DNA of 64,000 bases, taken from contig NZ_LJHQ01000070.1 in the NCBI RefSeq assembly GCF_001295925.1, positions 1-64,000 on the forward strand, written 5' to 3'. The translations under genes were made by a program, and so were the position numbers. Numbering within the stretch: position 1 is the stretch's first letter; every line of letters starts with the position of its first letter. This DNA comes from Allobosea sp. AAP35. GTDB lineage: Bacteria; Pseudomonadota; Alphaproteobacteria; Rhizobiales; Beijerinckiaceae. Positions 1 through 64,000 of the stretch are shown piece by piece. The notes below the pieces were generated by a model. That model saw nothing but the letters and a program-made list of their open reading frames with translations. It was not told the DNA's origin and did not search any database.

Positions 1-32
1 CATAGCGCATCCCTCGCTGCCGGCGAAAGTAA

Positions 33-1372
<1,340 letters not shown>

Positions 1373-1465
1373 CCTTGCCAGCGACAATCAAAGGCACCAA
1401 TCTCAACCCGCCGCGACAATCAGTTCTCATCCTGATTGACGCGCCGCTCTCATCCAGATCGTCGC

Positions 1466-1585
1466 GCTACAGGCGTGGGCCATGCCATCAAATGGGCCGT
1501 CCAGCGCGCCCGCTACATCACGCTGGATAGCATCGCGCCGATCAGCGATAATCCCATCGTCAGCCTGCAAGCCGTGGCCACCTAA
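1466..1585 (+). pseudogene. Possible C-terminal remnant of an unidentified gene
   Basis: Directly after the IS21 end there is an open stretch of 39 codons ending in TAA, reading ATGVGHAIKWAVQRARYITL at its start. It has protein-like composition but no start codon with a ribosome site, which suggests the 3' end of a gene interrupted by the insertion element. I do not recognise the family. A chance open frame is the alternative. Confidence 0.25.
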
Positions 1586-2608
1586 CCAGCCCGGCCAAGC
1601 CGGTATCGTGGTGGCTCCGCGAAGCTACACCACCAGCAGGGGCACGACAGATGATTGGGTCCAACAGCACTAACTAATTAAGGCGCGCGATGGCGAGGTA
1701 TCGTCTGGCCAGCTACGTCATCTTCTTGACGAACCACAGCAGTGGCCCGATCCAGATAACCTGCGCAGCCAAGATCACGGCGATGATCAACCGCCTGATC
1801 GAGACATCGCCTGACGGGACCGCTTCTGGCCGAAGTGACTGGTCACGCACGTGATCAAACCCCACACAACCCCTTGATCGTGGGACATCTTCCTGCAGTC
1901 GGCAATGGGGGCCATCGGCTGACGGCACAGCCAGGGAACGAATCCACTATCGAGACGCATCAACGGCCATCACTGTTGCGCTCAGGATACATAGCAGCCG
2001 CCAGAATCTGATCCCCGCCGGAGCACCATGACATCCCCGCGCTCCTCGCGATGATCACGCGCGTGTCGCGGTCCAGATGGACAGGCTGGCGCAAGCCTGC
2101 GGCGGTATCCTGAATACCCAACAAGTCTGCGATCGCATCCTGCGTTCCAAGGAGCAGCGGCTGCCGAATTCACCCCCGACAGTCATCCCTTCGAAGCGAG
2201 GGGGTTGGCATTCAGGCCGAACGCCATGTCGAGAGGCCAGGTCGGTGGGGGCTCGCCCGTTTAAGCAGGCGGCCAGGGTCACGTCATCGCAGCATCAACC
2301 GCGACACGGACGAATTCCCAAGGATCGGCAGTCGCTCGCAACAGCAGAGACCCGATGAACGAGATTGGCGTCCAGATCGGCCCGGCGCGAATGCCGCGAC
2401 TGCCTCTCTCCATTGCGATGACTGGTTTCGAGCGAACCGGAAGCGCCCTTCACGCGATGGCCCTGCCGCCGATGGCTCCGATTGTGAGGAGGCTCCCCGG
2501 CCGTGGTGGATGCAAAAAACCGCGAGGTCGCGCAGCGACAGACCTCGCCCTTGCTGATCGAAACAGGCGCGCGTGAAAACGGCCACGCGGCCATGATCGC
2601 CACGGCGG
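1586..2608. other. Gene-poor gap
   Basis: About 1 kb lacks a convincing gene. Open frames here have skewed, low-quality composition. An imperfect inverted repeat (GTGGTGGCT with AGCTACACCAC) lies near 1609-1634. One small membrane-protein candidate is listed separately. Confidence 0.5.
1713..1928 (-). CDS. Possible small single-span membrane protein
   Basis: The last 30 codons of this 71-codon frame encode a convincing transmembrane helix, LIIAVILAAQVIWIGPLLWF, followed by a basic tail VKKMT. The first 40 residues look random, so the real product is probably only about 30 residues with a non-ATG start. No clear ribosome-binding site was found. It stands alone in a gene-poor gap. Chance is possible; the hydrophobic run with a positive C-terminal end is the only support. 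Confidence 0.25.
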   Translation of the reverse strand: MPSADGPHCRLQEDVPRSRGCVGFDHVRDQSLRPEAVPSGDVSIRRLIIAVILAAQVIWIGPLLWFVKKMT

Positions 2609-3340
2609 TTAGGGTCCCGCAGCACCTTCCAGGTGATGCTCCACGGTGGGAAGCTGGGGATGGCCCGACGCTTCGGCGCGCGGAAGCAAACCCGCCTGAC
2701 CGAGCCGCTTGCGCTGGAACATCGCCTGATCGGCCTGCGAGAGCGGATCATCACCATCCGGGGCCTTCAGCAGCGACACTCCCGCGCTGCAGGTGACCGC
2801 CACAGGCCCCGTCGGCGTCGAGATCTGCAAGGCAGCGATCCGGCTGCAGATCAGCGCGGCCTTGGCCTGAGCGTTCACCTCCTCGATCTGGTGCAGGATC
2901 ACGGCGAATTCGTCGCCGCCGATGCGGGCAGCGAAATCCGAAGCCCGCAGGCTCGTCGCGATCGTCTGCGCGATCGCGGCGAGGACGGCGTCCCCCGCGG
3001 GATGTCCATGGTCGTCATTGACCGATTTGAAGCGGTCGACATCGAACAGCACAAGGGCAGCCTGCCCGCCGTGCCGCCGGATCCGCTCGCGCGTGCGCCG
3101 GACCTCGTCGTTGAAGGCGCGGCGATTGGGAACGCCGCAGAGTTCATCGAGATAAGCCAGTCGGCTCAAGGTCGCGATGCGCTCCTTGGCCAGGCGCAGC
3201 TCGCGCTCGAGACGCGCTTCTCGCAGCGCAACGCGACCCGACGGATCGGGTCGCGCTCCTCGCTTCAAGCGAAGCTCCTTGGCCTTCTCGAGGGACAAGC
3301 GCACGCGCTTGGACCGTAGACGGGTAGGCAGATCCGACAT
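2609..3340 (-). CDS. Diguanylate cyclase (GGDEF) at the end of the cellulose operon
   Basis: A 243-residue soluble protein predicted to make cyclic di-GMP. A basic N-terminal region (1-35) is followed by a short heptad-like helix (36-60) and one GGDEF domain. The active-site GGDEF motif is at residues 141-145 and an inhibitory-site RASD at 132-135, so product feedback inhibition is expected. There is no membrane segment or known sensor domain. It is the last gene of the leftward bcsA-bcsB-bcsZ-TPR operon, 19 bases after the TPR gene. Cyclic di-GMP is the known activator of BcsA through its PilZ domain, so local supply of the activator is likely (inference). The C-terminal part diverges from the usual ADxALYxAK signature (ADQAMFQRK). 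Confidence 0.88.
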   Translation of the reverse strand: MSDLPTRLRSKRVRLSLEKAKELRLKRGARPDPSGRVALREARLERELRLAKERIATLSRLAYLDELCGVPNRRAFNDEVRRTRERIRRHGGQAALVLFDVDRFKSVNDDHGHPAGDAVLAAIAQTIATSLRASDFAARIGGDEFAVILHQIEEVNAQAKAALICSRIAALQISTPTGPVAVTCSAGVSLLKAPDGDDPLSQADQAMFQRKRLGQAGLLPRAEASGHPQLPTVEHHLEGAAGP

Positions 3341-3359
3341 GACAATGGGGCCTTGAGGC

Positions 3360-5138
3360 TCAGTTGTACCACCAGCGATGCGGGTTGCCGCGCGCCTGGA
3401 TCTCGGTCAGGAACTCGCCATGCTCGACGCTCTTGCTCGGGCGCCTCTGCTTGAGATCGGAGAAGATCTTGCGTGCCGTCTGGTGGTCGGCGGCATTGTA
3501 ATGCGCCCAGGCCCGCAGCTCCTGCATCCCGCCGGAGATGCTGCTCTGGTGCCGATCGAGGATCGCGGCGGCTTCCTGGTAGCGGCCGGCTTCATACAGC
3601 TTGATGCTTTCGCGCATCGCGCCGCTCGGCATGCCACCGCCCCCGCCTCCCCGCCCGCGTCCGGCGATCAGGCGGCCGGACCCGCTGGCATGGGGATTGG
3701 CCTGTAAGCGCCCGAGCGACGCGACCGCCGGAAACTGATCCTTGTAACGGTCGACCATCGCGACGGCTTCCGCCCGCTGCCCCGTCCGATGCATCGCCAC
3801 GATCAAGCCGACGACGGCGTCCTCGCCGGGGCCCCAGGTGACGGCGCGCTCGAACCAGCCGCGCGCCGGCTCGATACGACCGCTGTTGTACAGGCTCCAG
3901 CCCAGCGCCTGCGCGCCCAGGGCCGATTGATCGCGCAGGATGAACGCCTCGAGCTGCGCCTGGCGCTCTGGGGTCAGCGCCTTGGCTGCCGGTCCTGTGA
4001 TGTCGGAGGCGACGATCTCGACGAATTGCTTGCGGATCAACGGGTCGATCTCGCGATGCTGGTAGGCCAGCGCCTCGGCTTGCTCGGGGTTGCCGCCTTG
4101 GCGCAGCGCCAGGATCAGCCCCTCGATCGCCTTCGCATGGCCGGGACGCCTGGTGGCCATCGTGAACCAGTCACGGGCGAGCGTGTACTCCTTGCGGCTG
4201 AAGGTGAGCCATCCCAGAAGGGCGGCGTCGTCGGCGTTCCCGCGCCGGGCGGACGCCTCCAGCTGCTTGATCTCGCGCTCGCCCGGCATCTCGCTGAGGT
4301 CGCCTCCCGCAGCCTTGCCCACACCGCGGCGGATCAAGTCGAGCAGCACCGGATCGAACTCGCCACTGGCCCCCCGGCGCCGCCCCATCGCAATCAGTTC
4401 GTGGATGCTGGCGGCGGGCAAGGCGACCGACGCCTTCTGCACCGTGGCCAGACGCTCCTTGGGATTGTCGCATTGAGCGAGAATGTAGCGGTAGACGTCG
4501 CTGGCGCGCGGGGCGTCGCCAATGCCGGAGAAGGCCTCTGCCACCCGCCACAACAGATCGATCTCCCGGCAGGTCAGGAGATCTTGCGCTTCGCTCGCGA
4601 TATCGATGACGAGATGCCAATCCTGGTCGTCACCGGCCGCCACGATCCGCTGGCGCTGCTCGGCCTGGACCAGCTTGGTACTCAGATCCGACGACGGCAT
4701 GTAACTGGGCTGATGGCTCTGGAGATTGGCGATCTCCTCGCGCAGGGCCTCGAAGCGCTTCTCCGCGAGCAGGGCCCACAAAGGCTGCTCGTCGATCGCC
4801 GTACCGGCAGCCTCGAACAGATTCTGCGGCGGCTGCCAGCTCGGATTCAGGGTCTTGAGACGCCGAACCTCGGCGGCCACGCGTGCGGTATCGCCCTGCG
4901 AGGCATAAAACCGCAACGCGCTCTCGTCGACGAGCTTGGCGGCCGGCACTTGCGGCAGCGCTGGTTCCGGCGTCGCCCGGCGGATCTGCAACCCCGCGAC
5001 ACCGCCCGTCACCGGTCGCGGCACGGCCGGCTCTGCAGCCCTCGCCGCGGCCGTTTCGAGCTTGAAGGGTGTCTGGGCGAGGGCCGGTGCCAGCCAAAGC
5101 AGTGCCAGGCCGGTGGACATGAGCAACTTCAGAGACAT
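3360..5138 (-). CDS. Exported TPR protein of cellulose operon (BcsK-like)
   Basis: A 592-residue protein with a clear signal peptide (cleavage after LAPALAQ, near residue 22) and alpha-helical tetratricopeptide-type repeats over most of its length, for example around GWLTFSRKEYTLARDWF and QALGWSLYNSGRIEPARGWF. A glycine-rich linker (GRGRGGGGGG) lies near residue 497 and the protein ends in WWYN. It overlaps the end of bcsZ by 10 bases. It is about half the length of BcsC and has no visible outer-membrane beta-barrel, so it is not a BcsC porin. Alphaproteobacterial type III cellulose operons are known to carry a periplasmic TPR protein called BcsK; that role is inferred from position and architecture. 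Confidence 0.75.
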   Translation of the reverse strand: MSLKLLMSTGLALLWLAPALAQTPFKLETAAARAAEPAVPRPVTGGVAGLQIRRATPEPALPQVPAAKLVDESALRFYASQGDTARVAAEVRRLKTLNPSWQPPQNLFEAAGTAIDEQPLWALLAEKRFEALREEIANLQSHQPSYMPSSDLSTKLVQAEQRQRIVAAGDDQDWHLVIDIASEAQDLLTCREIDLLWRVAEAFSGIGDAPRASDVYRYILAQCDNPKERLATVQKASVALPAASIHELIAMGRRRGASGEFDPVLLDLIRRGVGKAAGGDLSEMPGEREIKQLEASARRGNADDAALLGWLTFSRKEYTLARDWFTMATRRPGHAKAIEGLILALRQGGNPEQAEALAYQHREIDPLIRKQFVEIVASDITGPAAKALTPERQAQLEAFILRDQSALGAQALGWSLYNSGRIEPARGWFERAVTWGPGEDAVVGLIVAMHRTGQRAEAVAMVDRYKDQFPAVASLGRLQANPHASGSGRLIAGRGRGGGGGGMPSGAMRESIKLYEAGRYQEAAAILDRHQSSISGGMQELRAWAHYNAADHQTARKIFSDLKQRRPSKSVEHGEFLTEIQARGNPHRWWYN

Positions 5139-6232
5139 TGCGGCCTCCTTTCACTGATGGCGAGGGTGCTGAGCAAAGCCAGGGTCGAGGGGTAGTAGAG
5201 GTCGTTCTTGCCCGTCGCGAGATCGGGGGGAACCGGTCGGTCCGACAAGACGCACTGGATGAACGCGAAGATCAGCCGGTAGCCCGGGGCGTCGAGCGTC
5301 GCTCCGGCCTGACCGTCGTCGATGTCTAGGACGAAGGGGCCGAGGTTCTCGGCAGCGTTCCACATCGTCGCATAGGGCCGCAGCAGATCGGTCGACACGT
5401 GGCCCGACCAGCCGACATAAAGCGGGATGCGCACGGCGTTGTAGCTGAAACGCCGTTCGAACTTGGCGGCCGGCGCGGGCTTGTCGCCACCCAGCGCCAG
5501 CCACTCGGGCGGCACGCGCAGCGGGCCAAAGCGGCTCTCCCGCAGCAGCTGGACGCCCGAGCGTCGCAGCCCCGCCCAGTCATGACCGGGCGCCAGCTGC
5601 TCGAGACGATCGAGCGCGGGGAAGACCCAGTAGGACAGGTTGACCACCGGACCGTCGGGCTGCGACTTCGCGTCGAACCCGACGGCGCCCGGGAGCAGGA
5701 TCGGCCCGTAGCGGCTCGGGATCACATTGTGCCGAAACAGCGCTGCGGTGATGCGGGTCATCGCCGACTGGTAATCGGGCACGTCCCAGCGCAGCGCAGC
5801 CTCCCCCAGCGCCCAGGCGATCAAGAGATCGCCATCGCTGGCATTGTTGCGATCGGTGACTTGGGGGGTCGCCTTGGGATCCCAGCGCCAGGCCGCAAGA
5901 CCATCCTCGCGAATGTAGAGCTCGCGCGCCGTCCACTCCCAGATCCGCTCGAAGGCCTCGCGATCCTGCGCGGCCAAGGCCAGGACCATGGCGTAGCCCT
6001 GCCCCTCGGAATGGCTGATGCCACCGTTGCCGTTGTCGATGACGCGTCCATCCGGCTGTACGAAGCGCGCCCTGTAGCCGGGCCATGCCTTCGCCAGAAG
6101 GGCAGCCGCCTTCGGCACCGGCGCCACCTGCGCGCGTGGGCTTTCTCCCCCCTTGGTCTCGGCTGAGGCCGCGGGAGACAGACACCCGAAGGCGAGCACG
6201 AGGGCCGCCCATCCCGACCGGCGAAGGCTCAC
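5129..6232 (-). CDS. bcsZ: Cellulose-operon endoglucanase, GH8 family
   Basis: A 367-residue periplasmic endo-beta-1,4-glucanase (cellulase) of glycoside hydrolase family 8, the usual BcsZ length. It trims or proofreads nascent cellulose. The start is taken as the GTG at 6232, which overlaps the bcsB stop (ATGTGA); it gives a good signal peptide ending in LSPAASA. The longer upstream open frame only repeats the bcsB region. The GH8 signatures are visible: ISHSEGQGYAMVLAL with the catalytic glutamate, and NNASDGDLLIAWAL with the conserved aspartate. It is translationally coupled to both bcsB and the TPR gene. Confidence 0.93.
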   Translation of the reverse strand: MSLRRSGWAALVLAFGCLSPAASAETKGGESPRAQVAPVPKAAALLAKAWPGYRARFVQPDGRVIDNGNGGISHSEGQGYAMVLALAAQDREAFERIWEWTARELYIREDGLAAWRWDPKATPQVTDRNNASDGDLLIAWALGEAALRWDVPDYQSAMTRITAALFRHNVIPSRYGPILLPGAVGFDAKSQPDGPVVNLSYWVFPALDRLEQLAPGHDWAGLRRSGVQLLRESRFGPLRVPPEWLALGGDKPAPAAKFERRFSYNAVRIPLYVGWSGHVSTDLLRPYATMWNAAENLGPFVLDIDDGQAGATLDAPGYRLIFAFIQCVLSDRPVPPDLATGKNDLYYPSTLALLSTLAISERRPQCL

Positions 6233-8553
6233 ATCCGCCTCGTGCGCAAGACCGCGGCCGTGCTCAGGGCCAGGAGCAGGGACAAGGCTGCAAGCCCCGC
6301 CAGATAATAGCGCTGATTGAGGGCAAACCAGCCGGCCAGGGTCAAGCGCAGGTTCGACGGTGAGAAATCGCCCGAGCCGATATAGACCTGGGCCGCAGCC
6401 GCATGGTTCTCCGGCCCCCAGCCCTGCGGCCGGACAAAAGCGCTCTCCCCGTTGAACCGGGTCCAGAAATGCACGCTCGTTGCCGTCGCGATCAGGTCCT
6501 CGAGTTGGCCCGGATCGGAGGCGAGCACCATGGTCTTGAGCGGCGGGACCTGCGTCGCACCGAACAGGTTCTGCCACGGCTCGTGCGTCGCGAGCACGCT
6601 GACCTCCTGCAGGACGGTGAGATCGGCAGGACCGGCGGGACCAGCGGGTGCAGCCCTCCTTGCGGCCTGACGGCGCTCGATCAGGCCGAAATCCTGCAGG
6701 GCAGCCGTGATGCCGCTGATGTCACCGCGCAACACGTTGCCGGCGCTGTGGACCCATTCGCCCAGAGGGAGCCTGTCGCTGAGCGCGCGCAGGCTCCATG
6801 TCGGCCGGGCGTCCTGGAAGAGCGAGAACGCCGCGGGCTGGAGCGACGCCGGCGCGGGAGCCTCGACGGCCACGGCCGCGGTCACCACGGCTGACGCAGC
6901 CGCCTGGCGCGACAGGGTCTGCGCCGCCTCGGTGGGGGGCCCGAAGAACAGGCCCGATGCGCCCGCGACGTCGAGCGAACCATAGCGGAAGGCAGCCGCC
7001 ACCGGCTTGCCGCTCGCAGCCGTCATCCGACCGAGCCACGTCATCGCAGCGGAGAGATAGCGCGGATCCGACGACGACACGGCGACGGTCGTGACATCGT
7101 CCTGCCCGATATGGGGAAAGCCATGGGCCAGCGTCGCCGCGAGGTTCGGCAGCACGCTGACCCGCGCCAGTTGTCCAAAGCTGATCCGGCTCGAGCCGTT
7201 GATCGCCAGGCGTGCCGGTGAAGCGGCTGCGACGGTGGCATCGCAGGCACGCTCGACAGGCGCCAGATGCGCCTCCACGGCCACGAAGTTGAAGCCGGGC
7301 TTGAACATCTGCATCGGCAACTCGATGCGCCGCTGATCGGCCTCGCCCGGCCCGCGCTGATGGATCGGCACGACGGCGGCGATCTGATCGTTGACGCGGA
7401 TGCTGATCTGCTTGCCCGGGCCGGCTTCGCCGATGAAGGACGATTCGAGCAGAAGCGATGCGCTGCCATAGGGGGCTGCGAAGAAGTCGCTGGGGAGCTT
7501 GAAGCCGAAGCTCGACTGCAGCATCCGCCCATCGAAGATGCGGCTGTCGACCCCCAGCTCCGCGAAGCTGAACGACGAGCCGCTGTGCACCGCTCGTCCC
7601 TTCGTATTGGCCAGGGCCCGCCGGCCGGGACTGGAACCGGTGGGTGCCGACGCCGCCTCCGTCAGACGGCGCAGGGTGGTCTCGACATCGACGCCCGGGA
7701 TCGACCGGACCATCAGCGTGCTGCGGCCGGTCTCCGAGTCGGCGCTGAAGAACAACCCCAGATCACTCTCGAGCTGGATCGCGCCGGCCGGCGCCTCCCC
7801 ACCGACGACGAGGTCGATCCCGGGCCCGCCCCCCGCCTCCGGCGCGATCTCGACGTGGGGACGCTGGATGTTGGCCGACAGGATCACGGCATTGACGGCT
7901 CGCATGGCGCGATCGAGTTCGAGCGTATCGGGCGCGCCGCCGATCCGCAGGCGGATCGGCGTCCTCTCGCTCCCGCTGGCGGAAAGTGCCGGAAGATCGA
8001 CCAGACGGCGCAGGGCCGCTGCGGCCGGCAACCCGATCAGACCAGAATCGGAGAGGTTGATTTCGCTCCACAACTCATAGGTCGCAGTGACGCTGCAATC
8101 GACCCGGTGACGCTGGCTCGCCACGAACCGGACCGCATTGTAGCCCGCCGTCATCACGCCGAGCGGGATCGGCAGAATGGCAAGCCCCTCCCGGTTCGTG
8201 GCATCGAGGCGAACCTCGCCGATCGTCTGGTCGTTGATCAGCACGAGAAGTCGGGACCCTTCCGGCAGGTTGGAGACTGCGTTGCGATACGCGACACGGA
8301 AGGCATTCGTCCGCAGCGCCTCGGCCTGCGTCAGGAAGAGCGAGCGCTCATCGCTGGCCAGTTCGCCTCGCAGGACCAGCCGGTCGTTCAAGAGGGCCAG
8401 AGGCCGGAAATCAGCTTCGCTGATCGGCTTGGCGGCAAAGAGGACCGGCTGCGGCCTTGGCGGCTGCCGGCTCTCGAGGGACTGGGCCGCCGCAGCGTCG
8501 ATCAGTCCGACGAGGGCAGCCGTGCTCATCAGCGTGCGCAGAGCAAGAAGCAT
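6229..8553 (-). CDS. bcsB: Cellulose synthase subunit BcsB
   Basis: A 774-residue periplasmic subunit of the cellulose synthase complex, which guides the polymer leaving BcsA and anchors the complex by a C-terminal helix. A signal peptide covers the first 24 residues (ending IDAAAAQ), two large periplasmic carbohydrate-binding and flavodoxin-like halves follow, and one transmembrane helix (YYLAGLAALSLLLALSTAAV) lies at the extreme C-terminus. Length fits the family (about 750-800). It starts 27 bases after bcsA and its stop overlaps the bcsZ start. Confidence 0.93.
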   Translation of the reverse strand: MLLALRTLMSTAALVGLIDAAAAQSLESRQPPRPQPVLFAAKPISEADFRPLALLNDRLVLRGELASDERSLFLTQAEALRTNAFRVAYRNAVSNLPEGSRLLVLINDQTIGEVRLDATNREGLAILPIPLGVMTAGYNAVRFVASQRHRVDCSVTATYELWSEINLSDSGLIGLPAAAALRRLVDLPALSASGSERTPIRLRIGGAPDTLELDRAMRAVNAVILSANIQRPHVEIAPEAGGGPGIDLVVGGEAPAGAIQLESDLGLFFSADSETGRSTLMVRSIPGVDVETTLRRLTEAASAPTGSSPGRRALANTKGRAVHSGSSFSFAELGVDSRIFDGRMLQSSFGFKLPSDFFAAPYGSASLLLESSFIGEAGPGKQISIRVNDQIAAVVPIHQRGPGEADQRRIELPMQMFKPGFNFVAVEAHLAPVERACDATVAAASPARLAINGSSRISFGQLARVSVLPNLAATLAHGFPHIGQDDVTTVAVSSSDPRYLSAAMTWLGRMTAASGKPVAAAFRYGSLDVAGASGLFFGPPTEAAQTLSRQAAASAVVTAAVAVEAPAPASLQPAAFSLFQDARPTWSLRALSDRLPLGEWVHSAGNVLRGDISGITAALQDFGLIERRQAARRAAPAGPAGPADLTVLQEVSVLATHEPWQNLFGATQVPPLKTMVLASDPGQLEDLIATATSVHFWTRFNGESAFVRPQGWGPENHAAAAQVYIGSGDFSPSNLRLTLAGWFALNQRYYLAGLAALSLLLALSTAAVLRTRRM

Positions 8554-8580
8554 CGAAAATCTCCGTCTTGTCGTGGCGCG

Positions 8581-10890
8581 TCAGGCGGTCGTCGGCCGAG
8601 GGATGTCCCCGAGGCCTGTGGCCTTGGGCAGTCTGGCCAGCCCCTTACGCGCCGGGCGCACCGACGGCATGACCGCCTCGTCGGTGTGGACCGGGTCGAC
8701 CGGCGCAGGCGGCGCAAGAGGCGCAGGCGCGACCGGTGAGGTGCGGCGGAAGAGCAGGAAATAAAGCCCCCGCAGCATTTCGCGGGCGCCCCACAGCACG
8801 GTCCCGACACTGGCGGCGATGAGATTGCGCCTTACGTGACGAGAAGCGCGCATGTCCCGCACGGCCGTCAGATCGGCATAAGCGACGTCCGCCACCAGCC
8901 GGTAGCGCTCGGGGGCGCTGTCGACGAAGCTCAGACCGAGGATCCGCCCGCCCTCCCCGGCAACCGCCGTCGCAATCGCGACCTGCGCCTGCAGCACGGT
9001 CTTCGAGCGGACGCCGGCGACGCGGATCGTGGCACGATGGCGACCCGGTGACAGGTGCTGGGCCTGGGCGCCGGCGAGACGGACCTTCAGGCCACCGATC
9101 GAGGCGTCCAGCACCTGGACCGGAAGCCTGAGTCCCTCGACGAGCAGCTCGCCCGATCGGTTGGCCGAGAGACGCTGGATCTTGCGACGCTCGCGGCGTT
9201 CGGACACGACGCCCAACGCCAGGCCCGCCAATATCGTGTTGAACAGATTCCAGATGCCGACGACGAGCAGCAGGTTTCGCGACGCCGGCTCCTCGAAATA
9301 GCGCCAGGCCGTGAATGCCGTCGCGGCTGCCAGGATGCCGAAAATCGCATAGAACGGCCATGCCAGCGGCGAGAGGCCATCGTCGGACAGAGAATTGCCC
9401 TTTTGCGTGACGTTGAACTTCGGCGCACGGGGATTGGCCAGCACGCTGAAGATCGCACCCGACAGGTACACCGACTGGATGTACTCATACAATTCGGAGA
9501 CCCAAGGCCAGCGCAGGCGGCCATAGAGGTAGTTCTGGATCAACATCACGGCGACTATGTAGGTCAGCGTGTAGGCGACGAACTCCTGCGGGGAAGCGTT
9601 GTAGATTTCGAGATTGAAGACGATGAAGAACAGCGGCGAGATCATGAAGATCAGGCGCGATAGCGGAAACAGCCAAAACAGGTTGCTGGAGGCGTAACAG
9701 AGCTTCTGCGGCAGGGAGAGACCGCGCTTGAACAGCGGGTTCTTCAGCATGAAGATCTGCAGCATGCCCCGGCACCACCGCGAGCGCTGGCCGATGAAGG
9801 ATTCGAACGTTTCGGGCTGCAGGCCGGCGATCAGCGGCTTCTCGACGTAAAGGCTCTTCCAGCCGCGCGAGTGGAGTTCGAGCGCAGACTCGCAATCTTC
9901 TGTGATCGTGACGCCGGCAAAGCCGCCCACCTCGTCGAGCGCCTCGCGGCGCAGCACCGCAGCCGAGCCACAGAAAAACGCGGCATTCCAGCTGTCGAGG
10001 CCCTTCTGGATCGCACCGTAGAACATTTCGTTCTCGGACGGCATGCTCTTGAAGGTCTGCAGGTTGCGCTCGAGCGGATCCGCGTTGATGAAGAAATGTG
10101 GCGTCTGGACCAGGAAGAGGCGCCGATCCCCAGCAAAGAAACCGACTGTTTCCCGAAGGAAATCACGGGCGGGAACGTGATCGGCATCGAAGACGACAAC
10201 GAGCTCTCCATCGGAATGGGCAAGTCCGTTGTTGAGATTGCCTGCCTTGGCGTGGAGATTGCGCTCGCGGGTCAGATAGGTGACGTCGAGATCGGCACAC
10301 AGCTGCTGCATCGAGGCCCGCCGCTGGCGAGCGGCCGCGGCCGCTGACGGATCGATGCTGTAGACCTTCTCGTCCGTGCCGCCATCGTCGAGGAGATAGA
10401 CCCGCAGCTTCTCCGCGGGATAGTCGAGACCCTTGATCGCCGCGAGCGTCGAGGCCACCAGATCCCGCTCTTCGTTGTAGGACGGCAGAAAGACATCGAC
10501 GGTGGGAAGCTCGTCGTCCGGTTGCTGCGGCGCACGCCCCCGGGTGATCGGCTGGGCGTTCACGAACAGGCCCAGTGCGAGCATCGAGATGCAGTAGAGT
10601 TCCGCGATCAGCAACAGCACTCCGGGCAGAAAATCCGCGGGCTGACTCGGCGATGGAACCGTCTCGGTGACGCGCCAATAAACATAGCGCACCACGATGA
10701 CGGATCCCAACGCCAAGAAGATATGCCGAAACAGGCCGGTGAGCTTGAGAACCGAAACCAGAATCATCAAACCCAGAGCAACGATGCTGAAGGCGAAATG
10801 CAGCTTGAGTCCGATTGGTTGCGTGACGAAGAGAATGAACGCCAACGCGACGGCTATCCACGTCATCCTGGCCATAAACTGGCTCATCAT
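8581..10890 (-). CDS. bcsA: Cellulose synthase catalytic subunit BcsA (GT2 + PilZ)
   Basis: A 769-residue inner-membrane glycosyltransferase that polymerises UDP-glucose into cellulose. Transmembrane helices flank a family 2 glycosyltransferase domain with DDG (168-170), DAD (235-237), TED (330-332) and the QxxRW motif QRSRW (368-372). A PilZ domain follows, with the arginine-rich RRERRKIQR (565-573) and DASIGG (595-600) needed to bind cyclic di-GMP. The start is set at the ATG at 10890, 6 bases after an AAAGGG ribosome site; an upstream in-frame codon at 10917 lacks one. First gene of the operon, preceded by an unusually AT-rich leader. Confidence 0.95.
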   Translation of the reverse strand: MMSQFMARMTWIAVALAFILFVTQPIGLKLHFAFSIVALGLMILVSVLKLTGLFRHIFLALGSVIVVRYVYWRVTETVPSPSQPADFLPGVLLLIAELYCISMLALGLFVNAQPITRGRAPQQPDDELPTVDVFLPSYNEERDLVASTLAAIKGLDYPAEKLRVYLLDDGGTDEKVYSIDPSAAAAARQRRASMQQLCADLDVTYLTRERNLHAKAGNLNNGLAHSDGELVVVFDADHVPARDFLRETVGFFAGDRRLFLVQTPHFFINADPLERNLQTFKSMPSENEMFYGAIQKGLDSWNAAFFCGSAAVLRREALDEVGGFAGVTITEDCESALELHSRGWKSLYVEKPLIAGLQPETFESFIGQRSRWCRGMLQIFMLKNPLFKRGLSLPQKLCYASSNLFWLFPLSRLIFMISPLFFIVFNLEIYNASPQEFVAYTLTYIVAVMLIQNYLYGRLRWPWVSELYEYIQSVYLSGAIFSVLANPRAPKFNVTQKGNSLSDDGLSPLAWPFYAIFGILAAATAFTAWRYFEEPASRNLLLVVGIWNLFNTILAGLALGVVSERRERRKIQRLSANRSGELLVEGLRLPVQVLDASIGGLKVRLAGAQAQHLSPGRHRATIRVAGVRSKTVLQAQVAIATAVAGEGGRILGLSFVDSAPERYRLVADVAYADLTAVRDMRASRHVRRNLIAASVGTVLWGAREMLRGLYFLLFRRTSPVAPAPLAPPAPVDPVHTDEAVMPSVRPARKGLARLPKATGLGDIPRPTTA

Positions 10891-10902
10891 TACACCCTTT
10901 AC

Positions 10903-11725
10903 GCCACGACTACTCACAACGGCGACAACCTATCACCGCGGTAACGAATCTGAAAGGATAAAGATCGAGCAGATCGCCGCATCGTTAATTGACTGGACAA
11001 TGTCAAAACAATAAAAATCACGAAATAAACAAAAAATATTTCAAGATGACCCGAAAGAAAAGACAATGCTCAAATAAAGATCCTGCGTAAAAATTGAAGT
11101 TAGATTGATGCATAATATCGCACAATTTGACCCTACGTCGCCACCAAATACTGCTCTCGACTCCAGCTGAGTCAAGCACAAGAAAATTAAAACCAACAGA
11201 AAATTTGATGTATATCGCGGATACTAACGATAACCCTCTCCTCCACCGAACGTTAGCCTGCCGCGAAACTGCCCAAATTATTGGCGCACGGCCCTATGTC
11301 TGGACGATCCTTGGGCGCCTGATCGCGCCGTCAACGGGGTTCTTGCTGGCAACGTCGGGACTGTGCCATCGACCGCGACCAACGCACCCGTGCCGGGCAC
11401 ATCAATTCCCCGACAGCGCGTGCATGACCGGACTGCGGATGTCGCCCAGTGTAGGCACTGCGACGGCCGGCGAGGGATCGGGTCACGGTCCGCGCGGTCC
11501 TGCGATAGGCAGCTTGCACCGAGGGCAAGCCATCGGGATCAACGACAGGATCGCAGCCTGCGTGCCCATGCCAAGGCCCTGATCGTGCGTGAGCGGCCTC
11601 GCGTTCGCGAACACGGCGTGAGCGACGCGGCATGCGAAGCGACGCAGCGTCGCTCACTCAACCCCAGATGGTCCTGATCGACGGCTTAGCTTTCCGGTAA
11701 TTGAACGCGTGTATCGTCGATTGCG
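10903..11725. other. Intergenic region with AT-rich leader of the cellulose operon
   Basis: No convincing gene. Bases 10930-11290 are much richer in A+T than the neighbours, with several A/T runs near 11009-11045. The part next to bcsA contains a TTGACA on the minus strand but no matching -10 box at 16-18 bases. The half next to the GGDEF gene returns to high GC and shows nothing recognisable. Confidence 0.5.
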
Positions 11726-12697
11726 ATGGTCGAGCTCCTCCTCATCATAACGGTCGCCGCGTGCATCGGCTGGTGGCGCGCAGTGAGGTTGTTGGCGCGA
11801 AGCCGAGCCCTTCTTCGCGACGTCGTAGAGGGCATGCCGGACGGCTTCATCCTGTGGGATGCAAACGACAGGCTTGTCGCTTGGAGTGACAGGGTCAGCG
11901 ACGTCTACACGATAACGGGGCCTCAGCTGCGCTCGGGTCTCCCGTTCGAAGAGCTTCTTCGGCGCGGCGTTGAAATGGGACAGTACCCAGCGGCGGCCGG
12001 GCGCGAAGATGAGTTCATCGCCGAGATGACGGCGAGGCACCGCGCGACGGGGACGACCGAATGCCAGCTCATCGGGGACCGCTGGATGCGTATTCGTGAG
12101 ATGCGAACGCCGTCAGGCGGTATCATCGGCTTGAGGACCGAGATCACCGACCTCAAGCGAGCACTTGCTGACGCTGCCGCCTCACGCGCCGCTGTTGAAC
12201 ACGTCGCCCACCACGATGCTCTGACCGATCTGGCAAACCGTCGGCTGTTTCTCAAGAAACTCGGTCGTGCCCTTCGGGAGCGCGATAAAGCAGCGACACT
12301 TTTTATGGATCTCGATGGCTTCAAGCTGGTGAACGACCGCCTTGGCCATCTCGCCGGCGACAGTTTGCTGCGTGCGGTCGCTGCTCGTCTGCTTGACGTC
12401 GTCCCATCCGATAGCGTCGTCGCCCGGCTCGGAGGCGACGAATTCGCCGTATTGGTCGGGCCAGGATACGAGGCCGAAGTTGTCGCGCGGCGCATCGTCG
12501 AGGCCATCGCCAGGCCATTCGACCTCAACGGCGAATACGCGGAATTGGGTGCATCCGTCGGCTTGGCGCATGCGCGGTCCGGTGAGAAAGCGGAAGAGTT
12601 GATGAGACGGGCCGATGAAGCCCTGTACAGCGCCAAAAGGGCCGGTGGTCGTTGCGTTCGTCTGTATCCTGCCGACGCAGTGGTCGCGGCGGCGTGA
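11726..12697 (+). CDS. Membrane-anchored PAS-GGDEF diguanylate cyclase
   Basis: A 323-residue protein with an N-terminal membrane helix (LLLIITVAACIGWW), a PAS-like sensor domain (about 30-145, with GMPDGFILWDANDRLVAWSD) and a GGDEF domain with an intact GGDEF at 236-240 plus MDLDGFKLVND upstream. It should make cyclic di-GMP in response to a small-molecule or redox signal read by the PAS domain; the ligand is unknown. The inhibitory RxxD site is absent: the equivalent residues 227-230 are PSDS. It stands alone, about 0.8 kb from bcsA on the opposite strand. No strong ribosome site precedes the start. Confidence 0.85.
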   Translation: MVELLLIITVAACIGWWRAVRLLARSRALLRDVVEGMPDGFILWDANDRLVAWSDRVSDVYTITGPQLRSGLPFEELLRRGVEMGQYPAAAGREDEFIAEMTARHRATGTTECQLIGDRWMRIREMRTPSGGIIGLRTEITDLKRALADAAASRAAVEHVAHHDALTDLANRRLFLKKLGRALRERDKAATLFMDLDGFKLVNDRLGHLAGDSLLRAVAARLLDVVPSDSVVARLGGDEFAVLVGPGYEAEVVARRIVEAIARPFDLNGEYAELGASVGLAHARSGEKAEELMRRADEALYSAKRAGGRCVRLYPADAVVAAA

Positions 12698-13313
12698 CGC
12701 CGGTCCGAGGATCACGAGGCCCAGGCAAGGCGCGTATCGTCGTGCCCGACGTGATAGAAGCGGTGTCTGGGCCCCTATGGCCGCCGTTTTGACTTGAAGC
12801 CGATCGTGGCAAGTCGGGGTCGAGCGGCAAAAGTCCGCAAGCATCGAGGCCAGGACTTGGCTCGTTCCGGCCTCCGCGAGCTCGGCCCACTTCCGATTGC
12901 TGGTCAGCGACCGACGAAGGCGGCGACGGCGGCTATGGCCAGCGCGATCACCCGGATCCCCTGCGCCATCAAGACATGCGGAGAAAAACGACCGCGAGCG
13001 CAAGCCGGCTGCCGCGTCGATCAGGGCGCAGGGCGTCGACGAACGTGAAAAGGGCATCGAAGGACCGACCCATCCAGTCGGTCGATACCGCGAGACAGGA
13101 AAGCGCTTCTGCGCCACTGCGCCTCCAAGCGCGGAATGGGCCGGCCCCTCCCCGCGGAAGGCTGTATTGGCCGGCGGCCTCGTGGGCCGCATCAACCGGT
13201 CGAACACATGGCCGCAATGCAGCACTGCCGCGGTTCAACGAAAGCCGCGCCGACGGCGAGCCGCCGCACCTCCCGCTCCGTTGTCGCGGCCCTGGCCAAA
13301 GTGACCGTTGGCG
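12698..13313. other. Gene-poor gap
   Basis: About 0.6 kb of high-GC sequence with no recognisable gene. One very short minus-strand candidate is listed separately. Confidence 0.4.
12904..12969 (-). CDS. Candidate 21-residue hydrophobic peptide
   Basis: A minus-strand frame encodes MAQGIRVIALAIAAVAAFVG plus arginine, a possible single membrane helix. Its ATG overlaps the stop of a preceding minus-strand frame (TGATG) that ends in LALAVVFLRMS. Such coupling is suggestive, but neither frame has a clear ribosome site and both are short, so this may be chance. Confidence 0.2.
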   Translation of the reverse strand: MAQGIRVIALAIAAVAAFVGR

Positions 13314-13628
13314 TCACGAAACACCCGCCCCGCCGGTCTCGGCGCCGAGGCCGACACTTCGCTCGATCTGATCGATTGTGACAATGGACATGGCAGTCCC
13401 GGCAGCGGCAGCGATGTCACCGATCAGTTGGGTCGCCTCGGCGACGCTGATGGCGTTGATGCCGCGATGGGCGTTTATGGCGATCATGGCCATTCGGGTT
13501 GACGCAAAATAGGCGGCCGCGGTCTGTGGAATGACATCGGCTTTTATTCTGGCTTCGTTTGACCTGTGCTCATCGAGAATGCGCCAGAGCGCATCTCGGC
13601 ACAGATCCATCGCCCCGTCCTTGTCCAC
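13314..13628 (-). CDS. Hypothetical small protein (104 aa)
   Basis: Not recognised. The frame starts with GTG at 13628, preceded by GAGGA seven bases upstream, a good ribosome site. The product has balanced composition, with a predicted helical stretch (DALWRILDEHRSNEARIKAD) and a more hydrophobic middle (ASTRMAMIAINAHRGINAIS). No cysteine pair, transmembrane helix or catalytic motif stands out. It is isolated in the gene-poor region, and the ribosome site is the main reason to call it a gene. Confidence 0.45.
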   Translation of the reverse strand: MDKDGAMDLCRDALWRILDEHRSNEARIKADVIPQTAAAYFASTRMAMIAINAHRGINAISVAEATQLIGDIAAAAGTAMSIVTIDQIERSVGLGAETGGAGVS

Positions 13629-14078
13629 TCAATATTCCTCAGCTGATCCGATTTGCCGGCACTCGTTCCGTGACCGATAAGCTGAATGGTGTGGCTGGGC
13701 ATTGAGCTATCTCAATCGCGGCCCAGCAGCACGCCGCAATGGGGGCGGCAGGTCGTGTCCCGATACGGAGCGTCCCTGCGGGCGGTCATCGGCGATGTTT
13801 GGGCCGCGAACGCAAACCCTGACCCCAGAGATACCGATGACGGGAGACGAACCTTAGCGGGCTGCGGGAGAGAAGCCCCCACGCCGATCCGCTGCACGAG
13901 ACGATCAAGTTGCCGCGCAGCGACTGATGGATCCCGAAGTCGGCAGAATGACCGGCGCCGGCTTCAGCGCGAAGAGCCCGGGGCGACTGACGGAGCGTGA
14001 ACGCTGTAGTGAACGCGACTGCGAGCCGGGCGCGGTCACTGTCGAGCGCACGACCATTGGCCGCCTATGCCGATGACC
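13629..14078. other. Gap with no gene seen
   Basis: About 450 bases with only poor-quality open frames on both strands. Nothing recognisable. Confidence 0.4.
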
Positions 14079-14198
14079 TCAGAGAACGTGCCCAAGGGTC
14101 ACGAGGGCGACGGCCGCCGCGGAGTAGAGCGCCACCTTGACCGAGCCTTGCCTGACCCGCTCGATCATCTCAGGAAGGGTGTAGGAGATGTCATTCAT
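14079..14198 (-). CDS. Small single-span membrane protein (39 aa)
   Basis: A 39-codon gene starting ATG at 14198, with GAAGG five bases upstream. The product begins MNDISYTLPEMIERVRQGSV (amphipathic) and ends in a membrane helix with the core VALYSAAAVALVTLGHVL. The split into a charged half and a helical half, plus the ribosome site, argue for a real small membrane protein. Function unknown. It is divergent from the zinc-ribbon remnant at 14321. Confidence 0.5.
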   Translation of the reverse strand: MNDISYTLPEMIERVRQGSVKVALYSAAAVALVTLGHVL

Positions 14199-14320
14199 GA
14201 ACCTTCAACCGACGAATCGGGCCGTGGTTCCCCCTTCCCGCTCGACCAGCGCTTCACAGGCCACAGAATCTCCGAAACCGTCTGGTGATGTGCCGCCCCG
14301 CGACCACGAAAGGATCTCCT

Positions 14321-14539
14321 ATGCGCGCAGTCTATATCCATTGTCCCGAGACGGGGCTTGCCGTCGATACGGGCATGGTCAGCGAGACCACGCAACTCAG
14401 TCACATCACACTGCAGGGCACGATCGAGGTCTGCCCGGCCTGCTAGGACCGACATCATTGGACGACGGAAGAGGCCTGGCTCGCCGCCGATCGGGTCGCA
14501 CCGGCGCCGAGCGGCCAGGCCGAACCGACACAGACGTGA
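14321..14539 (+). pseudogene. Small zinc-ribbon-like protein gene split by an amber codon
   Basis: An AAAGGA ribosome site six bases upstream precedes an ATG. The frame reads 41 codons, starting MRAVYIHCPETGLAVDTGM and ending EVCPAC, then TAG at 14444-14446. The same frame continues for 30 codons, DRHHWTTEEAWLAADRVAPA and onward, to TGA at 14537. Intact relatives of this common alphaproteobacterial type have a CPxTG near the start and CPxC followed by a His-Trp segment, so the part beyond TAG looks like the original C-terminus. Either a nonsense mutation or a shortened product is possible. A presumed zinc site (two cysteine clusters) would partly survive in the short form. Confidence 0.5.
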
Positions 14540-15028
14540 GAGCCGAAGTCTACCGGTGCAGCCCCCGGCCTGAGGCTGAGCGGCGACACGCCGTCTTGCC
14601 CGTGCGGAGGGCACCGCCGTCATCCGGCGACCCTTCGGCAAGCAGACCGTCGCCGTGAAAAAGAGGGCGCGAGGGAAGAGGTCACAAGGGGCGAGCGAAG
14701 AGGACAAGAGCAGAAAGCGCAAGGAGCTGTGGATCGGCTGACCCGCGACGACGAGAAGGCAAGACTGCGACATGGTGAAGCCTCCAAGGGGCCGCAATAG
14801 CTCATGTCAGCAAATTGCGCTTCGCACCGCCGACGAGGCCTTCGAACACCGGCCACCGGGCGCGACCACCACCAGCGCCGAACGCGCTCGCCGGCCCCAG
14901 ATCGCGACGACAACGGAAACCGGCAACAAATCGACCAGACAAAAAATGGATTGGACACGGTCACGATCTGCCAAGGTTTGGCCGCTAGTCTGCTCGGCCA
15001 TCGACGTCGTCAAAGGGATTTTGGACCA
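14540..15028. other. Gap with no confident gene
   Basis: About 490 bases. A minus-strand ATG at 14773 follows a strong GGAGG site, but the frame behind it degrades into arginine-rich sequence overlapping the gene at 14321. A lysine/arginine-rich plus-strand stretch near 14656-14742 is equally doubtful. Confidence 0.35.
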
Positions 15029-15979
15029 GTGGCAGCACGAGCAGCAGACGTTCATCGCCCTTCCAACGATGATGGACAAGAGCCCGATGGCTTGAAATCC
15101 GACTGGATCGACCTTGGCCGGGCGGAAGCCGTTCATTGTCTCTCAGGGGACGATCAGTCGGGAGATTGGGTCCAGCGCGGCTCCTTTCCCGCCCTCGTCG
15201 ATATCCCTTACCTGCAGGAGTTCAGCTACGATTTCGCGACGGGGATCCTGGATCTGGTCTTCGAAGACGATGAAGGTGGGCCTCGCTGGACCCTGTCGCG
15301 GGTCGCGACACAGCTTGACAACGGTACCCCTGTGAACGCTCCACCCGGCCTCTCGCAGGAAACGCAACAGGAGATCGACGAGGGACTGAGCTACTGGTGC
15401 GGATCGTTGGGTCTCATGATCATCACCGAGGCACAAAACCACCATATCGCGTTGCGAGGTCACCTCGGCTCCCTTTTTGAGCCGCAGCGTCCCGTTCCGC
15501 TTCACGTTCTGCCGCATCTGGCGTCCGTGGATCTTATCAATGCGACCATCACGCTCTCGAACGGCGAGGTGATCTATGGCGTCCAGGCACGCCTCGGCTC
15601 CTCGCACAACCCCAATCGGACCCCGGAAGGTGACACGCTCATCGCCACGATCGAGAAGTCGAAGATCCTATGGGCGCACCTGAACTGGCTCTCGCGGACG
15701 TACAACCGCGATCCGCTGCCAAAGCGTGCGCCAACGGACCATTACGACTCCGAGATCTATCTGGTTGAAGACCTCAAACTTCCACGCGATCCCAAGACGA
15801 ATGGCGACAGAACCTTCCGGGACGCCCGCGCGCTCTACAAAAAGATCTCCCGGCTGGAGCTCTGGGACGACGTCGATTCGATCCTGGATCGGTTTAGATC
15901 GGCCGCTGTACAGCGGGACAAGGCGCTTGCCCCGCCACCACGTCCGATCACGATCGACAAGCGCGGCTTCGACCGGTAG
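15029..15979 (+). CDS. Hypothetical protein, unknown family (316 aa)
   Basis: I do not recognise this protein. The GTG at 15029 is chosen as start because AAAGGG lies about 11 bases upstream and the longer upstream frame is arginine-rich and unnatural; the start remains uncertain. The product is acidic to neutral and soluble, with no signal peptide or membrane helix. It has a region rich in beta-like segments (ASVDLINATITLSNGEVIYG) and a charged helical C-terminus (ALYKKISRLELWDDVDSILD). It stands alone in the accessory region, about 0.9 kb before the recombinase module and on the same strand; no operon link is visible. Confidence 0.65.
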   Translation: MAARAADVHRPSNDDGQEPDGLKSDWIDLGRAEAVHCLSGDDQSGDWVQRGSFPALVDIPYLQEFSYDFATGILDLVFEDDEGGPRWTLSRVATQLDNGTPVNAPPGLSQETQQEIDEGLSYWCGSLGLMIITEAQNHHIALRGHLGSLFEPQRPVPLHVLPHLASVDLINATITLSNGEVIYGVQARLGSSHNPNRTPEGDTLIATIEKSKILWAHLNWLSRTYNRDPLPKRAPTDHYDSEIYLVEDLKLPRDPKTNGDRTFRDARALYKKISRLELWDDVDSILDRFRSAAVQRDKALAPPPRPITIDKRGFDR

Positions 15980-16913
15980 CCGCTCCTGCCGCGCAACTGA
16001 GCCGCCGTTATCGCCTACGTCGGCCCGGCCGATGGCAACGGACGAGCGGGCTGGAGCGTGGCGTTCGCGAGAAAGGCATCCCGCCGGCTGATGCGGCGGG
16101 TGCCGGAACGCTGATGAGGTCATCTGCCGCAACCCTGTCGATCAGCCACCCTCTCGCATCGACCCGAAATGTGCGCGCATCGGCCGTGTGGGTCGCGGAC
16201 ACGACCGGCCGGACAGGATCCAGGCCATGCTCACGAGGGCCGCGGTCCCATCTGCACCCCCTCGTCCGGCGCGGCGCCCACTCACCAAGACGTCGATCCG
16301 AAACACGGGCATCCCCCAGCCCGTCGCTGTCCCCGGCGTCGGACATGAGGAGACCCGGTCAGGCGTGCCCCCGATCAAACCGGTCTGCCGCGTCATTCGG
16401 TCCGGTATCGATCGGCGTCGGACGCGCTGACACATGTCGCCAACGAATTCGGCAACGAAATCGGCAATAGGCATTGCGTCCTAAATCGCTGGCGTTGTGC
16501 AGCCGTCTCCGGCACGTCAGAGGAATGGAAGCTAAGAATACACCGACACGGCAGCAAGGCGGGTGGCGCCAAATCGGCGTCGACGAGCCCGCTTGCCAGG
16601 ATGGGTCCCTCCCGGCACTCCCGCGGGAGAGCCACGCTGCCGGCGCCGTCGGCACGGCGTGTCCGCCCGGCCCCGCCGCCCCCGATCAGCCGACCCTTCC
16701 CCTGCCCCATCGGCCCAAGGCGCCCGAGCCCGCGCCCATAGGCGACCGTCAGCCGGCCGTATTGCCCCAGCAACGGAGCAAGCGGTCGCGGCAACGTCGC
16801 CGGCCCACGCCGTCGAAAACCCAAATCGAAATCTCGAAACCGGGAGGAAGGCATCCGACCCCACAGAACCCGCACTCGCAGACGCTTCGCACGGCGCAGG
16901 ACAAGACCAGACC
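15980..16913. other. Gap upstream of the recombinase module
   Basis: About 930 bases without a confident gene. A minus-strand frame from 16474 (start MPIADFVAEFVGDM, AGGA site nearby) looks protein-like for some 20 codons, then becomes low quality. The plus-strand frame continuous with the 16914 gene is open from 16563, but its translation is arginine/proline-rich and not credible as protein. Confidence 0.4.
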
Positions 16914-17807
16914 ATGACCGTTCACGACCAACAGAACACCAAGAAGGGGCGCCGGCATCAGCGGACGACGCACCAATTCGAAGACCAGATCGGCCACATC
17001 ACCCTGTTCGTTCTCCAGCGGGTCGCCGACGGCCTCCCCGGCCTGCCCGGCCATCCCAAAAGGACGGGACATGTCGCACTCTCGGTCATCGCCGAGGAAC
17101 TGGGGGTCCCGGTCGGCAACCTGACCCATCCCAGGCTCAGCGCGCACCTGAAGGACCTCGCGGCCACCTATGGCGTCGAAACCCCTCAGCAGGCGACGCT
17201 CGCCAAGGCGCTCACCGTCATCGAGACGACCTACGACCAGGAGCCGGTCCCCTTTCGGGGCCGCAACCCCCACCTGTCGGCGATCCGTCTCGCGACCGGT
17301 GTCGCGGTGACGGTCCTCAAGACGGCCGACGCGCAGGCTCTGCTCAGGGCCCTCGCCAAGCGCAACGGCACGGTGTCGCCGAAGGTCGATCACCAGGCCG
17401 AGATCGAGGCCCTGGAGGCATACGGCGCCAGACTGCGGAAGGCTGGGCTGCCGCTACCGGCGATGCCGGGCCGCGACGGTCCCGGCATCACCGTGATCGC
17501 CCGCGCCATCGCGATCTCGAACGATCGCTTCGCACGTCCCCATCTCGCCACAGCCCTTGCCCGGCTGGCGCGGGAGCTGGGCGTGGCGTCGACCGTCACC
17601 GTCGCGTCCGACGCAGCGCGCTTCACGGCCTTCGTCGACGCGATGATCGCGGCCCGCAAGCCCGTGCCCCACGGACGCAAGGGGATCGCCTACCGAACGA
17701 TCGGCCAGCAGGCGGGAATCGTCGGCCATCGCATCATCCACAGTCACGCCCTGCAGTCGCAGCTGACGCGCTGGATCCACAAGGTCGGCGTGGAGACGAC
17801 GCGATGA
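16914..17807 (+). CDS. Repeat protein with four tandem HTH-like units; partner of the recombinase-like gene
   Basis: A 297-residue basic protein of no family known to me. Four units of about 45 residues can be aligned by eye at roughly 43-88, 110-152, 178-224 and 246-293. Each has a Gly-Arg or Lys-Arg lead, a helix-turn-helix-like core and a closing helix; examples are VIAEELGVPVGNLTHPRLSA, VIARAIAISNDRFARPHLAT and TIGQQAGIVGHRIIHSHALQ. The second unit is most diverged. Such a string of helix-turn-helix units would suit binding a long or repeated DNA site. The ATG at 16914 is chosen because the open frame upstream is compositionally implausible; its ribosome site is weak. The stop overlaps the next start (ATGA), so the two products probably act together. 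Confidence 0.7.
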   Translation: MTVHDQQNTKKGRRHQRTTHQFEDQIGHITLFVLQRVADGLPGLPGHPKRTGHVALSVIAEELGVPVGNLTHPRLSAHLKDLAATYGVETPQQATLAKALTVIETTYDQEPVPFRGRNPHLSAIRLATGVAVTVLKTADAQALLRALAKRNGTVSPKVDHQAEIEALEAYGARLRKAGLPLPAMPGRDGPGITVIARAIAISNDRFARPHLATALARLARELGVASTVTVASDAARFTAFVDAMIAARKPVPHGRKGIAYRTIGQQAGIVGHRIIHSHALQSQLTRWIHKVGVETTR

Positions 17808-20173
17808 ACGCGCTCGAGGCCAAGCCGACGTCCGGGCGCAGCGATCGTCCCCATGACAAGCTGATCAAGAAGGTCAAGCTCCTCATCCGCGAAAAGTCGT
17901 CCCCCAAGCGCGGCGGACCGATCCCCTCACGCGACGTCATCGCCGAGGCCGAGGACGTCGCCGGGATGGCGCGCGAGGCCATCGCCGATGCGATCGACTA
18001 TGCAGCGATCAACGCGATGCTGCGCCACAACCGGCCAAACGATCTCCGCGCGCCGGCCTGCGTCGCGCTGCTCGTCGAGGCGGCACGGACGCTGGGCCTC
18101 GCCCCCGTCGCGCGGCCCCGCCCGACGCTCGCCGATCTGCAGCGCACCGTGCGCGCGCATCCCGAGGCAGCAGAGCTCGAGCCCGCGCTCGCCTTCGTCC
18201 GGACGCAGGCGCTGATGACGAACGCGACCCCGATCGCGCCGCTCTTCACGCCCCAGCTCGCGGGCCTGATGCCGTCGCTGCTCGCCCGCAGGGAAAGCGA
18301 GGTCGCGCCCGAGTCCATGGCGAAGCTGTTTCGGCTGGCGACGGACATGGAACGGAGCGCCGACCTGCCGCCCTACTTCGCCGGAGCGCTCAGGGCCGTG
18401 ATGGACCAAAACGGATGGACGAGCGCCAGACTGGCGAAGATTGCGGGTGTCGACGAGGCGACGGTTCGCCAGTGGTGCCGCGGGTCGGAGCCGCGCAGCC
18501 ACCAGCACGCGATCTGCAAAGCCTTGGAAACCGCTCTCTCAGTCCCGCCCGGCACCCTGCTCGACCGGATGAGCACAACGGCGATCCGCATGAACAGCTG
18601 CAGCGTCCTCACCGACGACGTCCGCGACGAACTCGATGCGCATTCCATTCCGATCCGCGCCCTGGGCGACGATTGGAACGGCCTCGACGATCATGAGAAG
18701 CGCTGGCGTGTCGCGACCCTGAAGAAGCTAACGCTCACGGGCGTGCCCTATCGGGACTATGCCAGGAGCGATCATCACGATGAACTGCCTCCCTTCTGCA
18801 ATCCGGACTTCGACCGGGAGTTCGAAGCCCTGCGGATCTTCAAGGAGGCCAAGGAGACCGACCTGTTCGACGACGATCCGTTTGAGATCATGACGGTCGC
18901 CGGCAAAAGCCATTTCAAGAATGGTGGCATCTGGCGGGAGACGACCTCAGTCCTGCAGCACAAAAACGCCATCCGCATTCTGCGCGCACTGCGCGCCGAA
19001 CTGCCGCCCACCCTGCAGGCTCAGCTCGACCGCCAAGGGCTCGGCGCTCTGGCGAGCGCCAAGCTCGTCGTCGCCGGAGCGAAAGCGATCGCCCGCCGGC
19101 GCTGTCGGCGTCTCGCCCGTTCCGGCTTCTTCGCCGACAGCCGCAATCCGGCTCCCAAGGATGGACTGGTGTTCGCCCATGGCGATGTCAGCCGCCTCAT
19201 CGTCATCGCCGGCTACCTCAACCCCGCGACCGGCTATCTTTTCAAGAACCCGCCTGTGCTGAGGTGCCTCGACGGCTTCATCGATCAGGCCTGGATCGAC
19301 GGGGCGAGGGCTGACTGGCCGGCGGTGGCAGTCGCGGAACGCAAGCTCATGACGAAGGCGGCCGGGAAGATCGCCAGGCGCATTTACGCCGTCCGTGATC
19401 CCTGGCTGCCGATCATGCCGTTGCTGGAGCTCCCTGCCCCCCTCGAGCCGATCTACCGCGCGCTCGACCGGATGGAGGCCGATCGCCCCCCTTTCGCCGC
19501 TTCCCCCGTCGGGATGGCCCGGCACGATCGCGACCACTGCCTGTTGCGCCTCTGGGTACACACCAAGCTGCGCCGCTCCTGCCTGGTGCAGCTGACCTAC
19601 CGACCCGACAACACCGGGATGCTCCGCTTCACGGCCGATGGCGGGGCGCTGCTCGTGATCCCCCAGGAGCTGTTCAAGAATGCCGGATCCAGTGCCTTGC
19701 CTGAGGGAGGCCAGCCGATCGAATTCGTGATCGAGCCGGCGGAGAGGCGGTTGCTTCGGATCCTGCGTCGGTGGGTTGTGGGCGAGGGTCACTCGCGCTC
19801 CCTCCTGTGCCATGACCACAACAATCACTTCCTCTTCCCCGGAGACAAGGGCGGCGCGCTCAATGACGCAAGCGTCCATCGTATCTGCATGGCCTTCAGC
19901 ACGCTGTACCTCGTGGCGCTGCCCTGGCGCCCCGGTGGCATCCCGGGTGTCCTGCCCTTCGGCGCGCACGCCATGCGGGATCTCGCCGGCACTCACGTGA
20001 TCAAGGTCAGTGGCCTGAAGGACGACGCGGCGCTGGCTCTCCTCGATACGGTGGAGACCATCACCAAGGCCTACTCGCGCTTCACCAGCGCCGACAAGAC
20101 GCGGCGCAGTACGCGGCAGATCCGCGCCTCGTTGCCTCCCGACCTTTTCGCAGACGACGATGACGTCGACTGA
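17804..20173 (+). CDS. HTH plus divergent tyrosine-recombinase-like protein (789 aa)
   Basis: A large protein with an XRE-type helix-turn-helix near 195-250 (core SARLAKIAGVDEATVRQWCR), a long uncharacterised middle, and a C-terminal region that matches a tyrosine recombinase core. The box I-like arginine is R590 in KLRRSCLVQLTY, a hairpin lysine is K625, the HxxR of box II is H722-R725 in GAHAMRDLAGTHVI, and the nucleophile is Y757 in TKAYSRF. R725 to Y757 is 32 residues, the same spacing as in XerD. The second His/Trp is replaced by D748. Typical integrases have 300-450 residues, so this is about twice as long. It is coupled by ATGA overlap to the HTH-repeat gene. Recombinase activity is inferred; a regulatory protein on the same fold is possible. 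Confidence 0.7.
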   Translation: MNALEAKPTSGRSDRPHDKLIKKVKLLIREKSSPKRGGPIPSRDVIAEAEDVAGMAREAIADAIDYAAINAMLRHNRPNDLRAPACVALLVEAARTLGLAPVARPRPTLADLQRTVRAHPEAAELEPALAFVRTQALMTNATPIAPLFTPQLAGLMPSLLARRESEVAPESMAKLFRLATDMERSADLPPYFAGALRAVMDQNGWTSARLAKIAGVDEATVRQWCRGSEPRSHQHAICKALETALSVPPGTLLDRMSTTAIRMNSCSVLTDDVRDELDAHSIPIRALGDDWNGLDDHEKRWRVATLKKLTLTGVPYRDYARSDHHDELPPFCNPDFDREFEALRIFKEAKETDLFDDDPFEIMTVAGKSHFKNGGIWRETTSVLQHKNAIRILRALRAELPPTLQAQLDRQGLGALASAKLVVAGAKAIARRRCRRLARSGFFADSRNPAPKDGLVFAHGDVSRLIVIAGYLNPATGYLFKNPPVLRCLDGFIDQAWIDGARADWPAVAVAERKLMTKAAGKIARRIYAVRDPWLPIMPLLELPAPLEPIYRALDRMEADRPPFAASPVGMARHDRDHCLLRLWVHTKLRRSCLVQLTYRPDNTGMLRFTADGGALLVIPQELFKNAGSSALPEGGQPIEFVIEPAERRLLRILRRWVVGEGHSRSLLCHDHNNHFLFPGDKGGALNDASVHRICMAFSTLYLVALPWRPGGIPGVLPFGAHAMRDLAGTHVIKVSGLKDDAALALLDTVETITKAYSRFTSADKTRRSTRQIRASLPPDLFADDDDVD

Positions 20174-21273
20174 TCCGAAGGCGATCCGTGCGCTTGGCCA
20201 ACCGGACGCCGGTCCGAAAGGCCGAGCGGCTGGTCACGCGTGGCACCAAGGGGAGTGACGTCTTCCGCGCACTATGGGGCGAAGCCCACCGCGGCATGCT
20301 CGTACCGGACTTCGATCCGCAGGGGGGCGCGATGTCTGCAGTTGTGCCGCGATGGCCGTCGCGACAGCGGTGGGGGCGACGGCTCGTCCTGGCGTGTCGC
20401 GAAGCGCCGGCGGGTTGTTAGACGTCCGGCGCCGCGCCTGCGCCTGCGTGCTGCACAGAACCATGCGACCGCCCCGCGCCTTCCCCCCGGGCCCGGCGGT
20501 CGGCGGCCTCCTTGCGGCGCAGACGCATGAGCTCGCGTGGTCGCTCGCAAGTGTCCGGTCGGCCGGTCTTTGGGCGGCATCAACACCATCGTATGGCAAC
20601 GAACGCAGCCCGCGAACCGCGCGGTGGCGACACTGTCAGAGGGGCTCGGGAGGCGGACGCCGCGCCTCGCCGAGCCCGAGGGCCGGCGCTTCGTTCTCAT
20701 CACCCGTCCCGCCAGCCTGCCCGATCGCGATGCGAAAAACCCGCCGCCGGCAACATGTCGGCGTGCAGTCCGGTCGCGTTATCGAGATCCTCTCCCTAAA
20801 CGACGGCGAACAAGACCCTCATGTCGCGACCGCCACCGCATTCCCTTCGATACCGTCCAACGCTCTTGCGCGCCGGCGAGCCCGGCCCGATCGGCTCAGG
20901 CTTCGGCCCCGGCGTCGGTCAGCAGGCTGCATCGGCTGGACTCATCGAAACCCATCGCTGTGGAACGAGACCGGGGTGCGAAGCGCATCGGCGACAGCCC
21001 TCGCTTTCCAGCTGCCGCGATGGTCCTCAAGGGGCAGATGGCGCCAGCACTATGAGCGTCGCAACTGCCGCGGCGTGGGAGCCGCGGGGCCGGGTTGCTG
21101 CACGATCGGTCACTGCAGCAATCCGAGTCCTGTTAAGTCAAAACCCCCAGTTCGCCAAGGATCTGCTGGAGGTCGGACTCCAGGAGGGTCGAAAGCTACG
21201 TCAGATTAGCCGCGCGATTTCATCGCCAATAAAAGCCAAATGCAACAGAACTCCTAGAACAGTATGGGCAGCA
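20174..21273. other. Gap downstream of the recombinase module
   Basis: About 1.1 kb of very GC-rich sequence with long but low-quality open frames in several phases. No recognisable gene, tRNA or integration-site duplication was seen. Bases 21120-21260 are less GC-rich and lie just beyond the ugd stop. Confidence 0.4.
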
Positions 21274-22620
21274 TCAGGCCACGTCCGCCCGGATGCCGAC
21301 ATCCGGTGCCATTACGCCCCGGCCGATGTCGACGTAAGTAAACCCCTTGCCGCGGATTTGCTCGGCCCGGTAGACGTTGCGCAGATCCGCCAGGATCGGC
21401 GTGACCATCGCGGCCTTGATGCGGTCGAAATCGAGCGCCCGGAAGATGTTCCACTCGGTGACGATCACCGCCGCATCCGCCCCCTCGACGCACTCATAAG
21501 CGTCCTTGCAGTAGGTGACTTCGGAAGGAAGCATCGCCTTGGCCTGTTCCATCCCCTCCGGATCGAACGCCCGGATGATCGCCCCGCCATCCTGCAGCGC
21601 GGTTACGATCGCCAGCGAGGGCGCATCGCGCATGTCGTCGGTATTGGGCTTAAAGGTCAGTCCCAGCACCGCAATCGTCTTGCCGCGCACCGAGCCCCCG
21701 CAGGCGGCGACAACCTTCTTGGCCATCGCCCGCTTGCGCTGGTCGTTCACCGAGGCGACCGTTTCGACGATCCGCGAGGGCGTGCCGTAATCCTGCGCCG
21801 TCTTGATCAGCGCCAGCGTGTCCTTCGGGAAGCATGAGCCGCCATATCCGGGGCCGGCATGCAGGAACTTGCCGCCGATCCGGTTGTCGAGACCCATGCC
21901 GCGCGCGACGTCCTGGACATTAGCGCCGACCTGCTCGCACAAATCCGCCATCTCGTTGATGAAAGTGATCTTGGTCGCCAGGAAGGCGTTGGCGGCATAT
22001 TTGGTCAGTTCGGCCGTCCGGCGGCTGATGTTCAGGATCGGCGCGCTGTTGAGGTAGAGCGGCCGGTAGACGTCGGCCATCACGGCCTGTGCCCGCAGTT
22101 CCTCTGTGCCGATGACGATCCGATCGGGGCGCTTGAAGTCCTCGATCGCGGCGCCCTCGCGCAGGAACTCGGGGTTCGACACCACCTCGAATTCGGCGTC
22201 GGGACGCAGTTCGCGGATGATGCGCTCGACCTCGTCGCCTGTGCCGACCGGGACGGTCGATTTGGTGACGATGACAGTGTAGCCGTCGAGCGCATGGGCG
22301 ATCTCGCGCGCCGCAGCATAGACATAGGACAGGTCTGCGAAGCCGTCGCCGCGACGCGACGGCGTGCCGACCGCGATGAACACGGCGTCCGCCTGCGAGA
22401 CCGGCCCGGCCAGATCGGCTGTGAAGGAGAGACGACCCGCCTCGGCATTGCTGCGCACCAGATCGGCCAGCCCGGGCTCGAAGATCGGGATCTCGCCCTG
22501 CTTCAGTGCCGTGATCTTGCTTTCCATCTTGTCGACGCAGACGACCTCATGGCCGAAATCTGCAAAACAGGCGCCGGACACGAGGCCGACATATCCCGAC
22601 CCGACCATGACGATCTTCAT
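21274..22620 (-). CDS. ugd: UDP-glucose 6-dehydrogenase
   Basis: A 448-residue NAD-dependent enzyme that oxidises UDP-glucose twice to UDP-glucuronate, a precursor of acidic exopolysaccharide. The N-terminus has the Rossmann motif GSGYVGLVSG, and the active-site cysteine is in GGSCFPKDTLALI near residue 260. A C-terminal UDP-binding domain with GLTFKPNTDDMRDAPS completes the family pattern. The ATG at 22620 is chosen over a frame nine codons longer because GGAGA lies just upstream and the Rossmann strand starts at once. Last gene of the leftward nucleotide-sugar cluster, 122 bases after manC. Confidence 0.95.
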   Translation of the reverse strand: MKIVMVGSGYVGLVSGACFADFGHEVVCVDKMESKITALKQGEIPIFEPGLADLVRSNAEAGRLSFTADLAGPVSQADAVFIAVGTPSRRGDGFADLSYVYAAAREIAHALDGYTVIVTKSTVPVGTGDEVERIIRELRPDAEFEVVSNPEFLREGAAIEDFKRPDRIVIGTEELRAQAVMADVYRPLYLNSAPILNISRRTAELTKYAANAFLATKITFINEMADLCEQVGANVQDVARGMGLDNRIGGKFLHAGPGYGGSCFPKDTLALIKTAQDYGTPSRIVETVASVNDQRKRAMAKKVVAACGGSVRGKTIAVLGLTFKPNTDDMRDAPSLAIVTALQDGGAIIRAFDPEGMEQAKAMLPSEVTYCKDAYECVEGADAAVIVTEWNIFRALDFDRIKAAMVTPILADLRNVYRAEQIRGKGFTYVDIGRGVMAPDVGIRADVA

Positions 22621-22742
22621 CGGCGTTTCTCCAGTAGCGCCCAGCACGAGCGAAAAACGGCTGATACGAAAACAGGCGGCAGGCCTGTCAGAACCGCAGC
22701 GACACGAGCCTCGGTCGCCCCTTGCACGATGCCCCCTTCGAC

Positions 22743-24155
22743 CTAGGCTCTGGCGTAAATGTCTTCAATGCGGATGATGTCGTCCTCTCCTAAATAGGAG
22801 CCGACCTGGACCTCGATCAGTTCGAGCGGGATCTTGCCAGGGTTGGTCAGGCGATGGACGCAGCCGATCGGCAGATAGATCGACTCGTTTTCATGCACGA
22901 TGATCGTCTCGTCGTTGCGAGTGACTTCCGCCGTGCCTCGCACCACGACCCAGTGCTCCGCGCGGTGGAAATGCTTCTGGAGCGACAAGACCCCGCCCGG
23001 CTTCACGGTGATCCGCTTGACCTGGTGGCGCACGCCTAGATCGATCGACAAATAGCGGCCCCAGGGCCGCTGGACCTCACGATGTGCGCCGGCCTCCGAT
23101 TCGCCCTTGGCGGTGATCAGCGCGACCATGTCCTTAACCTTGTCGGCTACCGCCTTCCGCGTCACCAGTATGGCATCGCGGGTCGAGATTACCACGATGT
23201 CGTCGAGACCGATCACCGCCACCAGCGCCTCCTCGGAGCGAATGAGGTTGTTGGCGCCGTCAAGCACATAGCCCCGCCCCTCGATGGCGTTGCCGTCCGG
23301 ATTCTTTTCCGAAAGGTCCCAAACGGCAGGCCAGCCGCCGACATCGGACCAGCCGAAATGTCCTGAGATAACCGCCGCCTTCTGCGTCCGCTCCATGACG
23401 GCGTAGTCGATGGAGATCTTCTTCACCCCTTCGAAAGAAGCCTTATCGAGAAGCAGGAAATCGAGGTCACGCTTTGCCTTGGTGACGGCATCCGCCACGG
23501 GAGCGGCAATCCCTGGCTCGAACGCTTCGAGTTCGGCGCGCATTGTCATGGCGTCGAAAATGAAATTGCCGGAATTCCAGAGATAGCCGTCGAGCAAATA
23601 TTGGGCGGCACGCGCCGCGTCCGGCTTCTCGACGAAAGCAGCGATCTGCCGCGCCACATCGCCGATCTCCGCACCGGGACGGATGTAGCCGTAGCCCGTT
23701 GCCGGACTGCTCGGCGGAATGCCGATGGTCACAATGCGTCCCTGTGCTGCAACCACACCTGCCTGCCGACAGGTCTCGACAAACAATTCGCCGTCCTGGA
23801 CGACATGATCGGCGGCGAAGACACCGACGATCGCGTGTTCGTCACGAGCAAGCGCCAGCTCGGTCGCCGTGGCGACAGCCGCCGCGGAATCGCGGCGAAC
23901 GGGTTCGAGCACGATCTGCGCTGCCAGCCCGATGGCCTGGAGCTGGTCGAGCACCGTGAAGCGATACTCGACATTGGTCACGACGATGGCCTGACCGAAG
24001 ATGGACGCATCCGACAGGAGTCGCATTGTCCGCTGAAATGTCGACTCCTGACCGAGCAGTGGGATGAACTGCTTGGGCATGGTATCACGCGACACAGGCC
24101 AAAGGCGCGTTCCAGCGCCGCCGCACATCACGACGGGGACGATCTTGAACGACAT
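22743..24155 (-). CDS. manC: Bifunctional mannose-1-phosphate guanylyltransferase / mannose-6-phosphate isomerase
   Basis: A 470-residue bifunctional enzyme of the ManC/AlgA/CpsB type that makes mannose-6-phosphate from fructose-6-phosphate and GDP-mannose from mannose-1-phosphate. The nucleotidyltransferase domain carries GGAGTRLWPVSRDTMPKQF at residues 12-30. The C-terminal cupin with QKHFHRAEHWVVV is the type II isomerase domain. Length matches the family. AGGAG lies ten bases before the ATG. GDP-mannose is the substrate of Gmd encoded upstream; the phosphomannomutase step is not encoded in this window. Confidence 0.95.
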   Translation of the reverse strand: MSFKIVPVVMCGGAGTRLWPVSRDTMPKQFIPLLGQESTFQRTMRLLSDASIFGQAIVVTNVEYRFTVLDQLQAIGLAAQIVLEPVRRDSAAAVATATELALARDEHAIVGVFAADHVVQDGELFVETCRQAGVVAAQGRIVTIGIPPSSPATGYGYIRPGAEIGDVARQIAAFVEKPDAARAAQYLLDGYLWNSGNFIFDAMTMRAELEAFEPGIAAPVADAVTKAKRDLDFLLLDKASFEGVKKISIDYAVMERTQKAAVISGHFGWSDVGGWPAVWDLSEKNPDGNAIEGRGYVLDGANNLIRSEEALVAVIGLDDIVVISTRDAILVTRKAVADKVKDMVALITAKGESEAGAHREVQRPWGRYLSIDLGVRHQVKRITVKPGGVLSLQKHFHRAEHWVVVRGTAEVTRNDETIIVHENESIYLPIGCVHRLTNPGKIPLELIEVQVGSYLGEDDIIRIEDIYARA

Positions 24156-24374
24156 GGGTCAAAAGCTCCTAAATTCGGAGTTCAGTAGGCCTACAGTGCC
24201 AGTGAAAGCAACGGGCGCGCCGGACGCATATTGCGTATTGCTCGCTTTTCCTCAAGCGACGCGTGGGGATCGAGGCAGCTTGATCGCAAGAAGGCAGTAG
24301 GGACGGACTATGGCCAGATTGTCTTCTGGGCGTTGGTGATGCGCCGCCCACGGGAAACAGCCCAGGCAGACACT

Positions 24375-25337
24375 TTAGGCGCGATTTGCGAGGAACCACT
24401 GATAGGTTTGTGCGATACCGTCCTTGAGGCCGATCTTCGGCGTCCAGCCCATGGCCCGCAGCCGGTCTGCGCTCATGAGCTTGCGCGGCGTGCCATCGGG
24501 CTTGCTCGTGTCCTTGACGATCGAACCCTCAAAGCCGACGACCTCGCACACCGTCTGCGCCAGTTCGAGGATCGTCACATCCTCGCCCGAGCCGATATTG
24601 ACATGCTCGAAGCCCGAATAGGTTTTGAGCAGATGGACCAGCCCGTCGGCGCAGTCGTCGACATGCAGGAATTCGCGCCGCGGCGTGCCGGTGCCCCAGA
24701 TCGTCAATTCGGCGTCGCCGCGCAGCTTGGCTTCATGCGCCTTGCGCAGCAGGGCCGGCAAGACATGGCTGGACTGGAGATCGAAATTGTCCTCCGGCCC
24801 ATAGAGATTGGTCGGCATCGCCGAGATGTAGTCGCAACCATATTGCTTGCGATAGGACTGGGCGAGCTTGATGCCGGCGATCTTGGCGATCGCATACCAT
24901 TCATTGGTCGGCTCGAGCGGCCCGGTCAGGAGTGAATCCTCCTGGATCGGCTGGGGTGCAAGCTTTGGATAGATGCAGCTTGATCCCAGGAAGAGCATCT
25001 TGCCGACGCCGGCCTGTCGCGACGCCTCGATGACATTCGCCTCGATCATCAGGTTCTGGTACAGGAAATCGGCCGGATAGGTGTCGTTGGCGAGGATGCC
25101 GCCGACCTTGGCCGCAGCCACGATCACGACATCCGGCTTGTTCTTCGCAAGCCAGCTCTCAGTCTGGTCCTGCCGCAGCAGATCGACGTCGCCGCGGCCG
25201 GCCGTCAGCACCTCACAGGACTCGCTCTGCAGGCGACGCACCAGCGCCGCCCCGACCATGCCGCGATGTCCCGCGACCCAGATGCGCTTGCCGGTCAGAT
25301 CAAAGCCGGCCCCACCAGCCAGAACGTCACTCGGCAT
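24375..25337 (-). CDS. fcl: GDP-L-fucose synthase
   Basis: A 320-residue NADPH-dependent epimerase/reductase (short-chain dehydrogenase superfamily) that turns GDP-4-keto-6-deoxy-mannose into GDP-L-fucose. It has the nucleotide-binding GHRGMVG, the serine/cysteine strand GSSCIYP and the catalytic YAIAK (Tyr and Lys), followed by [11 protein letters not shown]. It overlaps the end of gmd by 11 bases, so the two enzymes of the pathway are coupled. A 219-base gap without a gene separates it from manC. Confidence 0.95.
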
Positions 25338-26403
25338 TACGGCGGCGCTCCTGCTGGACGACCTTCAGGTCGGACGCGACCATCTCTTCGCAGAGTTGCT
25401 GCCACTTCGTGTCATGCTTCCAGCCGAGCTTGGTGAGAGCCTTGGTCGGATCGCCGATCAGCAGCTCGACTTCCGTCGGGCGGAAATAGCGCGGATCGAT
25501 CTCGACCAAGACCTTGCCGGTCTTGGCATCGAGCCCCTTTTCATCGACGCCCTCGCCCTGCCAGGCGATCTCGATGCCGACCTGCTTGAAACCATGGCTG
25601 ACGAAATCGCGCACCATCGTGGTCTCGCCGGTCGCCAGGACGTAGTCGTCCGGCTCGTCCTGCTGCAGCATCAGCCACATGCCGCGGACATATTCCCGCG
25701 CATGGCCCCAGTCGCGCTTGGCATCGAGATTGCCGAGATACAGCTTGTCCTGGAAGCCCAGATGCATCGCGGCGATCGCGCGGGTGATCTTGCGGGTCAC
25801 GAAGGTTTCGCCGCGCAGCGGGCTTTCGTGGTTGAACAGGATGCCGTTCGAGGCATGCATGCCATAGGCCTCGCGGTAGTTCACCACGATCCAGTAGGCG
25901 TAGAGTTTCGCCGCCGCATAGGGGCTGCGCGGATAGAACGGCGTCTTCTCGCTCTGCGGGATCTCCTGGACCTTGCCGTAAAGCTCGGAGGTCGAGGCCT
26001 GGTAGAATTTTGTCTTGTTGGTCAGGCCAAGAAGGCGGATCGCCTCCAGCAGACGCAGCGTGCCGGTGGCGTCGGCATTGGAGGTATATTCGGGCGTCTC
26101 GAACGAGACCTGCACATGGCTCTGCGCTGCGAGGTTGTAGATCTCGTCGGGCTGAACCTCCTGCACAATGCGGATCAGGTTCGTCGAATCCGTCATGTCT
26201 CCGTAGTGAAGAATGAAGCGCTGATCCGTCTCGTGGGGGTCCTGGTAGAGGTGCTCGATTCGCCCCGAATTAAAGGAGGAGGAGCGGCGCTTAACGCCGT
26301 GCACGATGTATCCCTTCTCCAGCAGCAACTCGGAGAGATAGGCCCCGTCCTGCCCTGTCACACCCGTGATCAGAGCAACTTTACCAACCCCGGACTTGTC
26401 CAT
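25327..26403 (-). CDS. gmd: GDP-mannose 4,6-dehydratase
   Basis: A 358-residue NADP-dependent enzyme that makes GDP-4-keto-6-deoxy-D-mannose, the first step to GDP-L-fucose (or GDP-rhamnose). Motifs are [19 protein letters not shown] at the N-terminus, [18 protein letters not shown] and the [10 protein letters not shown] tyrosine/lysine pair. The ATG at 26403 follows GAGGATAAC; the upstream open frame has no protein-like content. First gene of the leftward nucleotide-sugar cluster. Confidence 0.95.
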
Positions 26404-26682
26404 GTTATCCTCTGCTATCGGCGGGTAAAAAATCGGGCCCGCCGGCCCAACACCGGTCTTCTTTCCTGCTTGGTGGCGAGGAGGGCGGATCCGGCTCGAC
26501 GCAAATCCCACATAGCGTAGCATGTGGCAATGGGTGAGGCCCCCGCAGATACGTCCGAGCCGAACCAAGTCTCACGAACGGTCTCAAGCCTCTACCCGAG
26601 AAGCCGCGACGGCAGCTGATGGTCGCTCTGAGGCGGGAATGACAACTGGCGGGAGCGTTTTGTAAGCTATGTTGCGAAGGCT

Positions 26683-26937
26683 TCAGAAATCCGTCAGCGC
26701 ATCCTCGAGCGGTTGAACCATTGGATCAAGGCAGACCAGCGGCTTATTCGAGCAGCCATGTGTTTCCAGCGCGATCGATCGGCTGACGAAGGATTTGTAG
26801 CCCAGCCATGAGCCGATGATCCTGTCGCATCCGCCACAGGCCACGGGCGCATCATCGACGAGATCGGCGGGAATCGCGATCGAAGGGGCACCGCATTCGC
26901 AAGCAGCGAATTGTGTCTTCGCAGGCACGTTGGTCAT
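26683..26937 (-). CDS. Small protein with CxC and CxxC motifs (84 aa)
   Basis: Not assigned to a named family. An AGGAGCG ribosome site lies just before the ATG, so the gene is probably real. Cysteines at 13, 15, 34 and 37 (CEC and CGGC) could bind one zinc ion in a rubredoxin-like knuckle. No membrane segment. It lies about 280 bases upstream of gmd on the same strand; a link to polysaccharide genes is not shown. Confidence 0.65.
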   Translation of the reverse strand: MTNVPAKTQFAACECGAPSIAIPADLVDDAPVACGGCDRIIGSWLGYKSFVSRSIALETHGCSNKPLVCLDPMVQPLEDALTDF

Positions 26938-27120
26938 TGAACGCTCCTACTTTAAATCAATCGAGCAAAGTCCGAGCAATATTGGGGCCAACGAATTCTG
27001 TCGCTTTTCGGCACCAATCAGGCGCTGCTTCCACGGCCCAACAAAGTCAGTTGAATGCGCAGGCGTCTTCGCGCATGTGAGAATGCGGGAGGTGCCCAAA
27101 CCGCTGCCCGCTTTCCAACT

Positions 27121-28176
27121 CTATGGCAGGTTTTCGCGCAGCACGATTTCGGTGCGCGGCGGCTCAACGCCTTGCGTCGCCGGCCGGCCCGCACGGAGAT
27201 TGGCGAAGATCGAGACGCAGTCCATCATCGCCGCCTGGGGGTTCTGGGTGATCACCGCGTCCATCGCGCCCTCGATCAGCAGGGCGCGCGTATCAGGCGT
27301 CAGACCATGGCCGACGAAGACAACGCTATGCTGTCGCGCGGCCTCCTTCAGCGCACGCGCGATCCCCTCCGAGCCGCCGCCGATATTGTAGATGCCCGCA
27401 AGGTCGGGATGCTGGGCCAGGAGCGTCTTGGTCTGGCGATAATTGCGTGCCTCCTCGTCATGGCCCTCGCGCAGGCCCACCACCTGGATCGCCGGATACA
27501 GGTCCTGGAACAGATGCAGGAATCCCATCTCGCGCTCCTCATGCGCGCGATAGCTCAGGCTGCCGGCGATCATCGCGACCTTGGCGGGCCTCGGGCCGAT
27601 GAAGCGCGCCAGCAGATACCCGGCCGTGCGCCCGGCTGAGCGATTATCGAGCCCGACATAGGCAACGCGCTGCGTGTTCGCGATGTCGGAAATCAGCGTC
27701 ACCGTCGGCACGCCATGCCCCGCCAGCCAGGAGACCGCCTCGCGCACGGTCGGATGCTCCAGCGCCATGAAGGCGACGCCATCGACCTCGCGCCCGATTT
27801 TCTTGAGGTGCTGCGCGAGCAGTTCGGGCTTGAAGCTCTCGATGGTGTCGACCCGGGCGCGCATGTTGAAGGACGCCAGTTGCGCCTGCGCGCCGCCGAT
27901 GACCCGGCCCAGCATGCCCAGGAATCGATTTCCTCCCGCCGGCAGCAGGAAGGCGAGCCGCAGTGGCTTGAGCGCGCTCGCCGGCTGCGCCCCATCGATG
28001 ACGTAGCCGATCTCGCCGGCCGCCCGCAGCACGCGCTGCACCGTCACAGCGCGCACACCGGGACGGCCGTTCAAGACGCGATCGACAGTCGCGCTCGAGA
28101 CGCCAGCACGCAGGGCGACATCGTCGATCCGCAGCGAACGGCGCCGCTTCGGCAAGGCATCAGGCTCTTGGGGCAT
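27121..28176 (-). CDS. LacI-family transcriptional regulator
   Basis: A 351-residue repressor-type regulator. The N-terminal HTH reads IDDVALRAGVSSATVDRVL (about 17-35), followed by a hinge and a periplasmic-binding-protein-like sensor domain (about 65-345) typical of sugar-responsive members. It is divergent from the TRAP-type binding protein at 28297, with about 120 bases between. By position it should control the TRAP, VOC, RuBisCO-like and kinase genes in response to a sugar or sugar acid; the effector is unknown. The gap has repeated CATCAA words (28186-28203), a possible but weak operator. Confidence 0.88.
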   Translation of the reverse strand: MPQEPDALPKRRRSLRIDDVALRAGVSSATVDRVLNGRPGVRAVTVQRVLRAAGEIGYVIDGAQPASALKPLRLAFLLPAGGNRFLGMLGRVIGGAQAQLASFNMRARVDTIESFKPELLAQHLKKIGREVDGVAFMALEHPTVREAVSWLAGHGVPTVTLISDIANTQRVAYVGLDNRSAGRTAGYLLARFIGPRPAKVAMIAGSLSYRAHEEREMGFLHLFQDLYPAIQVVGLREGHDEEARNYRQTKTLLAQHPDLAGIYNIGGGSEGIARALKEAARQHSVVFVGHGLTPDTRALLIEGAMDAVITQNPQAAMMDCVSIFANLRAGRPATQGVEPPRTEIVLRENLP

Positions 28177-28296
28177 CGGCTAAAACCCATCAAAACACAT
28201 CAAGAATTGAGTTTGACGCCCATCATGGCCGCTCCCTATCGTTCAGGGAAGAACACCATCAACAATCAGATCGCACAGCGATCCAGGGAGGAAGAC

Positions 28297-29313
28297 ATGA
28301 CCGTTTTGACCCGGCGCACGGTGCTGCGCACGCTTGCCGCCACACCCGCACTTTCGCTGATCGGAATGCCGCACATTGCCCGCGCGGCCGAGTTCGAGCT
28401 GAAATACGGCAACAACCTGCCGCTCAGCCACCCGCTCAACATCCGCGCCCAGGAAGCGGCCGAGCGGATCGCCAGGGAGAGCAAGGGCCGGGTCGAGATC
28501 AAGATCTTCCCCAACAACCAGCTTGGCGGCGACACCGATATGCTGAGCCAGGTTCGCGCCGGCGGCATCACCTTTTTCACGCCCTCCGCGCTGGTCATCG
28601 CCACGCTGGTGCCGGTCGCGGCGATCAACGCGGTGGGCTTTGCTTTCTCCGATTACGACCAGGTCTGGAAGGCGATGGACGGCAAGCTCGGCGCCCATGT
28701 CCGCGAGGCGATCTCGAAGCTCAATCTCTTTGCCTTCGAGAAGATGTGGGACAACGGCTTCCGTCAGATGACGACCTCGGGCAAGCCGATCGAAGCGGCC
28801 AAGGACATGGCCGGGCTCAAGATTCGCGTGCCGGTGTCGCCGCTCTCGATCTCGATGTTCAAGGCGCTCGACGCCGCTCCTGCCAGCCTCCAATTCTCGG
28901 AGGTCTATACGGCGCTGCAGACCAAGGTCGTCGATGCACAGGAAAACCCCCTGCCGATCATCCAGGTCGCCAAGCTGTTCGAGGTGCAAAAGAGCTGCGC
29001 ACTCTCGAACCACATCTGGGACGGCTTCTGGTTCATCGCCAATGGCCGTGCCTGGCGTGGCCTTCCGGCCGACATCCAGAAGATTGTCAGTGACGCCATT
29101 AACGATGCCGGCGTGAAGCAGCGCGGCGACATCAAGGCGCTCAACGAGACCGTCCAGGCCGATCTCCAGTCCAAGGGGCTCGTCTTCAACAAGACCAACC
29201 CCGAGACCTTCCGGGCCAAGCTGCGCGATGCCGGCTTCTACAAGGAATGGCAGGAGCGTTTCGGCCCGGAGGCCTGGGGCCTGCTCGAAGGCGCCGTGGG
29301 CAAGCTCGCCTGA
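28297..29313 (+). CDS. TRAP-type transporter substrate-binding protein (DctP family)
   Basis: A 338-residue periplasmic solute receptor. A strong AGGGAGGAAG site precedes the ATG at 28297. The N-terminus has a twin-arginine-like signal (TRRTVLRTLAATPALSLIG, ending HIARA), then the DctP fold with LKYGNNLPLSHPLNIRAQEA and the conserved arginine/asparagine ligand region near LKIRVPVSP and DAQENPLPI. DctP proteins bind carboxylates, including sugar acids. The DctQ and DctM membrane subunits are not next to it, so it either uses a transporter encoded elsewhere or is an orphan. It heads the plus-strand group regulated by the divergent LacI protein. Confidence 0.9.
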   Translation: MTVLTRRTVLRTLAATPALSLIGMPHIARAAEFELKYGNNLPLSHPLNIRAQEAAERIARESKGRVEIKIFPNNQLGGDTDMLSQVRAGGITFFTPSALVIATLVPVAAINAVGFAFSDYDQVWKAMDGKLGAHVREAISKLNLFAFEKMWDNGFRQMTTSGKPIEAAKDMAGLKIRVPVSPLSISMFKALDAAPASLQFSEVYTALQTKVVDAQENPLPIIQVAKLFEVQKSCALSNHIWDGFWFIANGRAWRGLPADIQKIVSDAINDAGVKQRGDIKALNETVQADLQSKGLVFNKTNPETFRAKLRDAGFYKEWQERFGPEAWGLLEGAVGKLA

Positions 29314-29468
29314 GCCCGCGTCCCGGCTCCATCACCAGGCGAAGGTCGGAGCAACGGCGGCGACATGCCGCCTTGCGCCCGGCCTTCCCGCCTCGCGGCC
29401 GGCGTGTGAAGGCGGGGACATCCTGAATCTGCAACCCGATCACCACCGACCAGCACGAGGATATCCCC

Positions 29469-30008
29469 ATGAGCCGCTTCTTCGGCCAAATCCGGCAGGC
29501 CGGCTATGTCGTCCCCGATATCGAGGCGGCGATGGATTATTGGAGCCGCGTGCTCGGCGTCGGGCCATTCTTTTACAATCCGAAGGTCCCGATCAAAAAC
29601 TACCGCTACAAGGGGCATGCCTATGAGCCACACAACTCGGTCGCGCTGGCCAATTCCGGCCCGCTTCAGATCGAGCTGATCCAGTGCCGCAACGCCGTGC
29701 CCTCCATGTACAAGGACTTCACGGATGCCGGCCATTCCGGCCTGCAGCACGTCGCCTATTGGACCTCCGACTACGATGCCGACCTCGAACGCCTGACGGC
29801 GCAGGGCTTCAAGGCGGTGATGTCGGGCGAGGTCGGCGAACGCGGTCGCTTCATCTATTTCGACACGCATTACCATCCCGGCACCGTGATCGAGCTCTCC
29901 GAGGTCGCCGGCCCCAAGGGCGAGATGTTCCGCCTGATCCGCGAGGCCTCAGAGATCTGGGACGGCAGCGACCCCGTGCGGCCGTTTCCGGATTTGACCA
30001 AGCTGTAG
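29469..30008 (+). CDS. VOC (glyoxalase-fold) family protein
   Basis: A 179-residue protein of the vicinal oxygen chelate superfamily, with a metal-binding beta-alpha-beta fold. Recognisable parts are GYVVPDIEAAMDYWSRVLG at residues 12-30 and SGLQHVAYWTSDYDADLERL. Candidate metal ligands are the His in LQHVAYW and the Glu in TVIELSEV. GAGGA lies seven bases before the ATG. Such proteins can be dioxygenases, isomerases or lyases; here it sits between a sugar-acid-type receptor and the RuBisCO-like/kinase pair, so a step on a sugar-acid intermediate is plausible but unproven. Confidence 0.8.
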   Translation: MSRFFGQIRQAGYVVPDIEAAMDYWSRVLGVGPFFYNPKVPIKNYRYKGHAYEPHNSVALANSGPLQIELIQCRNAVPSMYKDFTDAGHSGLQHVAYWTSDYDADLERLTAQGFKAVMSGEVGERGRFIYFDTHYHPGTVIELSEVAGPKGEMFRLIREASEIWDGSDPVRPFPDLTKL

Positions 30009-30027
30009 CGGGCAGCCAGACTTCCCC

Positions 30028-30117
30028 GTCATTGCGAGCGCAGCGAAGCAATCCAGGCGCCGTGCGCTCTTTGCCCCCTCTGGATGGCTTCGTCGGCTGC
30101 GCCTCCTCGCAATGGCG
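30028..30117. repeat. Imperfect palindromic intergenic repeat
   Basis: Two arms, CGTCATTGCGAGCGCAGCGA and its continuation AGCAATCCAG, and the near-complement from CTGGATGGCTTCGTC to CTCGCAATGGCG, form a long imperfect hairpin around a short loop. This dyad (TCATTGCGAGCGCAGCGAAGC) is common as an extragenic repeat in alphaproteobacteria. It lies between the VOC and RuBisCO-like genes and may attenuate or terminate transcription. Confidence 0.75.
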
Positions 30118-30141
30118 CGCGCCGACCACCGGAATTCTGAC

Positions 30142-31416
30142 ATGACCGCCGATCGCTTCGAAGCCACCTACCTGATCGAGACCCCGCTCGACCTTGCCAA
30201 GGTCGCCGAGATCATGGCCGGCGAACAGTCGAGCGGCACCTTCACCCGCGTCGCCGGCGAAACCGACGAACTGCGCAGCCGCACGCGCGCGGTCGTGACC
30301 CGTATCGAGGAGTTGGAAGTCGCCGCCGAACCCAGCCTACCCAATGCCTGGCTGGCGAAAAAGGCCATCTCCGGCCCCTGGCGCCGCGCCCGCGTCGCGA
30401 TCTCCTTTCCCATCGACAATGTCGGCGCCAATCTCGCCACGCTGGCCTCAATCGTCGCCGGAAACCTCTACGATCTCGGCGAGGTCACGGGGCTTCGGCT
30501 CGACACGATGACCCTCCCGGCGGCCTTCCGCAGCCGCTTCCAGATGCCGCGCCAGGGCATTGCCGGCACGCGAAAGCTGACCGGCGTCGCCTGCGGGCCG
30601 ATGGTCGGCTCGATCATCAAGCCCAATGTCGGTTTGAGCCCGCAGGAGACGGCTTCGCTCGTTGGCAAGCTCTGCGAGGCGGGCCTCGATTTCATCAAGG
30701 ACGACGAGATTTCGGCCGATCCCGTCCACGCTCCGCTGGCACAGCGCGTGCCGGCCGTGATGGACGTCGTCCGGCGCCACCAGGACCAAACCGGCAAGGC
30801 GGTGATGATCGCCTTCAACATCACCGACGAGACCGACGCGATGAAACGCCATGCCGATCTGGTGGCGCGCGAGGGCGGCACCTGCGTCATGGCGAGCCTC
30901 AACTGGTGCGGTCTCTCCGCCATCGAAACGCTGCGCCGCGCGACCGATCTCGCGCTGCACGGGCACCGCAACGGCTTCGGCGCGCTCTCGCGCCATCCGC
31001 TGCTGGGCATCTCGTTCCAGGCCTATCAAACGCTCTGGCGGCTGGCGGGCGTCGACCACATGCATGTGCATGGACTGCGAGGGAAGTTCGCGCAGGAGGA
31101 CGAGGAGGTCGTCTCCTCGGCGAAGGATTGCGTCACCCCACTCGCCGAAGGCATCGACGACCGCGTCCTGCCGGCCTTTTCCTCGGGACAATGGGCCGGA
31201 ACGGCGCAGCCGACCTTCGACGCGATTGGCCATAGCGACCTGCTCTTCATGGCCGGCGGCGGCATCCTCGCCCATCCCGGCGGGCCGGCAGCGGGCGTCG
31301 CCAGCATCCGCCAGGCCTGGGAGGCGGTTGGATCTGGGGTATCCCTGACCGACGCCGCCGCCCTGCATCCGGAACTGCGACAGGCTCTCGACTTCTTCGG
31401 CAAGGTCGCGGGATAG
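30142..31416 (+). CDS. RuBisCO-like protein (form IV), OiaX/OiaT-type candidate
   Basis: A 424-residue member of the RuBisCO superfamily that should not fix CO2. The TIM-barrel core shows SIIKPNVGLS (K160), the metal-site FIKDDE with K186, D188 and E189, HMHVHGLRGKF with H310 and a loop-6-like K315, and AGGGILAHPGG. A carbamylated lysine and Mg2+ site therefore look conserved. The ATG at 30142 is used because the frame upstream lies in a repeat. The DUF1537 kinase gene begins 7 bases later. In D-apiose catabolism, 3-oxo-isoapionate kinase (OiaK, DUF1537) works with RuBisCO-like OiaT or OiaX on 3-oxo-isoapionate-4-phosphate; the pairing suggests that chemistry, but residue-level assignment to OiaT or OiaX was not possible. 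Confidence 0.82.
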   Translation: MTADRFEATYLIETPLDLAKVAEIMAGEQSSGTFTRVAGETDELRSRTRAVVTRIEELEVAAEPSLPNAWLAKKAISGPWRRARVAISFPIDNVGANLATLASIVAGNLYDLGEVTGLRLDTMTLPAAFRSRFQMPRQGIAGTRKLTGVACGPMVGSIIKPNVGLSPQETASLVGKLCEAGLDFIKDDEISADPVHAPLAQRVPAVMDVVRRHQDQTGKAVMIAFNITDETDAMKRHADLVAREGGTCVMASLNWCGLSAIETLRRATDLALHGHRNGFGALSRHPLLGISFQAYQTLWRLAGVDHMHVHGLRGKFAQEDEEVVSSAKDCVTPLAEGIDDRVLPAFSSGQWAGTAQPTFDAIGHSDLLFMAGGGILAHPGGPAAGVASIRQAWEAVGSGVSLTDAAALHPELRQALDFFGKVAG

Positions 31417-31423
31417 GCAGGCC

Positions 31424-32728
31424 ATGACCCCGCCTCGTCCCTCCTATGGCTGGTATGGCGACGATTTCACCGGCGCCACCGATGCGCTGGCCGCACTCGC
31501 CGAGCACGATCTGGCGGCACTGCTGTTCCTGCGCATTCCGACGCCGAAGCAGCTCGCAGCTGCCGGCCCGCTCGATGCAATCGGCATCGCCGGCGCCACC
31601 CGCGCCATGGCGCCCGAAGCCATGGCGACGGAACTCGCCGCTGCCGGCCGCTTCTTCGCGGAGGCCGACATCGGCATCCTGCATTACAAATGCTGCTCGA
31701 CCTTCGACAGCGCGCCCCATCTCGGCAGCCTTGGTGCGGCCGCGCGAGCGTTGCGCCCCTTCTTCGCCAATCCCGTCCTGCCGATCATCGGCGGCCAGCC
31801 CAATCTCGGGCGCTACTGTCTCTTCGGCAATCTTTTCGCGGCGGCCGGGAGCGGAGGTCCCGTGCACCGCATCGACCGCCACCCGACCATGAGCGTCCAT
31901 CCGGTGACGCCGATGGGCGAGGCCGATCTGCGCCGGCATCTCGCCGCGCAGGGGCTGGAACGGATCGATCTGATCGACTACCGCAGCTATGAAGGCACCG
32001 GTCCCGAGGCCGCGCTGACAGCCCGCCTCGCAGCGGGATCGAACGCCGATGCGGTGCTGCTCGACGTCGCGCGCATGCAGGACCTCGCCGTGATCGGCGC
32101 CCTGCTGCGGCGCCAGATGGAGCAGGGCCGGCTGCTCGCCATCGGCCCCAGCAGCGTGGCCCAGGCCCTGGCGCTGACATGGCCTGAAGGTGGCCGGGCT
32201 GCCGCCTCCGCTCCGGTCGCGGCGCCGCGTGCGGGCCCGGTGCTTGCGTTGGTCGGCAGCCTGTCGCCGGTAACGCGCGCACAAGTCGAGGCCGCGACCG
32301 CCTTTGAGCGCATCGGCATCGACACGGCGAGCCTGCTCTCCGAGCCTGCCTATGCGCTGGCGCTCGAGCAGGATGCGCAGGCCAAGCTCGCCTTGGGCCA
32401 CAACGTCATGCTCGTCACAGACCGCCCGTCCCAGGCTCCCGACAATGCCGACAACGTCGCGCGGGCCACAGGCCGACTGCTGCGCGGCCTGATGGAGAGG
32501 GCAACGATCGGGCGCCTCGTCGTCGCCGGCGGCGATACATCGAGCCTCGCGGTCAAGTCGCTCGACATCTGGGGCCTGTCCTATCGCGCTCCTTGCGTGC
32601 CGGGCGCGCCGCTCTGCCGGACGCATAGCGACAACGCCGACCTCGACGGGCTCGACGGGCTCGATATCATCCTGAAGGGCGGCCAGATGGGTCCTGTCGA
32701 CTTTTTCGACGCGGTTGCCGTCAGCTGA
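31424..32728 (+). CDS. DUF1537 four-carbon acid sugar kinase family protein (OiaK-like)
   Basis: A 434-residue ATP-dependent kinase of the DUF1537 family, which phosphorylates sugar acids such as threonate, erythronate and 3-oxo-isoapionate. The N-terminal domain has GWYGDDFTGATDAL near residue 8, with the substrate-binding aspartates. The C-terminal nucleotide domain has VAGGDTSSLAVKSL and LKGGQMGPVDFF. It is placed 7 bases after the RuBisCO-like gene, so the two probably act in sequence: kinase first, then decarboxylation or transcarboxylation of the phosphorylated product. Substrate identity is inferred from context only. Confidence 0.85.
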   Translation: MTPPRPSYGWYGDDFTGATDALAALAEHDLAALLFLRIPTPKQLAAAGPLDAIGIAGATRAMAPEAMATELAAAGRFFAEADIGILHYKCCSTFDSAPHLGSLGAAARALRPFFANPVLPIIGGQPNLGRYCLFGNLFAAAGSGGPVHRIDRHPTMSVHPVTPMGEADLRRHLAAQGLERIDLIDYRSYEGTGPEAALTARLAAGSNADAVLLDVARMQDLAVIGALLRRQMEQGRLLAIGPSSVAQALALTWPEGGRAAASAPVAAPRAGPVLALVGSLSPVTRAQVEAATAFERIGIDTASLLSEPAYALALEQDAQAKLALGHNVMLVTDRPSQAPDNADNVARATGRLLRGLMERATIGRLVVAGGDTSSLAVKSLDIWGLSYRAPCVPGAPLCRTHSDNADLDGLDGLDIILKGGQMGPVDFFDAVAVS

Positions 32729-32768
32729 CGCCGGATCGGAGCGAGAGCCGCCGCGATCAGCCGCCCCC

Positions 32769-33548
32769 TCATCGCCCCTGCCAGTGCGGAGCCCGCTTGC
32801 CCAGGAAGGCCTCCATGCCCTCGCGAAAATCGGCGCTGGTGTAACACATCACCACGAGGTCGTTCCCATCCTCGGGGACGGCAGCCTTGGCCAGCCGCCG
32901 CAGCGCCTCCTTTGTCGCCCGCATCGTCAACGGCGCATGGCTCGCGATCGTTGCCGCAAGCTCCCGCGCCCGCGTCATCAGCGCAGCGTGGTCGCCCAGC
33001 ACCTCGCTGTAAAGCCCGATGCGCTGGCCCTCCTCCGCCTCGATCAGCCGCGCGGTGAAGATGATCTCCTTGACCCGCGCCGGCCCCAGCAGCGCCGCGA
33101 GCCGGGCGTAGTTCGCCATCGACAGGCAATTGCCGAGCGTCCGGGCGATCGGGTAGCCGAAGCGCGCCGAAGCGGTGGCGATCCGGATGTCGCAGGCGCA
33201 GGCGATGCTGCCGCCGCCGCCCGTGACCGCCCCCGAGATCGCCGCGATGGTCGGGATCGGGCAGCTCTCGATCGCGGTGATCACAGCTTCGATCCTGTCC
33301 TCATAGGCCAGCGCGTCTTCCGGCGTCGCGAAGGCGCGAAACTGCGCGATATCGGTGCCAGCCGCGAAGGCCTTGTCGCCTGCTCCGGTGACGATCAGCA
33401 CCTTGGGCGAGCCATGCGCGGCAGGATCACCGCAGATCGCCGCGAGCCGCTCATACATCGCGAAGGTGAGCGCATTGCGCGCCTGCGGACGGTTCAGCAT
33501 GATCGTGCCGACCCCGCTGTCGACCGCGTAGAGAACCTCGTCGTCCAT
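32769..33548 (-). CDS. Crotonase-fold (enoyl-CoA hydratase/isomerase family) protein lacking hydratase glutamates
   Basis: A 259-residue crotonase-superfamily protein. The oxyanion-hole segments are present: KAFAAGTDIAQF (residues 58-69) and SGAVTGGGGSIACACDIRIA. Aligned by eye with rat mitochondrial hydratase (GGGCELAMMCDI and FGQPEILLG), the two catalytic glutamates are replaced by serine (GGGGSIA) and isoleucine (FGYPIARTLG). Hydration of enoyl-CoA is therefore doubtful, and another CoA-thioester reaction or a carnitinyl-CoA-type activity is more likely. It is downstream of the peptide transporter genes on the same strand, 41 bases from the ATPase stop, and convergent with the DUF1537 gene. 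Confidence 0.8.
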   Translation of the reverse strand: MDDEVLYAVDSGVGTIMLNRPQARNALTFAMYERLAAICGDPAAHGSPKVLIVTGAGDKAFAAGTDIAQFRAFATPEDALAYEDRIEAVITAIESCPIPTIAAISGAVTGGGGSIACACDIRIATASARFGYPIARTLGNCLSMANYARLAALLGPARVKEIIFTARLIEAEEGQRIGLYSEVLGDHAALMTRARELAATIASHAPLTMRATKEALRRLAKAAVPEDGNDLVVMCYTSADFREGMEAFLGKRAPHWQGR

Positions 33549-33589
33549 GCGCCCACCGCCTTCGCTCCGGAAAGGAGCGGACTATCCGG

Positions 33590-35263
33590 TCAGCCCTGGA
33601 CAGCGTCAACGGCGACGCCGGTTGAAAACTCTCTGCCCGGCGCCGCCTCGATCAAGGCTCGGGTATATGCATGCGCCGGCGCGGAAAACACCTGCGCGGT
33701 CGCGCCCTGCTCGACGATCACGCCCTTTTCCATGACCACGATCCGGTCGCAGATCTGCGCCGCCACCCGCAGGTCATGGGTGATGAACAGGATCGCCAGG
33801 TTGAAGCGCTCCTGCACATCGGCCAGCAGCGCCAGCACCTGCTTCTGCACGGAGACATCGAGCGCCGAGACGGCCTCGTCCGCAATCAGGATCTCGGGCT
33901 CCATCGCGAGCGCACGCGCGATCGCGATGCGCTGGCGCTGGCCGCCGGAGAACTGGTGCGGGTAGCGTTCCAGCGCCTGGGGCTGCAGGCCGACCAACGC
34001 CATCAGGTCGCGCGCGCGCTGCATCGCGTCGCTCGCGCTCAGCCCGAAATTCATCGGCCCCTCGACGATCGATGCCCCGACGGTGCGGCGCGGGTTGAGC
34101 GAGCGGAACGGGTCCTGGAAGACGACCTGGATCTTGCGGCGATAGGGCCGCAGGCGGCGCTCCGTCAGCGTGGCGATGTCGATGTCGGGCACCAGGATCG
34201 CGCCCTCGCTCGGTGGCATCAGCCTGGCGATGCAGCGGGCGACCGTCGTCTTGCCGGAGCCGGATTCCCCGACGATGCCGACGGTTTCGCCGCGCCGAAC
34301 CTTGATCGCAACATCCTTGGCCGCATGCACGACGCGCGCTTTCGAAAACAGCGCCTTCGAGCTGTAGGTCTTGGCGAGCCCGACTGTTTCCAGCGCCAGC
34401 GGGCCGAGCGCCGGCTTGCGATCGGCGGGCTTGAGGCTTGGCACCGCCGCAATCAGCATCTGCGTGTAGGGGTGCTGAGGCCGGGTCAGGATGTCGACGG
34501 CCGGCCCCTGCTCGACGACGCGGCCCTTCTCCATCACCACGACGCGGTCGGCAATCTCGGCAACGACCCCGAAATCATGGGTGATGAACAGAACGCCTGT
34601 GCCGCGCCGGCTCTGCATGTCCTTGATGAGCCGGAGGATCTGCGCTTGCGTGGTGACGTCGAGCGCGGTGGTCGGCTCGTCGGCGATCAGCAGCGCGGGA
34701 TCGAGGATCAGCGCAGCGGCGATCATCACGCGCTGGCGCTGCCCGCCGGAGATCTGGTGCGGATAGGAGGCATGCATCCGCTCGGGCTCGGGCAGGCGCA
34801 TCGATTCCAGCATGGCGAGCACCTGGGAGCGCCGCTCGGTCGGGCCGAGATCGGTGTGAATGCGCAGCACCTCCTCGATCTGGTCGCCGATCGTCAGCAC
34901 CGGGTTGAGCGCCGTCATCGGCTCCTGGAAGATCATCGCCATGCGGTCGCCGCGCAGCGCCCGCAGACGCTGGGGCGTGGCCGTCAGCAGATCCTCGCCT
35001 TCGAGCTTGATCGCGCCCGCGATCGGCCTCAGCACCTTGGCGAGCAGGCCCATGACCGAGAAGGCGGTCACGGATTTGCCCGAGCCGGATTCGCCGACAA
35101 CGCAGACGATCTCGCCGGCCGCGACGCTGATCGAGACATCATCGACCGCCCTCGCCCGGTCGCCGCCACCGGGCAGCGCGATGCTCAGGCCGGATATCTC
35201 GAGGACGGGCGTCTGCGCGGCGCTCATCGGCTGACCATGGTTCACCGTCCCGCCATCGTTCAT
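33590..35263 (-). CDS. Peptide/oligopeptide ABC transporter, fused double ATPase (DppD-DppF type)
   Basis: A 557-residue protein carrying two complete ABC ATPase domains in tandem. Each has a Walker A ([13 protein letters not shown] and [13 protein letters not shown]), a signature ([11 protein letters not shown] and [11 protein letters not shown]) and a Walker B with [12 protein letters not shown] or [12 protein letters not shown]. It powers import through the two permeases encoded upstream. The single-chain arrangement is known from GsiA and YejF. The ATG at 35263 overlaps the upstream permease stop (ATGA). Confidence 0.93.
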
Positions 35264-36186
35264 CGGCCGGCCATTTTGGGATCGAGCGTGTCACGCAGCC
35301 CGTCGCCCAGCATGTTCACTGCCAGCACGGTGATGCCGAGGAAGATGCCGGGATAGAGGATGTTGTGCGGGAAGACGCGGAACAGGTTGCGACCCTCGGC
35401 CATGATGTTGCCCCAGGTCGGAATCTCCGGGGGAATGCCGATGCCGAGGAAGGACAGGATCGCCTCGACCAGGATCGCCGAGGCCGCGATGAAGGTGCCC
35501 TGCACGATCAAGGGCGCGATCGTGTTGGGCAGGATGTGGCGGATCATCAGCTGCGGCAGGCGCGTGCCCGCCATGATCGCGGCCTCGACATAGGGCTCCT
35601 CGCGCACCGACAGCACGATCGAGCGCACCACCCGCACGACACGTGGGATTTCCGGCACGATGATCGCGATGATTACCGAGGTCAGCCCGCTGCGAAACAG
35701 CGAGACCACCGCGATGGCGAGCAGGATGCCTGGTATCGCCATCAACCCGTCCATGACGCGCATGATGACACCGTCAAGCGGGCGGACATAGCCGGCAATC
35801 AGTCCGATCACGAGCCCGATCGCGATCGCCACCGACGCCACCGAAACCGCGATCAGCAGCGAGACCCGCGCGCCATAGACGACGCGGCTGAAGACGTCGC
35901 GTCCCAACGAATCCGTCCCCATCCGGTGCTTGAACACGGTGGTCGTGCCGTCATCAGCACGGATCGTGCGCTCGAAACCCGGCAGGCGGTTGCGCGTGCT
36001 GGGGTTGATCGCGGTCGGGTCGATCGTGCCCAGCCACGGCGCGAACAGGCCCAGCAGCGTCATCAGCATGAGAACGGTGCCGCCGATCGCGACGACGGGG
36101 TTATGGACGAGCCGCCGCAGCACGGTGCGCACAGGCGGGGCCGGCTCGGCCGCGACGGCGGCGAGAAGGGTTGGCTCGGCGCTCAA
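35260..36186 (-). CDS. Peptide ABC transporter permease (DppC type)
   Basis: A 308-residue inner-membrane protein with an N-terminal helix, a periplasmic segment and the BPD transporter domain. The EAA-like loop reads EAAIMAGTRLPQLMIRHILP (coupling helix to the ATPase). Helices include IGGTVLMLMTLLGLFAPWLG and SVASVAIAIGLVIGLIAGYV. The start appears to be TTG at 36186, overlapping the stop of the other permease (TTGA). It forms the channel with the DppB-type subunit. Confidence 0.93.
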   Translation of the reverse strand: MSAEPTLLAAVAAEPAPPVRTVLRRLVHNPVVAIGGTVLMLMTLLGLFAPWLGTIDPTAINPSTRNRLPGFERTIRADDGTTTVFKHRMGTDSLGRDVFSRVVYGARVSLLIAVSVASVAIAIGLVIGLIAGYVRPLDGVIMRVMDGLMAIPGILLAIAVVSLFRSGLTSVIIAIIVPEIPRVVRVVRSIVLSVREEPYVEAAIMAGTRLPQLMIRHILPNTIAPLIVQGTFIAASAILVEAILSFLGIGIPPEIPTWGNIMAEGRNLFRVFPHNILYPGIFLGITVLAVNMLGDGLRDTLDPKMAGR

Positions 36187-37124
36187 TAGCGGATCCTCGG
36201 GTCGAACAGGCTGTAGGCGAGGTCGATCAGCAGGTTGATGCCGACATAGACGCCCGAGAACAGCAGGATCACGGCCTGGATGGTGGGATAATCGCGCGCC
36301 AGCACGGCATCGACGGTGAGCCGCCCGAGGCCGGGGATCGAGAACACGCTCTCGGTCACGACGACCCCGCCGATCAAGAGCGCGATGCCGATGCCGACCA
36401 CGGTGACGATCGGCACGGCGGCGTTCTTGAGCGCATGGCGGAACAGGATCTTGCGCTCGACCTGCCCCTTGGCGCGGGCGGTGCGGATGTAATCCTCGTT
36501 CAACACTTCGAGCACGCTGGCGCGCGTCATCCGCGCGATCAGCGCGATATAGATCACCGACAGCGTCACCGCCGGCAGCACCAGCCGCTGCAGGAACCCC
36601 CAGAACCCGCCCGACAGCGGCTGGTAGCCCTGCACCGGAAACCAGCCCAGCGTGATCGCGAAGACATAGATCAGGGCGTAGCCGATGACGAAGACCGGCA
36701 CCGAAAAGCCCAGCACCGAGAAGCCCATCACGACGCGGTCGATCCAGGAGCCGTGCTTGTAGGCGGCGAGAACGCCGAGCGGGATCGCCACGCTGATCGC
36801 GATCAGCATCGTCGCAAACGCCAGCGACAGCGTCGGCTCGATGCGTCCCACGATCAGCTCGCCGATCGGCTTCTTGAAGAAGAAGCTCTCGCCGAGATTG
36901 CCCTGCATCAGATTGCCGGCCCAGATCGCGAACTGCGCCAGGATCGGCTGGTCGAGGCCGAGCCGGTTGCGGATCAGCGCGATTTGCTCGGTCGTCGCAT
37001 TGTCCCCGGCGATGACCGCAGCCGGATCGCCCGGCGTCAGCCGCAGCATCAGGAAGACCAGGACGGCGACGATCACGAGGACCGGGATCGTCGCCAGCAG
37101 GCGCCGCAGGATGTAGCCGGCCAT
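36183..37124 (-). CDS. Peptide ABC transporter permease (DppB type)
   Basis: A 313-residue inner-membrane permease. The first helix, LLATIPVLVIVAVLVFLMLR, and the segment TPGDPAAVIAGDNATTEQIA are hallmarks of the DppB family. The cytoplasmic coupling loop is RTARAKGQVERKILFRHALK. It follows the binding-protein gene by 33 bases and is coupled to the second permease by a 4-base overlap. With the fused ATPase it completes a Dpp-type importer. Confidence 0.93.
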   Translation of the reverse strand: MAGYILRRLLATIPVLVIVAVLVFLMLRLTPGDPAAVIAGDNATTEQIALIRNRLGLDQPILAQFAIWAGNLMQGNLGESFFFKKPIGELIVGRIEPTLSLAFATMLIAISVAIPLGVLAAYKHGSWIDRVVMGFSVLGFSVPVFVIGYALIYVFAITLGWFPVQGYQPLSGGFWGFLQRLVLPAVTLSVIYIALIARMTRASVLEVLNEDYIRTARAKGQVERKILFRHALKNAAVPIVTVVGIGIALLIGGVVVTESVFSIPGLGRLTVDAVLARDYPTIQAVILLFSGVYVGINLLIDLAYSLFDPRIRY

Positions 37125-37157
37125 CAGCCCTGGTTCCGTGCGATCAGCGTCGCCACC

Positions 37158-38723
37158 TCACTTCTTCTCGACATTCCAGAACACCGGCGCGGGCGCGGTC
37201 AGGATGCCGGTGAGGTTCGTCCGCGTCGCGATCGGGACATTGTACTGGCCGAGATGGACATGGGTGACGATCTCGCGCCAGCGCATCTGCACGGCTTCCG
37301 CGATCGCCTTCTGCTTGGCCGGATCGGGCTCGCGGGCGAAATCGTCGCGCAGCTTTTCCATCTGCTCGTCGCAGGGCCAGCCGAAGGCCGCCTTGTCGCA
37401 GCTGGCATTGAAGAAGCCGGCCATCACCGGGTTGAGGATGTCGGCCGAGACCCAGGAGGTCTGCATCAGGTTCCAGCCGCCCTTGTCGACCGGGTCCTTG
37501 CGGACGCGGCGCGACACCACGGTCTGCCAATCCGAGGACTGCATATCGACCTTGAAGCCGCCCTTCTCGAGCAACTGCTTGGCGACGGGCCCGAGATTGG
37601 TCAGCGACTGCAGGTCGGTCGAGTGCAGCAGCACGATCGGCTTGCCGTCATAGCCGGCCTCCTTCAGCAGCTCCTGCGATTTCTTGAAGTTCGATTCGAG
37701 CAGCCCCTCCATGCCTTTTTCGGAGGCGAGCTGCGTGCCGCAGACGAACATCGCCTTGCAGGCGTTGAAGTATTCCGGATTGCCGACGGTCGCCTCCAGG
37801 AAGTCCTTCTGGTTGAGCGCATAGGTCACGGCCTGACGGATCTTCGGATTGTCGAAGGGCGGCTGCGTGTGGTTGAACCGCATCGTGTATTGCAGGCCGA
37901 GCGGGTTGTAGTTCCACAGCTTAATGCTTTTGTCGCCGGCGAGCAGCGGGATCAGGTCGAAGGCCGGCTGCTCGACCATGTCGATCTCGCCTGCCAGCAG
38001 CGCATTGACCGCCTGCTGCTGGTCGGAGACCGCAAGCCACTCGATCCGATCGACCTTGGCGACCTTGCCGCCAGCCAGCCCCGAAGCGGGCTCGGCGCGC
38101 GGCTTGTAGTCCTTGAACTTGGTGTAGACGATCTTGTCGCCCGGCTTCCACTCGTCGAGCTTGAGCACGAAGGGGCCGGACCCGACGAATTCCGAGATCT
38201 GGGTGTTAGGGTCGGTCTTGGCCACGCGCTCGGGCATCATGAACGGCACATTGGACGAAGGCTTGCCGAGGCCGAAGATTAAGAGCCCGGTCGGGGACTT
38301 CAGCTTCACCGTGAAGGTCTTGGCGTCGTCGGCCGTGATCGTGTCGACGAAGGTCATCAACTTCTGGCCGACGGGATCCTTGGCCGACCAGCGCGTGATC
38401 GAGGCGATGCAATCGGCCGTGGTGACCGGCTTGCCGTCATGCCAGGTCAAGCCGTCGCGCAACGTGAATTTATAGGTCAGCTTGTCGGGCGACTCGGTGA
38501 AGCTCTCGACCATCTGCGGCTTGATGTTGCCGGCCTCGTCCATCGAGAACAGCGTGTCGTAGATCATGTAGCCGTGATTGCGGACGATATAGGCCGTGGT
38601 CCAGATCGGATCGACGATCTTCACGTCGGAATGCATCACGATCTTCAGGGTCTGCGCCTGCGCGAGCGAGGTGCCGGCGACGATTGCGCAGGCAGCCGCA
38701 AGTGTCTTCAAACGCCATGTCAT
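37158..38723 (-). CDS. Peptide ABC transporter substrate-binding protein (SBP family 5)
   Basis: A 521-residue periplasmic receptor of the DppA/OppA family. The ATG at 38723, after GGGAGAG, gives a signal peptide ending SLAQAQ; the five extra upstream codons are not needed. Family features are LKIVMHSDVKIVDPIWTTAY, LTYKFTLRDGLTWHDGKPVT and IRQAVTYALNQKDFLEATVG. It starts the transporter gene set. Ligand class is probably peptides, given the M20 and M81 peptidase genes upstream on the same strand; related proteins also bind opines and glutathione. Confidence 0.92.
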   Translation of the reverse strand: MTWRLKTLAAACAIVAGTSLAQAQTLKIVMHSDVKIVDPIWTTAYIVRNHGYMIYDTLFSMDEAGNIKPQMVESFTESPDKLTYKFTLRDGLTWHDGKPVTTADCIASITRWSAKDPVGQKLMTFVDTITADDAKTFTVKLKSPTGLLIFGLGKPSSNVPFMMPERVAKTDPNTQISEFVGSGPFVLKLDEWKPGDKIVYTKFKDYKPRAEPASGLAGGKVAKVDRIEWLAVSDQQQAVNALLAGEIDMVEQPAFDLIPLLAGDKSIKLWNYNPLGLQYTMRFNHTQPPFDNPKIRQAVTYALNQKDFLEATVGNPEYFNACKAMFVCGTQLASEKGMEGLLESNFKKSQELLKEAGYDGKPIVLLHSTDLQSLTNLGPVAKQLLEKGGFKVDMQSSDWQTVVSRRVRKDPVDKGGWNLMQTSWVSADILNPVMAGFFNASCDKAAFGWPCDEQMEKLRDDFAREPDPAKQKAIAEAVQMRWREIVTHVHLGQYNVPIATRTNLTGILTAPAPVFWNVEKK

Positions 38724-38814
38724 GGTGCTCTCCCTCAACGTTTCCTGCTCGATCGACGTGCCCCGTTCTATGCAGGGCCTGTGCCACCGGTCCGATCATG
38801 CTCGCCCGGTGCGC

Positions 38815-39966
38815 TCACGCGGTCAACCGTGCCAGCAGTCCAGCCATCAGCCGCGTCCGCTGCGCCAGGCTCTCGACCTCGATATGCTCCTCCAGCGTGT
38901 GATAGCCGGCGCCCAGAAGTCCCAGCCCGTCGAGCGAGGCGATGCCCTCGGCGCCGGTGAAATTCGCATCCGAGCCACCGCCCGCCGAGCCGTGCTCCAG
39001 CGTCCAGCCCAGTTCGCCCGCGACCTCGCGCGCCAGCCCGAACAGCTTGAGCGTGGCGTCATTTGGCTCCCAGACAGGGCGGGTGACGCCGCGGCTGACG
39101 GTGAAGCGCGTGCCGTCATCGTTCTGCGCGCTCAGCGCCAGCATGCGCTCGACCCCGCGGTCGAGATCCTCCTGCCGCTTCGCCATGCTCAGCGCCTCGG
39201 CGCAGCAGGACGTCGGCACGCAATTGACCCATTGCCCGCCCGAGATCACGCCGACGCTGAAGGTGCAGTCGTCATCCGTCATCGCCTCGATCGCGAGCAA
39301 CTGCGTCGCCATCATGCTGATCGCCGAACGCCCGTTCTTGAGCTGCGAGCCGGCATGGCTCGGCCGCCCCTCGGCGAGCAGGTTGAAGCGCGCGATCGCA
39401 TAGCGCCCGGTGACCACGCCATTGCCCGGCCGGCCGGGCTCCGGCACGAGGATAAAGCGGTGCTTGCGCGCCTCCGCCATGATGATCTCGCGCGTGCCGG
39501 GGCTGCCGATCTCCTCGTCGCTGGTGAACAGCACGCTGACCGGCAGCGGCGTCTCGACGCCCGCCTTGGCCAGCGCGACGACCGCCTGCAGCGAGGCATA
39601 GGCGCCGCCCTTCATGTCGAGGATGCCCGGCCCGTAGCAGCGCGAGCCTTCGCGCTTGAACGGCAGCGTCTTGAGCGTGCCGACCGGATGAACCGTGTCG
39701 AGATGCGACATCACCAGGATGCCGGGCTCACCCCGTCGCGGATGCGGGAAATCGCCACGCACGCAATCGCCGAGTCCGGGCGGTCCGAAAATGCGCGTCA
39801 CGACGGCGCCGGCTGCCGCCAGCTCGGCCGCCGCCAGATCCATCATGCGGTTGACGGCAGCAGGGTCGAAGGTCGGGCTCTCGCACTCGATCCAGGGCCT
39901 GAGGCCCGCGAGCAGGGCGTCGGTGTCGAGCGGCAAATCTGCAGGGCGGAAATCGGCGCGCATCAT
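38815..39966 (-). CDS. M20 family metallopeptidase (glutamate carboxypeptidase type)
   Basis: A 383-residue zinc aminoacylase/carboxypeptidase resembling CPG2. Metal-site motifs are VMSHLDTVHP, GPGILDMKGG, TSDEEIGSPGTR and, near the C-terminus, GAGYHTLEEH. A dimerisation domain lies in the middle. The ATG at 39966 follows GAGGA at ten bases; a TTG five codons upstream is less likely. No signal peptide, so it is cytoplasmic and could hydrolyse imported acyl-amino acids or dipeptides. It lies 91 bases upstream of the binding-protein gene. Confidence 0.88.
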   Translation of the reverse strand: MMRADFRPADLPLDTDALLAGLRPWIECESPTFDPAAVNRMMDLAAAELAAAGAVVTRIFGPPGLGDCVRGDFPHPRRGEPGILVMSHLDTVHPVGTLKTLPFKREGSRCYGPGILDMKGGAYASLQAVVALAKAGVETPLPVSVLFTSDEEIGSPGTREIIMAEARKHRFILVPEPGRPGNGVVTGRYAIARFNLLAEGRPSHAGSQLKNGRSAISMMATQLLAIEAMTDDDCTFSVGVISGGQWVNCVPTSCCAEALSMAKRQEDLDRGVERMLALSAQNDDGTRFTVSRGVTRPVWEPNDATLKLFGLAREVAGELGWTLEHGSAGGGSDANFTGAEGIASLDGLGLLGAGYHTLEEHIEVESLAQRTRLMAGLLARLTA

Positions 39967-40040
39967 GCGTCTTGTCCTCAAATGCTGGCTTGAATTAAAT
40001 CGTATGATTTAAATGGCTCTGGCCCTGACGATCCCCTCGC

Positions 40041-40148
40041 CGTCATTCCGGGCAAGCGAAGCGCAGACCCGGAATCCATCGTAATGCGCGACGGTGCCCT
40101 ATGATGGATTCCGGAGCTGCGCCGCTTCGCGGCTTGTCCGGAATGACG
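40041..40148. repeat. Imperfect palindromic intergenic repeat
   Basis: A left arm starting CGTCATTCCGGGCAAGCGAA and running to GGAATCCAT pairs with a right arm that begins ATGGATTCCGG and ends TTGTCCGGAATGACG. The long imperfect hairpin separates the two M20 genes. It belongs to the same general style of alphaproteobacterial dyad as the repeat near 30.1 kb but has a different core. Confidence 0.75.
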
Positions 40149-40209
40149 GCGCGGGTGATGACGAACAAACGGAGATTGACGATATCGGGCTTCATGTCGA
40201 GCCGGGCCA

Positions 40210-41370
40210 TCACGCCACGGTTCGCGTCTCGACGAGCCGCGCCATCAGGCTCGCGCCGATCGGCAGGATGCCGTCATCGAGCATGAAGGCGGGGTTGTGG
40301 ACCGGCACGCTGCCGGCATGTCCCACCCAGGCATAGGCGCCGGGCACCACGCGCAGCATGTCGGCGAAATCCTCGCTGCCCATGACGGGTTTGGGTTCGG
40401 TCAGGACATTGCCGGCCCCGACGATCTCGGCCGCCACGGCCGCCGTCGCGACAGACTGCTCCGGATGGTTCACCAGCACGTCGAAGATGCCGCGGATGTC
40501 GATGTCGATCTGCACGCCGAAGGTCAGCGCCATGCCGGCGCAGATCTCGCGCATGCGCTCGCGGATCAGCTTGGCGATCTCGGGCGAGAAGGTCCGCACC
40601 GTGCCGGCCAGCACCGCCTCCTCGGGGATCACGTTATACGCCGAGCCGGCATGGATCTGCGTGATCGAGAGCACAGCGGCCTCGCGCGGATCGGCATTGC
40701 GGCTGACGATGGTCTGCAGCGCCGCGGCCAGCGAGATCGCGACGATGACCGGGTCGCGCCCGACATGGGGCATCGCGCCATGGCTGCCCTTGCCGGTGAT
40801 CTTGATGTCGAAGAAATCCGCGCCGGCCATCGCTGCGCCGGGAAAGACCGCGATCTGGCCGGGGTCGAGATTGGGGGCATTGTGGAGGCCGTAGATCTCG
40901 TCGCAGGGAAAGCGCTCGAACAGATTGTCGGCGAGCATGGCCCGCGCGCCGCCCAGCCCCTCCTCCGCCGGCTGGAACACGAACACCGCCGTACCGGCGA
41001 AGCCCCGATTCTCGGCGAGATAGCGCGCGGCGCCGAGCAGCATCGTGGTGTGGCCGTCATGGCCGCAGGCATGCATCCGGCCGGGAATCGTCGAGCGCCA
41101 GGGCAGGTTGGTCAACTCGTCCATCGGCAGCGCATCCATATCGGCGCGAAGCCCGATGCGCCGGCCGGGACCGCCGGTGCCATGAAGGATACCGACGACA
41201 CCCGTGCCGCCGATGCCGCGATGCACCTCGATACCCCAGGAGGCCAGCTTCTCGGCGACGATGCCCGAAGTGCGCACCTCCTCGAAGCCGATCTCCGGAT
41301 GGGCGTGGAGATCGCGGCGGATGGCGACGAGCTCGTCCGTGAAGGCCTCGATCGCGGGCAAGGCAGGCAT
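40210..41370 (-). CDS. M20 family amidohydrolase (HipO/AbgB-like)
   Basis: A 386-residue metal-dependent amidohydrolase of subfamily M20D, which removes acyl groups from N-acyl amino acids. Motifs are RRDLHAHPEIGFEE, LRADMDALPM, MHACGHDGHTTMLLGAARYL (Cys and His ligands), FQPAEEGLGGA and MGSEDFADML. The ATG at 41370 follows CGGAG; the upstream open frame is arginine-rich and not coding. It begins 29 bases after the M81 gene stop and is presumably co-transcribed with it. Confidence 0.92.
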   Translation of the reverse strand: MPALPAIEAFTDELVAIRRDLHAHPEIGFEEVRTSGIVAEKLASWGIEVHRGIGGTGVVGILHGTGGPGRRIGLRADMDALPMDELTNLPWRSTIPGRMHACGHDGHTTMLLGAARYLAENRGFAGTAVFVFQPAEEGLGGARAMLADNLFERFPCDEIYGLHNAPNLDPGQIAVFPGAAMAGADFFDIKITGKGSHGAMPHVGRDPVIVAISLAAALQTIVSRNADPREAAVLSITQIHAGSAYNVIPEEAVLAGTVRTFSPEIAKLIRERMREICAGMALTFGVQIDIDIRGIFDVLVNHPEQSVATAAVAAEIVGAGNVLTEPKPVMGSEDFADMLRVVPGAYAWVGHAGSVPVHNPAFMLDDGILPIGASLMARLVETRTVA

Positions 41371-41399
41371 GGGCAGAAACTCCGGGAGGGTGAAGGCGA

Positions 41400-42899
41400 T
41401 CAGCCGAAGACGGGGCCGAGCGGCGCGGTGCGCAGGCCCGGCCGCAGATGCTTCCAGGGCAGCACGGAGGGGTCGACCGGCATCGGGCCGGGCGCCGCGC
41501 AAACCAGGATCGAATGCGCGATCGGCTCGAAATCGGCGCGAAAATGAACCGAGCTCTTGTTGACCAGGATCGTCTGCTGCGTCGGCTCGATGCCGACCTG
41601 CCGGTACATCGCCTGATCGGCCATCTGCGCCTTGCGCGAGGCGACGACGATGCGCACCCCGCCGATGCGCAGCGCCGCGCAGGGGCCGAGATTCATCCGC
41701 GACCCGCCATAGAACGGACCCGGCGCGATGAAGCGGCCATCTGACAGGTGTTCGACGATGAAGTCGCCCTCCAGCGGCACATCGCCGGGAATGCCGGATT
41801 TGGCGCCGAGCGCAGTCGTGATCGTCGCGCCCACGCCGGCCTCATGCGCCTGCCGCGCCACCTCGGGATCGACGATCAGCCCGATTGCCGCCCGCTGCGC
41901 ACCGTTGCGGACGAGCGCGCGCGCCATCCCCATCGTGTCGGAATCCCCGCCCGCGCCCGGATTGTCCTGCGTGTCGGCGATGACGATCGGCTTTGTCGCC
42001 CCGGCAGACAACGCCATCGCTTCCAGAACGCCCGCATCGGGCTCGAAGACCTTGCCGTTGAACGCGGCCTCGCTGGCCAGCACCCGCGCGGCGACCGCAT
42101 CAGCCGCCCGGTCGGTATCGGCTTGCGTCGCGCCATAGGCGACCACCGTCGGCCCGCAATCGGCGAAATCGGCGGCAGGGAAGCCCGGCAGGAAGGAGAG
42201 CGTCGGCACGCTATCACCTTCAAGCGCGGCAAGTTCGCCATAGATCGTCTTGCACGGCTCCATCGCCGTCGCCTGCCAGGCGATCGGGATCAGATAGGGG
42301 ATCTGGCGGAAGGCCTTGGCGTCGCGCTTCGTCGTGCCGATCAGCCGGGCGAGATAGGTCGTCGCGCGGCTCCCCGTGAGCGCCATGTCGACATGCGGAT
42401 AGGTGCGGTAGGCGACCAGCCCATCGGCGCTGTCGACCATCAGCTGCGTGACATTGCCATGCAGGTCGAGGCTGGCGACGAGCGGCACGTCGGGTCCGAT
42501 CGCGGCGCGAACGCGCCGCAGCGTCTCGCCCTCTCCGTCCGGAAAACCCTCCGCCACCATGGCGCCGTGCAGATCGAGATAGACGCCGTCCAGCGGCAGG
42601 GCCGCCGTGATCGCCTGAACCAGCTCGCCCAGCAGCGCCTCGAAGGCCTCCGCCGTGACATGGGCGGAGGGGCTCGCCGCGCACCACAGCGTCGGCACCA
42701 CTTCCCAGCCCAGCCCGCGCGCCGTCTCGACGAAGCCCGAGGCGCCAACATTGACGCTGTCGACCGCGGCGAAGATCGCCTCGCCCCGCGCCAGAGCCGG
42801 CCAGCCGCCGCCCTGGATGAAGGCCTCCATCCCCGCCTTGCTCGGCGCGAAGGTGTTGGTCTCGTGCAGGAACCCGCCGAAGGCGATGCGTGGCGACAT
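41400..42899 (-). CDS. M81 family metallopeptidase (MlrC-like)
   Basis: A 499-residue zinc metallopeptidase of the MlrC family, named after the enzyme that degrades linearised microcystin. Recognisable parts are RIAFGGFLHETNTFAPSKAG, YLDLHGAMVAEGFPDGEGE, SLDLHGNVTQ and DTQDNPGAGGDSDT, where His and Asp residues are likely metal ligands. The ATG at 42899 is chosen because homology begins there; the 15 codons upstream are poor. First gene of the leftward group with two M20 enzymes and a peptide importer, which suggests use of unusual peptides or amides rather than microcystin itself. Confidence 0.9.
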   Translation of the reverse strand: MSPRIAFGGFLHETNTFAPSKAGMEAFIQGGGWPALARGEAIFAAVDSVNVGASGFVETARGLGWEVVPTLWCAASPSAHVTAEAFEALLGELVQAITAALPLDGVYLDLHGAMVAEGFPDGEGETLRRVRAAIGPDVPLVASLDLHGNVTQLMVDSADGLVAYRTYPHVDMALTGSRATTYLARLIGTTKRDAKAFRQIPYLIPIAWQATAMEPCKTIYGELAALEGDSVPTLSFLPGFPAADFADCGPTVVAYGATQADTDRAADAVAARVLASEAAFNGKVFEPDAGVLEAMALSAGATKPIVIADTQDNPGAGGDSDTMGMARALVRNGAQRAAIGLIVDPEVARQAHEAGVGATITTALGAKSGIPGDVPLEGDFIVEHLSDGRFIAPGPFYGGSRMNLGPCAALRIGGVRIVVASRKAQMADQAMYRQVGIEPTQQTILVNKSSVHFRADFEPIAHSILVCAAPGPMPVDPSVLPWKHLRPGLRTAPLGPVFG

Positions 42900-43017
42900 G
42901 AGGAGCGGCTCCCGGCAAACGGCAAGACCGCTGCAGGTCATCACGCCCGCAATATCGCTTCAAGCGCGAAATCGTGCCGGCTGCCCAAGAGACAGGCAGC
43001 GCCCCAGGCCAGGGGCC

Positions 43018-43791
43018 TCATTTCTCGACGAAGGCGCGCTCCACGACGTAAGTCGCCGGCGTCGAGCTCGAGCCCTCGACGAAGCCGCGCCCCTCGAGCT
43101 GGAGCTTCATATCGGCGAGCATGGCCGGGCTGCCACAGAGCATGACGCGGTCATGCGCGGCATCGGCCATCGGCAGACCCAGCGAGGCAAACCAGGCATC
43201 CGAGGCGAAGAGTTCGGTCAAGCGGCCGCGATTGGGGTAGTCCTCGCGGGTGACGGTCGGATGGTAGATCAACTGGGCCGAGACCATCTCGCCGATCAGT
43301 TCGTCGGCCGGAAGGTCGTTGCGGATGAAGCTTTCATAGGCCAGCTCCGAGACCAGCCGCACGCCATGGATCAGGACGATTTTCTCGAAGCGCTCATAGG
43401 TCGTCGGGTCGCGGATCAGGCTCATGAAGGGAGCGAGGCCTGTCCCGGTCGACAGGAAATACAGGTTGCGGCCGGGCAGCAGATTGTCGTGCAGCAGCGT
43501 CCCGGTCGCCTTGCGCCCGATCAGGATCTCGTCGCCGGGCACGATGTTCTGCAGGCGCGAGGTCAGCGGCCCGTTGGGCACCTTGATGCTGAGGAATTCG
43601 AGCTCGTCATCGTAGGGCGCGCAGGCCATGCTGTAGGCGCGCAGCAGTGGGCGCCCCTCGACCATCAGGCCGATCATCGCAAACTGGCCGGCCTCGAAGC
43701 GGAAGGCAGGATTGCGGGTGGTGCGGAAGCTGAACAGCGTGTCGTTCCAGTGGTGAACCGACAGAACCTTCTCGACATATTGATTGCTCAT
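43018..43791 (-). CDS. fpr: Ferredoxin--NADP reductase
   Basis: A 257-residue FAD-dependent reductase of the bacterial subclass, which passes electrons between NADPH and ferredoxin or flavodoxin and often helps in oxidative stress. FAD binding is by RAYSMACAPYDDELEF, NADP binding by STGTGLAPFMSLIRDP, and the chain ends VVERAFVEK as in alphaproteobacterial enzymes. Length is normal. It stands alone, separated from the M81 gene by about 120 bases, and is divergent from pepT. Confidence 0.95.
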   Translation of the reverse strand: MSNQYVEKVLSVHHWNDTLFSFRTTRNPAFRFEAGQFAMIGLMVEGRPLLRAYSMACAPYDDELEFLSIKVPNGPLTSRLQNIVPGDEILIGRKATGTLLHDNLLPGRNLYFLSTGTGLAPFMSLIRDPTTYERFEKIVLIHGVRLVSELAYESFIRNDLPADELIGEMVSAQLIYHPTVTREDYPNRGRLTELFASDAWFASLGLPMADAAHDRVMLCGSPAMLADMKLQLEGRGFVEGSSSTPATYVVERAFVEK

Positions 43792-44121
43792 GTTCGCGTC
43801 TTCCAGTCCGACCGTTTTCGCTCCGGGTGCCGATCAGGGCAGATCAGGGCCGTGGGCGGCCCGTTTCGATGATGCCGGCCACTCCTCTGCGAAGCGCGCG
43901 TCGAACGCAAGCCGCCCCATGCCCGGTTTTGCGCCATCGCGCTTGAATTACAACCAGGCTAGACCGCCGCAGGCGCCCCCCAAGGCAGGTTGAGGCCCGG
44001 CGCCAGGCATCGCATCGTCGCCTCGATTTTCGCAGCTGACATCGCTATGCGGGAAGCCACCATACGCCGGACCTGCCGGCGTCCGGACATCGGCAATCGG
44101 CAATCGGCAATCGGAGCGAGC
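43792..44121. other. Intergenic region between fpr and pepT
   Basis: About 330 bases with no gene. It should contain the divergent promoters of fpr and pepT; no clear sigma-70 boxes were found. A heptanucleotide tandem repeat at the pepT end is listed separately. Confidence 0.5.
44091..44114 (+). repeat. Tandem heptamer CGGCAAT upstream of pepT
   Basis: Three perfect copies of CGGCAAT plus CGG run directly into the pepT ribosome site (GGAG at 44113-44116), ending seven bases before the start codon. Copy-number change would alter the leader length but not the reading frame. Confidence 0.8.
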
Positions 44122-45381
44122 ATGACCATCCGCGCGCAGTTGATCGAACGCTTCTTCCGCTATGTCGCGATCGAGAGCCAGAGCGATGCCCGAGCGACCA
44201 CCTTGCCGAGCACGCCTGGCCAGCAGCGCCTGGCCGATCTGCTGGCGGATGAACTGCGTGGGCTCGGCCTCGAAAACATTGTCGTGGACGACCACGCCAC
44301 CGTCACTGCGCTGAAGCGCGGAACGGTCGAAGGCGCGCCCCGGATCGGCTTCATCGCCCATGTCGATACGGTCGATTCCGGCCTATCGCCGGTTATCCAC
44401 CCGCAGATCCTGCGCTTCGAGGGCCAGGACCTCCGCCTGAATGAACAGCACGACATCTGGCTGCGCGTCGCCGACCATCCCGAGATCGCGCGCTGGGCGG
44501 GGGAAGACGTCATCTTCAGCGACGGCACCAGCGTGCTCGGTGCCGACAACAAGGCCGCCATCGCCATCATCATGACCCTGCTGGCAACGCTTCGCCCGCA
44601 AGACCGCCACGGCGACATTTTGGTCGCATTCGTCCCCGACGAGGAGATCGGGCTGCGCGGCGCCAAGGCGCTCGATCTCGCGCGCTTCCCCTGCGACTTC
44701 GCCTATACGATCGACTGCTGCGAGGTCGGCGAAGTCGTGATCGAGAATTTCAACGCGGCGGCGGGCGAGATCGTCTTCACCGGCGTCAGCGCCCATCCGA
44801 TGTCGGCCAAGGGCGTCATGGTCAATCCCGTCCTGATGGCGCACGACTTCATCGCGCAGTTCGACCGGGCGCAGACGCCGGAGAACACGGCCGGCCGCGA
44901 GGGCTATGTCTGGTTCACCGAGATCACGGGCCATGCCAGCCAGGCCCGTCTGAAGCTCGCCATCCGCGATTTCGACAAGGAGAGCTTCGAGCAGCGCAAG
45001 CGCCGCGTCGCCGAGGTCGCGAAGCTGATCGCGGCGCGCTATCCGACCGGCGGCGTCGCCTGCACCATCATCGACACCTATGGCAACATCTCCGACAGCC
45101 TCGGCGAGGACCGCCGCAGCGTCGATCGGTTGCTGGCGGCGATGGTCGTTCTCGGCATCGCGCCGAAGCTGATCCCGATGCGCGGTGGCACGGATGGGGC
45201 GGCGCTGTCGGCAAGGGGGCTGCCGACCCCGAACTTCTTCACCGGCGCCTACAATTTCCATTCGCGCTTCGAGTTTTTGCCGGTGCCGGCGTTCGAGACC
45301 TCCTTCGCGCTCGCCCGCGCGATCTGCCTGGCTGGCACTGACAATCCAGCCGAAGAAACGCCGCCTGCAGCCCAAGTTTAG
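44122..45381 (+). CDS. pepT: Peptidase T (tripeptide aminopeptidase)
   Basis: A 419-residue cytoplasmic zinc aminopeptidase of family M20B that removes the N-terminal residue from tripeptides. Motifs are IGFIAHVDTVDSG, DGTSVLGADNKAAIAIIMTL (bridging aspartate), AFVPDEEIGLRGA (glutamates), CCEVGEVVIENFNAA and AYNFHSRFEFLP. The ATG at 44122 is chosen because GGAG lies 5 bases upstream; the open frame before it is repeat-like. It is divergent from fpr and faces the neighbouring peptide-use genes. Confidence 0.94.
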   Translation: MTIRAQLIERFFRYVAIESQSDARATTLPSTPGQQRLADLLADELRGLGLENIVVDDHATVTALKRGTVEGAPRIGFIAHVDTVDSGLSPVIHPQILRFEGQDLRLNEQHDIWLRVADHPEIARWAGEDVIFSDGTSVLGADNKAAIAIIMTLLATLRPQDRHGDILVAFVPDEEIGLRGAKALDLARFPCDFAYTIDCCEVGEVVIENFNAAAGEIVFTGVSAHPMSAKGVMVNPVLMAHDFIAQFDRAQTPENTAGREGYVWFTEITGHASQARLKLAIRDFDKESFEQRKRRVAEVAKLIAARYPTGGVACTIIDTYGNISDSLGEDRRSVDRLLAAMVVLGIAPKLIPMRGGTDGAALSARGLPTPNFFTGAYNFHSRFEFLPVPAFETSFALARAICLAGTDNPAEETPPAAQV

Positions 45382-45515
45382 CGCTGGGCTGATGCAAAAA
45401 AGCGATTCCCACCCGTTGGCGATATGCTCTAGAAGTCTCCTGCTTCGGTTGCGCTGTGCATACGAAGTTCTCGACCGGCTCCATCCGGCGCGATGGCCCT
45501 GAAGAGCGGACTTGC

Positions 45516-48500
45516 ATGCCCGAAGCCGATCCAGCCCAGGTTCCGCCTTCAGCAGTGGCTCCACATTTCCTGAAGGGCGACAGCGAACTCGCCGCCCTGA
45601 TCGCCACCTTCGACTGGTCCGCAACCAGCCTGGGGGCGATCGAGCACTGGCCGCAGACGGTCCGTTCGATCGTCGGCATGATGCTGCAATCGCCGGTCCC
45701 CATCGTGACGCTGTGGGGCGAGCCGGGTGTGATGATCTACAACGACGCCTATTCGGTCTTCGCCGGCGGGCGCCATCCCCGGCTGCTGGGGTCGAATGTG
45801 CGCGAAGGCTGGCCGGAGGTCGCCGATTTCAACGACAATGTCGTGCGGACGGTTTTCCGGCAGGGCCAGACCCTCTCCTACAAGGATCAGGAGCTGACTC
45901 TGAACCGTGGCGGCGGCCCGGCCCAGGTCTGGATGAACCTGGATTACTCCCCCCTTCTCGGTGGTGACGGAGCGCCGCTCGGCGTGATCGCCTTCGTGGT
46001 CGAGACCACAGAAAAGGTCGTGGCCGACCGTCAGCTGCGCGATGAACGCCTGCGGCTGCAGCAGATGTACGAGCAGGCGCCCTCCTTCATGGCGATGCTG
46101 GATGGCCCCGAACACCGCTTCACCCTGGTGAACGAGGCCTATCAGCAGTTGATCGGCCATCGCGAGGTTATGGGGAAGCCGGTTGCCGAAGCTCTGCCCG
46201 ATGCCGTCGAACAGGGCTATCTCAGCATTCTCGACGAGGTGTTTTCGAGCGGCCGGACCTATCGAACAGCAGGCGCCCGCTTCGTTCTGCAATCCGGCGA
46301 GGGCACCGCGCCGCAGACCCGCTATGTCGATTTCGTCTTCCAGCCCATTGCCGACGCCACCGGCAAGGTGACCGGCATCTTCGTCGACGGCATCGACGTC
46401 ACCGACCGCATCACCGCCCAGGAGGCCATCCGCGCCAGCGAGGCGCAGTTTCGCACCTTCGCCCAGGCGATGCCCAACCATGTCTGGACCGCGCCGCCCG
46501 ACGGCCTGCTCGACTGGTTCAACGAGCGCATCAGCGAATATAGCGGCCGCGAGCCCCAGGAACTGCTCGGCGCGCGCTGGACGGAGATCGTCCATCCCGA
46601 CGACCGCAGCGAGGCCAGCCGGCAATGGCAGGCGGCACTCGTCTCCGGCGAACGCTATCAGACCGAATTTCGCATCCGCAACGCCGCCGGCGAGGACCGC
46701 TGGCATCTCGTCCGTGCACTGCCGATCCGTGCCGAGACGGGCGAAATCATCCGCTGGATCGGCACCAACACCGATATTCACGAGCAGAAACTCGCCGAGG
46801 TCGAGACCGCCAAGGACCGCAACCGGCTCTGGACGCTGTCGCAGGAGTTGATGCTCGTCTGCGACTACGCAGGCGTCGTCACCGCCGTGAACCCGTCCGC
46901 GCAGCGCCTTCTCGGCTGGAGCGAAGCCGAGATGATCGGCAAGACGCTGGCGGATTTTCTCCACCCAGACGATCTCGCAAGAACAGCGGCCGAGGTCGGC
47001 CGGCTGGCGCAGGGCGCCACCACCCTGGCGTTCGAGAATCGATATCGCTGCAAGGAAGGCGGCTATCGCCTGCTCGACTGGACAGCCGTGCCCGATGCAG
47101 GACGCATCCATGCGATCGGGCGCGACATCACCGAGGAGCGCCGGGCGACGCGCGACCGCGACCGGATCTGGAACCTCTCGCCCGTTCTCAAAGTCGTAGC
47201 GTCCCGCACAGGCGCGATCACCGCGGTCAATCCGACCTGGAGCAAGGTCCTGGGCTGGCTGCCGCAGGAAACGATCGGGCGCGACATCCTCGAATTCGTC
47301 GAGCCCGCGGACCGCGCGGGCGCCGCCACCAGGCTGACGCGGCTCTCCGAGGGCGCACCGATCGTGACCTCCGAAAGCGCCATTCTGACCAGCGATGGGG
47401 GGCGGCGGCGCATCGCCTGGACAAGCGTGCCCGACGGCGAAACCATCTATGCCTTCGGGCGCGACATCACCGCCGAGACCGAAGCCGCGGCCGCGCTCGC
47501 CAGCAGCGAGGCTGCATTGCGCCAGGCTCAGAAGATGGAAGCCATCGGCCAGCTCACCGGCGGCGTCGCCCATGACTTCAACAACCTGCTTCAGGTTGTC
47601 AGCGGCAATCTCCAGCTGTTGTCGCGCGACATCGCCGGCAACGACACGGCGTCGCGACGCATCCACAATGCGATGGAAGGCGTCGCGCGCGGCTCCCGCC
47701 TCGCCTCGCAGTTGCTCGCCTTCGGGCGTCGCCAGCCGCTCGCGCCCAAGGTCATCAATCTCGGCAAGCTCATCCGAGGCATGGACGAGATGCTGCGGCG
47801 GGCGCTGGGCGAGACGATCGAGATCGAAAGCGTCGTCGCGGGGGGCTTGTGGAACACGCTGGTCGACCCCGGCAATGTCGAGAACGCGCTGCTCAACCTT
47901 GCCATCAACGCCCGCGATGCGATGGAGGGCAGCGGCAAGCTGACGATCGAGGCCGGCAATGCCGTGCTCGACAGCGCCTATGCCCGCCAGCATCACGACG
48001 TCGTGCCCGGCCGCTATGTCATGCTGGCCGTCACCGACACAGGCTCCGGCATCCCCCCTGACATTCTCGACAAGGTCTTCGAACCCTTTTTCAGCACCAA
48101 GCCGGAGGGCAAGGGCACGGGGCTGGGCCTCTCCATGGTTTATGGCTTCGTCAAGCAGTCGGGCGGCCATGTGAAGATCTACAGCGAGCCCGGCGAAGGC
48201 ACGACCATCCGCCTCTACCTGCCGCGCTCCGCCGAGGCCGAGCACGAACTGGTCTCCCATGAGTCTGGCCCCATCGCCGGAGGCACCGAAACCATTCTGG
48301 TTGCCGAGGACGACAAGGGCGTGCGCGAGACCGTGATCGAGACCCTGACCGATCTCGGCTACCGCGTTCTGCAGGCACCGGATGCGAAATCCGCGCTGGC
48401 CATCGTCGAGAGCGGGATTCCCATCGATCTGCTCTTCACCGATGTGGTCATGCCCGGCCCGATGAAGAGCACCGAGCTTGCCCGCAAGGCGGTCGAGCGG

Positions 48501-49088
48501 TTGCCGGGTCTCAGTGTGCTGTTCACCTCGGGCTACACCGAGAACTCGATCGTCCACGAGGGCCGCCTCGATGAAGGCGTCGAGCTCCTGAGCAAGCCCT
48601 ATTCGCTGGAGCAATTGGCGCGCAAGGTCCGCCACCAGCTCGGCAATAGCGCCCAGCGCCAGCAGCAGGAGCCTTCGCAGGACCCGGTCCCCGTCGCCCA
48701 GGCCGCCCCCGCCGACACCGGCAGGCTCACCATCCTGCTCTGCGAGGATGACGCGCTGATCGCCATGGCAACGGTCGACATGCTGGAGGATCTTGGCCAT
48801 GCGGTCGTCGAAGCCGGCAGCGCGAAGGAGGCGCTGGCCCTTTTCGACAAGCATCGGGTCGACATCCTGCTGACCGATGTCGGTTTGCCGGACATGCCTG
48901 GCACGGTGCTGGTCGAGAAGGCGCGTGCGACGCGGCCAGACCTGCCGGTGATCTACGCGACGGGCCATTCCACCGTCGAGGGCGCCCAGACCAATACGCG
49001 GACGGCGCTCGTCGTCAAACCCTACAGAACGGCAGACCTGACCGCCGCCATCGCGAAGGTCACGGCCTCGGCGGACGACGCGGGCTGA
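45516..49088 (+). CDS. PAS-rich hybrid histidine kinase with two receiver domains
   Basis: A soluble signalling protein of 1190 residues. Four to five PAS-type segments occupy about 1-660 (for example TVRSIVGMMLQSPVPIVTLW, RFTLVNEAYQQLIG and VTAVNPSAQRLLGWSEAEMI). A HisKA domain with the phospho-acceptor H686 in GGVAHDFNNLLQ and an HATPase domain with NLAINARDAM and GTGLGLSMVYG follow. Two receiver domains close the chain, with phospho-acceptors D976 (LLFTDVVMPGP) and D1121 (ILLTDVGLPDMPG). There is no membrane helix, so it senses an internal signal. The ATG at 45516 is preceded by GAGCGGA. No response regulator gene is adjacent, so the output is unknown. Confidence 0.92.
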   Translation: MPEADPAQVPPSAVAPHFLKGDSELAALIATFDWSATSLGAIEHWPQTVRSIVGMMLQSPVPIVTLWGEPGVMIYNDAYSVFAGGRHPRLLGSNVREGWPEVADFNDNVVRTVFRQGQTLSYKDQELTLNRGGGPAQVWMNLDYSPLLGGDGAPLGVIAFVVETTEKVVADRQLRDERLRLQQMYEQAPSFMAMLDGPEHRFTLVNEAYQQLIGHREVMGKPVAEALPDAVEQGYLSILDEVFSSGRTYRTAGARFVLQSGEGTAPQTRYVDFVFQPIADATGKVTGIFVDGIDVTDRITAQEAIRASEAQFRTFAQAMPNHVWTAPPDGLLDWFNERISEYSGREPQELLGARWTEIVHPDDRSEASRQWQAALVSGERYQTEFRIRNAAGEDRWHLVRALPIRAETGEIIRWIGTNTDIHEQKLAEVETAKDRNRLWTLSQELMLVCDYAGVVTAVNPSAQRLLGWSEAEMIGKTLADFLHPDDLARTAAEVGRLAQGATTLAFENRYRCKEGGYRLLDWTAVPDAGRIHAIGRDITEERRATRDRDRIWNLSPVLKVVASRTGAITAVNPTWSKVLGWLPQETIGRDILEFVEPADRAGAATRLTRLSEGAPIVTSESAILTSDGGRRRIAWTSVPDGETIYAFGRDITAETEAAAALASSEAALRQAQKMEAIGQLTGGVAHDFNNLLQVVSGNLQLLSRDIAGNDTASRRIHNAMEGVARGSRLASQLLAFGRRQPLAPKVINLGKLIRGMDEMLRRALGETIEIESVVAGGLWNTLVDPGNVENALLNLAINARDAMEGSGKLTIEAGNAVLDSAYARQHHDVVPGRYVMLAVTDTGSGIPPDILDKVFEPFFSTKPEGKGTGLGLSMVYGFVKQSGGHVKIYSEPGEGTTIRLYLPRSAEAEHELVSHESGPIAGGTETILVAEDDKGVRETVIETLTDLGYRVLQAPDAKSALAIVESGIPIDLLFTDVVMPGPMKSTELARKAVERLPGLSVLFTSGYTENSIVHEGRLDEGVELLSKPYSLEQLARKVRHQLGNSAQRQQQEPSQDPVPVAQAAPADTGRLTILLCEDDALIAMATVDMLEDLGHAVVEAGSAKEALALFDKHRVDILLTDVGLPDMPGTVLVEKARATRPDLPVIYATGHSTVEGAQTNTRTALVVKPYRTADLTAAIAKVTASADDAG

Positions 49089-49174
49089 AAGCTCTTCAAG
49101 ATTAATTCCCGCTTCTTGCGTCCGGAAGCCTGTTTCTCGCGTTCCCGACACAGATGGACCGGGAACCCTTCCAG

Positions 49175-50029
49175 ATGATTTTGCCTGACCTGTCGCGCCG
49201 CACCGCCCTGACAATGATCGGAGCGGGCCTGCTGCCCGCCTGCACCTCGCTATCCTCGACCGGACGGGGCGAAGGCGCCCGCGATCTCGCCTTCGGCCCT
49301 CACCCGCGGCAGAAGCTCGACGTCTATGTCCCGCCCGGCGGCGGCCAGAACCGTCCGGTGGTCTTCTTCATCTATGGCGGCTCCTGGTCGGGCGGTTCTC
49401 GCGGCACCTATGCGCTGGTCGGGGAGGCATTCGCCGCACGCGGCTATGTCACGGTGATCGCCGATTACCGCCTGGTGCCAGAAGTCCGGTTCCCGGTCTT
49501 CATCGAGGATGGCGCGCTGGCCTTGCGCTTCGTGGCCGACTCCATCACCGACTACGGCGGAGACCCCGGCCGCATCCACCTCGTCGGCCATTCGGCCGGC
49601 GCCTATAACGCCATGATGCTGGCGCTCGACCGGCGCTATCTCGCAACAGCGGGCGTCGGTGCGCGCAGCATCCGCGCGGCAGTCGGGCTGTCTGGTCCCT
49701 ACGACTTCCTGCCGCTCGAAGGAGCCGTCACCACGGCCGCCTTCGGCCAGGCCCGCAACCTATCGCAGACCCAGCCGATCAACGTCGTGCGCCGTGACAC
49801 GCCGCCCATCCTGCTGGCCACCGGTAGCGCCGACCGAACCGTCCTGCCGAAGAACACGCAGACGCTCGCAGCCCGGCTGCGGCAGGTCGGTGCGCCGGTC
49901 ACGGTCGAGGTCTATGAAGGCCTGGGACATGCCGAGCCTGCTCTGGCGCTGACCCCGCTTTTCAGCTGGCGGGCGCCGGTCCTCGACGACATCATCGCCT
50001 TCTTCGAGAGCCGCAACGGCCGCCCTTGA
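49175..50029 (+). CDS. Alpha/beta hydrolase, probable Tat-exported lipoprotein
   Basis: A 284-residue esterase/lipase-like hydrolase. The oxyanion segment FFIYGGSWSGGSRGTYAL corresponds to the HGGG loop of the hormone-sensitive-lipase type, the nucleophile serine is in LVGHSAGAYNAM, and an aspartate (GSADRTVLP) and histidine (GLGHAEP) complete the triad. Starting at 49175 gives a twin-arginine signal DLSRRTALTMIGAG followed by a lipobox-like LLPAC, so the enzyme is probably folded before export and lipid-anchored. An ATG seven codons upstream is an alternative start. It lies 86 bases after the kinase gene. Confidence 0.85.
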   Translation: MILPDLSRRTALTMIGAGLLPACTSLSSTGRGEGARDLAFGPHPRQKLDVYVPPGGGQNRPVVFFIYGGSWSGGSRGTYALVGEAFAARGYVTVIADYRLVPEVRFPVFIEDGALALRFVADSITDYGGDPGRIHLVGHSAGAYNAMMLALDRRYLATAGVGARSIRAAVGLSGPYDFLPLEGAVTTAAFGQARNLSQTQPINVVRRDTPPILLATGSADRTVLPKNTQTLAARLRQVGAPVTVEVYEGLGHAEPALALTPLFSWRAPVLDDIIAFFESRNGRP

Positions 50030-50050
50030 GCGTGCCGGCGCGGCGCTGAC

Positions 50051-51313
50051 TCAGCGAGAGGCCGGAACGCTGCGCGCGCTGTCGAGCGTGATCGCAAACA
50101 GGCCGACATCGGTCGCGGCGCTGCGAAATCCGCCCTCGCAATAGCAGAGGTAGAATTCCCACATCCGGCGGAACGGCTCGTCAAAACCCAACGGCCCGAT
50201 CGTCTGCCACTGCACGAGGAAGCGGCGGCGCCATTCCTGCAGGGTGAGCGCGTAGCTGTCGCCGAAGCTGAACATCTCCGCCAGGCTCAAACCCGCGGCG
50301 GCGATCTGCTCGCGCATCGCAGTCGGCGACGGCAACAGCCCGCCCGGGAAGATATAGTGCTGGATGAAGTCCGCGCCGCTGGCATAGGACGCAAAGCGGC
50401 TGTCCTCGATCGTGATCGCCTGCAGCACGATCCGCCCATCGGGCTTCAGGCAGTCGCGCAGGGTCGAGAAATAGCTCGGCCAGAATTCGCGCCCGACGGC
50501 CTCGATCATCTCGATGGACACGATGCGGTCGAACTGTCCGGTGACGTCGCGATAATCCTGCAGGCGCAGATCGACCTGGCCCGACAGCCCCGCCGCGTCG
50601 ACACGCTGCTGGGCATAGGCAAGTTGCGAGGGCGAGAGCGTGATGCCGGTGACATGGCAGCCCTCGCGGGCGAGCCGCTCCGCCAGCGCGCCCCAGCCGC
50701 AGCCGATCTCGAGCACGCGTTCGCCGCCGGTCAGCTGCAGCCGCTCCACGATAAGATCGAGCTTGGCGGCCTGCGCCTCCTCCAGCGTCTGGCCCGGTTG
50801 CGTGAAGAGAGCAGAGGAATAGGTCATGCTCTCGTCGAGCCATTTGGCGTAGAAGGCGTTGCCGAGATCGTAATGCGCGGTGATGTTGCGGGCGCTGCCG
50901 CGCTTGGTGTTCGCTCGGCCCAGATGCAGGGCCCGGGTGATCATCCGCGCCGGCCAGGAGCCGGAGATCATCGCCCGCAGCGTATGGTCGTTCACGGCGG
51001 CGAGCTCGATCACGGCCGTCATGTCGGGGCTGCTGAAATCGCCGTCGCAATAGGCCCGTGCAAAGCCGATATCGCTCTGGAGAACAAGGCGCCGGATCGC
51101 ACGCCAGCGCTTGAGCACGATCGTCGCCTCGGGCCCTTCCGCGGGACCCTGCTGCACGAGCACATCGCCCTCCGGCGTCACCACGGTGAGCGTGCCGCGG
51201 GCGAGCCGCGCCATCAGCCTCGCCAGAAACGCACGCGAAAGGCCCAGGCTCCAATCCAAGGATGGTTTGACTGGATGATCGATGGGCTTCTGCTGCATCT
51301 CTCTCATCGTCAT
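50051..51313 (-). CDS. cfa: Cyclopropane-fatty-acyl-phospholipid synthase family methyltransferase
   Basis: A 420-residue S-adenosylmethionine-dependent enzyme that methylenates or methylates unsaturated acyl chains of membrane phospholipids. The SAM site is VLEIGCGWGALAERLAREG (about 202-220), preceded by NITAHYDLGNAFYAKWLDES and followed by FDRIVSIEMIEAVG. The C-terminus LGFDEPFRRMWEFYLCYCEG is typical. The ATG at 51313 follows TAAGG; the longer frame upstream is not protein-like. It is divergent from the DUF2177 gene and near the sigma-E locus; such synthases are known members of the Rhodobacter sigma-E regulon. No clear sigma-E site was found before it. Confidence 0.92.
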   Translation of the reverse strand: MTMREMQQKPIDHPVKPSLDWSLGLSRAFLARLMARLARGTLTVVTPEGDVLVQQGPAEGPEATIVLKRWRAIRRLVLQSDIGFARAYCDGDFSSPDMTAVIELAAVNDHTLRAMISGSWPARMITRALHLGRANTKRGSARNITAHYDLGNAFYAKWLDESMTYSSALFTQPGQTLEEAQAAKLDLIVERLQLTGGERVLEIGCGWGALAERLAREGCHVTGITLSPSQLAYAQQRVDAAGLSGQVDLRLQDYRDVTGQFDRIVSIEMIEAVGREFWPSYFSTLRDCLKPDGRIVLQAITIEDSRFASYASGADFIQHYIFPGGLLPSPTAMREQIAAAGLSLAEMFSFGDSYALTLQEWRRRFLVQWQTIGPLGFDEPFRRMWEFYLCYCEGGFRSAATDVGLFAITLDSARSVPASR

Positions 51314-51472
51314 GGTCACCTTACCGATCCCGCTGGAACGCAGCCCCGGTCTCGACGTTGGTTGAGGGCGCCGAACGTCGCCGCCCCCCTCCGCCGGCGG
51401 GGTTAGTGGACATTCATACGCTGCATCGAGGCAAACAGATTTACACGGCGGGGCGATGCCGACGCCGCCGAC

Positions 51473-51502
51473 CGATCCGTCCGGCGGCAATGGTCGTATC
51501 TG
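51473..51502 (+). promoter_or_regulatory. Sigma-E (ECF11)-like promoter of the DUF2177 gene
   Basis: CGATCC at 51473-51478, exactly 18 bases, then TATCTG at 51497-51502. This differs by one base from the TGATCC -35 element known for Rhodobacter sigma-E and has the same spacing as the two stronger sites near 55.1 kb. A start site about 7 bases later would leave a short leader with the GGAGA ribosome site of the 51526 gene. Confidence 0.5.
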
Positions 51503-51525
51503 CCAGTAACAGATCGGAGAGCGTC

Positions 51526-51939
51526 ATGACTTTCATTGCGGGTTATCTCGTTTTTCTCCTCGTCTTCGGCGTCATCGACGTGATCTGGCTGTCAGTCATG
51601 GCCGGCGCTCTGTATCGCCCGGCTCTCGGCCATGTACTTCTCGAAAAAATTCGCTGGGCCCCAGCACTGTTGTTCTATTTCGCCTTCCCGGCGCTCTTGA
51701 TCCATTTCGCGCTGATGCCGGCCCTGCAGGCCGGCTCGGCCATGGCAGCCTTCCGCGATGGCGCGCTCCTCGGTCTGCTCGCCTATGGCACCTACGACCT
51801 GACAAACTACGCGACGCTGCGCCCCTGGACGCTCAAGATCACGATCGCCGATCTGGTCTATGGCGGCGTCGTCGCGGGCGCCTCGACGCTTGCGGCCTAT
51901 GTGGGTGTGGTGACGATGAGAGGCTGGGGCTGGCTCTGA
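51526..51939 (+). CDS. DUF2177 family membrane protein
   Basis: A 137-residue integral membrane protein with four predicted helices (for example FIAGYLVFLLVFGVIDVIWL and IADLVYGGVVAGASTLAAYV). The conserved DUF2177 segments DVIWL, AYGTYDLTNYATLRPWTLK and the final hydrophobic helix are present. Function is unknown, but the family is often found beside DUF1365, Cfa-like and FAD genes in sigma-E regulated clusters, as here. GGAGA precedes the ATG at 51526. It converges on the methyltransferase gene at 51953. Confidence 0.88.
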   Translation: MTFIAGYLVFLLVFGVIDVIWLSVMAGALYRPALGHVLLEKIRWAPALLFYFAFPALLIHFALMPALQAGSAMAAFRDGALLGLLAYGTYDLTNYATLRPWTLKITIADLVYGGVVAGASTLAAYVGVVTMRGWGWL

Positions 51940-51952
51940 GCCCCCCAAACCG

Positions 51953-52978
51953 TCAGGCCGGCCGCAGCCGGTAGTGCCCGACGCCCCAGGCTTCGCCTGA
52001 TTCATGGCCGAACAGACCGCTGGTCGCCAGGAAGAACAGCCGCCAACGCCGCCGCCACAAGGCCGCATCGGCGCCGTAGACGTCTTTGAGGATCGGGTCG
52101 ATCACCGCGCGATTACGGTCGAAATTGACCAGCCAGTCCTCGGCCGTGCGACTGTAATGCGTGCCGCTCCAGTGCCATTCGTCCTCGACCGCAAACAGCG
52201 CCGGAAAGCCATGGATCAGCCGCCGGCTCGGCATCAGCCCGCCGGTGAAGAAATGCTGCGCGATCCAGTCGGATGTGTCGTTCACGTCGAAGCGGTAGCA
52301 GGCGTTGCGATGCGTGAAGACATGCATGAACAGCCGCCCCTGGGACTTAAGCCAGCCGCGCGCCCGACCCAGCAGTTCCGTCCAGTTGGCCATATGCTCG
52401 AACATCTCGACCGAGACGATACGGTCGAATCCGCCCTCGCACGCAAACGCGTTCATGTCAGCGGTGACGATGCGCAGATTGCCCAGCCCCCGCGCGGCGG
52501 CCTGCCCCTCGATGAAGGCGCGCTGCGAGGCCGAGTTCGACACCGCCACGATCTCCGCCCTCGGCAGCCGCTCCGCCATGAACAGCGACAGCGAGCCCCA
52601 GCCGCAGCCGAGTTCGAGAATGCGCTGCCCGTCCTCGAGCCCGGCATGGGCGAGTGTCAGTTCCAGCGCCTTCACCTCCGCCTGGTCCAGCGTGGTGTGG
52701 GGCGTCTCGTAGTAGCAGGATGAGTATTTCCGCCGCGCGCCCAGCACAACCTCGAAGAAGGCGGCCGGCACTTCGTAATGCTGCTGGTTGGCAGCGTCGG
52801 TGTGCTCGGCGATGGGATAGTCCGCCATCTCCCGAATGAAGGCGTCGTCAGGTCGTGCGCCGCCTCTCTCCAGATGGCGGTTCGTGCGGGAGACCAGCGC
52901 AGAGATGCCCGCCCGGCTCACGACATCGGGCAGGGGCAGACGCTCGCCCCAGGCGCCGAGATTGTCCAGAAAACTCAT
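51953..52978 (-). CDS. Cfa-like SAM-dependent methyltransferase (second copy)
   Basis: A 341-residue methyltransferase related to, but shorter than, Cfa synthases. SAM binding is by RILELGCGWGSLSLFMAERL; other marks are QQHYEVPAAFFEVVLGARRK and FDRIVSVEMFEHMANWTELL. It lacks the N-terminal domain of the 50.0 kb enzyme. It starts 4 bases after the DUF1295 gene and so belongs to the rpoE-chrR transcript. Candidate substrates are unsaturated phospholipid acyl chains. A role like UfaM of Rhodobacter, which methylates acyl chains on the way to furan fatty acids, is a hypothesis. Confidence 0.87.
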   Translation of the reverse strand: MSFLDNLGAWGERLPLPDVVSRAGISALVSRTNRHLERGGARPDDAFIREMADYPIAEHTDAANQQHYEVPAAFFEVVLGARRKYSSCYYETPHTTLDQAEVKALELTLAHAGLEDGQRILELGCGWGSLSLFMAERLPRAEIVAVSNSASQRAFIEGQAAARGLGNLRIVTADMNAFACEGGFDRIVSVEMFEHMANWTELLGRARGWLKSQGRLFMHVFTHRNACYRFDVNDTSDWIAQHFFTGGLMPSRRLIHGFPALFAVEDEWHWSGTHYSRTAEDWLVNFDRNRAVIDPILKDVYGADAALWRRRWRLFFLATSGLFGHESGEAWGVGHYRLRPA

Positions 52979-52982
52979 ATGG

Positions 52983-53795
52983 TCAGGCTCCCCGCGCGGT
53001 CGGCGGCCAGGGCACAAGTGCGCTCGTGCGGCGCTGATAGGCACGATAGGCCTCGCCATGCTTGGCGACCATATGCTCCTCCAGCGGCGGAATGCCCGAG
53101 ATTTTCGTCAAGAGCAGCGTGATGCACACAGGCGCCAGCACGGCGACGAAGCCGAACGGATAGCCCGCGGCCGCCATCGCGATGACCGGGTAGGCACACC
53201 ACAAAACGCATTCGAAGAAGTAGTTCGGATGGCGCGACCAGGCCCACAGACCCGTATCGCAGACTTTGCCCTTGCTGGCGGGATCCTGCGCGAAAGCGCG
53301 CAGCTGCCGGTCGGCGACCGCTCCGCCACCGACGCCGATCAAGAACACCAGCACACCGAGGAGGTCCTGAAAACCGAGCGTCGGCGCCGGATTATGGGCC
53401 GCCAGCACGATCGCAATCGCGAGCGGCGAGCTCGCCAGGGCCTGCATCATCATGAAGCGGAACATCTGGCGGTCCTTATCGGCCCCCCAGTCGCGCTTGA
53501 GTTTGGCATAGCGCGGGTCGTCCGAAATGCCGCGCGTGCGCGAGGCAACATGCAGCCCGAGCCGCAGCGCCCAGGCCGCAGCCAGCGCCGCGACCAGCAA
53601 CCGGCGCGACCATGGCCCCTCGCCGAAAGGCAGAAGCGCGCCGATGATCCCGGTCGCGCCGAGCCCGAAAGTCCAGATCGCGTCGATCCAGCCGGAATTG
53701 CCCGTCCGCCGCTCGACCAGCCAGGCCGTCGTCATCGCGGTCGCCATCAGGGCAGCAACCGCAGCGAGCGCCAGCACGAAGGCGGTCCCCGTCAC
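52983..53795 (-). CDS. DUF1295 (steroid 5-alpha reductase-like) membrane protein
   Basis: A 270-residue polytopic membrane protein with six to seven hydrophobic helices. The C-terminal signature GLWAWSRHPNYFFECVLW, followed by GIPPLEEHMVAKHGEAYRAY, is typical of DUF1295 proteins and isoprenylcysteine methyltransferase-like enzymes that act on lipids. The GTG start overlaps the chrR stop (GTGA) and the next gene follows 4 bases later, so it is the third gene of the sigma-E operon. A lipid-modifying reductase or methyltransferase role is inferred from fold and neighbours. Confidence 0.87.
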   Translation of the reverse strand: MTGTAFVLALAAVAALMATAMTTAWLVERRTGNSGWIDAIWTFGLGATGIIGALLPFGEGPWSRRLLVAALAAAWALRLGLHVASRTRGISDDPRYAKLKRDWGADKDRQMFRFMMMQALASSPLAIAIVLAAHNPAPTLGFQDLLGVLVFLIGVGGGAVADRQLRAFAQDPASKGKVCDTGLWAWSRHPNYFFECVLWCAYPVIAMAAAGYPFGFVAVLAPVCITLLLTKISGIPPLEEHMVAKHGEAYRAYQRRTSALVPWPPTARGA

Positions 53796-54424
53796 AGCCT
53801 CACCAGCGGCTGCAGCATCCGCCCGAGCCAGCCCTTGAAGCGCACCTCGCCGGTCAGCGCGACGATGCAGGTGCAGCCTTCGACGGCGTCGACATGGGGG
53901 TGGTGCTCGTGGTCCTCGTTCGCCTCGTCGAAATCGCCGCGACCAAACCGGCCATATTCGTGCTCATAGGCACCCGACAGGATCGTGGTCCATTCGTTCC
54001 CGGTGTGGCGATGCTCCGGCAGCCAGGTGCCGGGCGCCGCGCGCAGCATGAAGACCCGCGCCTCCGCGCCGGGGACATGCACCCGCCGCATCGCCACGCC
54101 ACGCCCGATCGGGCGCCATTTGCCGAGCTCATAGGGCGCCAGCACGCGCGGTAGCCCGCCGTCGCGCGGCGGCTGGGACGGGGCGGCGGCGATATCCGCA
54201 GTCTCCTCGATCCGCGCCAGCGCATCCTCGGCGGAGGTCAGCATGGGCACGGCCTCGCCGCGCGCCAGCACGCCGCCGCCGATCGCCTCGATCTCGCGCA
54301 GCGCCCGGGCGCTATCCCGGTTCATCTCGACATGCGCGGCGACGACGAGCGCCATGCCCTCGTCGAGCCGGCCCGAGGCGAAGCCGGCCAAAGTCTCGTC
54401 CGACGCGAATTGCCGGGCGTTCAT
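53792..54424 (-). CDS. chrR: ChrR-type cupin anti-sigma factor with degenerate zinc site
   Basis: A 210-residue protein with the two-domain layout of Rhodobacter ChrR: an N-terminal anti-sigma domain (1-90) and a C-terminal cupin (105-210). ChrR holds zinc with H6, H31, C35 and C38; here the equivalents are F6, H31, N35 and S38, so three of four ligands are gone. The cupin metal site (PEHRHTGNEW and EDHEHHPH) and the paired cysteines CTC are kept. ChrR-like proteins release sigma-E when singlet oxygen or organic peroxide acts on the cupin. The start overlaps the rpoE stop (ATGA). Whether it still binds the sigma factor is open. Confidence 0.87.
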   Translation of the reverse strand: MNARQFASDETLAGFASGRLDEGMALVVAAHVEMNRDSARALREIEAIGGGVLARGEAVPMLTSAEDALARIEETADIAAAPSQPPRDGGLPRVLAPYELGKWRPIGRGVAMRRVHVPGAEARVFMLRAAPGTWLPEHRHTGNEWTTILSGAYEHEYGRFGRGDFDEANEDHEHHPHVDAVEGCTCIVALTGEVRFKGWLGRMLQPLVRL

Positions 54425-54960
54425 CGCAGATCCTCCAAATGCCGTCGCAGATGCGCCATGGCCAGCCGCAACCGGGACTTCACCGTACCCAACGGGATCG
54501 ACAACCTTGTGGCGACGTCCTGGTGGCTGAACCCTTCGAGAAAGGCGAGTTCTACGACCTTGTACTGGTCCTTGGAGAGGCTGGTCAGGGCGTCGCGCAC
54601 CCTTGCATCCCGCTCCGAACCCGAAACGACCTGATCGGGCTGCTCGGGGCTCTCCTCCTCGAGGATCTCGAACACCCTGGACAGCCGCACGCGTTTCTCG
54701 CGCCGGGCATGGTCGATCCGCAGATTGCGCGCGATCGTCGCGATCCAGGTGCCGGCGCCGGCCTTGGTCGGGTCAAACAGCGCCGCCTTGCGCCAGACCG
54801 TCATCAGGGTTTCCTGAGCCAGTTCCTCCGCCAGATCCGCCGGCGTGCCGCCGCGCATCAGCAGACCCTTCACGCGTGGCGCGAAATGGTCGAACAGGCG
54901 TGCAAAGGCTTGCCGGTCTGCGGAAGACGCGATGGCCTGGACAAGGGCGTCTGCATCCAT
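54421..54960 (-). CDS. rpoE: ECF sigma factor, RpoE/ECF11 type
   Basis: A 179-residue extracytoplasmic-function sigma factor. Region 2 includes AFARLFDHFAPRVKGLLMRG and the -10-binding AGAGTWIATIARNLRIDHAR; region 4 has the HTH EGFSHQDVATRLSIPLGTVK, which reads the -35 box. The ATG at 54960 is chosen because the promoter at 55046-55075 would place the transcript start near 55040, so the longer frame from 55041 cannot be fully translated. It is followed by its ChrR partner with a 4-base overlap. Expected to respond to singlet oxygen or peroxide and to activate itself and the surrounding lipid genes. Confidence 0.9.
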   Translation of the reverse strand: MDADALVQAIASSADRQAFARLFDHFAPRVKGLLMRGGTPADLAEELAQETLMTVWRKAALFDPTKAGAGTWIATIARNLRIDHARREKRVRLSRVFEILEEESPEQPDQVVSGSERDARVRDALTSLSKDQYKVVELAFLEGFSHQDVATRLSIPLGTVKSRLRLAMAHLRRHLEDLR

Positions 54961-55045
54961 GGGAACGGTGTTCGAACCTCTCCGCACCCCGGCGTTGACC
55001 GGGGTCCGTCTCGTGAGTCCTGTTTCGGGCGTTGCAAACATTCCT

Positions 55046-55075
55046 GCTTTACGCAGGCTGTCCGCGTCTGGATCA
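55046..55075 (-). promoter_or_regulatory. Sigma-E (ECF11) promoter of rpoE-chrR
   Basis: On the minus strand a perfect TGATCC (-35, 55070-55075) is followed by exactly 18 bases and TAAAGC (-10, 55046-55051). Rhodobacter sigma-E promoters are known to use TGATCC, 18 bases and TA-rich -10 elements, so this indicates autoregulation. It leaves an 80-base leader to the chosen rpoE start. Confidence 0.8.
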
Positions 55076-55158
55076 GATGGCAGGGACCATCGCAGGCCAT
55101 CGCACGCAACGAAACCCCGCGCGCTTCAAGCCGACCGGCACCCTATCGCCGGATCGAC

Positions 55159-55188
55159 TGAACCGAAAGGGAAGGCCCGGCGTAACCT
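55159..55188 (+). promoter_or_regulatory. Sigma-E (ECF11)-like promoter of the FAD-DUF1365 operon
   Basis: TGAACC at 55159-55164, exactly 18 bases, then TAACCT at 55183-55188. One base differs from TGATCC. It faces away from the rpoE promoter and lies about 30 bases before the ATG at 55218, a good distance for a short leader. Confidence 0.7.
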
Positions 55189-55217
55189 TTGACTAACCTG
55201 AGACATAAGGCTTGTTC

Positions 55218-56570
55218 ATGCACGGTTCGTTTCACAAGCGTCTCAGGATCGCGGTCGTCGGCTCCGGCATCTCCGGCCTGTCATCCGCCTGGCTCCTGTC
55301 ACAAAACCACGACGTCACGTTGTTTGAAAGTGAATCACGGCTCGGCGGGCATGCCAACACGGCGCTGGTGCCGCAGGCGGCGGGGCCCGACATCGCGGTG
55401 GATACCGGCTTCATCGTCTATAATGAGGCGACCTATCCCAACTTCACCGCGCTGATGGCCCATCTCGGCGTCGAGACCAAGGCCACCGAAATGTCCTTTG
55501 CCGTCTCGCTCGATGACGGCGCGCTTGAATACAGCGGCACCAGCCTGTGGGGCCTGTTCGCCCAGCGCCTCAACCTGCTGAACCCGCGCTTCTGGTCGAT
55601 GCTGAGCGATCTGCGCCGCTTCTACGCGCAGGCCTCGCGCGATGCCGAGACCCTGGCGGAAAGCGGCCAGTCTCTGGGCGACTATCTCGACGCCGGGCGC
55701 TATGGCCGGGCCTTCCGCGAGGATCATCTGCTGCCGATGGCGGCGGCGATCTGGTCGGCCCCCTGCTCCGAAATCCTGGCCTATCCGGCGATCGCCTTCA
55801 TCCGCTTCCATCACAATCACGGCCTGCTGAAACTAACCAACCGGCCGGTTTGGCGCACGATCGTCGGCGGCAGCCGCAGCTATGTCGCCAGGCTGAAAGA
55901 CGCTTTCACGGGCGAACTCGCGATCGGCCGGGCCGTTCGTCGCATCCACCGCGCAGGCGGCGCGGTCGAGGTCGAGGATACGGCCGGCACTGTGCAGCAT
56001 TTCGACCATGTCGTGATCGCCACCCATGCCGACCAGGCGCTGGCCCTGCTGGCACAGCCATCCACCGAGGAGTCCGCGCTGCTGGGCGCCTTCCGCTACA
56101 GCGCCAACCGCACCATCCTCCACACCGATCCCGCACTGATGCCCAGGCGCAAAACCGCCTGGGCGAGTTGGAACCATCTTGGCGACCGGGCCGTGCCGGA
56201 CGCACCCTGCGCCGTCACCTACTGGATGAACCGGCTGCAGGGCCTGTCTTCGGAGAAGCCGCTCTTCGTAACGCTCAACCCGCCTCAGGCTCCGCGGCCG
56301 GAGAGCGTGCTGCGCGAGGAGATGTATGATCACCCAATCTTCGACGGTCCGGCTCTGGCGGCGCAGGCTCGGCTGTGGTCGTTGCAGGGGCAGCGCAACA
56401 CCTGGTTCTGCGGCGCTCATTTCGGCGCGGGCTTCCATGAGGATGGCCTGCAGGCCGGGCTCGCCGTGGCCGAGGATCTCGGCGGCGTCCGCCGGCCCTG
56501 GGACGTGCAGAACGATTCCGGTCGCATCGTCAGGACGCGGCTGCAAACCCCGCTGGAAAGCGCTGCGTGA
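55218..56570 (+). CDS. FAD-dependent oxidoreductase (amine-oxidase fold), candidate acyl desaturase
   Basis: A 450-residue flavoprotein. The FAD-binding Rossmann motif is VVGSGISGLSSAWLLSQNHD near the N-terminus, then ESESRLGGHANT, as in the amine oxidase/phytoene desaturase fold. The C-terminal WFCGAHFGAGFHEDGLQAGL closes the FAD site. It is driven by a sigma-E-like promoter and coupled to DUF1365 (GTGA overlap). Homologous genes in Rhodobacter lie in the sigma-E regulon, and a flavin-dependent desaturase, UfaD, takes part in furan fatty acid synthesis; equivalence is a hypothesis. The ATG at 55218 is used; TTG at 55212 is an alternative. Confidence 0.88.
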   Translation: MHGSFHKRLRIAVVGSGISGLSSAWLLSQNHDVTLFESESRLGGHANTALVPQAAGPDIAVDTGFIVYNEATYPNFTALMAHLGVETKATEMSFAVSLDDGALEYSGTSLWGLFAQRLNLLNPRFWSMLSDLRRFYAQASRDAETLAESGQSLGDYLDAGRYGRAFREDHLLPMAAAIWSAPCSEILAYPAIAFIRFHHNHGLLKLTNRPVWRTIVGGSRSYVARLKDAFTGELAIGRAVRRIHRAGGAVEVEDTAGTVQHFDHVVIATHADQALALLAQPSTEESALLGAFRYSANRTILHTDPALMPRRKTAWASWNHLGDRAVPDAPCAVTYWMNRLQGLSSEKPLFVTLNPPQAPRPESVLREEMYDHPIFDGPALAAQARLWSLQGQRNTWFCGAHFGAGFHEDGLQAGLAVAEDLGGVRRPWDVQNDSGRIVRTRLQTPLESAA

Positions 56571-57382
56571 TCGCGCCGGCCTCCACGCTCTATGTCGGCC
56601 GCGTCTGGCACAGGCGAACGCGTCCACGCGCGCATGCGCTGGCCTACCGTGTTTTCTGGATGCTGCTCGATCTGGATGAGATCGACGCGCTTTCCGGCAG
56701 GCTGCGCTGGTTTTCGCGCAATCGGTTCAACCTCTACGCCTTCCGCGACGGCGATTTCGGCGACAGGACCGGCAGCCCGCTGCGGCCGCAGATCGAGGCG
56801 ATCCTGGCCGGCGCCGGGCTCGAGCCCGATGGTGGGCCCATCCGGGTCCTGACGATGCCGCGCATCCTCGGCTACGCCTTCAACCCGCTGACCACCTGGT
56901 TCTGCCACCGCCGCGACGGCGAACTGCTGGCGATCGTCTATGAGGTCCACAACACCTTCGGCGAGACGCACAGCTATGTCGCAGCCGCCCCCGTGGTGGG
57001 CGGGCAGGTTGCGCAGGAAGCCGCGAAGAGCTTCCACGTCTCGCCCTTCATGGGGCTCGACATGCACTACAAGTTCCATGTCGTGCCGCCGGGTCCGCGC
57101 GTCTCGGTCGCGATCGAGGGCTCCGACGATGCTGGCCTTCTGATCACGGCGACGATGAGCGGCCAGCGCCGCGAGATCTCGGATGCGACGCTGCTGAGCC
57201 TGATCGCCACCCATCCGCTGCTGACGCTGAAAGTGACGTTCGCGATCCACTGGCATGCGATTCGTCTGCTGGCGAAGCGCATCCCCTTCTTCGCCCATCC
57301 CGCGCCACCGGCGCATAGCGTCACGCAAGGCCGCCCGTTGGACCCGCCCGACGCGGAGATCGTCTCCACGCCGCGCGGCTGA
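56567..57382 (+). CDS. DUF1365 family protein
   Basis: A 271-residue protein of unknown biochemical role. Conserved parts are LYVGRVWHRRTRPRAHALAY, FNPLTTWFCHRRDGELLAIV, YEVHNTFGETHSYV and FHVSPFMGLDMHYKFHV; invariant His, Asn and Arg residues hint at an enzyme. The GTG start overlaps the stop of the FAD gene, so both are made together. DUF1365, FAD oxidoreductase, Cfa-like and DUF2177 genes recur together in sigma-E clusters, pointing to membrane lipid modification. It converges with the yedE gene 12 bases away. Confidence 0.9.
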   Translation: MIAPASTLYVGRVWHRRTRPRAHALAYRVFWMLLDLDEIDALSGRLRWFSRNRFNLYAFRDGDFGDRTGSPLRPQIEAILAGAGLEPDGGPIRVLTMPRILGYAFNPLTTWFCHRRDGELLAIVYEVHNTFGETHSYVAAAPVVGGQVAQEAAKSFHVSPFMGLDMHYKFHVVPPGPRVSVAIEGSDDAGLLITATMSGQRREISDATLLSLIATHPLLTLKVTFAIHWHAIRLLAKRIPFFAHPAPPAHSVTQGRPLDPPDAEIVSTPRG

Positions 57383-57394
57383 GCGTACGGCCGG

Positions 57395-57844
57395 TCAGGA
57401 GCGAGGCGCGCGCAGTCTCTTCAACGGCCCGTCATGCAGCAGCATGCCGGCCGCCATCGCCGCGACGAAGACGAAGACCGGCATCAACCCCAGCGACAAG
57501 GCCGAAACCGCGGGCCCCGGGCAAAGCCCCGCCACGCCCCAGCCGATGCCGAACAGGGCCGCCCCGAGCAGGAGCGGTCGGTCGATCACTGTGGCTTGCG
57601 GCATGTGGAATGTCTCCTCCAGCACCGGCCGGGCGAGCCGGCGTTGCAGCATCACGCCTGGGATGGCGACCGCCACCGCCCCGCCGAGCACGAACATCAG
57701 GCTCGGGTCCCAGGCGCCACTGGCGACATCCAGGAATCCGATGACACGGGCGGGATCCAGCATGCCCGACAGCGACAGGCCGAAGCCGAACAGGGCTCCC
57801 GCCAGAAGCGTCACCCCCAACCGGGCCAGATTGAGCGCATTCAT
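57395..57844 (-). CDS. YeeE/YedE family half-transporter (second unit)
   Basis: A 149-residue membrane protein of the YeeE/YedE (sulfur-compound transport) family. Helices include LGVTLLAGALFGFGLSLSGM, with the motif SGMLDPARVIGFLD, and GAALFGIGWGVAGLCPGPAV, with the conserved Gly-Leu-Cys-Pro-Gly-Pro that carries the thiosulfate-handling cysteine in YeeE. The start is ATG at 57844, overlapping the upstream stop (ATGA). With the 57841 gene it makes up a split two-part permease, as in BigR operons. Confidence 0.92.
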   Translation of the reverse strand: MNALNLARLGVTLLAGALFGFGLSLSGMLDPARVIGFLDVASGAWDPSLMFVLGGAVAVAIPGVMLQRRLARPVLEETFHMPQATVIDRPLLLGAALFGIGWGVAGLCPGPAVSALSLGLMPVFVFVAAMAAGMLLHDGPLKRLRAPRS

Positions 57845-58248
57845 CGGAAGAACCCCAAAATCGTGGCGGTGGCGACACCGGCGGCAAGGAAGGTCGCGGT
57901 GGCAGCCATCGATCGGGGCGAAAACCGCGCCAGCCCGAGAATGCCGTGGCCCGAGGTGCAGCCCGAGCCCATGCGCGTCCCGACACCCACGAGCAGCCCG
58001 GCCAGGACGAGGACCGGCCAGGATGCGGCGATCGTCACGTCCGGCAGCGCGCCGAACGCCGCCGCATAGATCAGCGGCCCCAGCACCAGGCCGATGACGA
58101 AGGCCGCGTTGGTGACGACCTGCTGTCCGCCGAGCAGGCGCCCGACGATGCCGCTGATGCCAGCAATGCGGCCGTTGACGAGCAGCAGGATCATGGCGGA
58201 AACGCCCAGCAGCATGCCGCCGAAAAGCGAAGGCCAATAGGCGGTCAT
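57841..58248 (-). CDS. YeeE/YedE family half-transporter (first unit)
   Basis: A 135-residue membrane protein with four helices and the family signature GTRMGSGCTSGHGILGLARF, in which the cysteine in SGCTSGHG is the presumed sulfur-binding residue. It overlaps bigR by four bases upstream and the second unit by four bases downstream. In Agrobacterium and Xylella such permeases are encoded with BigR and Blh and are thought to move sulfite or related sulfur species. Confidence 0.92.
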   Translation of the reverse strand: MTAYWPSLFGGMLLGVSAMILLLVNGRIAGISGIVGRLLGGQQVVTNAAFVIGLVLGPLIYAAAFGALPDVTIAASWPVLVLAGLLVGVGTRMGSGCTSGHGILGLARFSPRSMAATATFLAAGVATATILGFFR

Positions 58249-58592
58249 GGCCGCTCCTCCTCAGTGCAGAAAATCGCGTAGAGCGCCTCGATCAGCCGGG
58301 CCGCCTTCGCTTCGGTCAGTCGGTAGAAGATCTGCTGGGCTTCGCGCCGCGTCTCGACGATGCCGGCGTCCCGCAGAACCCCGAGCTGCTGCGACAGGCT
58401 CGGCTGGCGGATGCCGAGTTTCTCCTCGAGCGCGCCGACGGCATATTCCCCCTGCGCCAGCGTGCACGCGAGCATCAGCCGGCCGGGATGCGCCAGCGTC
58501 TTGAGCAGGCCGGCGACCTCGACGGCACGGGCCTCCATCTCCGCCGGCGACATCGCCGCCGATTGCGGCGATGCAGTCTGCTCCTTCGCCAT
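58245..58592 (-). CDS. bigR: ArsR-family repressor BigR
   Basis: A 115-residue winged-helix repressor. The recognition region reads LGIRQPSLSQQLGVLRDAGI. Cysteines C43 and C109 are 66 residues apart, the same spacing as the C42/C108 redox switch of BigR that forms a disulfide or trisulfide with persulfides and releases DNA. The gene lies between blh and the YeeE/YedE genes with 1-base (TGATG) and 4-base overlaps, so it represses its own operon. The likely operator is the AT-rich palindrome at 59900-59927. Confidence 0.93.
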   Translation of the reverse strand: MAKEQTASPQSAAMSPAEMEARAVEVAGLLKTLAHPGRLMLACTLAQGEYAVGALEEKLGIRQPSLSQQLGVLRDAGIVETRREAQQIFYRLTEAKAARLIEALYAIFCTEEERP

Positions 58593-59887
58593 CACCACAC
58601 CGCCCCTTCGAGCGCATTGAGCGGAATCTTGAGATAGCGCCGCCCGTTCGCCTCGGGTTCTGGCAGCCGCCCGCCGCGGATGTTGACCTGGAGCGCGTGC
58701 AGGATGAGCTTCGGCATCGGCAACGTCCTGTCGCGCGCCTCGCGCAGTGCGACGAAGCCTGCCTCGTCGATGCCCACGACATGCGCGTTGGCCGTCTTCT
58801 GCTCGCCGACGGTGCTCTCCCATTTCGCGTTGCGGCCCTCGGGGCGGTAGTCATGGCCGGTGAACAGGCGCATCGCATCCGGCAGGGCGAGGATGGCCTG
58901 GATCGAGGCCCACAACGCCCGGGCGCTGCCGCCGGGAAAATCGGCCCGCGCCGTGCCTGAATCGGGCACGAACAGCGTGTCGTGGACGAAGGCGGCGTCG
59001 CCGATGACATAGGTCACCGAGGCCAGGGTATGGCCGGGCGAAAACATCACCCGCCCTTCGAGCGAACCGATGCTGAAACGATCGCCGTCCGCGAAGAGCC
59101 GGTCCCATTGCGAGCCGTCGGTCTGCAGCGCGGGCCAGTTGTAGATTTCCTTCCACAACGTCTGGACGGCGGTGACCTGCGCGCCGATCGCCCGCGGCGC
59201 CCCGGTCTTGCCGGCCAGGTAATCGGCAGCGGACAGATGGTCGGCATGGGGATGGGTATCGAGGACCCAGTCGACCGTCAGACCCTCGCGCGCGATATAG
59301 GCCAGCATCGCATCGGCGCTGGACGTGCCGGTCGAGCCGGATTTCTCATCGAAATCCAGGACCGGGTCGATGATCGCGCAGCGCCGCGTCGCCGGATCGC
59401 TGACGACATACTGGAGCGAGCCGCTGCCTGGTTCGTAGAAGGCCTCGACCTTGGCCAGCCGCCCGGCCTCGCCGTCCAGCCAGGTCCCTGCACCGGACAG
59501 ATCGAAGCCATGGCTGCGGCCGAAGGATTCCACATCGCCGCGCTTCATCCGGCCGGCCAAAACCTCGCCCAGCACAAACAGCGTCACGGCGCGCAGTCCG
59601 CTGCGGCAATGCGCCAGCACCGGGCCCTTGCTCTCCGCCATCGCCCTCTGGAAGGCGCGAACATCGGCGGTTGTGATGCCTGCTCCCGTCACGGGTACGA
59701 AATGATAGGCCAGCCCCGCGCGCTCGGCGGCCGCACTTTCGGCGGCATGGCCGGGCTGGTCCAACTCCTCGCCATCGGGCCGGACATTCACCAGCGTTGC
59801 GAAGCCCTCTTTTGCAAAGCCCGCAAAGGCGTCCGGATTCAACTGGCCTGCGACCGCCAGGCCATCGGTGATCGTGACGATGTTCAT
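58592..59887 (-). CDS. blh: Blh: DUF442 phosphatase-like domain fused to ETHE1-type persulfide dioxygenase
   Basis: A 431-residue two-domain protein. Residues 1-110 are the DUF442 domain, with the rhodanese/phosphatase-like loop AHCRSGLRAV. Residues about 150-380 form a metallo-beta-lactamase fold with the iron-binding DTHPHADHLSAADYL, SPGHTLASV and TGHDY, as in ETHE1 persulfide dioxygenase. It oxidises glutathione persulfide to sulfite, detoxifying H2S. First gene of the blh-bigR-yeeE-yedE operon. The order with blh ahead of bigR differs from operons in which bigR is first. Confidence 0.94.
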   Translation of the reverse strand: MNIVTITDGLAVAGQLNPDAFAGFAKEGFATLVNVRPDGEELDQPGHAAESAAAERAGLAYHFVPVTGAGITTADVRAFQRAMAESKGPVLAHCRSGLRAVTLFVLGEVLAGRMKRGDVESFGRSHGFDLSGAGTWLDGEAGRLAKVEAFYEPGSGSLQYVVSDPATRRCAIIDPVLDFDEKSGSTGTSSADAMLAYIAREGLTVDWVLDTHPHADHLSAADYLAGKTGAPRAIGAQVTAVQTLWKEIYNWPALQTDGSQWDRLFADGDRFSIGSLEGRVMFSPGHTLASVTYVIGDAAFVHDTLFVPDSGTARADFPGGSARALWASIQAILALPDAMRLFTGHDYRPEGRNAKWESTVGEQKTANAHVVGIDEAGFVALREARDRTLPMPKLILHALQVNIRGGRLPEPEANGRRYLKIPLNALEGAVW

Positions 59888-59899
59888 CTGCCATTCTCC

Positions 59900-59927
59900 A
59901 ATCTATAATTATATATATAGATAGATT
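59900..59927 (-). promoter_or_regulatory. AT-rich palindrome, probable BigR operator
   Basis: AATCTAT at 59900-59906 and ATAGATT at 59921-59927 are inverted around a 14-base TA-only core; a nested TCTATA/TATAGA pair lies inside. It ends 13 bases before the blh start codon. BigR boxes known from Xylella and Agrobacterium are AT-rich imperfect palindromes over the promoter, so repression by the encoded BigR is expected. Confidence 0.7.
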
Positions 59928-59983
59928 GCATTATGACACAAGAGGCAGATGGCCGATGGCTGCGATCGCGACAGTGTCGACGC

Positions 59984-60012
59984 AAAAAAGAGGGCACCCG
60001 AAGGCGCCCTCT
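59984..60012 (-). terminator. Rho-independent terminator after the 60.0 kb membrane gene
   Basis: On the minus strand a stem GAGGGCGCC / GGTGCCCTC with loop TTCG is followed by TTTTTT. It stops leftward transcription 24 bases after the 60037 gene and shields the blh promoter from readthrough. Confidence 0.88.
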
Positions 60013-60036
60013 CAATATCGATCCTGGCAACGACGC

Positions 60037-60906
60037 TCAGCGACGCGCGAAGATGTCGATTTCCTCGTCGCGATGCTGACCACCGAGCATGGCGGCCATA
60101 TAGGCTGCGGCGGCACCGACCAGCAGGACGGCTGCCGTCAGGAAGGCCACGATCACGGCCGTGCGGCGCGCCTTTTCGGCGGCTTCGCGGGCCGCATCGC
60201 GCGCCTGGATCAGGCGGGCATAGGCCTCGTCGATGCGCTTCTCGGCCTCGGCCTGCGGCACGTTCATCCGCGTGGCCATCCGCGAGGCAATGTACCCGCG
60301 ATCAGCCGGATCGAGGCTGCCATTGGCCAGGCTGCGGACGAGAATGCGCGAGGCCTCCTCGCGCTCGCCCTGCGTCACCGGCTCGGTGCCGGTCGAACGC
60401 ATCATGCCATCCAGCGCCGAAGCCAGCGGATCGGCCTGCTGGCTGATCAGCGTGCTGGCGCCGCCGGCAACGGCGGCTGCACCCGAAGCAGCCGTGCGCG
60501 CCGCGCCCATGATCGAGGAGGAGGTGATGAAGGCCACCAGCAAAGCGCCGACGGCCCAGACAACCAGGCCATGGGCCCCGTCGCGAACGCCGCGCTCACT
60601 CGAGCTGGAATCAAGCATCGGCTTGCGCATCCGGCCGGCAAGATAGCCGCCCGCGCCGCAGGCCGAAACGGTGATCCACAGCGCCCAGAGAGCGGCCGCA
60701 ATGGCCAGAACCGTCATGCTCGTCGAGCGCGAGGTATCGGCGGACACCAGCGACAGACCGATAGCCGAGCCGAAGGCAGCCATGATTGTCGAGATGGCGA
60801 CGGATAGGACAGCCCCGCCGAAGATCGGGCTCCATTCGAGATAGGAGCCCGACTTGGTATCGGAACCGGGCGGGGAGACGACGACGTCGGATGTGCCGAG
60901 CGACAT
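60037..60906 (-). CDS. Membrane protein of unknown function (289 aa)
   Basis: Not assigned to a named family. The N-terminal half has helices at EWSPIFGGAVLSVAISTIMA, TVLAIAAALWALWITVSACG and LVVWAVGALLVAFITSSSIM; a cytoplasmic-type charged helix (SRMATRMNVPQAEAEKRIDE) follows, and a final helix TAVIVAFLTAAVLLVGAAAA precedes the acidic tail. The ATG at 60906 is preferred, 10 bases after the stop of the 24-residue gene. A strong terminator follows. Similar YrpD-like or GlsB-like proteins occur in alphaproteobacteria, but I cannot name a function. Confidence 0.8.
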   Translation of the reverse strand: MSLGTSDVVVSPPGSDTKSGSYLEWSPIFGGAVLSVAISTIMAAFGSAIGLSLVSADTSRSTSMTVLAIAAALWALWITVSACGAGGYLAGRMRKPMLDSSSSERGVRDGAHGLVVWAVGALLVAFITSSSIMGAARTAASGAAAVAGGASTLISQQADPLASALDGMMRSTGTEPVTQGEREEASRILVRSLANGSLDPADRGYIASRMATRMNVPQAEAEKRIDEAYARLIQARDAAREAAEKARRTAVIVAFLTAAVLLVGAAAAYMAAMLGGQHRDEEIDIFARR

Positions 60907-60916
60907 GGCGATACCC

Positions 60917-60991
60917 TTACCGGAGACCAAGGAACGACAGGATGGCCAGAACGACCACGACGAGACCAACGAGATAAATGATACTGCTCAT
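60917..60991 (-). CDS. 24-residue single-span membrane protein
   Basis: A tiny gene, ATG at 60991, with GGGGGC upstream, encoding a helix that begins MSSIIYLVGLVVVVLAILSF and ends LGLR. The composition, polar ends and ribosome site make it very likely real; peptides of this pattern recur in alphaproteobacteria and are often left unannotated. It sits 10 bases before the 289-residue membrane protein and is probably co-expressed with it. Confidence 0.7.
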   Translation of the reverse strand: MSSIIYLVGLVVVVLAILSFLGLR

Positions 60992-61113
60992 GACAGCCCC
61001 CATAGAGAAATGCGCCGCGGCGCGAATGCGGCTTTAACCTCAGGGGCAGGTCAGATGTTCCGCGCGCTGCGGCGTGTTTGACGAGGCCGGCGCGGGTGGC
61101 GGCCTGGCACCGG

Positions 61114-61416
61114 TCAGCGGCGACGCCGCTGCCAGCCCTCGATGCGATCGATGATCCACATCGTGAACCGCGCCATCGGGCGTTGCAGGAAGGGCACGTC
61201 GGACGCGATCAGCATCAGCCCGAGCGGCAGCATCCAGACGCCCAGGACCGGCAGGAAGGAGAAGATACCGCCGAAGATCAGCAGGATGCCGGCGGGCAGC
61301 CGGGCCCAGCGCGAGGCCGGATGGCGCAGCCAGCGCAAAGTCGAGGCGAGCCGCCCTGGCAGCATGCGCTCAAGCCGCTTGAAGGCGGCACGCAGTTCCT
61401 GCTGCGGATCGGTCAC
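61114..61416 (-). CDS. Small membrane protein (100 aa)
   Basis: A 100-residue protein with a basic amphipathic N-terminal half (QQELRAAFKRLERMLPGRL) and one to two membrane helices in RLPAGILLIFGGIFSFLPVL and WMLPLGLMLIASDVPFL, then FTMWIIDRIEGWQRRRR. The GTG at 61416 is chosen because upstream residues are unnatural; the start is uncertain. Similar short proteins are common in Hyphomicrobiales with no known role. Confidence 0.7.
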   Translation of the reverse strand: MTDPQQELRAAFKRLERMLPGRLASTLRWLRHPASRWARLPAGILLIFGGIFSFLPVLGVWMLPLGLMLIASDVPFLQRPMARFTMWIIDRIEGWQRRRR

Positions 61417-61453
61417 GGGCGAAATTCCGACATGGGAGCGACGAGGATGGGCT

Positions 61454-61741
61454 TCAGCGAGCGAGGACGTCGGCGAAATTGGGATGGCGGCGCGCCCAGT
61501 CGGCGACGAAAGAGCAGGCCGGCACGATTCGCAATCCACGCGCCCGGGCATTCTCAAACAAGCCCTCGACCAGCAGCGAGCCCAGTCCCTGGCCGCCGAA
61601 GGCGGCGGGAACTTCCGTATGCGTGACGATCAGACGATCCCCGTCCCGCCGGAAACTCGCGAAAGCGAGCCCACCGGGGAACGCCATCTCGAACCGGCTG
61701 GCTGCCGTATTCTCGACCACCGGCCCGACACCATCCCTCAT
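61454..61741 (-). CDS. Small GNAT-type N-acetyltransferase (YjdJ-like)
   Basis: A 95-residue compact GNAT-fold protein. The acetyl-CoA loop is VPAAFGGQGLGSLLVEGLFE, followed by ARARGLRIVPACSFVADWAR, the pattern of the minimal YjdJ/GCN5-related family. AGGAG lies ten bases before the ATG at 61741. Substrate unknown. It lies just upstream of the small membrane protein on the same strand. Confidence 0.85.
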   Translation of the reverse strand: MRDGVGPVVENTAASRFEMAFPGGLAFASFRRDGDRLIVTHTEVPAAFGGQGLGSLLVEGLFENARARGLRIVPACSFVADWARRHPNFADVLAR

Positions 61742-61898
61742 CGCACCCAAGCTCCTATCCGCATCGATGACCGGTCATCCGAAGCCGGCCACGTGGCGCG
61801 AACACGCTCAACCGAGGCCCCGCCCCAGAGTTCCAGGCACCAATGCATGATCAGTAGACAACGCGGGGATGACGCGGCGAACGCGGATCCTGCGTCGA

Positions 61899-62168
61899 TC
61901 AGTGCCGAGTGCCGCTACTGAACGCGCCGGTGCGAACCTTCTCGGCCAGACCTGCGGCGAAAACAGCGGTCGCTTCCTCGCCATAGGTCTCGACCAATGC
62001 GCGGAAGGCGGCAAACAGCGCGGCATGCGCAAGCGCATCGCTGTCCAGCCCGTCCTGCTGCGCTTCAGTGAACGCGTCCTCGACATAGCCATAGGCGACG
62101 CGACGCGCGTCGTGGCTGTCCTCGGCCGAAACCAGATCCAGCGGCATATCGTCGGAAAGAATGGACAT
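61899..62168 (-). CDS. Hypothetical acidic protein (89 aa)
   Basis: An acidic, mostly helical protein of 89 residues, with LVSAEDSHDARRVAYGYVED and AHAALFAAFRALVETYGEEA as the central helices. No known domain, metal motif or membrane segment. The composition is that of a genuine soluble protein; no strong ribosome site was seen. It stands alone, with gaps of about 150 and 215 bases on its two sides. Confidence 0.65.
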   Translation of the reverse strand: MSILSDDMPLDLVSAEDSHDARRVAYGYVEDAFTEAQQDGLDSDALAHAALFAAFRALVETYGEEATAVFAAGLAEKVRTGAFSSGTRH

Positions 62169-62383
62169 GAAGGCGAGGACTCTGCGGCTTGTTTTGATCG
62201 GCTTGTTGTCGCGCGTAGAAGGCTTATGTGATGCGAATCACGCCAATTCAGGCCTGCTTCGCAACGATTGTCGTCATCTCTGTCATAGGCCGTGCCAGAG
62301 CGGGACGCTACCGCCCCCTTTCGGAAAGGTTAACGCGACGGCGCAATTCGCCAGCGAAGCTGCGGTTAAGCGATGTCTGTCAC

Positions 62384-62851
62384 CTATCCGCCATAGCGCC
62401 CGGCAAGCGATCGCGCCAGGCGCTCGCCCTCGCCCGCCAGCCGCGTCGAGGCCTCCTGACTGCCGTCCGTGCAGGCGCGATGCGTCAGCGAATAAGCGCG
62501 AAAGCCACGGTTATACGCGCTCGTCAGGCGTTCGCGCCGCAACGGCGTGCGACCCTCCGCCTCAACCAGCGCGCCCATGCGGTCGCGCCAATCCTGCGCC
62601 TCCTTGCCTCCGCACAGCGTCCGCAGATAGGCCAGCGAGCCCATGATCTCGGCGAGCTTCAGCAGTTGCGGCTCGTAGGGCGGCGGCGGCGGCTCCGGGG
62701 CCGGCACGGGCTCGGACGGCTTGGTCGTGGCAGGCGGGCGCGACTGCGCAAGCGCGGTGCCAATCGGTGCGCCGATGAACACCGCGAGCAGGCCAAGCAG
62801 CACTCCGACCAGCAGCACGCCGATCACCATGCCAGGCGCCGCCCGGCTCAT
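62384..62851 (-). CDS. TIGR02301-type periplasmic/envelope protein
   Basis: A 155-residue exported protein with an N-terminal helix MVIGVLLVGVLLGLLAVFIG, a proline-rich linker (PAPEPPPPPYEP), then a helical domain with LAEIMGSLAYLRTLCGGKEA and SAYNRGFRAYSLTHRACTDG. The two cysteines could form a disulfide outside the cytoplasm. The pattern is that of the alphaproteobacterial TIGR02301 family of unknown role. The ATG at 62851 overlaps the Nudix gene stop (ATGA). Confidence 0.85.
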   Translation of the reverse strand: MSRAAPGMVIGVLLVGVLLGLLAVFIGAPIGTALAQSRPPATTKPSEPVPAPEPPPPPYEPQLLKLAEIMGSLAYLRTLCGGKEAQDWRDRMGALVEAEGRTPLRRERLTSAYNRGFRAYSLTHRACTDGSQEASTRLAGEGERLARSLAGRYGG

Positions 62852-63330
62852 GCGCCCTCCCCGGCCTCGATCCGGATCCGCTGCGCCCGGCGCAGCACCT
62901 CGGCGAGTTCGCGGGTTGTCGGCAGGCCACCGAGCTTGAGCGGATCGGCCCACATCACGGCCCCGGCCTCAGGCCCCGGCTGCGGCTCGCCGGAAACCCA
63001 TTCGCCGACGAAGGACGCCACGACGAAGTGGTGGCTGACAGCGCCCAGCCCGTCGCGGCCGAAGATCTCGACATGGCGGTTGAAGCCGATGATGCGCGCG
63101 CGCACCCCGACCTCTTCCTCCAATTCGCGCAGCGCCGCCTCTTCCAGCGTCTCGCCGGCCTCGACCTTGCCGCCGGGCAGCGACCAGAGCCGGTCGGCAG
63201 GGGGCTTGGTGCGCGTCGCCAGCAGCACCTTGCCATCGCGGAAGACCGCGACGGAGGCAGCCAGCACCGGGCGCGCAGGCGCCTTGCCCGCGGCCGGAAA
63301 GCGGATGACCTGCGCGCCGTCCTCGCTCAT
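62848..63330 (-). CDS. Nudix hydrolase
   Basis: A 160-residue pyrophosphohydrolase of the Nudix family. The Nudix box GGKVEAGETLEEAALRELEE continues into EVGV and holds the metal-binding glutamates. The N-terminus (VIRFPAAGKAPARPVLAASV) and the beta-rich body are usual. It may hydrolyse ADP-ribose or oxidised nucleotides; specificity cannot be read from sequence. The ATG at 63330 is chosen, 16 bases after the SDR gene stop, and the gene is coupled to TIGR02301 downstream. Confidence 0.92.
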   Translation of the reverse strand: MSEDGAQVIRFPAAGKAPARPVLAASVAVFRDGKVLLATRTKPPADRLWSLPGGKVEAGETLEEAALRELEEEVGVRARIIGFNRHVEIFGRDGLGAVSHHFVVASFVGEWVSGEPQPGPEAGAVMWADPLKLGGLPTTRELAEVLRRAQRIRIEAGEGA

Positions 63331-63346
63331 GTCAGCGCGCCCCGCC

Positions 63347-64000
63347 TCATACGTGCTGGCCGCCATTGATGTGCAACTCCGCCCCGGTGACGTAGCTCGA
63401 CGCATCCGTGCAGAGGAAATGGATCGCGCGCGCCACCTCCTCGGTGCGCCCCAGCCGCCCCAGAGGCAGGGTGGCGACGATCTTCTCGGTGCCCGGCGAC
63501 AGGATGGCGGTGTCGATCTCGCCCGGCGAGATCGAATTGACCCTGATCCCGAGCGGCCCGAAATCTGAGGCCATCTCCCGCGTCAGGCTGGCCAGCGCCG
63601 CTTTCGAGGTCGCATAGGCCGCGCCTGCGAAAGGGTGAACGCGCGAGCCGGCGATCGAGGTGACGTTGACGATCGCCCCCTTGGCGGCTGTCAACTCATC
63701 GAGCAGGCCCCGCGCCAGCATGATCGGCGCGAAGAAATTGACCTGGAAGACCTTGTGCCAGTCGTTGAAGGATGTCGTGGCCGCGCCAAGCCGCGCGCCC
63801 TTGGGGCCCTTGGGCGAAATGCCGGCATTGTTGACCAGCGCGTTGAGCTTGCCGCCCTCGGCCGCCAGCCGGCGCTTGATCTCGGCGATGCCGCGCATCG
63901 TGTCTTCGGGATCGCCGAGATCGATCTGGACATGATCGTCGGCCCCGGAGGGCCAGGGGCATTTGTCGGAGAAGGCCTGGCGCGAGCAGGACAGGATCCG
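63347..64000 (-). CDS. Short-chain dehydrogenase/reductase, 5' end outside window
   Basis: A classical SDR enzyme whose first part lies beyond the window edge; the frame is open to base 64000. Visible motifs are the NNAG strand (ALVNNAGISPKGPKG), catalytic serine in VNVTSIAGSR, YATSK with the catalytic Tyr and Lys, and PGEIDTAILSPGT. The first visible residues RILSCSRQAF are the second beta strand near the cofactor adenosine site, so only about 30 residues are missing. Substrate unknown. It is the first visible gene of the SDR-Nudix-TIGR02301 leftward run. Confidence 0.9.
   Translation of the reverse strand, partial: RILSCSRQAFSDKCPWPSGADDHVQIDLGDPEDTMRGIAEIKRRLAAEGGKLNALVNNAGISPKGPKGARLGAATTSFNDWHKVFQVNFFAPIMLARGLLDELTAAKGAIVNVTSIAGSRVHPFAGAAYATSKAALASLTREMASDFGPLGIRVNSISPGEIDTAILSPGTEKIVATLPLGRLGRTEEVARAIHFLCTDASSYVTGAELHINGGQHV

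Follow-up and report, generated by a model that had tools for sequence, protein, structure and literature searches.

The overlapping genes P0001 and P0002 of Allobosea sp. AAP35 are best read, from sequence comparison, as one tyrosine recombinase split into a DNA-binding subunit (P0001) and a catalytic subunit (P0002). They lie in a window of 64,000 nucleotides, the whole stretch of DNA that was analysed. We estimate a probability of about 60% that the pair is a two-piece site-specific tyrosine recombinase which integrates or excises its genomic island. The analysis shows the coding status of the genes, the conservation of the catalytic residues, the predicted fold, the homology between P0001 and the repeats of a fused congener protein, and the island, tRNA and defence setting of the relatives.

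Genes of the module and the recombinase family of P0002

The genes and their features are as follows (positions in the window):

16914..17807, + strand: P0001, HTH-repeat subunit, 297 aa, four tandem repeats of ~70 aa
16965..17171, + strand: P0001 repeat 1, aa 18-86 (leave-one-out score reached by 1/500 shuffles; borders by eye)
17172..17366, + strand: P0001 repeat 2, aa 87-151, the weakest (7/500 shuffles; borders by eye)
17367..17579, + strand: P0001 repeat 3, aa 152-222, the strongest (0/500 shuffles; borders by eye)
17580..17786, + strand: P0001 repeat 4, aa 223-291 (3/500 shuffles; borders by eye)
17804..20173, + strand: P0002, XRE and tyrosine recombinase, 789 aa, ATGA overlap with P0001
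18368..18580, + strand: P0002 XRE/Cro-type HTH, aa 189-259
18797..19393, + strand: P0002 putative core-binding region, aa ~332-530 (approximate; alignments of several Cre chains to the model start at residue ~332, rmsd 7-9 A)
19397..20128, + strand: P0002 catalytic domain, aa ~532-775
19571-19573, 19676-19678, 19967-19969 and 19976-19978, + strand: P0002 catalytic residues R590, K625, H722 and R725
20045-20047 and 20072-20074, + strand: further residues of the P0002 catalytic domain, D748 and Y757

The first-pass annotation had described a 297-aa multi-HTH gene coupled by ATGA to a 789-aa gene. Both ORFs were confirmed: by codon-position GC they are genuine coding sequence with host-like codon usage, and the coding signal sets in near the proposed start. 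The further description of the module as an HTH-repeat protein plus an oversized tyrosine-recombinase protein, accessory in character, is borne out as well. P0003 (ORF 14804-15979, coding-type pattern from about 15160) was considered as a third gene and rejected, since none of 118 other genomes in the family contained a relative.

P0002 is, on its sequence and structural model, a tyrosine recombinase. The residues R-K-H-R and the nucleophile Tyr occur in the correct order, and R590, K625, H722, R725, D748 and Y757 are invariant in 54/54 rows of alignment A2 (the window protein and 53 of the 72 full-length relatives listed). The smaller alignment A1 (12 rows) shows two single-residue exceptions, His to Gln in L023 and the second Arg to Gln in L018. 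The His or Trp of tyrosine recombinases between the second Arg and the Tyr is absent; Asp748, invariant in all 54 rows, takes this place in the pentad, 23 residues after R725 and 9 before Y757. Cre and XerD have the same spacing, and the tyrosine-recombinase fold seldom has an Asp in place of the His/Trp. The AlphaFold model of P0002 has a mean pLDDT of 65, with most of residues 460-735 at about 70-90. Its predicted core finds XerH and Cre as best structural matches, and its XRE part matches the P22 c2 repressor. The first-pass annotation had named a model without a catalytic-core fold as the result that would speak against a recombinase; the predicted core folds like XerH/Cre. Strand cleavage and exchange are the predicted activity of P0002.

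Sequence databases name little of the pair. A PDB profile search by sequence found no recombinase for P0002. Pfam gave P0002 a weak XRE domain only and P0001 nothing, and the best Pfam integrase match to any P0002 relative had an E value of 0.036. In PADLOC, PHROGs and NCBIfam the XRE part of P0002 alone receives a name; across these three and Pfam there was no whole-protein match and none above a curated cut-off (where the model has one), the matches being to XRE and, weakly, to integrases. Neither protein matched a known Pfam arm-binding family, such as Arm-DNA-bind, at E 5.

The XRE and tyrosine-recombinase family to which P0002 belongs, as a divergent member, is large, unnamed and widespread in Alphaproteobacteria. 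Plain searches of the order turned up relatives in 9/297 genomes, counting the window's own. With a 12-row profile, 355 related stretches were recovered from GTDB contigs, the best 80 of which were used, together with five loci in viral contigs; in the taxonomic family the profile matched 8/199 genomes, own included, of which three gave very short or marginal matches and one a 191-position fragment. A 54-row profile found 2/289 genomes of the class, own included. Within the genus, 61 of 67 genomes had no P0002 match at E 0.001. The matches there were the window's own, L211 (genome G820), three ordinary members of ~790 aa (G504, G804, G809) and a truncated copy (G501). Phage records yielded no P0002 relative. 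In the family tree the window protein and L023 sit on saturated branches, so their placement is unusable. None of the open-access titles and abstract starts searched describes the family. Database records of such proteins carry the annotation 'hypothetical protein'.

The HTH array and a fused congener protein

By eye, P0001 divides into four repeats, each 65-71 aa long, and leave-one-out profile scores for repeats 3, 1, 4 and 2 were reached by 0, 1, 3 and 7 of 500 shuffles, respectively. A profile of the N-terminal region of the recombinase family, built from the 55/82 members that fill this region in the alignment, picks P0001 at E 4.6e-6; the best of 200 shuffles reached 0.052. In the loci examined before the L211 search, no ORF other than P0001 and the recombinases themselves carried more than one such domain. 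It has no Pfam match at E 5 (DUF6262 included), and its single-sequence fold (pLDDT 38) is too poor for a structure search. In a plain search of the order with a limit of E 0.01, 16/295 genomes matched; one is the window genome, and the other 15 all lie above 0.001. In the family 3/347 genomes matched, own included, and the other two matches are marginal (6e-4 with an internal stop, and 9e-4 in a 504-aa frame). No P0001 relative was found in plasmids, phages or viral contigs. Across the order, family, plasmid, phage and viral-contig searches, a separate P0001 gene was found in the window genome only.

The repeats reappear within a single protein of a congener. L211 of G820, found by the P0002 search of the 67 genus genomes and not via P0001, is a 1,035-aa protein with four repeats, then an XRE domain, then a recombinase core that retains R, K, H, R, D and Y. 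Its repeat profile scores 41.2 bits on P0001 (0/1,000 shuffles as high), and with E 4e-11 among 2,559 ORFs P0001 is outranked by L211 itself only. The reverse comparison of P0001 and L211 repeats gave 18.2 bits, and the single N-terminal copy of L023 gave 19.1 bits, each with 0/1,000 shuffles as high. Because they are fused in G820, we take P0001 and P0002 to be halves of one machine; the fusion rules them out as chance neighbours. The window pair is not simply L211 cut once, since P0002 carries ~95 residues ahead of its XRE domain that are absent from L211, and its N-terminus fails to score as a repeat (4.9 bits, a value that 16/1,000 shuffles attain; 0.7 bits with the family N-terminal profile).

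The first-pass annotation had asked whether homologues of the pair always co-occur as two genes. This expectation failed: in the loci fetched, P0002 relatives have no adjacent P0001-like gene and, the L211 fusion excepted, at most one recognisable N-terminal copy of the related domain. The split pair has no close homologue with which a selection test could be made.

One distant parallel comes from the L198 operon of G460. It contains two Phage_integrase genes, one clear (E 2e-14) and the other weak (E 5e-4), a third gene that is recombinase-like by eye only, and a DUF6262-like protein (E 5e-5, below the cut-off) with one copy of a domain resembling the P0001 repeat. The P0001 repeat profile picks the latter protein at E 9.9e-5, as compared to 0.28 for the best of 200 P0002 shuffles in the same search. 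This is a hint, at the sequence level, of a common origin for the P0001 repeat and the G460 protein.

If the pair is a two-piece recombinase, the P0001 repeats would bind a row of short arm-type sites by the crossover point, and P0001 would contact P0002 physically. P0002 would cut and rejoin DNA through Y757, with presumed strand exchange leading to integration or excision of the island. The XRE domain would bind the module's own promoter or the att region and hold expression low, and translational coupling would keep the two halves in ratio. Arm-site binding and autoregulation are proposed by analogy with arm-binding integrases (PMC8138268) and with the GInt and SE systems, which have an essential small partner, as far as the cited portions of those papers describe them.

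Genomic setting of the window copy and its relatives

The sequence around the window copy contains remnants of insertion sequences:

12906..13263, strand unassigned: sequence adjoining an IS110-type transposase gene in G494
13751..14047, + strand: Mutator/IS256-type transposase gene relic, upstream of the module (about 73-74% identity to congener transposase gene starts; the L152 ORF matches Transposase_mut)
20598..21066, - strand: IS4/5-type transposase gene relic, downstream of the module (65% DNA identity to a G491 transposase ORF matching DDE_Tnp_1 and DUF4096)

There is no tRNA gene in the 64-kb window, no convincing att or direct repeat pair around the module, and no window inverted repeat above shuffles. 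With 15.7 kb of window DNA as query, no empty site appeared among the listed matches in 31 genus genomes (own included), and the left flank (the gene at 8581-10917) and ugd were never side by side among those matches. Only one long right-hand match among those listed, in G490 (L149), has sequence beyond it, and its left neighbour is unrelated to the window. A near-DNA search of the 12.8-21.3 kb region in plasmids found none. For the minimal mobile element suggested in the first-pass annotation, neither a junction nor an att repeat was seen at the window copy, nor, among the matches listed, an empty site; the DNA-inversion system also suggested there is speculative. The copy may be stranded among IS relics. 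It could be a stranded or domesticated recombinase, a former island integrase that has lost its mobility in a decayed stretch full of IS remnants and that persists, or decays, chiefly in the role of an XRE-type regulator. The IS relics, the lack of a tRNA gene and of convincing att repeats in the window, and the 61 of 67 genus genomes without a match point that way. However, both ORFs are intact, with native codon usage and every catalytic residue retained, and we consider this history unlikely.

The relatives resemble island integrases. In 8/97 loci the recombinase gene has a tRNA gene within 350 bp (0.8-1.1 expected), the limit having been set post hoc, two of the loci (L082 and L108) being related and a few of the 97 being duplicates (e.g., L013/L046). 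In all eight, the tRNA 3' end faces the recombinase gene. No close tRNA was found for L211-L215. The strongest case for a tRNA-site integrase setting, judged from sequence, is the comparison of L041 (Azospirillum, tRNA-Lys) with L101 (AAP38, tRNA-Pro). The two are 89.9% identical over 1,358 bp; the match runs about 295 bp past the stop codon and ends just short of two different tRNA genes.

The island of G244 (L021) was considered as proof that the family gene is an integrase and was rejected, as the island has an integrase of its own. This 30.9-kb island has a 15-bp copy of the tRNA-Ser 3' end on either side, and an Arm-DNA-bind_3/Phage_integrase protein lies at its far end. Homology to G511 and G516 begins at the base of the distal tRNA-Ser copy. 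Where G244 has the family gene, the tRNA end of the homologous islands measures about 0.36 kb (G511) and 1.3 kb (G516), with no room for such a gene. The family gene is cargo in G244.

We also examined where homology ends between closely related loci. Ten loci that were truncated, frameshifted, fused or divergent, and the duplicate L016, were excluded. The others gave 110 pairs, not independent of one another, with at least 85% identity across the gene; homology ended at most 10 bp from the recombinase stop in 55 pairs, ran on more than 100 bp past it in 50 and ended in between in five. The sharp breaks at the stop resemble recombination at that point, but homology breaks in the same way at the stop of the Fic gene that often follows the recombinase, which indicates modular exchange and is not proof of an att site. 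Inverted repeats were rejected as att sites: palindromes occur upstream of some relatives (e.g., L047 and L073), inconsistently across the 47 scanned.

Genes next to the relatives (up to six ORFs on each side, clustered; 354 proteins in 281 clusters, 177 representatives scanned) include many defence-like proteins. In 22/98 loci, some of them near-duplicates and the window not included, the six ORFs closest to the recombinase on one side include a Fic-type gene; the Fic domain was confirmed in four. At E 1e-8, 101 and 268 PADLOC models were matched by the two halves of the set, and the 25 listed for each half include SoFic, PD-Lambda-1, JetA, GajB, DpdF, AbiEi, PsyrT and type II methyltransferases; this is a description and not an enrichment. 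Pfam matches include HipA, SLATT, Mrr, resolvases and integrases, plus ordinary metabolic genes. An HNH_5 protein follows L211, and L213 and L214 have SNF2 helicase and WYL domains beside them. The recombinase fold might itself act as, or regulate, an anti-phage function in defence islands without moving them. This quite improbable explanation draws on the PADLOC matches (a descriptive list), the Fic-type and the SNF2 helicase/WYL neighbours, and the cargo status of the G244 gene. It is opposed by the conserved strand-exchange residues and by the tRNA 3'-end arrangement typical of integrases; the adjacent defence systems are also of many unrelated kinds, so there is no fixed partner.

Four of 98 loci (L047, L050, L067 and L077) have RepC, RepB/ParB and ParA-type genes immediately upstream by Pfam. 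These loci, with XerH and Cre as the top-scoring solved folds, would fit Xer/Cre-like resolution of plasmid or island dimers instead of integration. We regard this as very improbable: the Rep/Par cluster is confined to those four loci, and tRNA adjacency and the two similar genes ending at different tRNAs argue against it.

Comparison with known systems

Known systems were compared through the portions of the papers cited here. GInts (ginABCD) encode the tyrosine recombinases GinA-C and a small HLH protein, co-transcribed, with variable cargo; all four gin genes, including that of the partner GinD, are required for excision and integration, and the ends are imperfect direct repeats on both sides with a short AT-rich 3' end (Bardaji et al., 2017, PMC5385486). 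The window pair resembles them in combining a tyrosine recombinase, probably for island recombination, with a partner protein, which in GInts is the small HLH protein. It differs in having one recombinase, with no other adjacent, and a four-repeat HTH protein in place of three recombinases and GinD; it has no ginABCD operon. Strand-biased circularizing elements (SEs) carry two tyrosine recombinases, Tfp and an essential small accessory protein, Srap, with coupling by overlap suggested, and Tn554 encodes TnpA, TnpB and TnpC, the last a small accessory protein (PMC10214605). The likeness again lies in recombinases encoded with a small accessory protein, and the G460 operon adds a P0001-like domain. 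However, these elements have two recombinases each, and the cited portion describes neither a four-repeat partner nor an XRE domain. The window, with its single recombinase, lacks the two catalytic recombinases and TnpC/Srap-type protein of Tn554 and SEs. Since the definitions of GInts and Tn554 need three and two recombinases, the pair falls outside both.

The BIMs of Cupriavidus, compared by description only, are also two-gene units, of a tyrosine recombinase (Famint19) and a conserved partner without an assigned function (Famint45); the partner is listed as an SMC-domain protein and the host is beta-proteobacterial (PMC3414803). In mobile-element integrases an arm-binding domain is typically an extra DNA-binding module added to the core-binding and catalytic pair (PMC8138268, in the portion cited). 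The window pair shares such an extra module but places its HTH array on a separate polypeptide, adds an XRE domain and has Asp as the fifth pentad residue. We file the pair as a variant of mobile-element tyrosine recombinases with a separate HTH-array subunit.

It is possible, and we propose it tentatively, that the family is an undescribed alphaproteobacterial integrase class that mobilises defence genes as cargo, with tRNA 3' ends as its sites. The window pair and the fused congener protein would form a subclass with arm-site recognition by four HTH repeats, located on a separate subunit in the window, and an exchange of repeats, or of the entire subunit, could then alter the choice of target. 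Tyrosine integrases normally hold an extra DNA-binding domain in the same chain. With a split and a fused form in one genus, the coupling between accessory DNA binding and catalysis has a natural test case. If the family proteins are integrases, they would explain how part of the alphaproteobacterial defence repertoire travels, and they would give annotators a marker gene in place of a 'hypothetical protein'.

Sequences around the P0001/P0002 pair

Features of the window close to the pair, which encodes an HTH-repeat protein (P0001) and an XRE-plus-tyrosine-recombinase protein (P0002), are as follows.

14804-15979, + strand: ORF with a coding-type GC pattern from ~15160
13449-13465 and 20574-20590: 17-nt inverted repeat (94%) flanking the stretch that contains the pair

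Relatives of the ORF were sought in 118 other genomes of the bacterial family and none was found. The inverted repeat is probably a chance occurrence or an IS end. Elsewhere in the window, a direct repeat of ~270 bp (69%) is found at 33697-34766 and a palindromic sequence of ~120 bp at 40034-40155.

Loci of P0002-family recombinases

One family gene (L021) lies in an island of genome G244.

G244:C12:106789-137687 (L180, L021): 30.9-kb island; each edge is a 15-bp copy of the 3' end of tRNA-Ser

This island encodes an Arm-DNA-bind_3 integrase, and the homology of genomes G511 and G516 to it starts at the identical base at the far end. RepC, RepB/ParB and ParA-type genes are located immediately upstream of the recombinase in L047, L050, L067 and L077. 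The first three carry a ~30-bp imperfect inverted repeat right before the start codon, and their homology with other loci starts at this repeat.

Two family recombinase genes share a contig, ~23-24 kb apart, in both Caulobacter BIN4 (L065 and L082) and C. radicis (L068 and L088); the C. radicis genes are oriented outward.

A recombinase operon in G460

One further operon carries tyrosine recombinase genes.

L198 (G460:C38) 3440-9161: recombinase operon

Two of its tyrosine recombinase genes have Pfam support (one of them weak) and a third was recognised by eye. The operon also encodes two other proteins, one of 189 aa and one, DUF6262-like, of 139 aa, and is followed by a RecD-like helicase gene. 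It is an element resembling the multi-recombinase GInt (ginABCD genomic islands) and SE (strand-biased circularizing elements) systems, in a host of the same bacterial family as the window genome.
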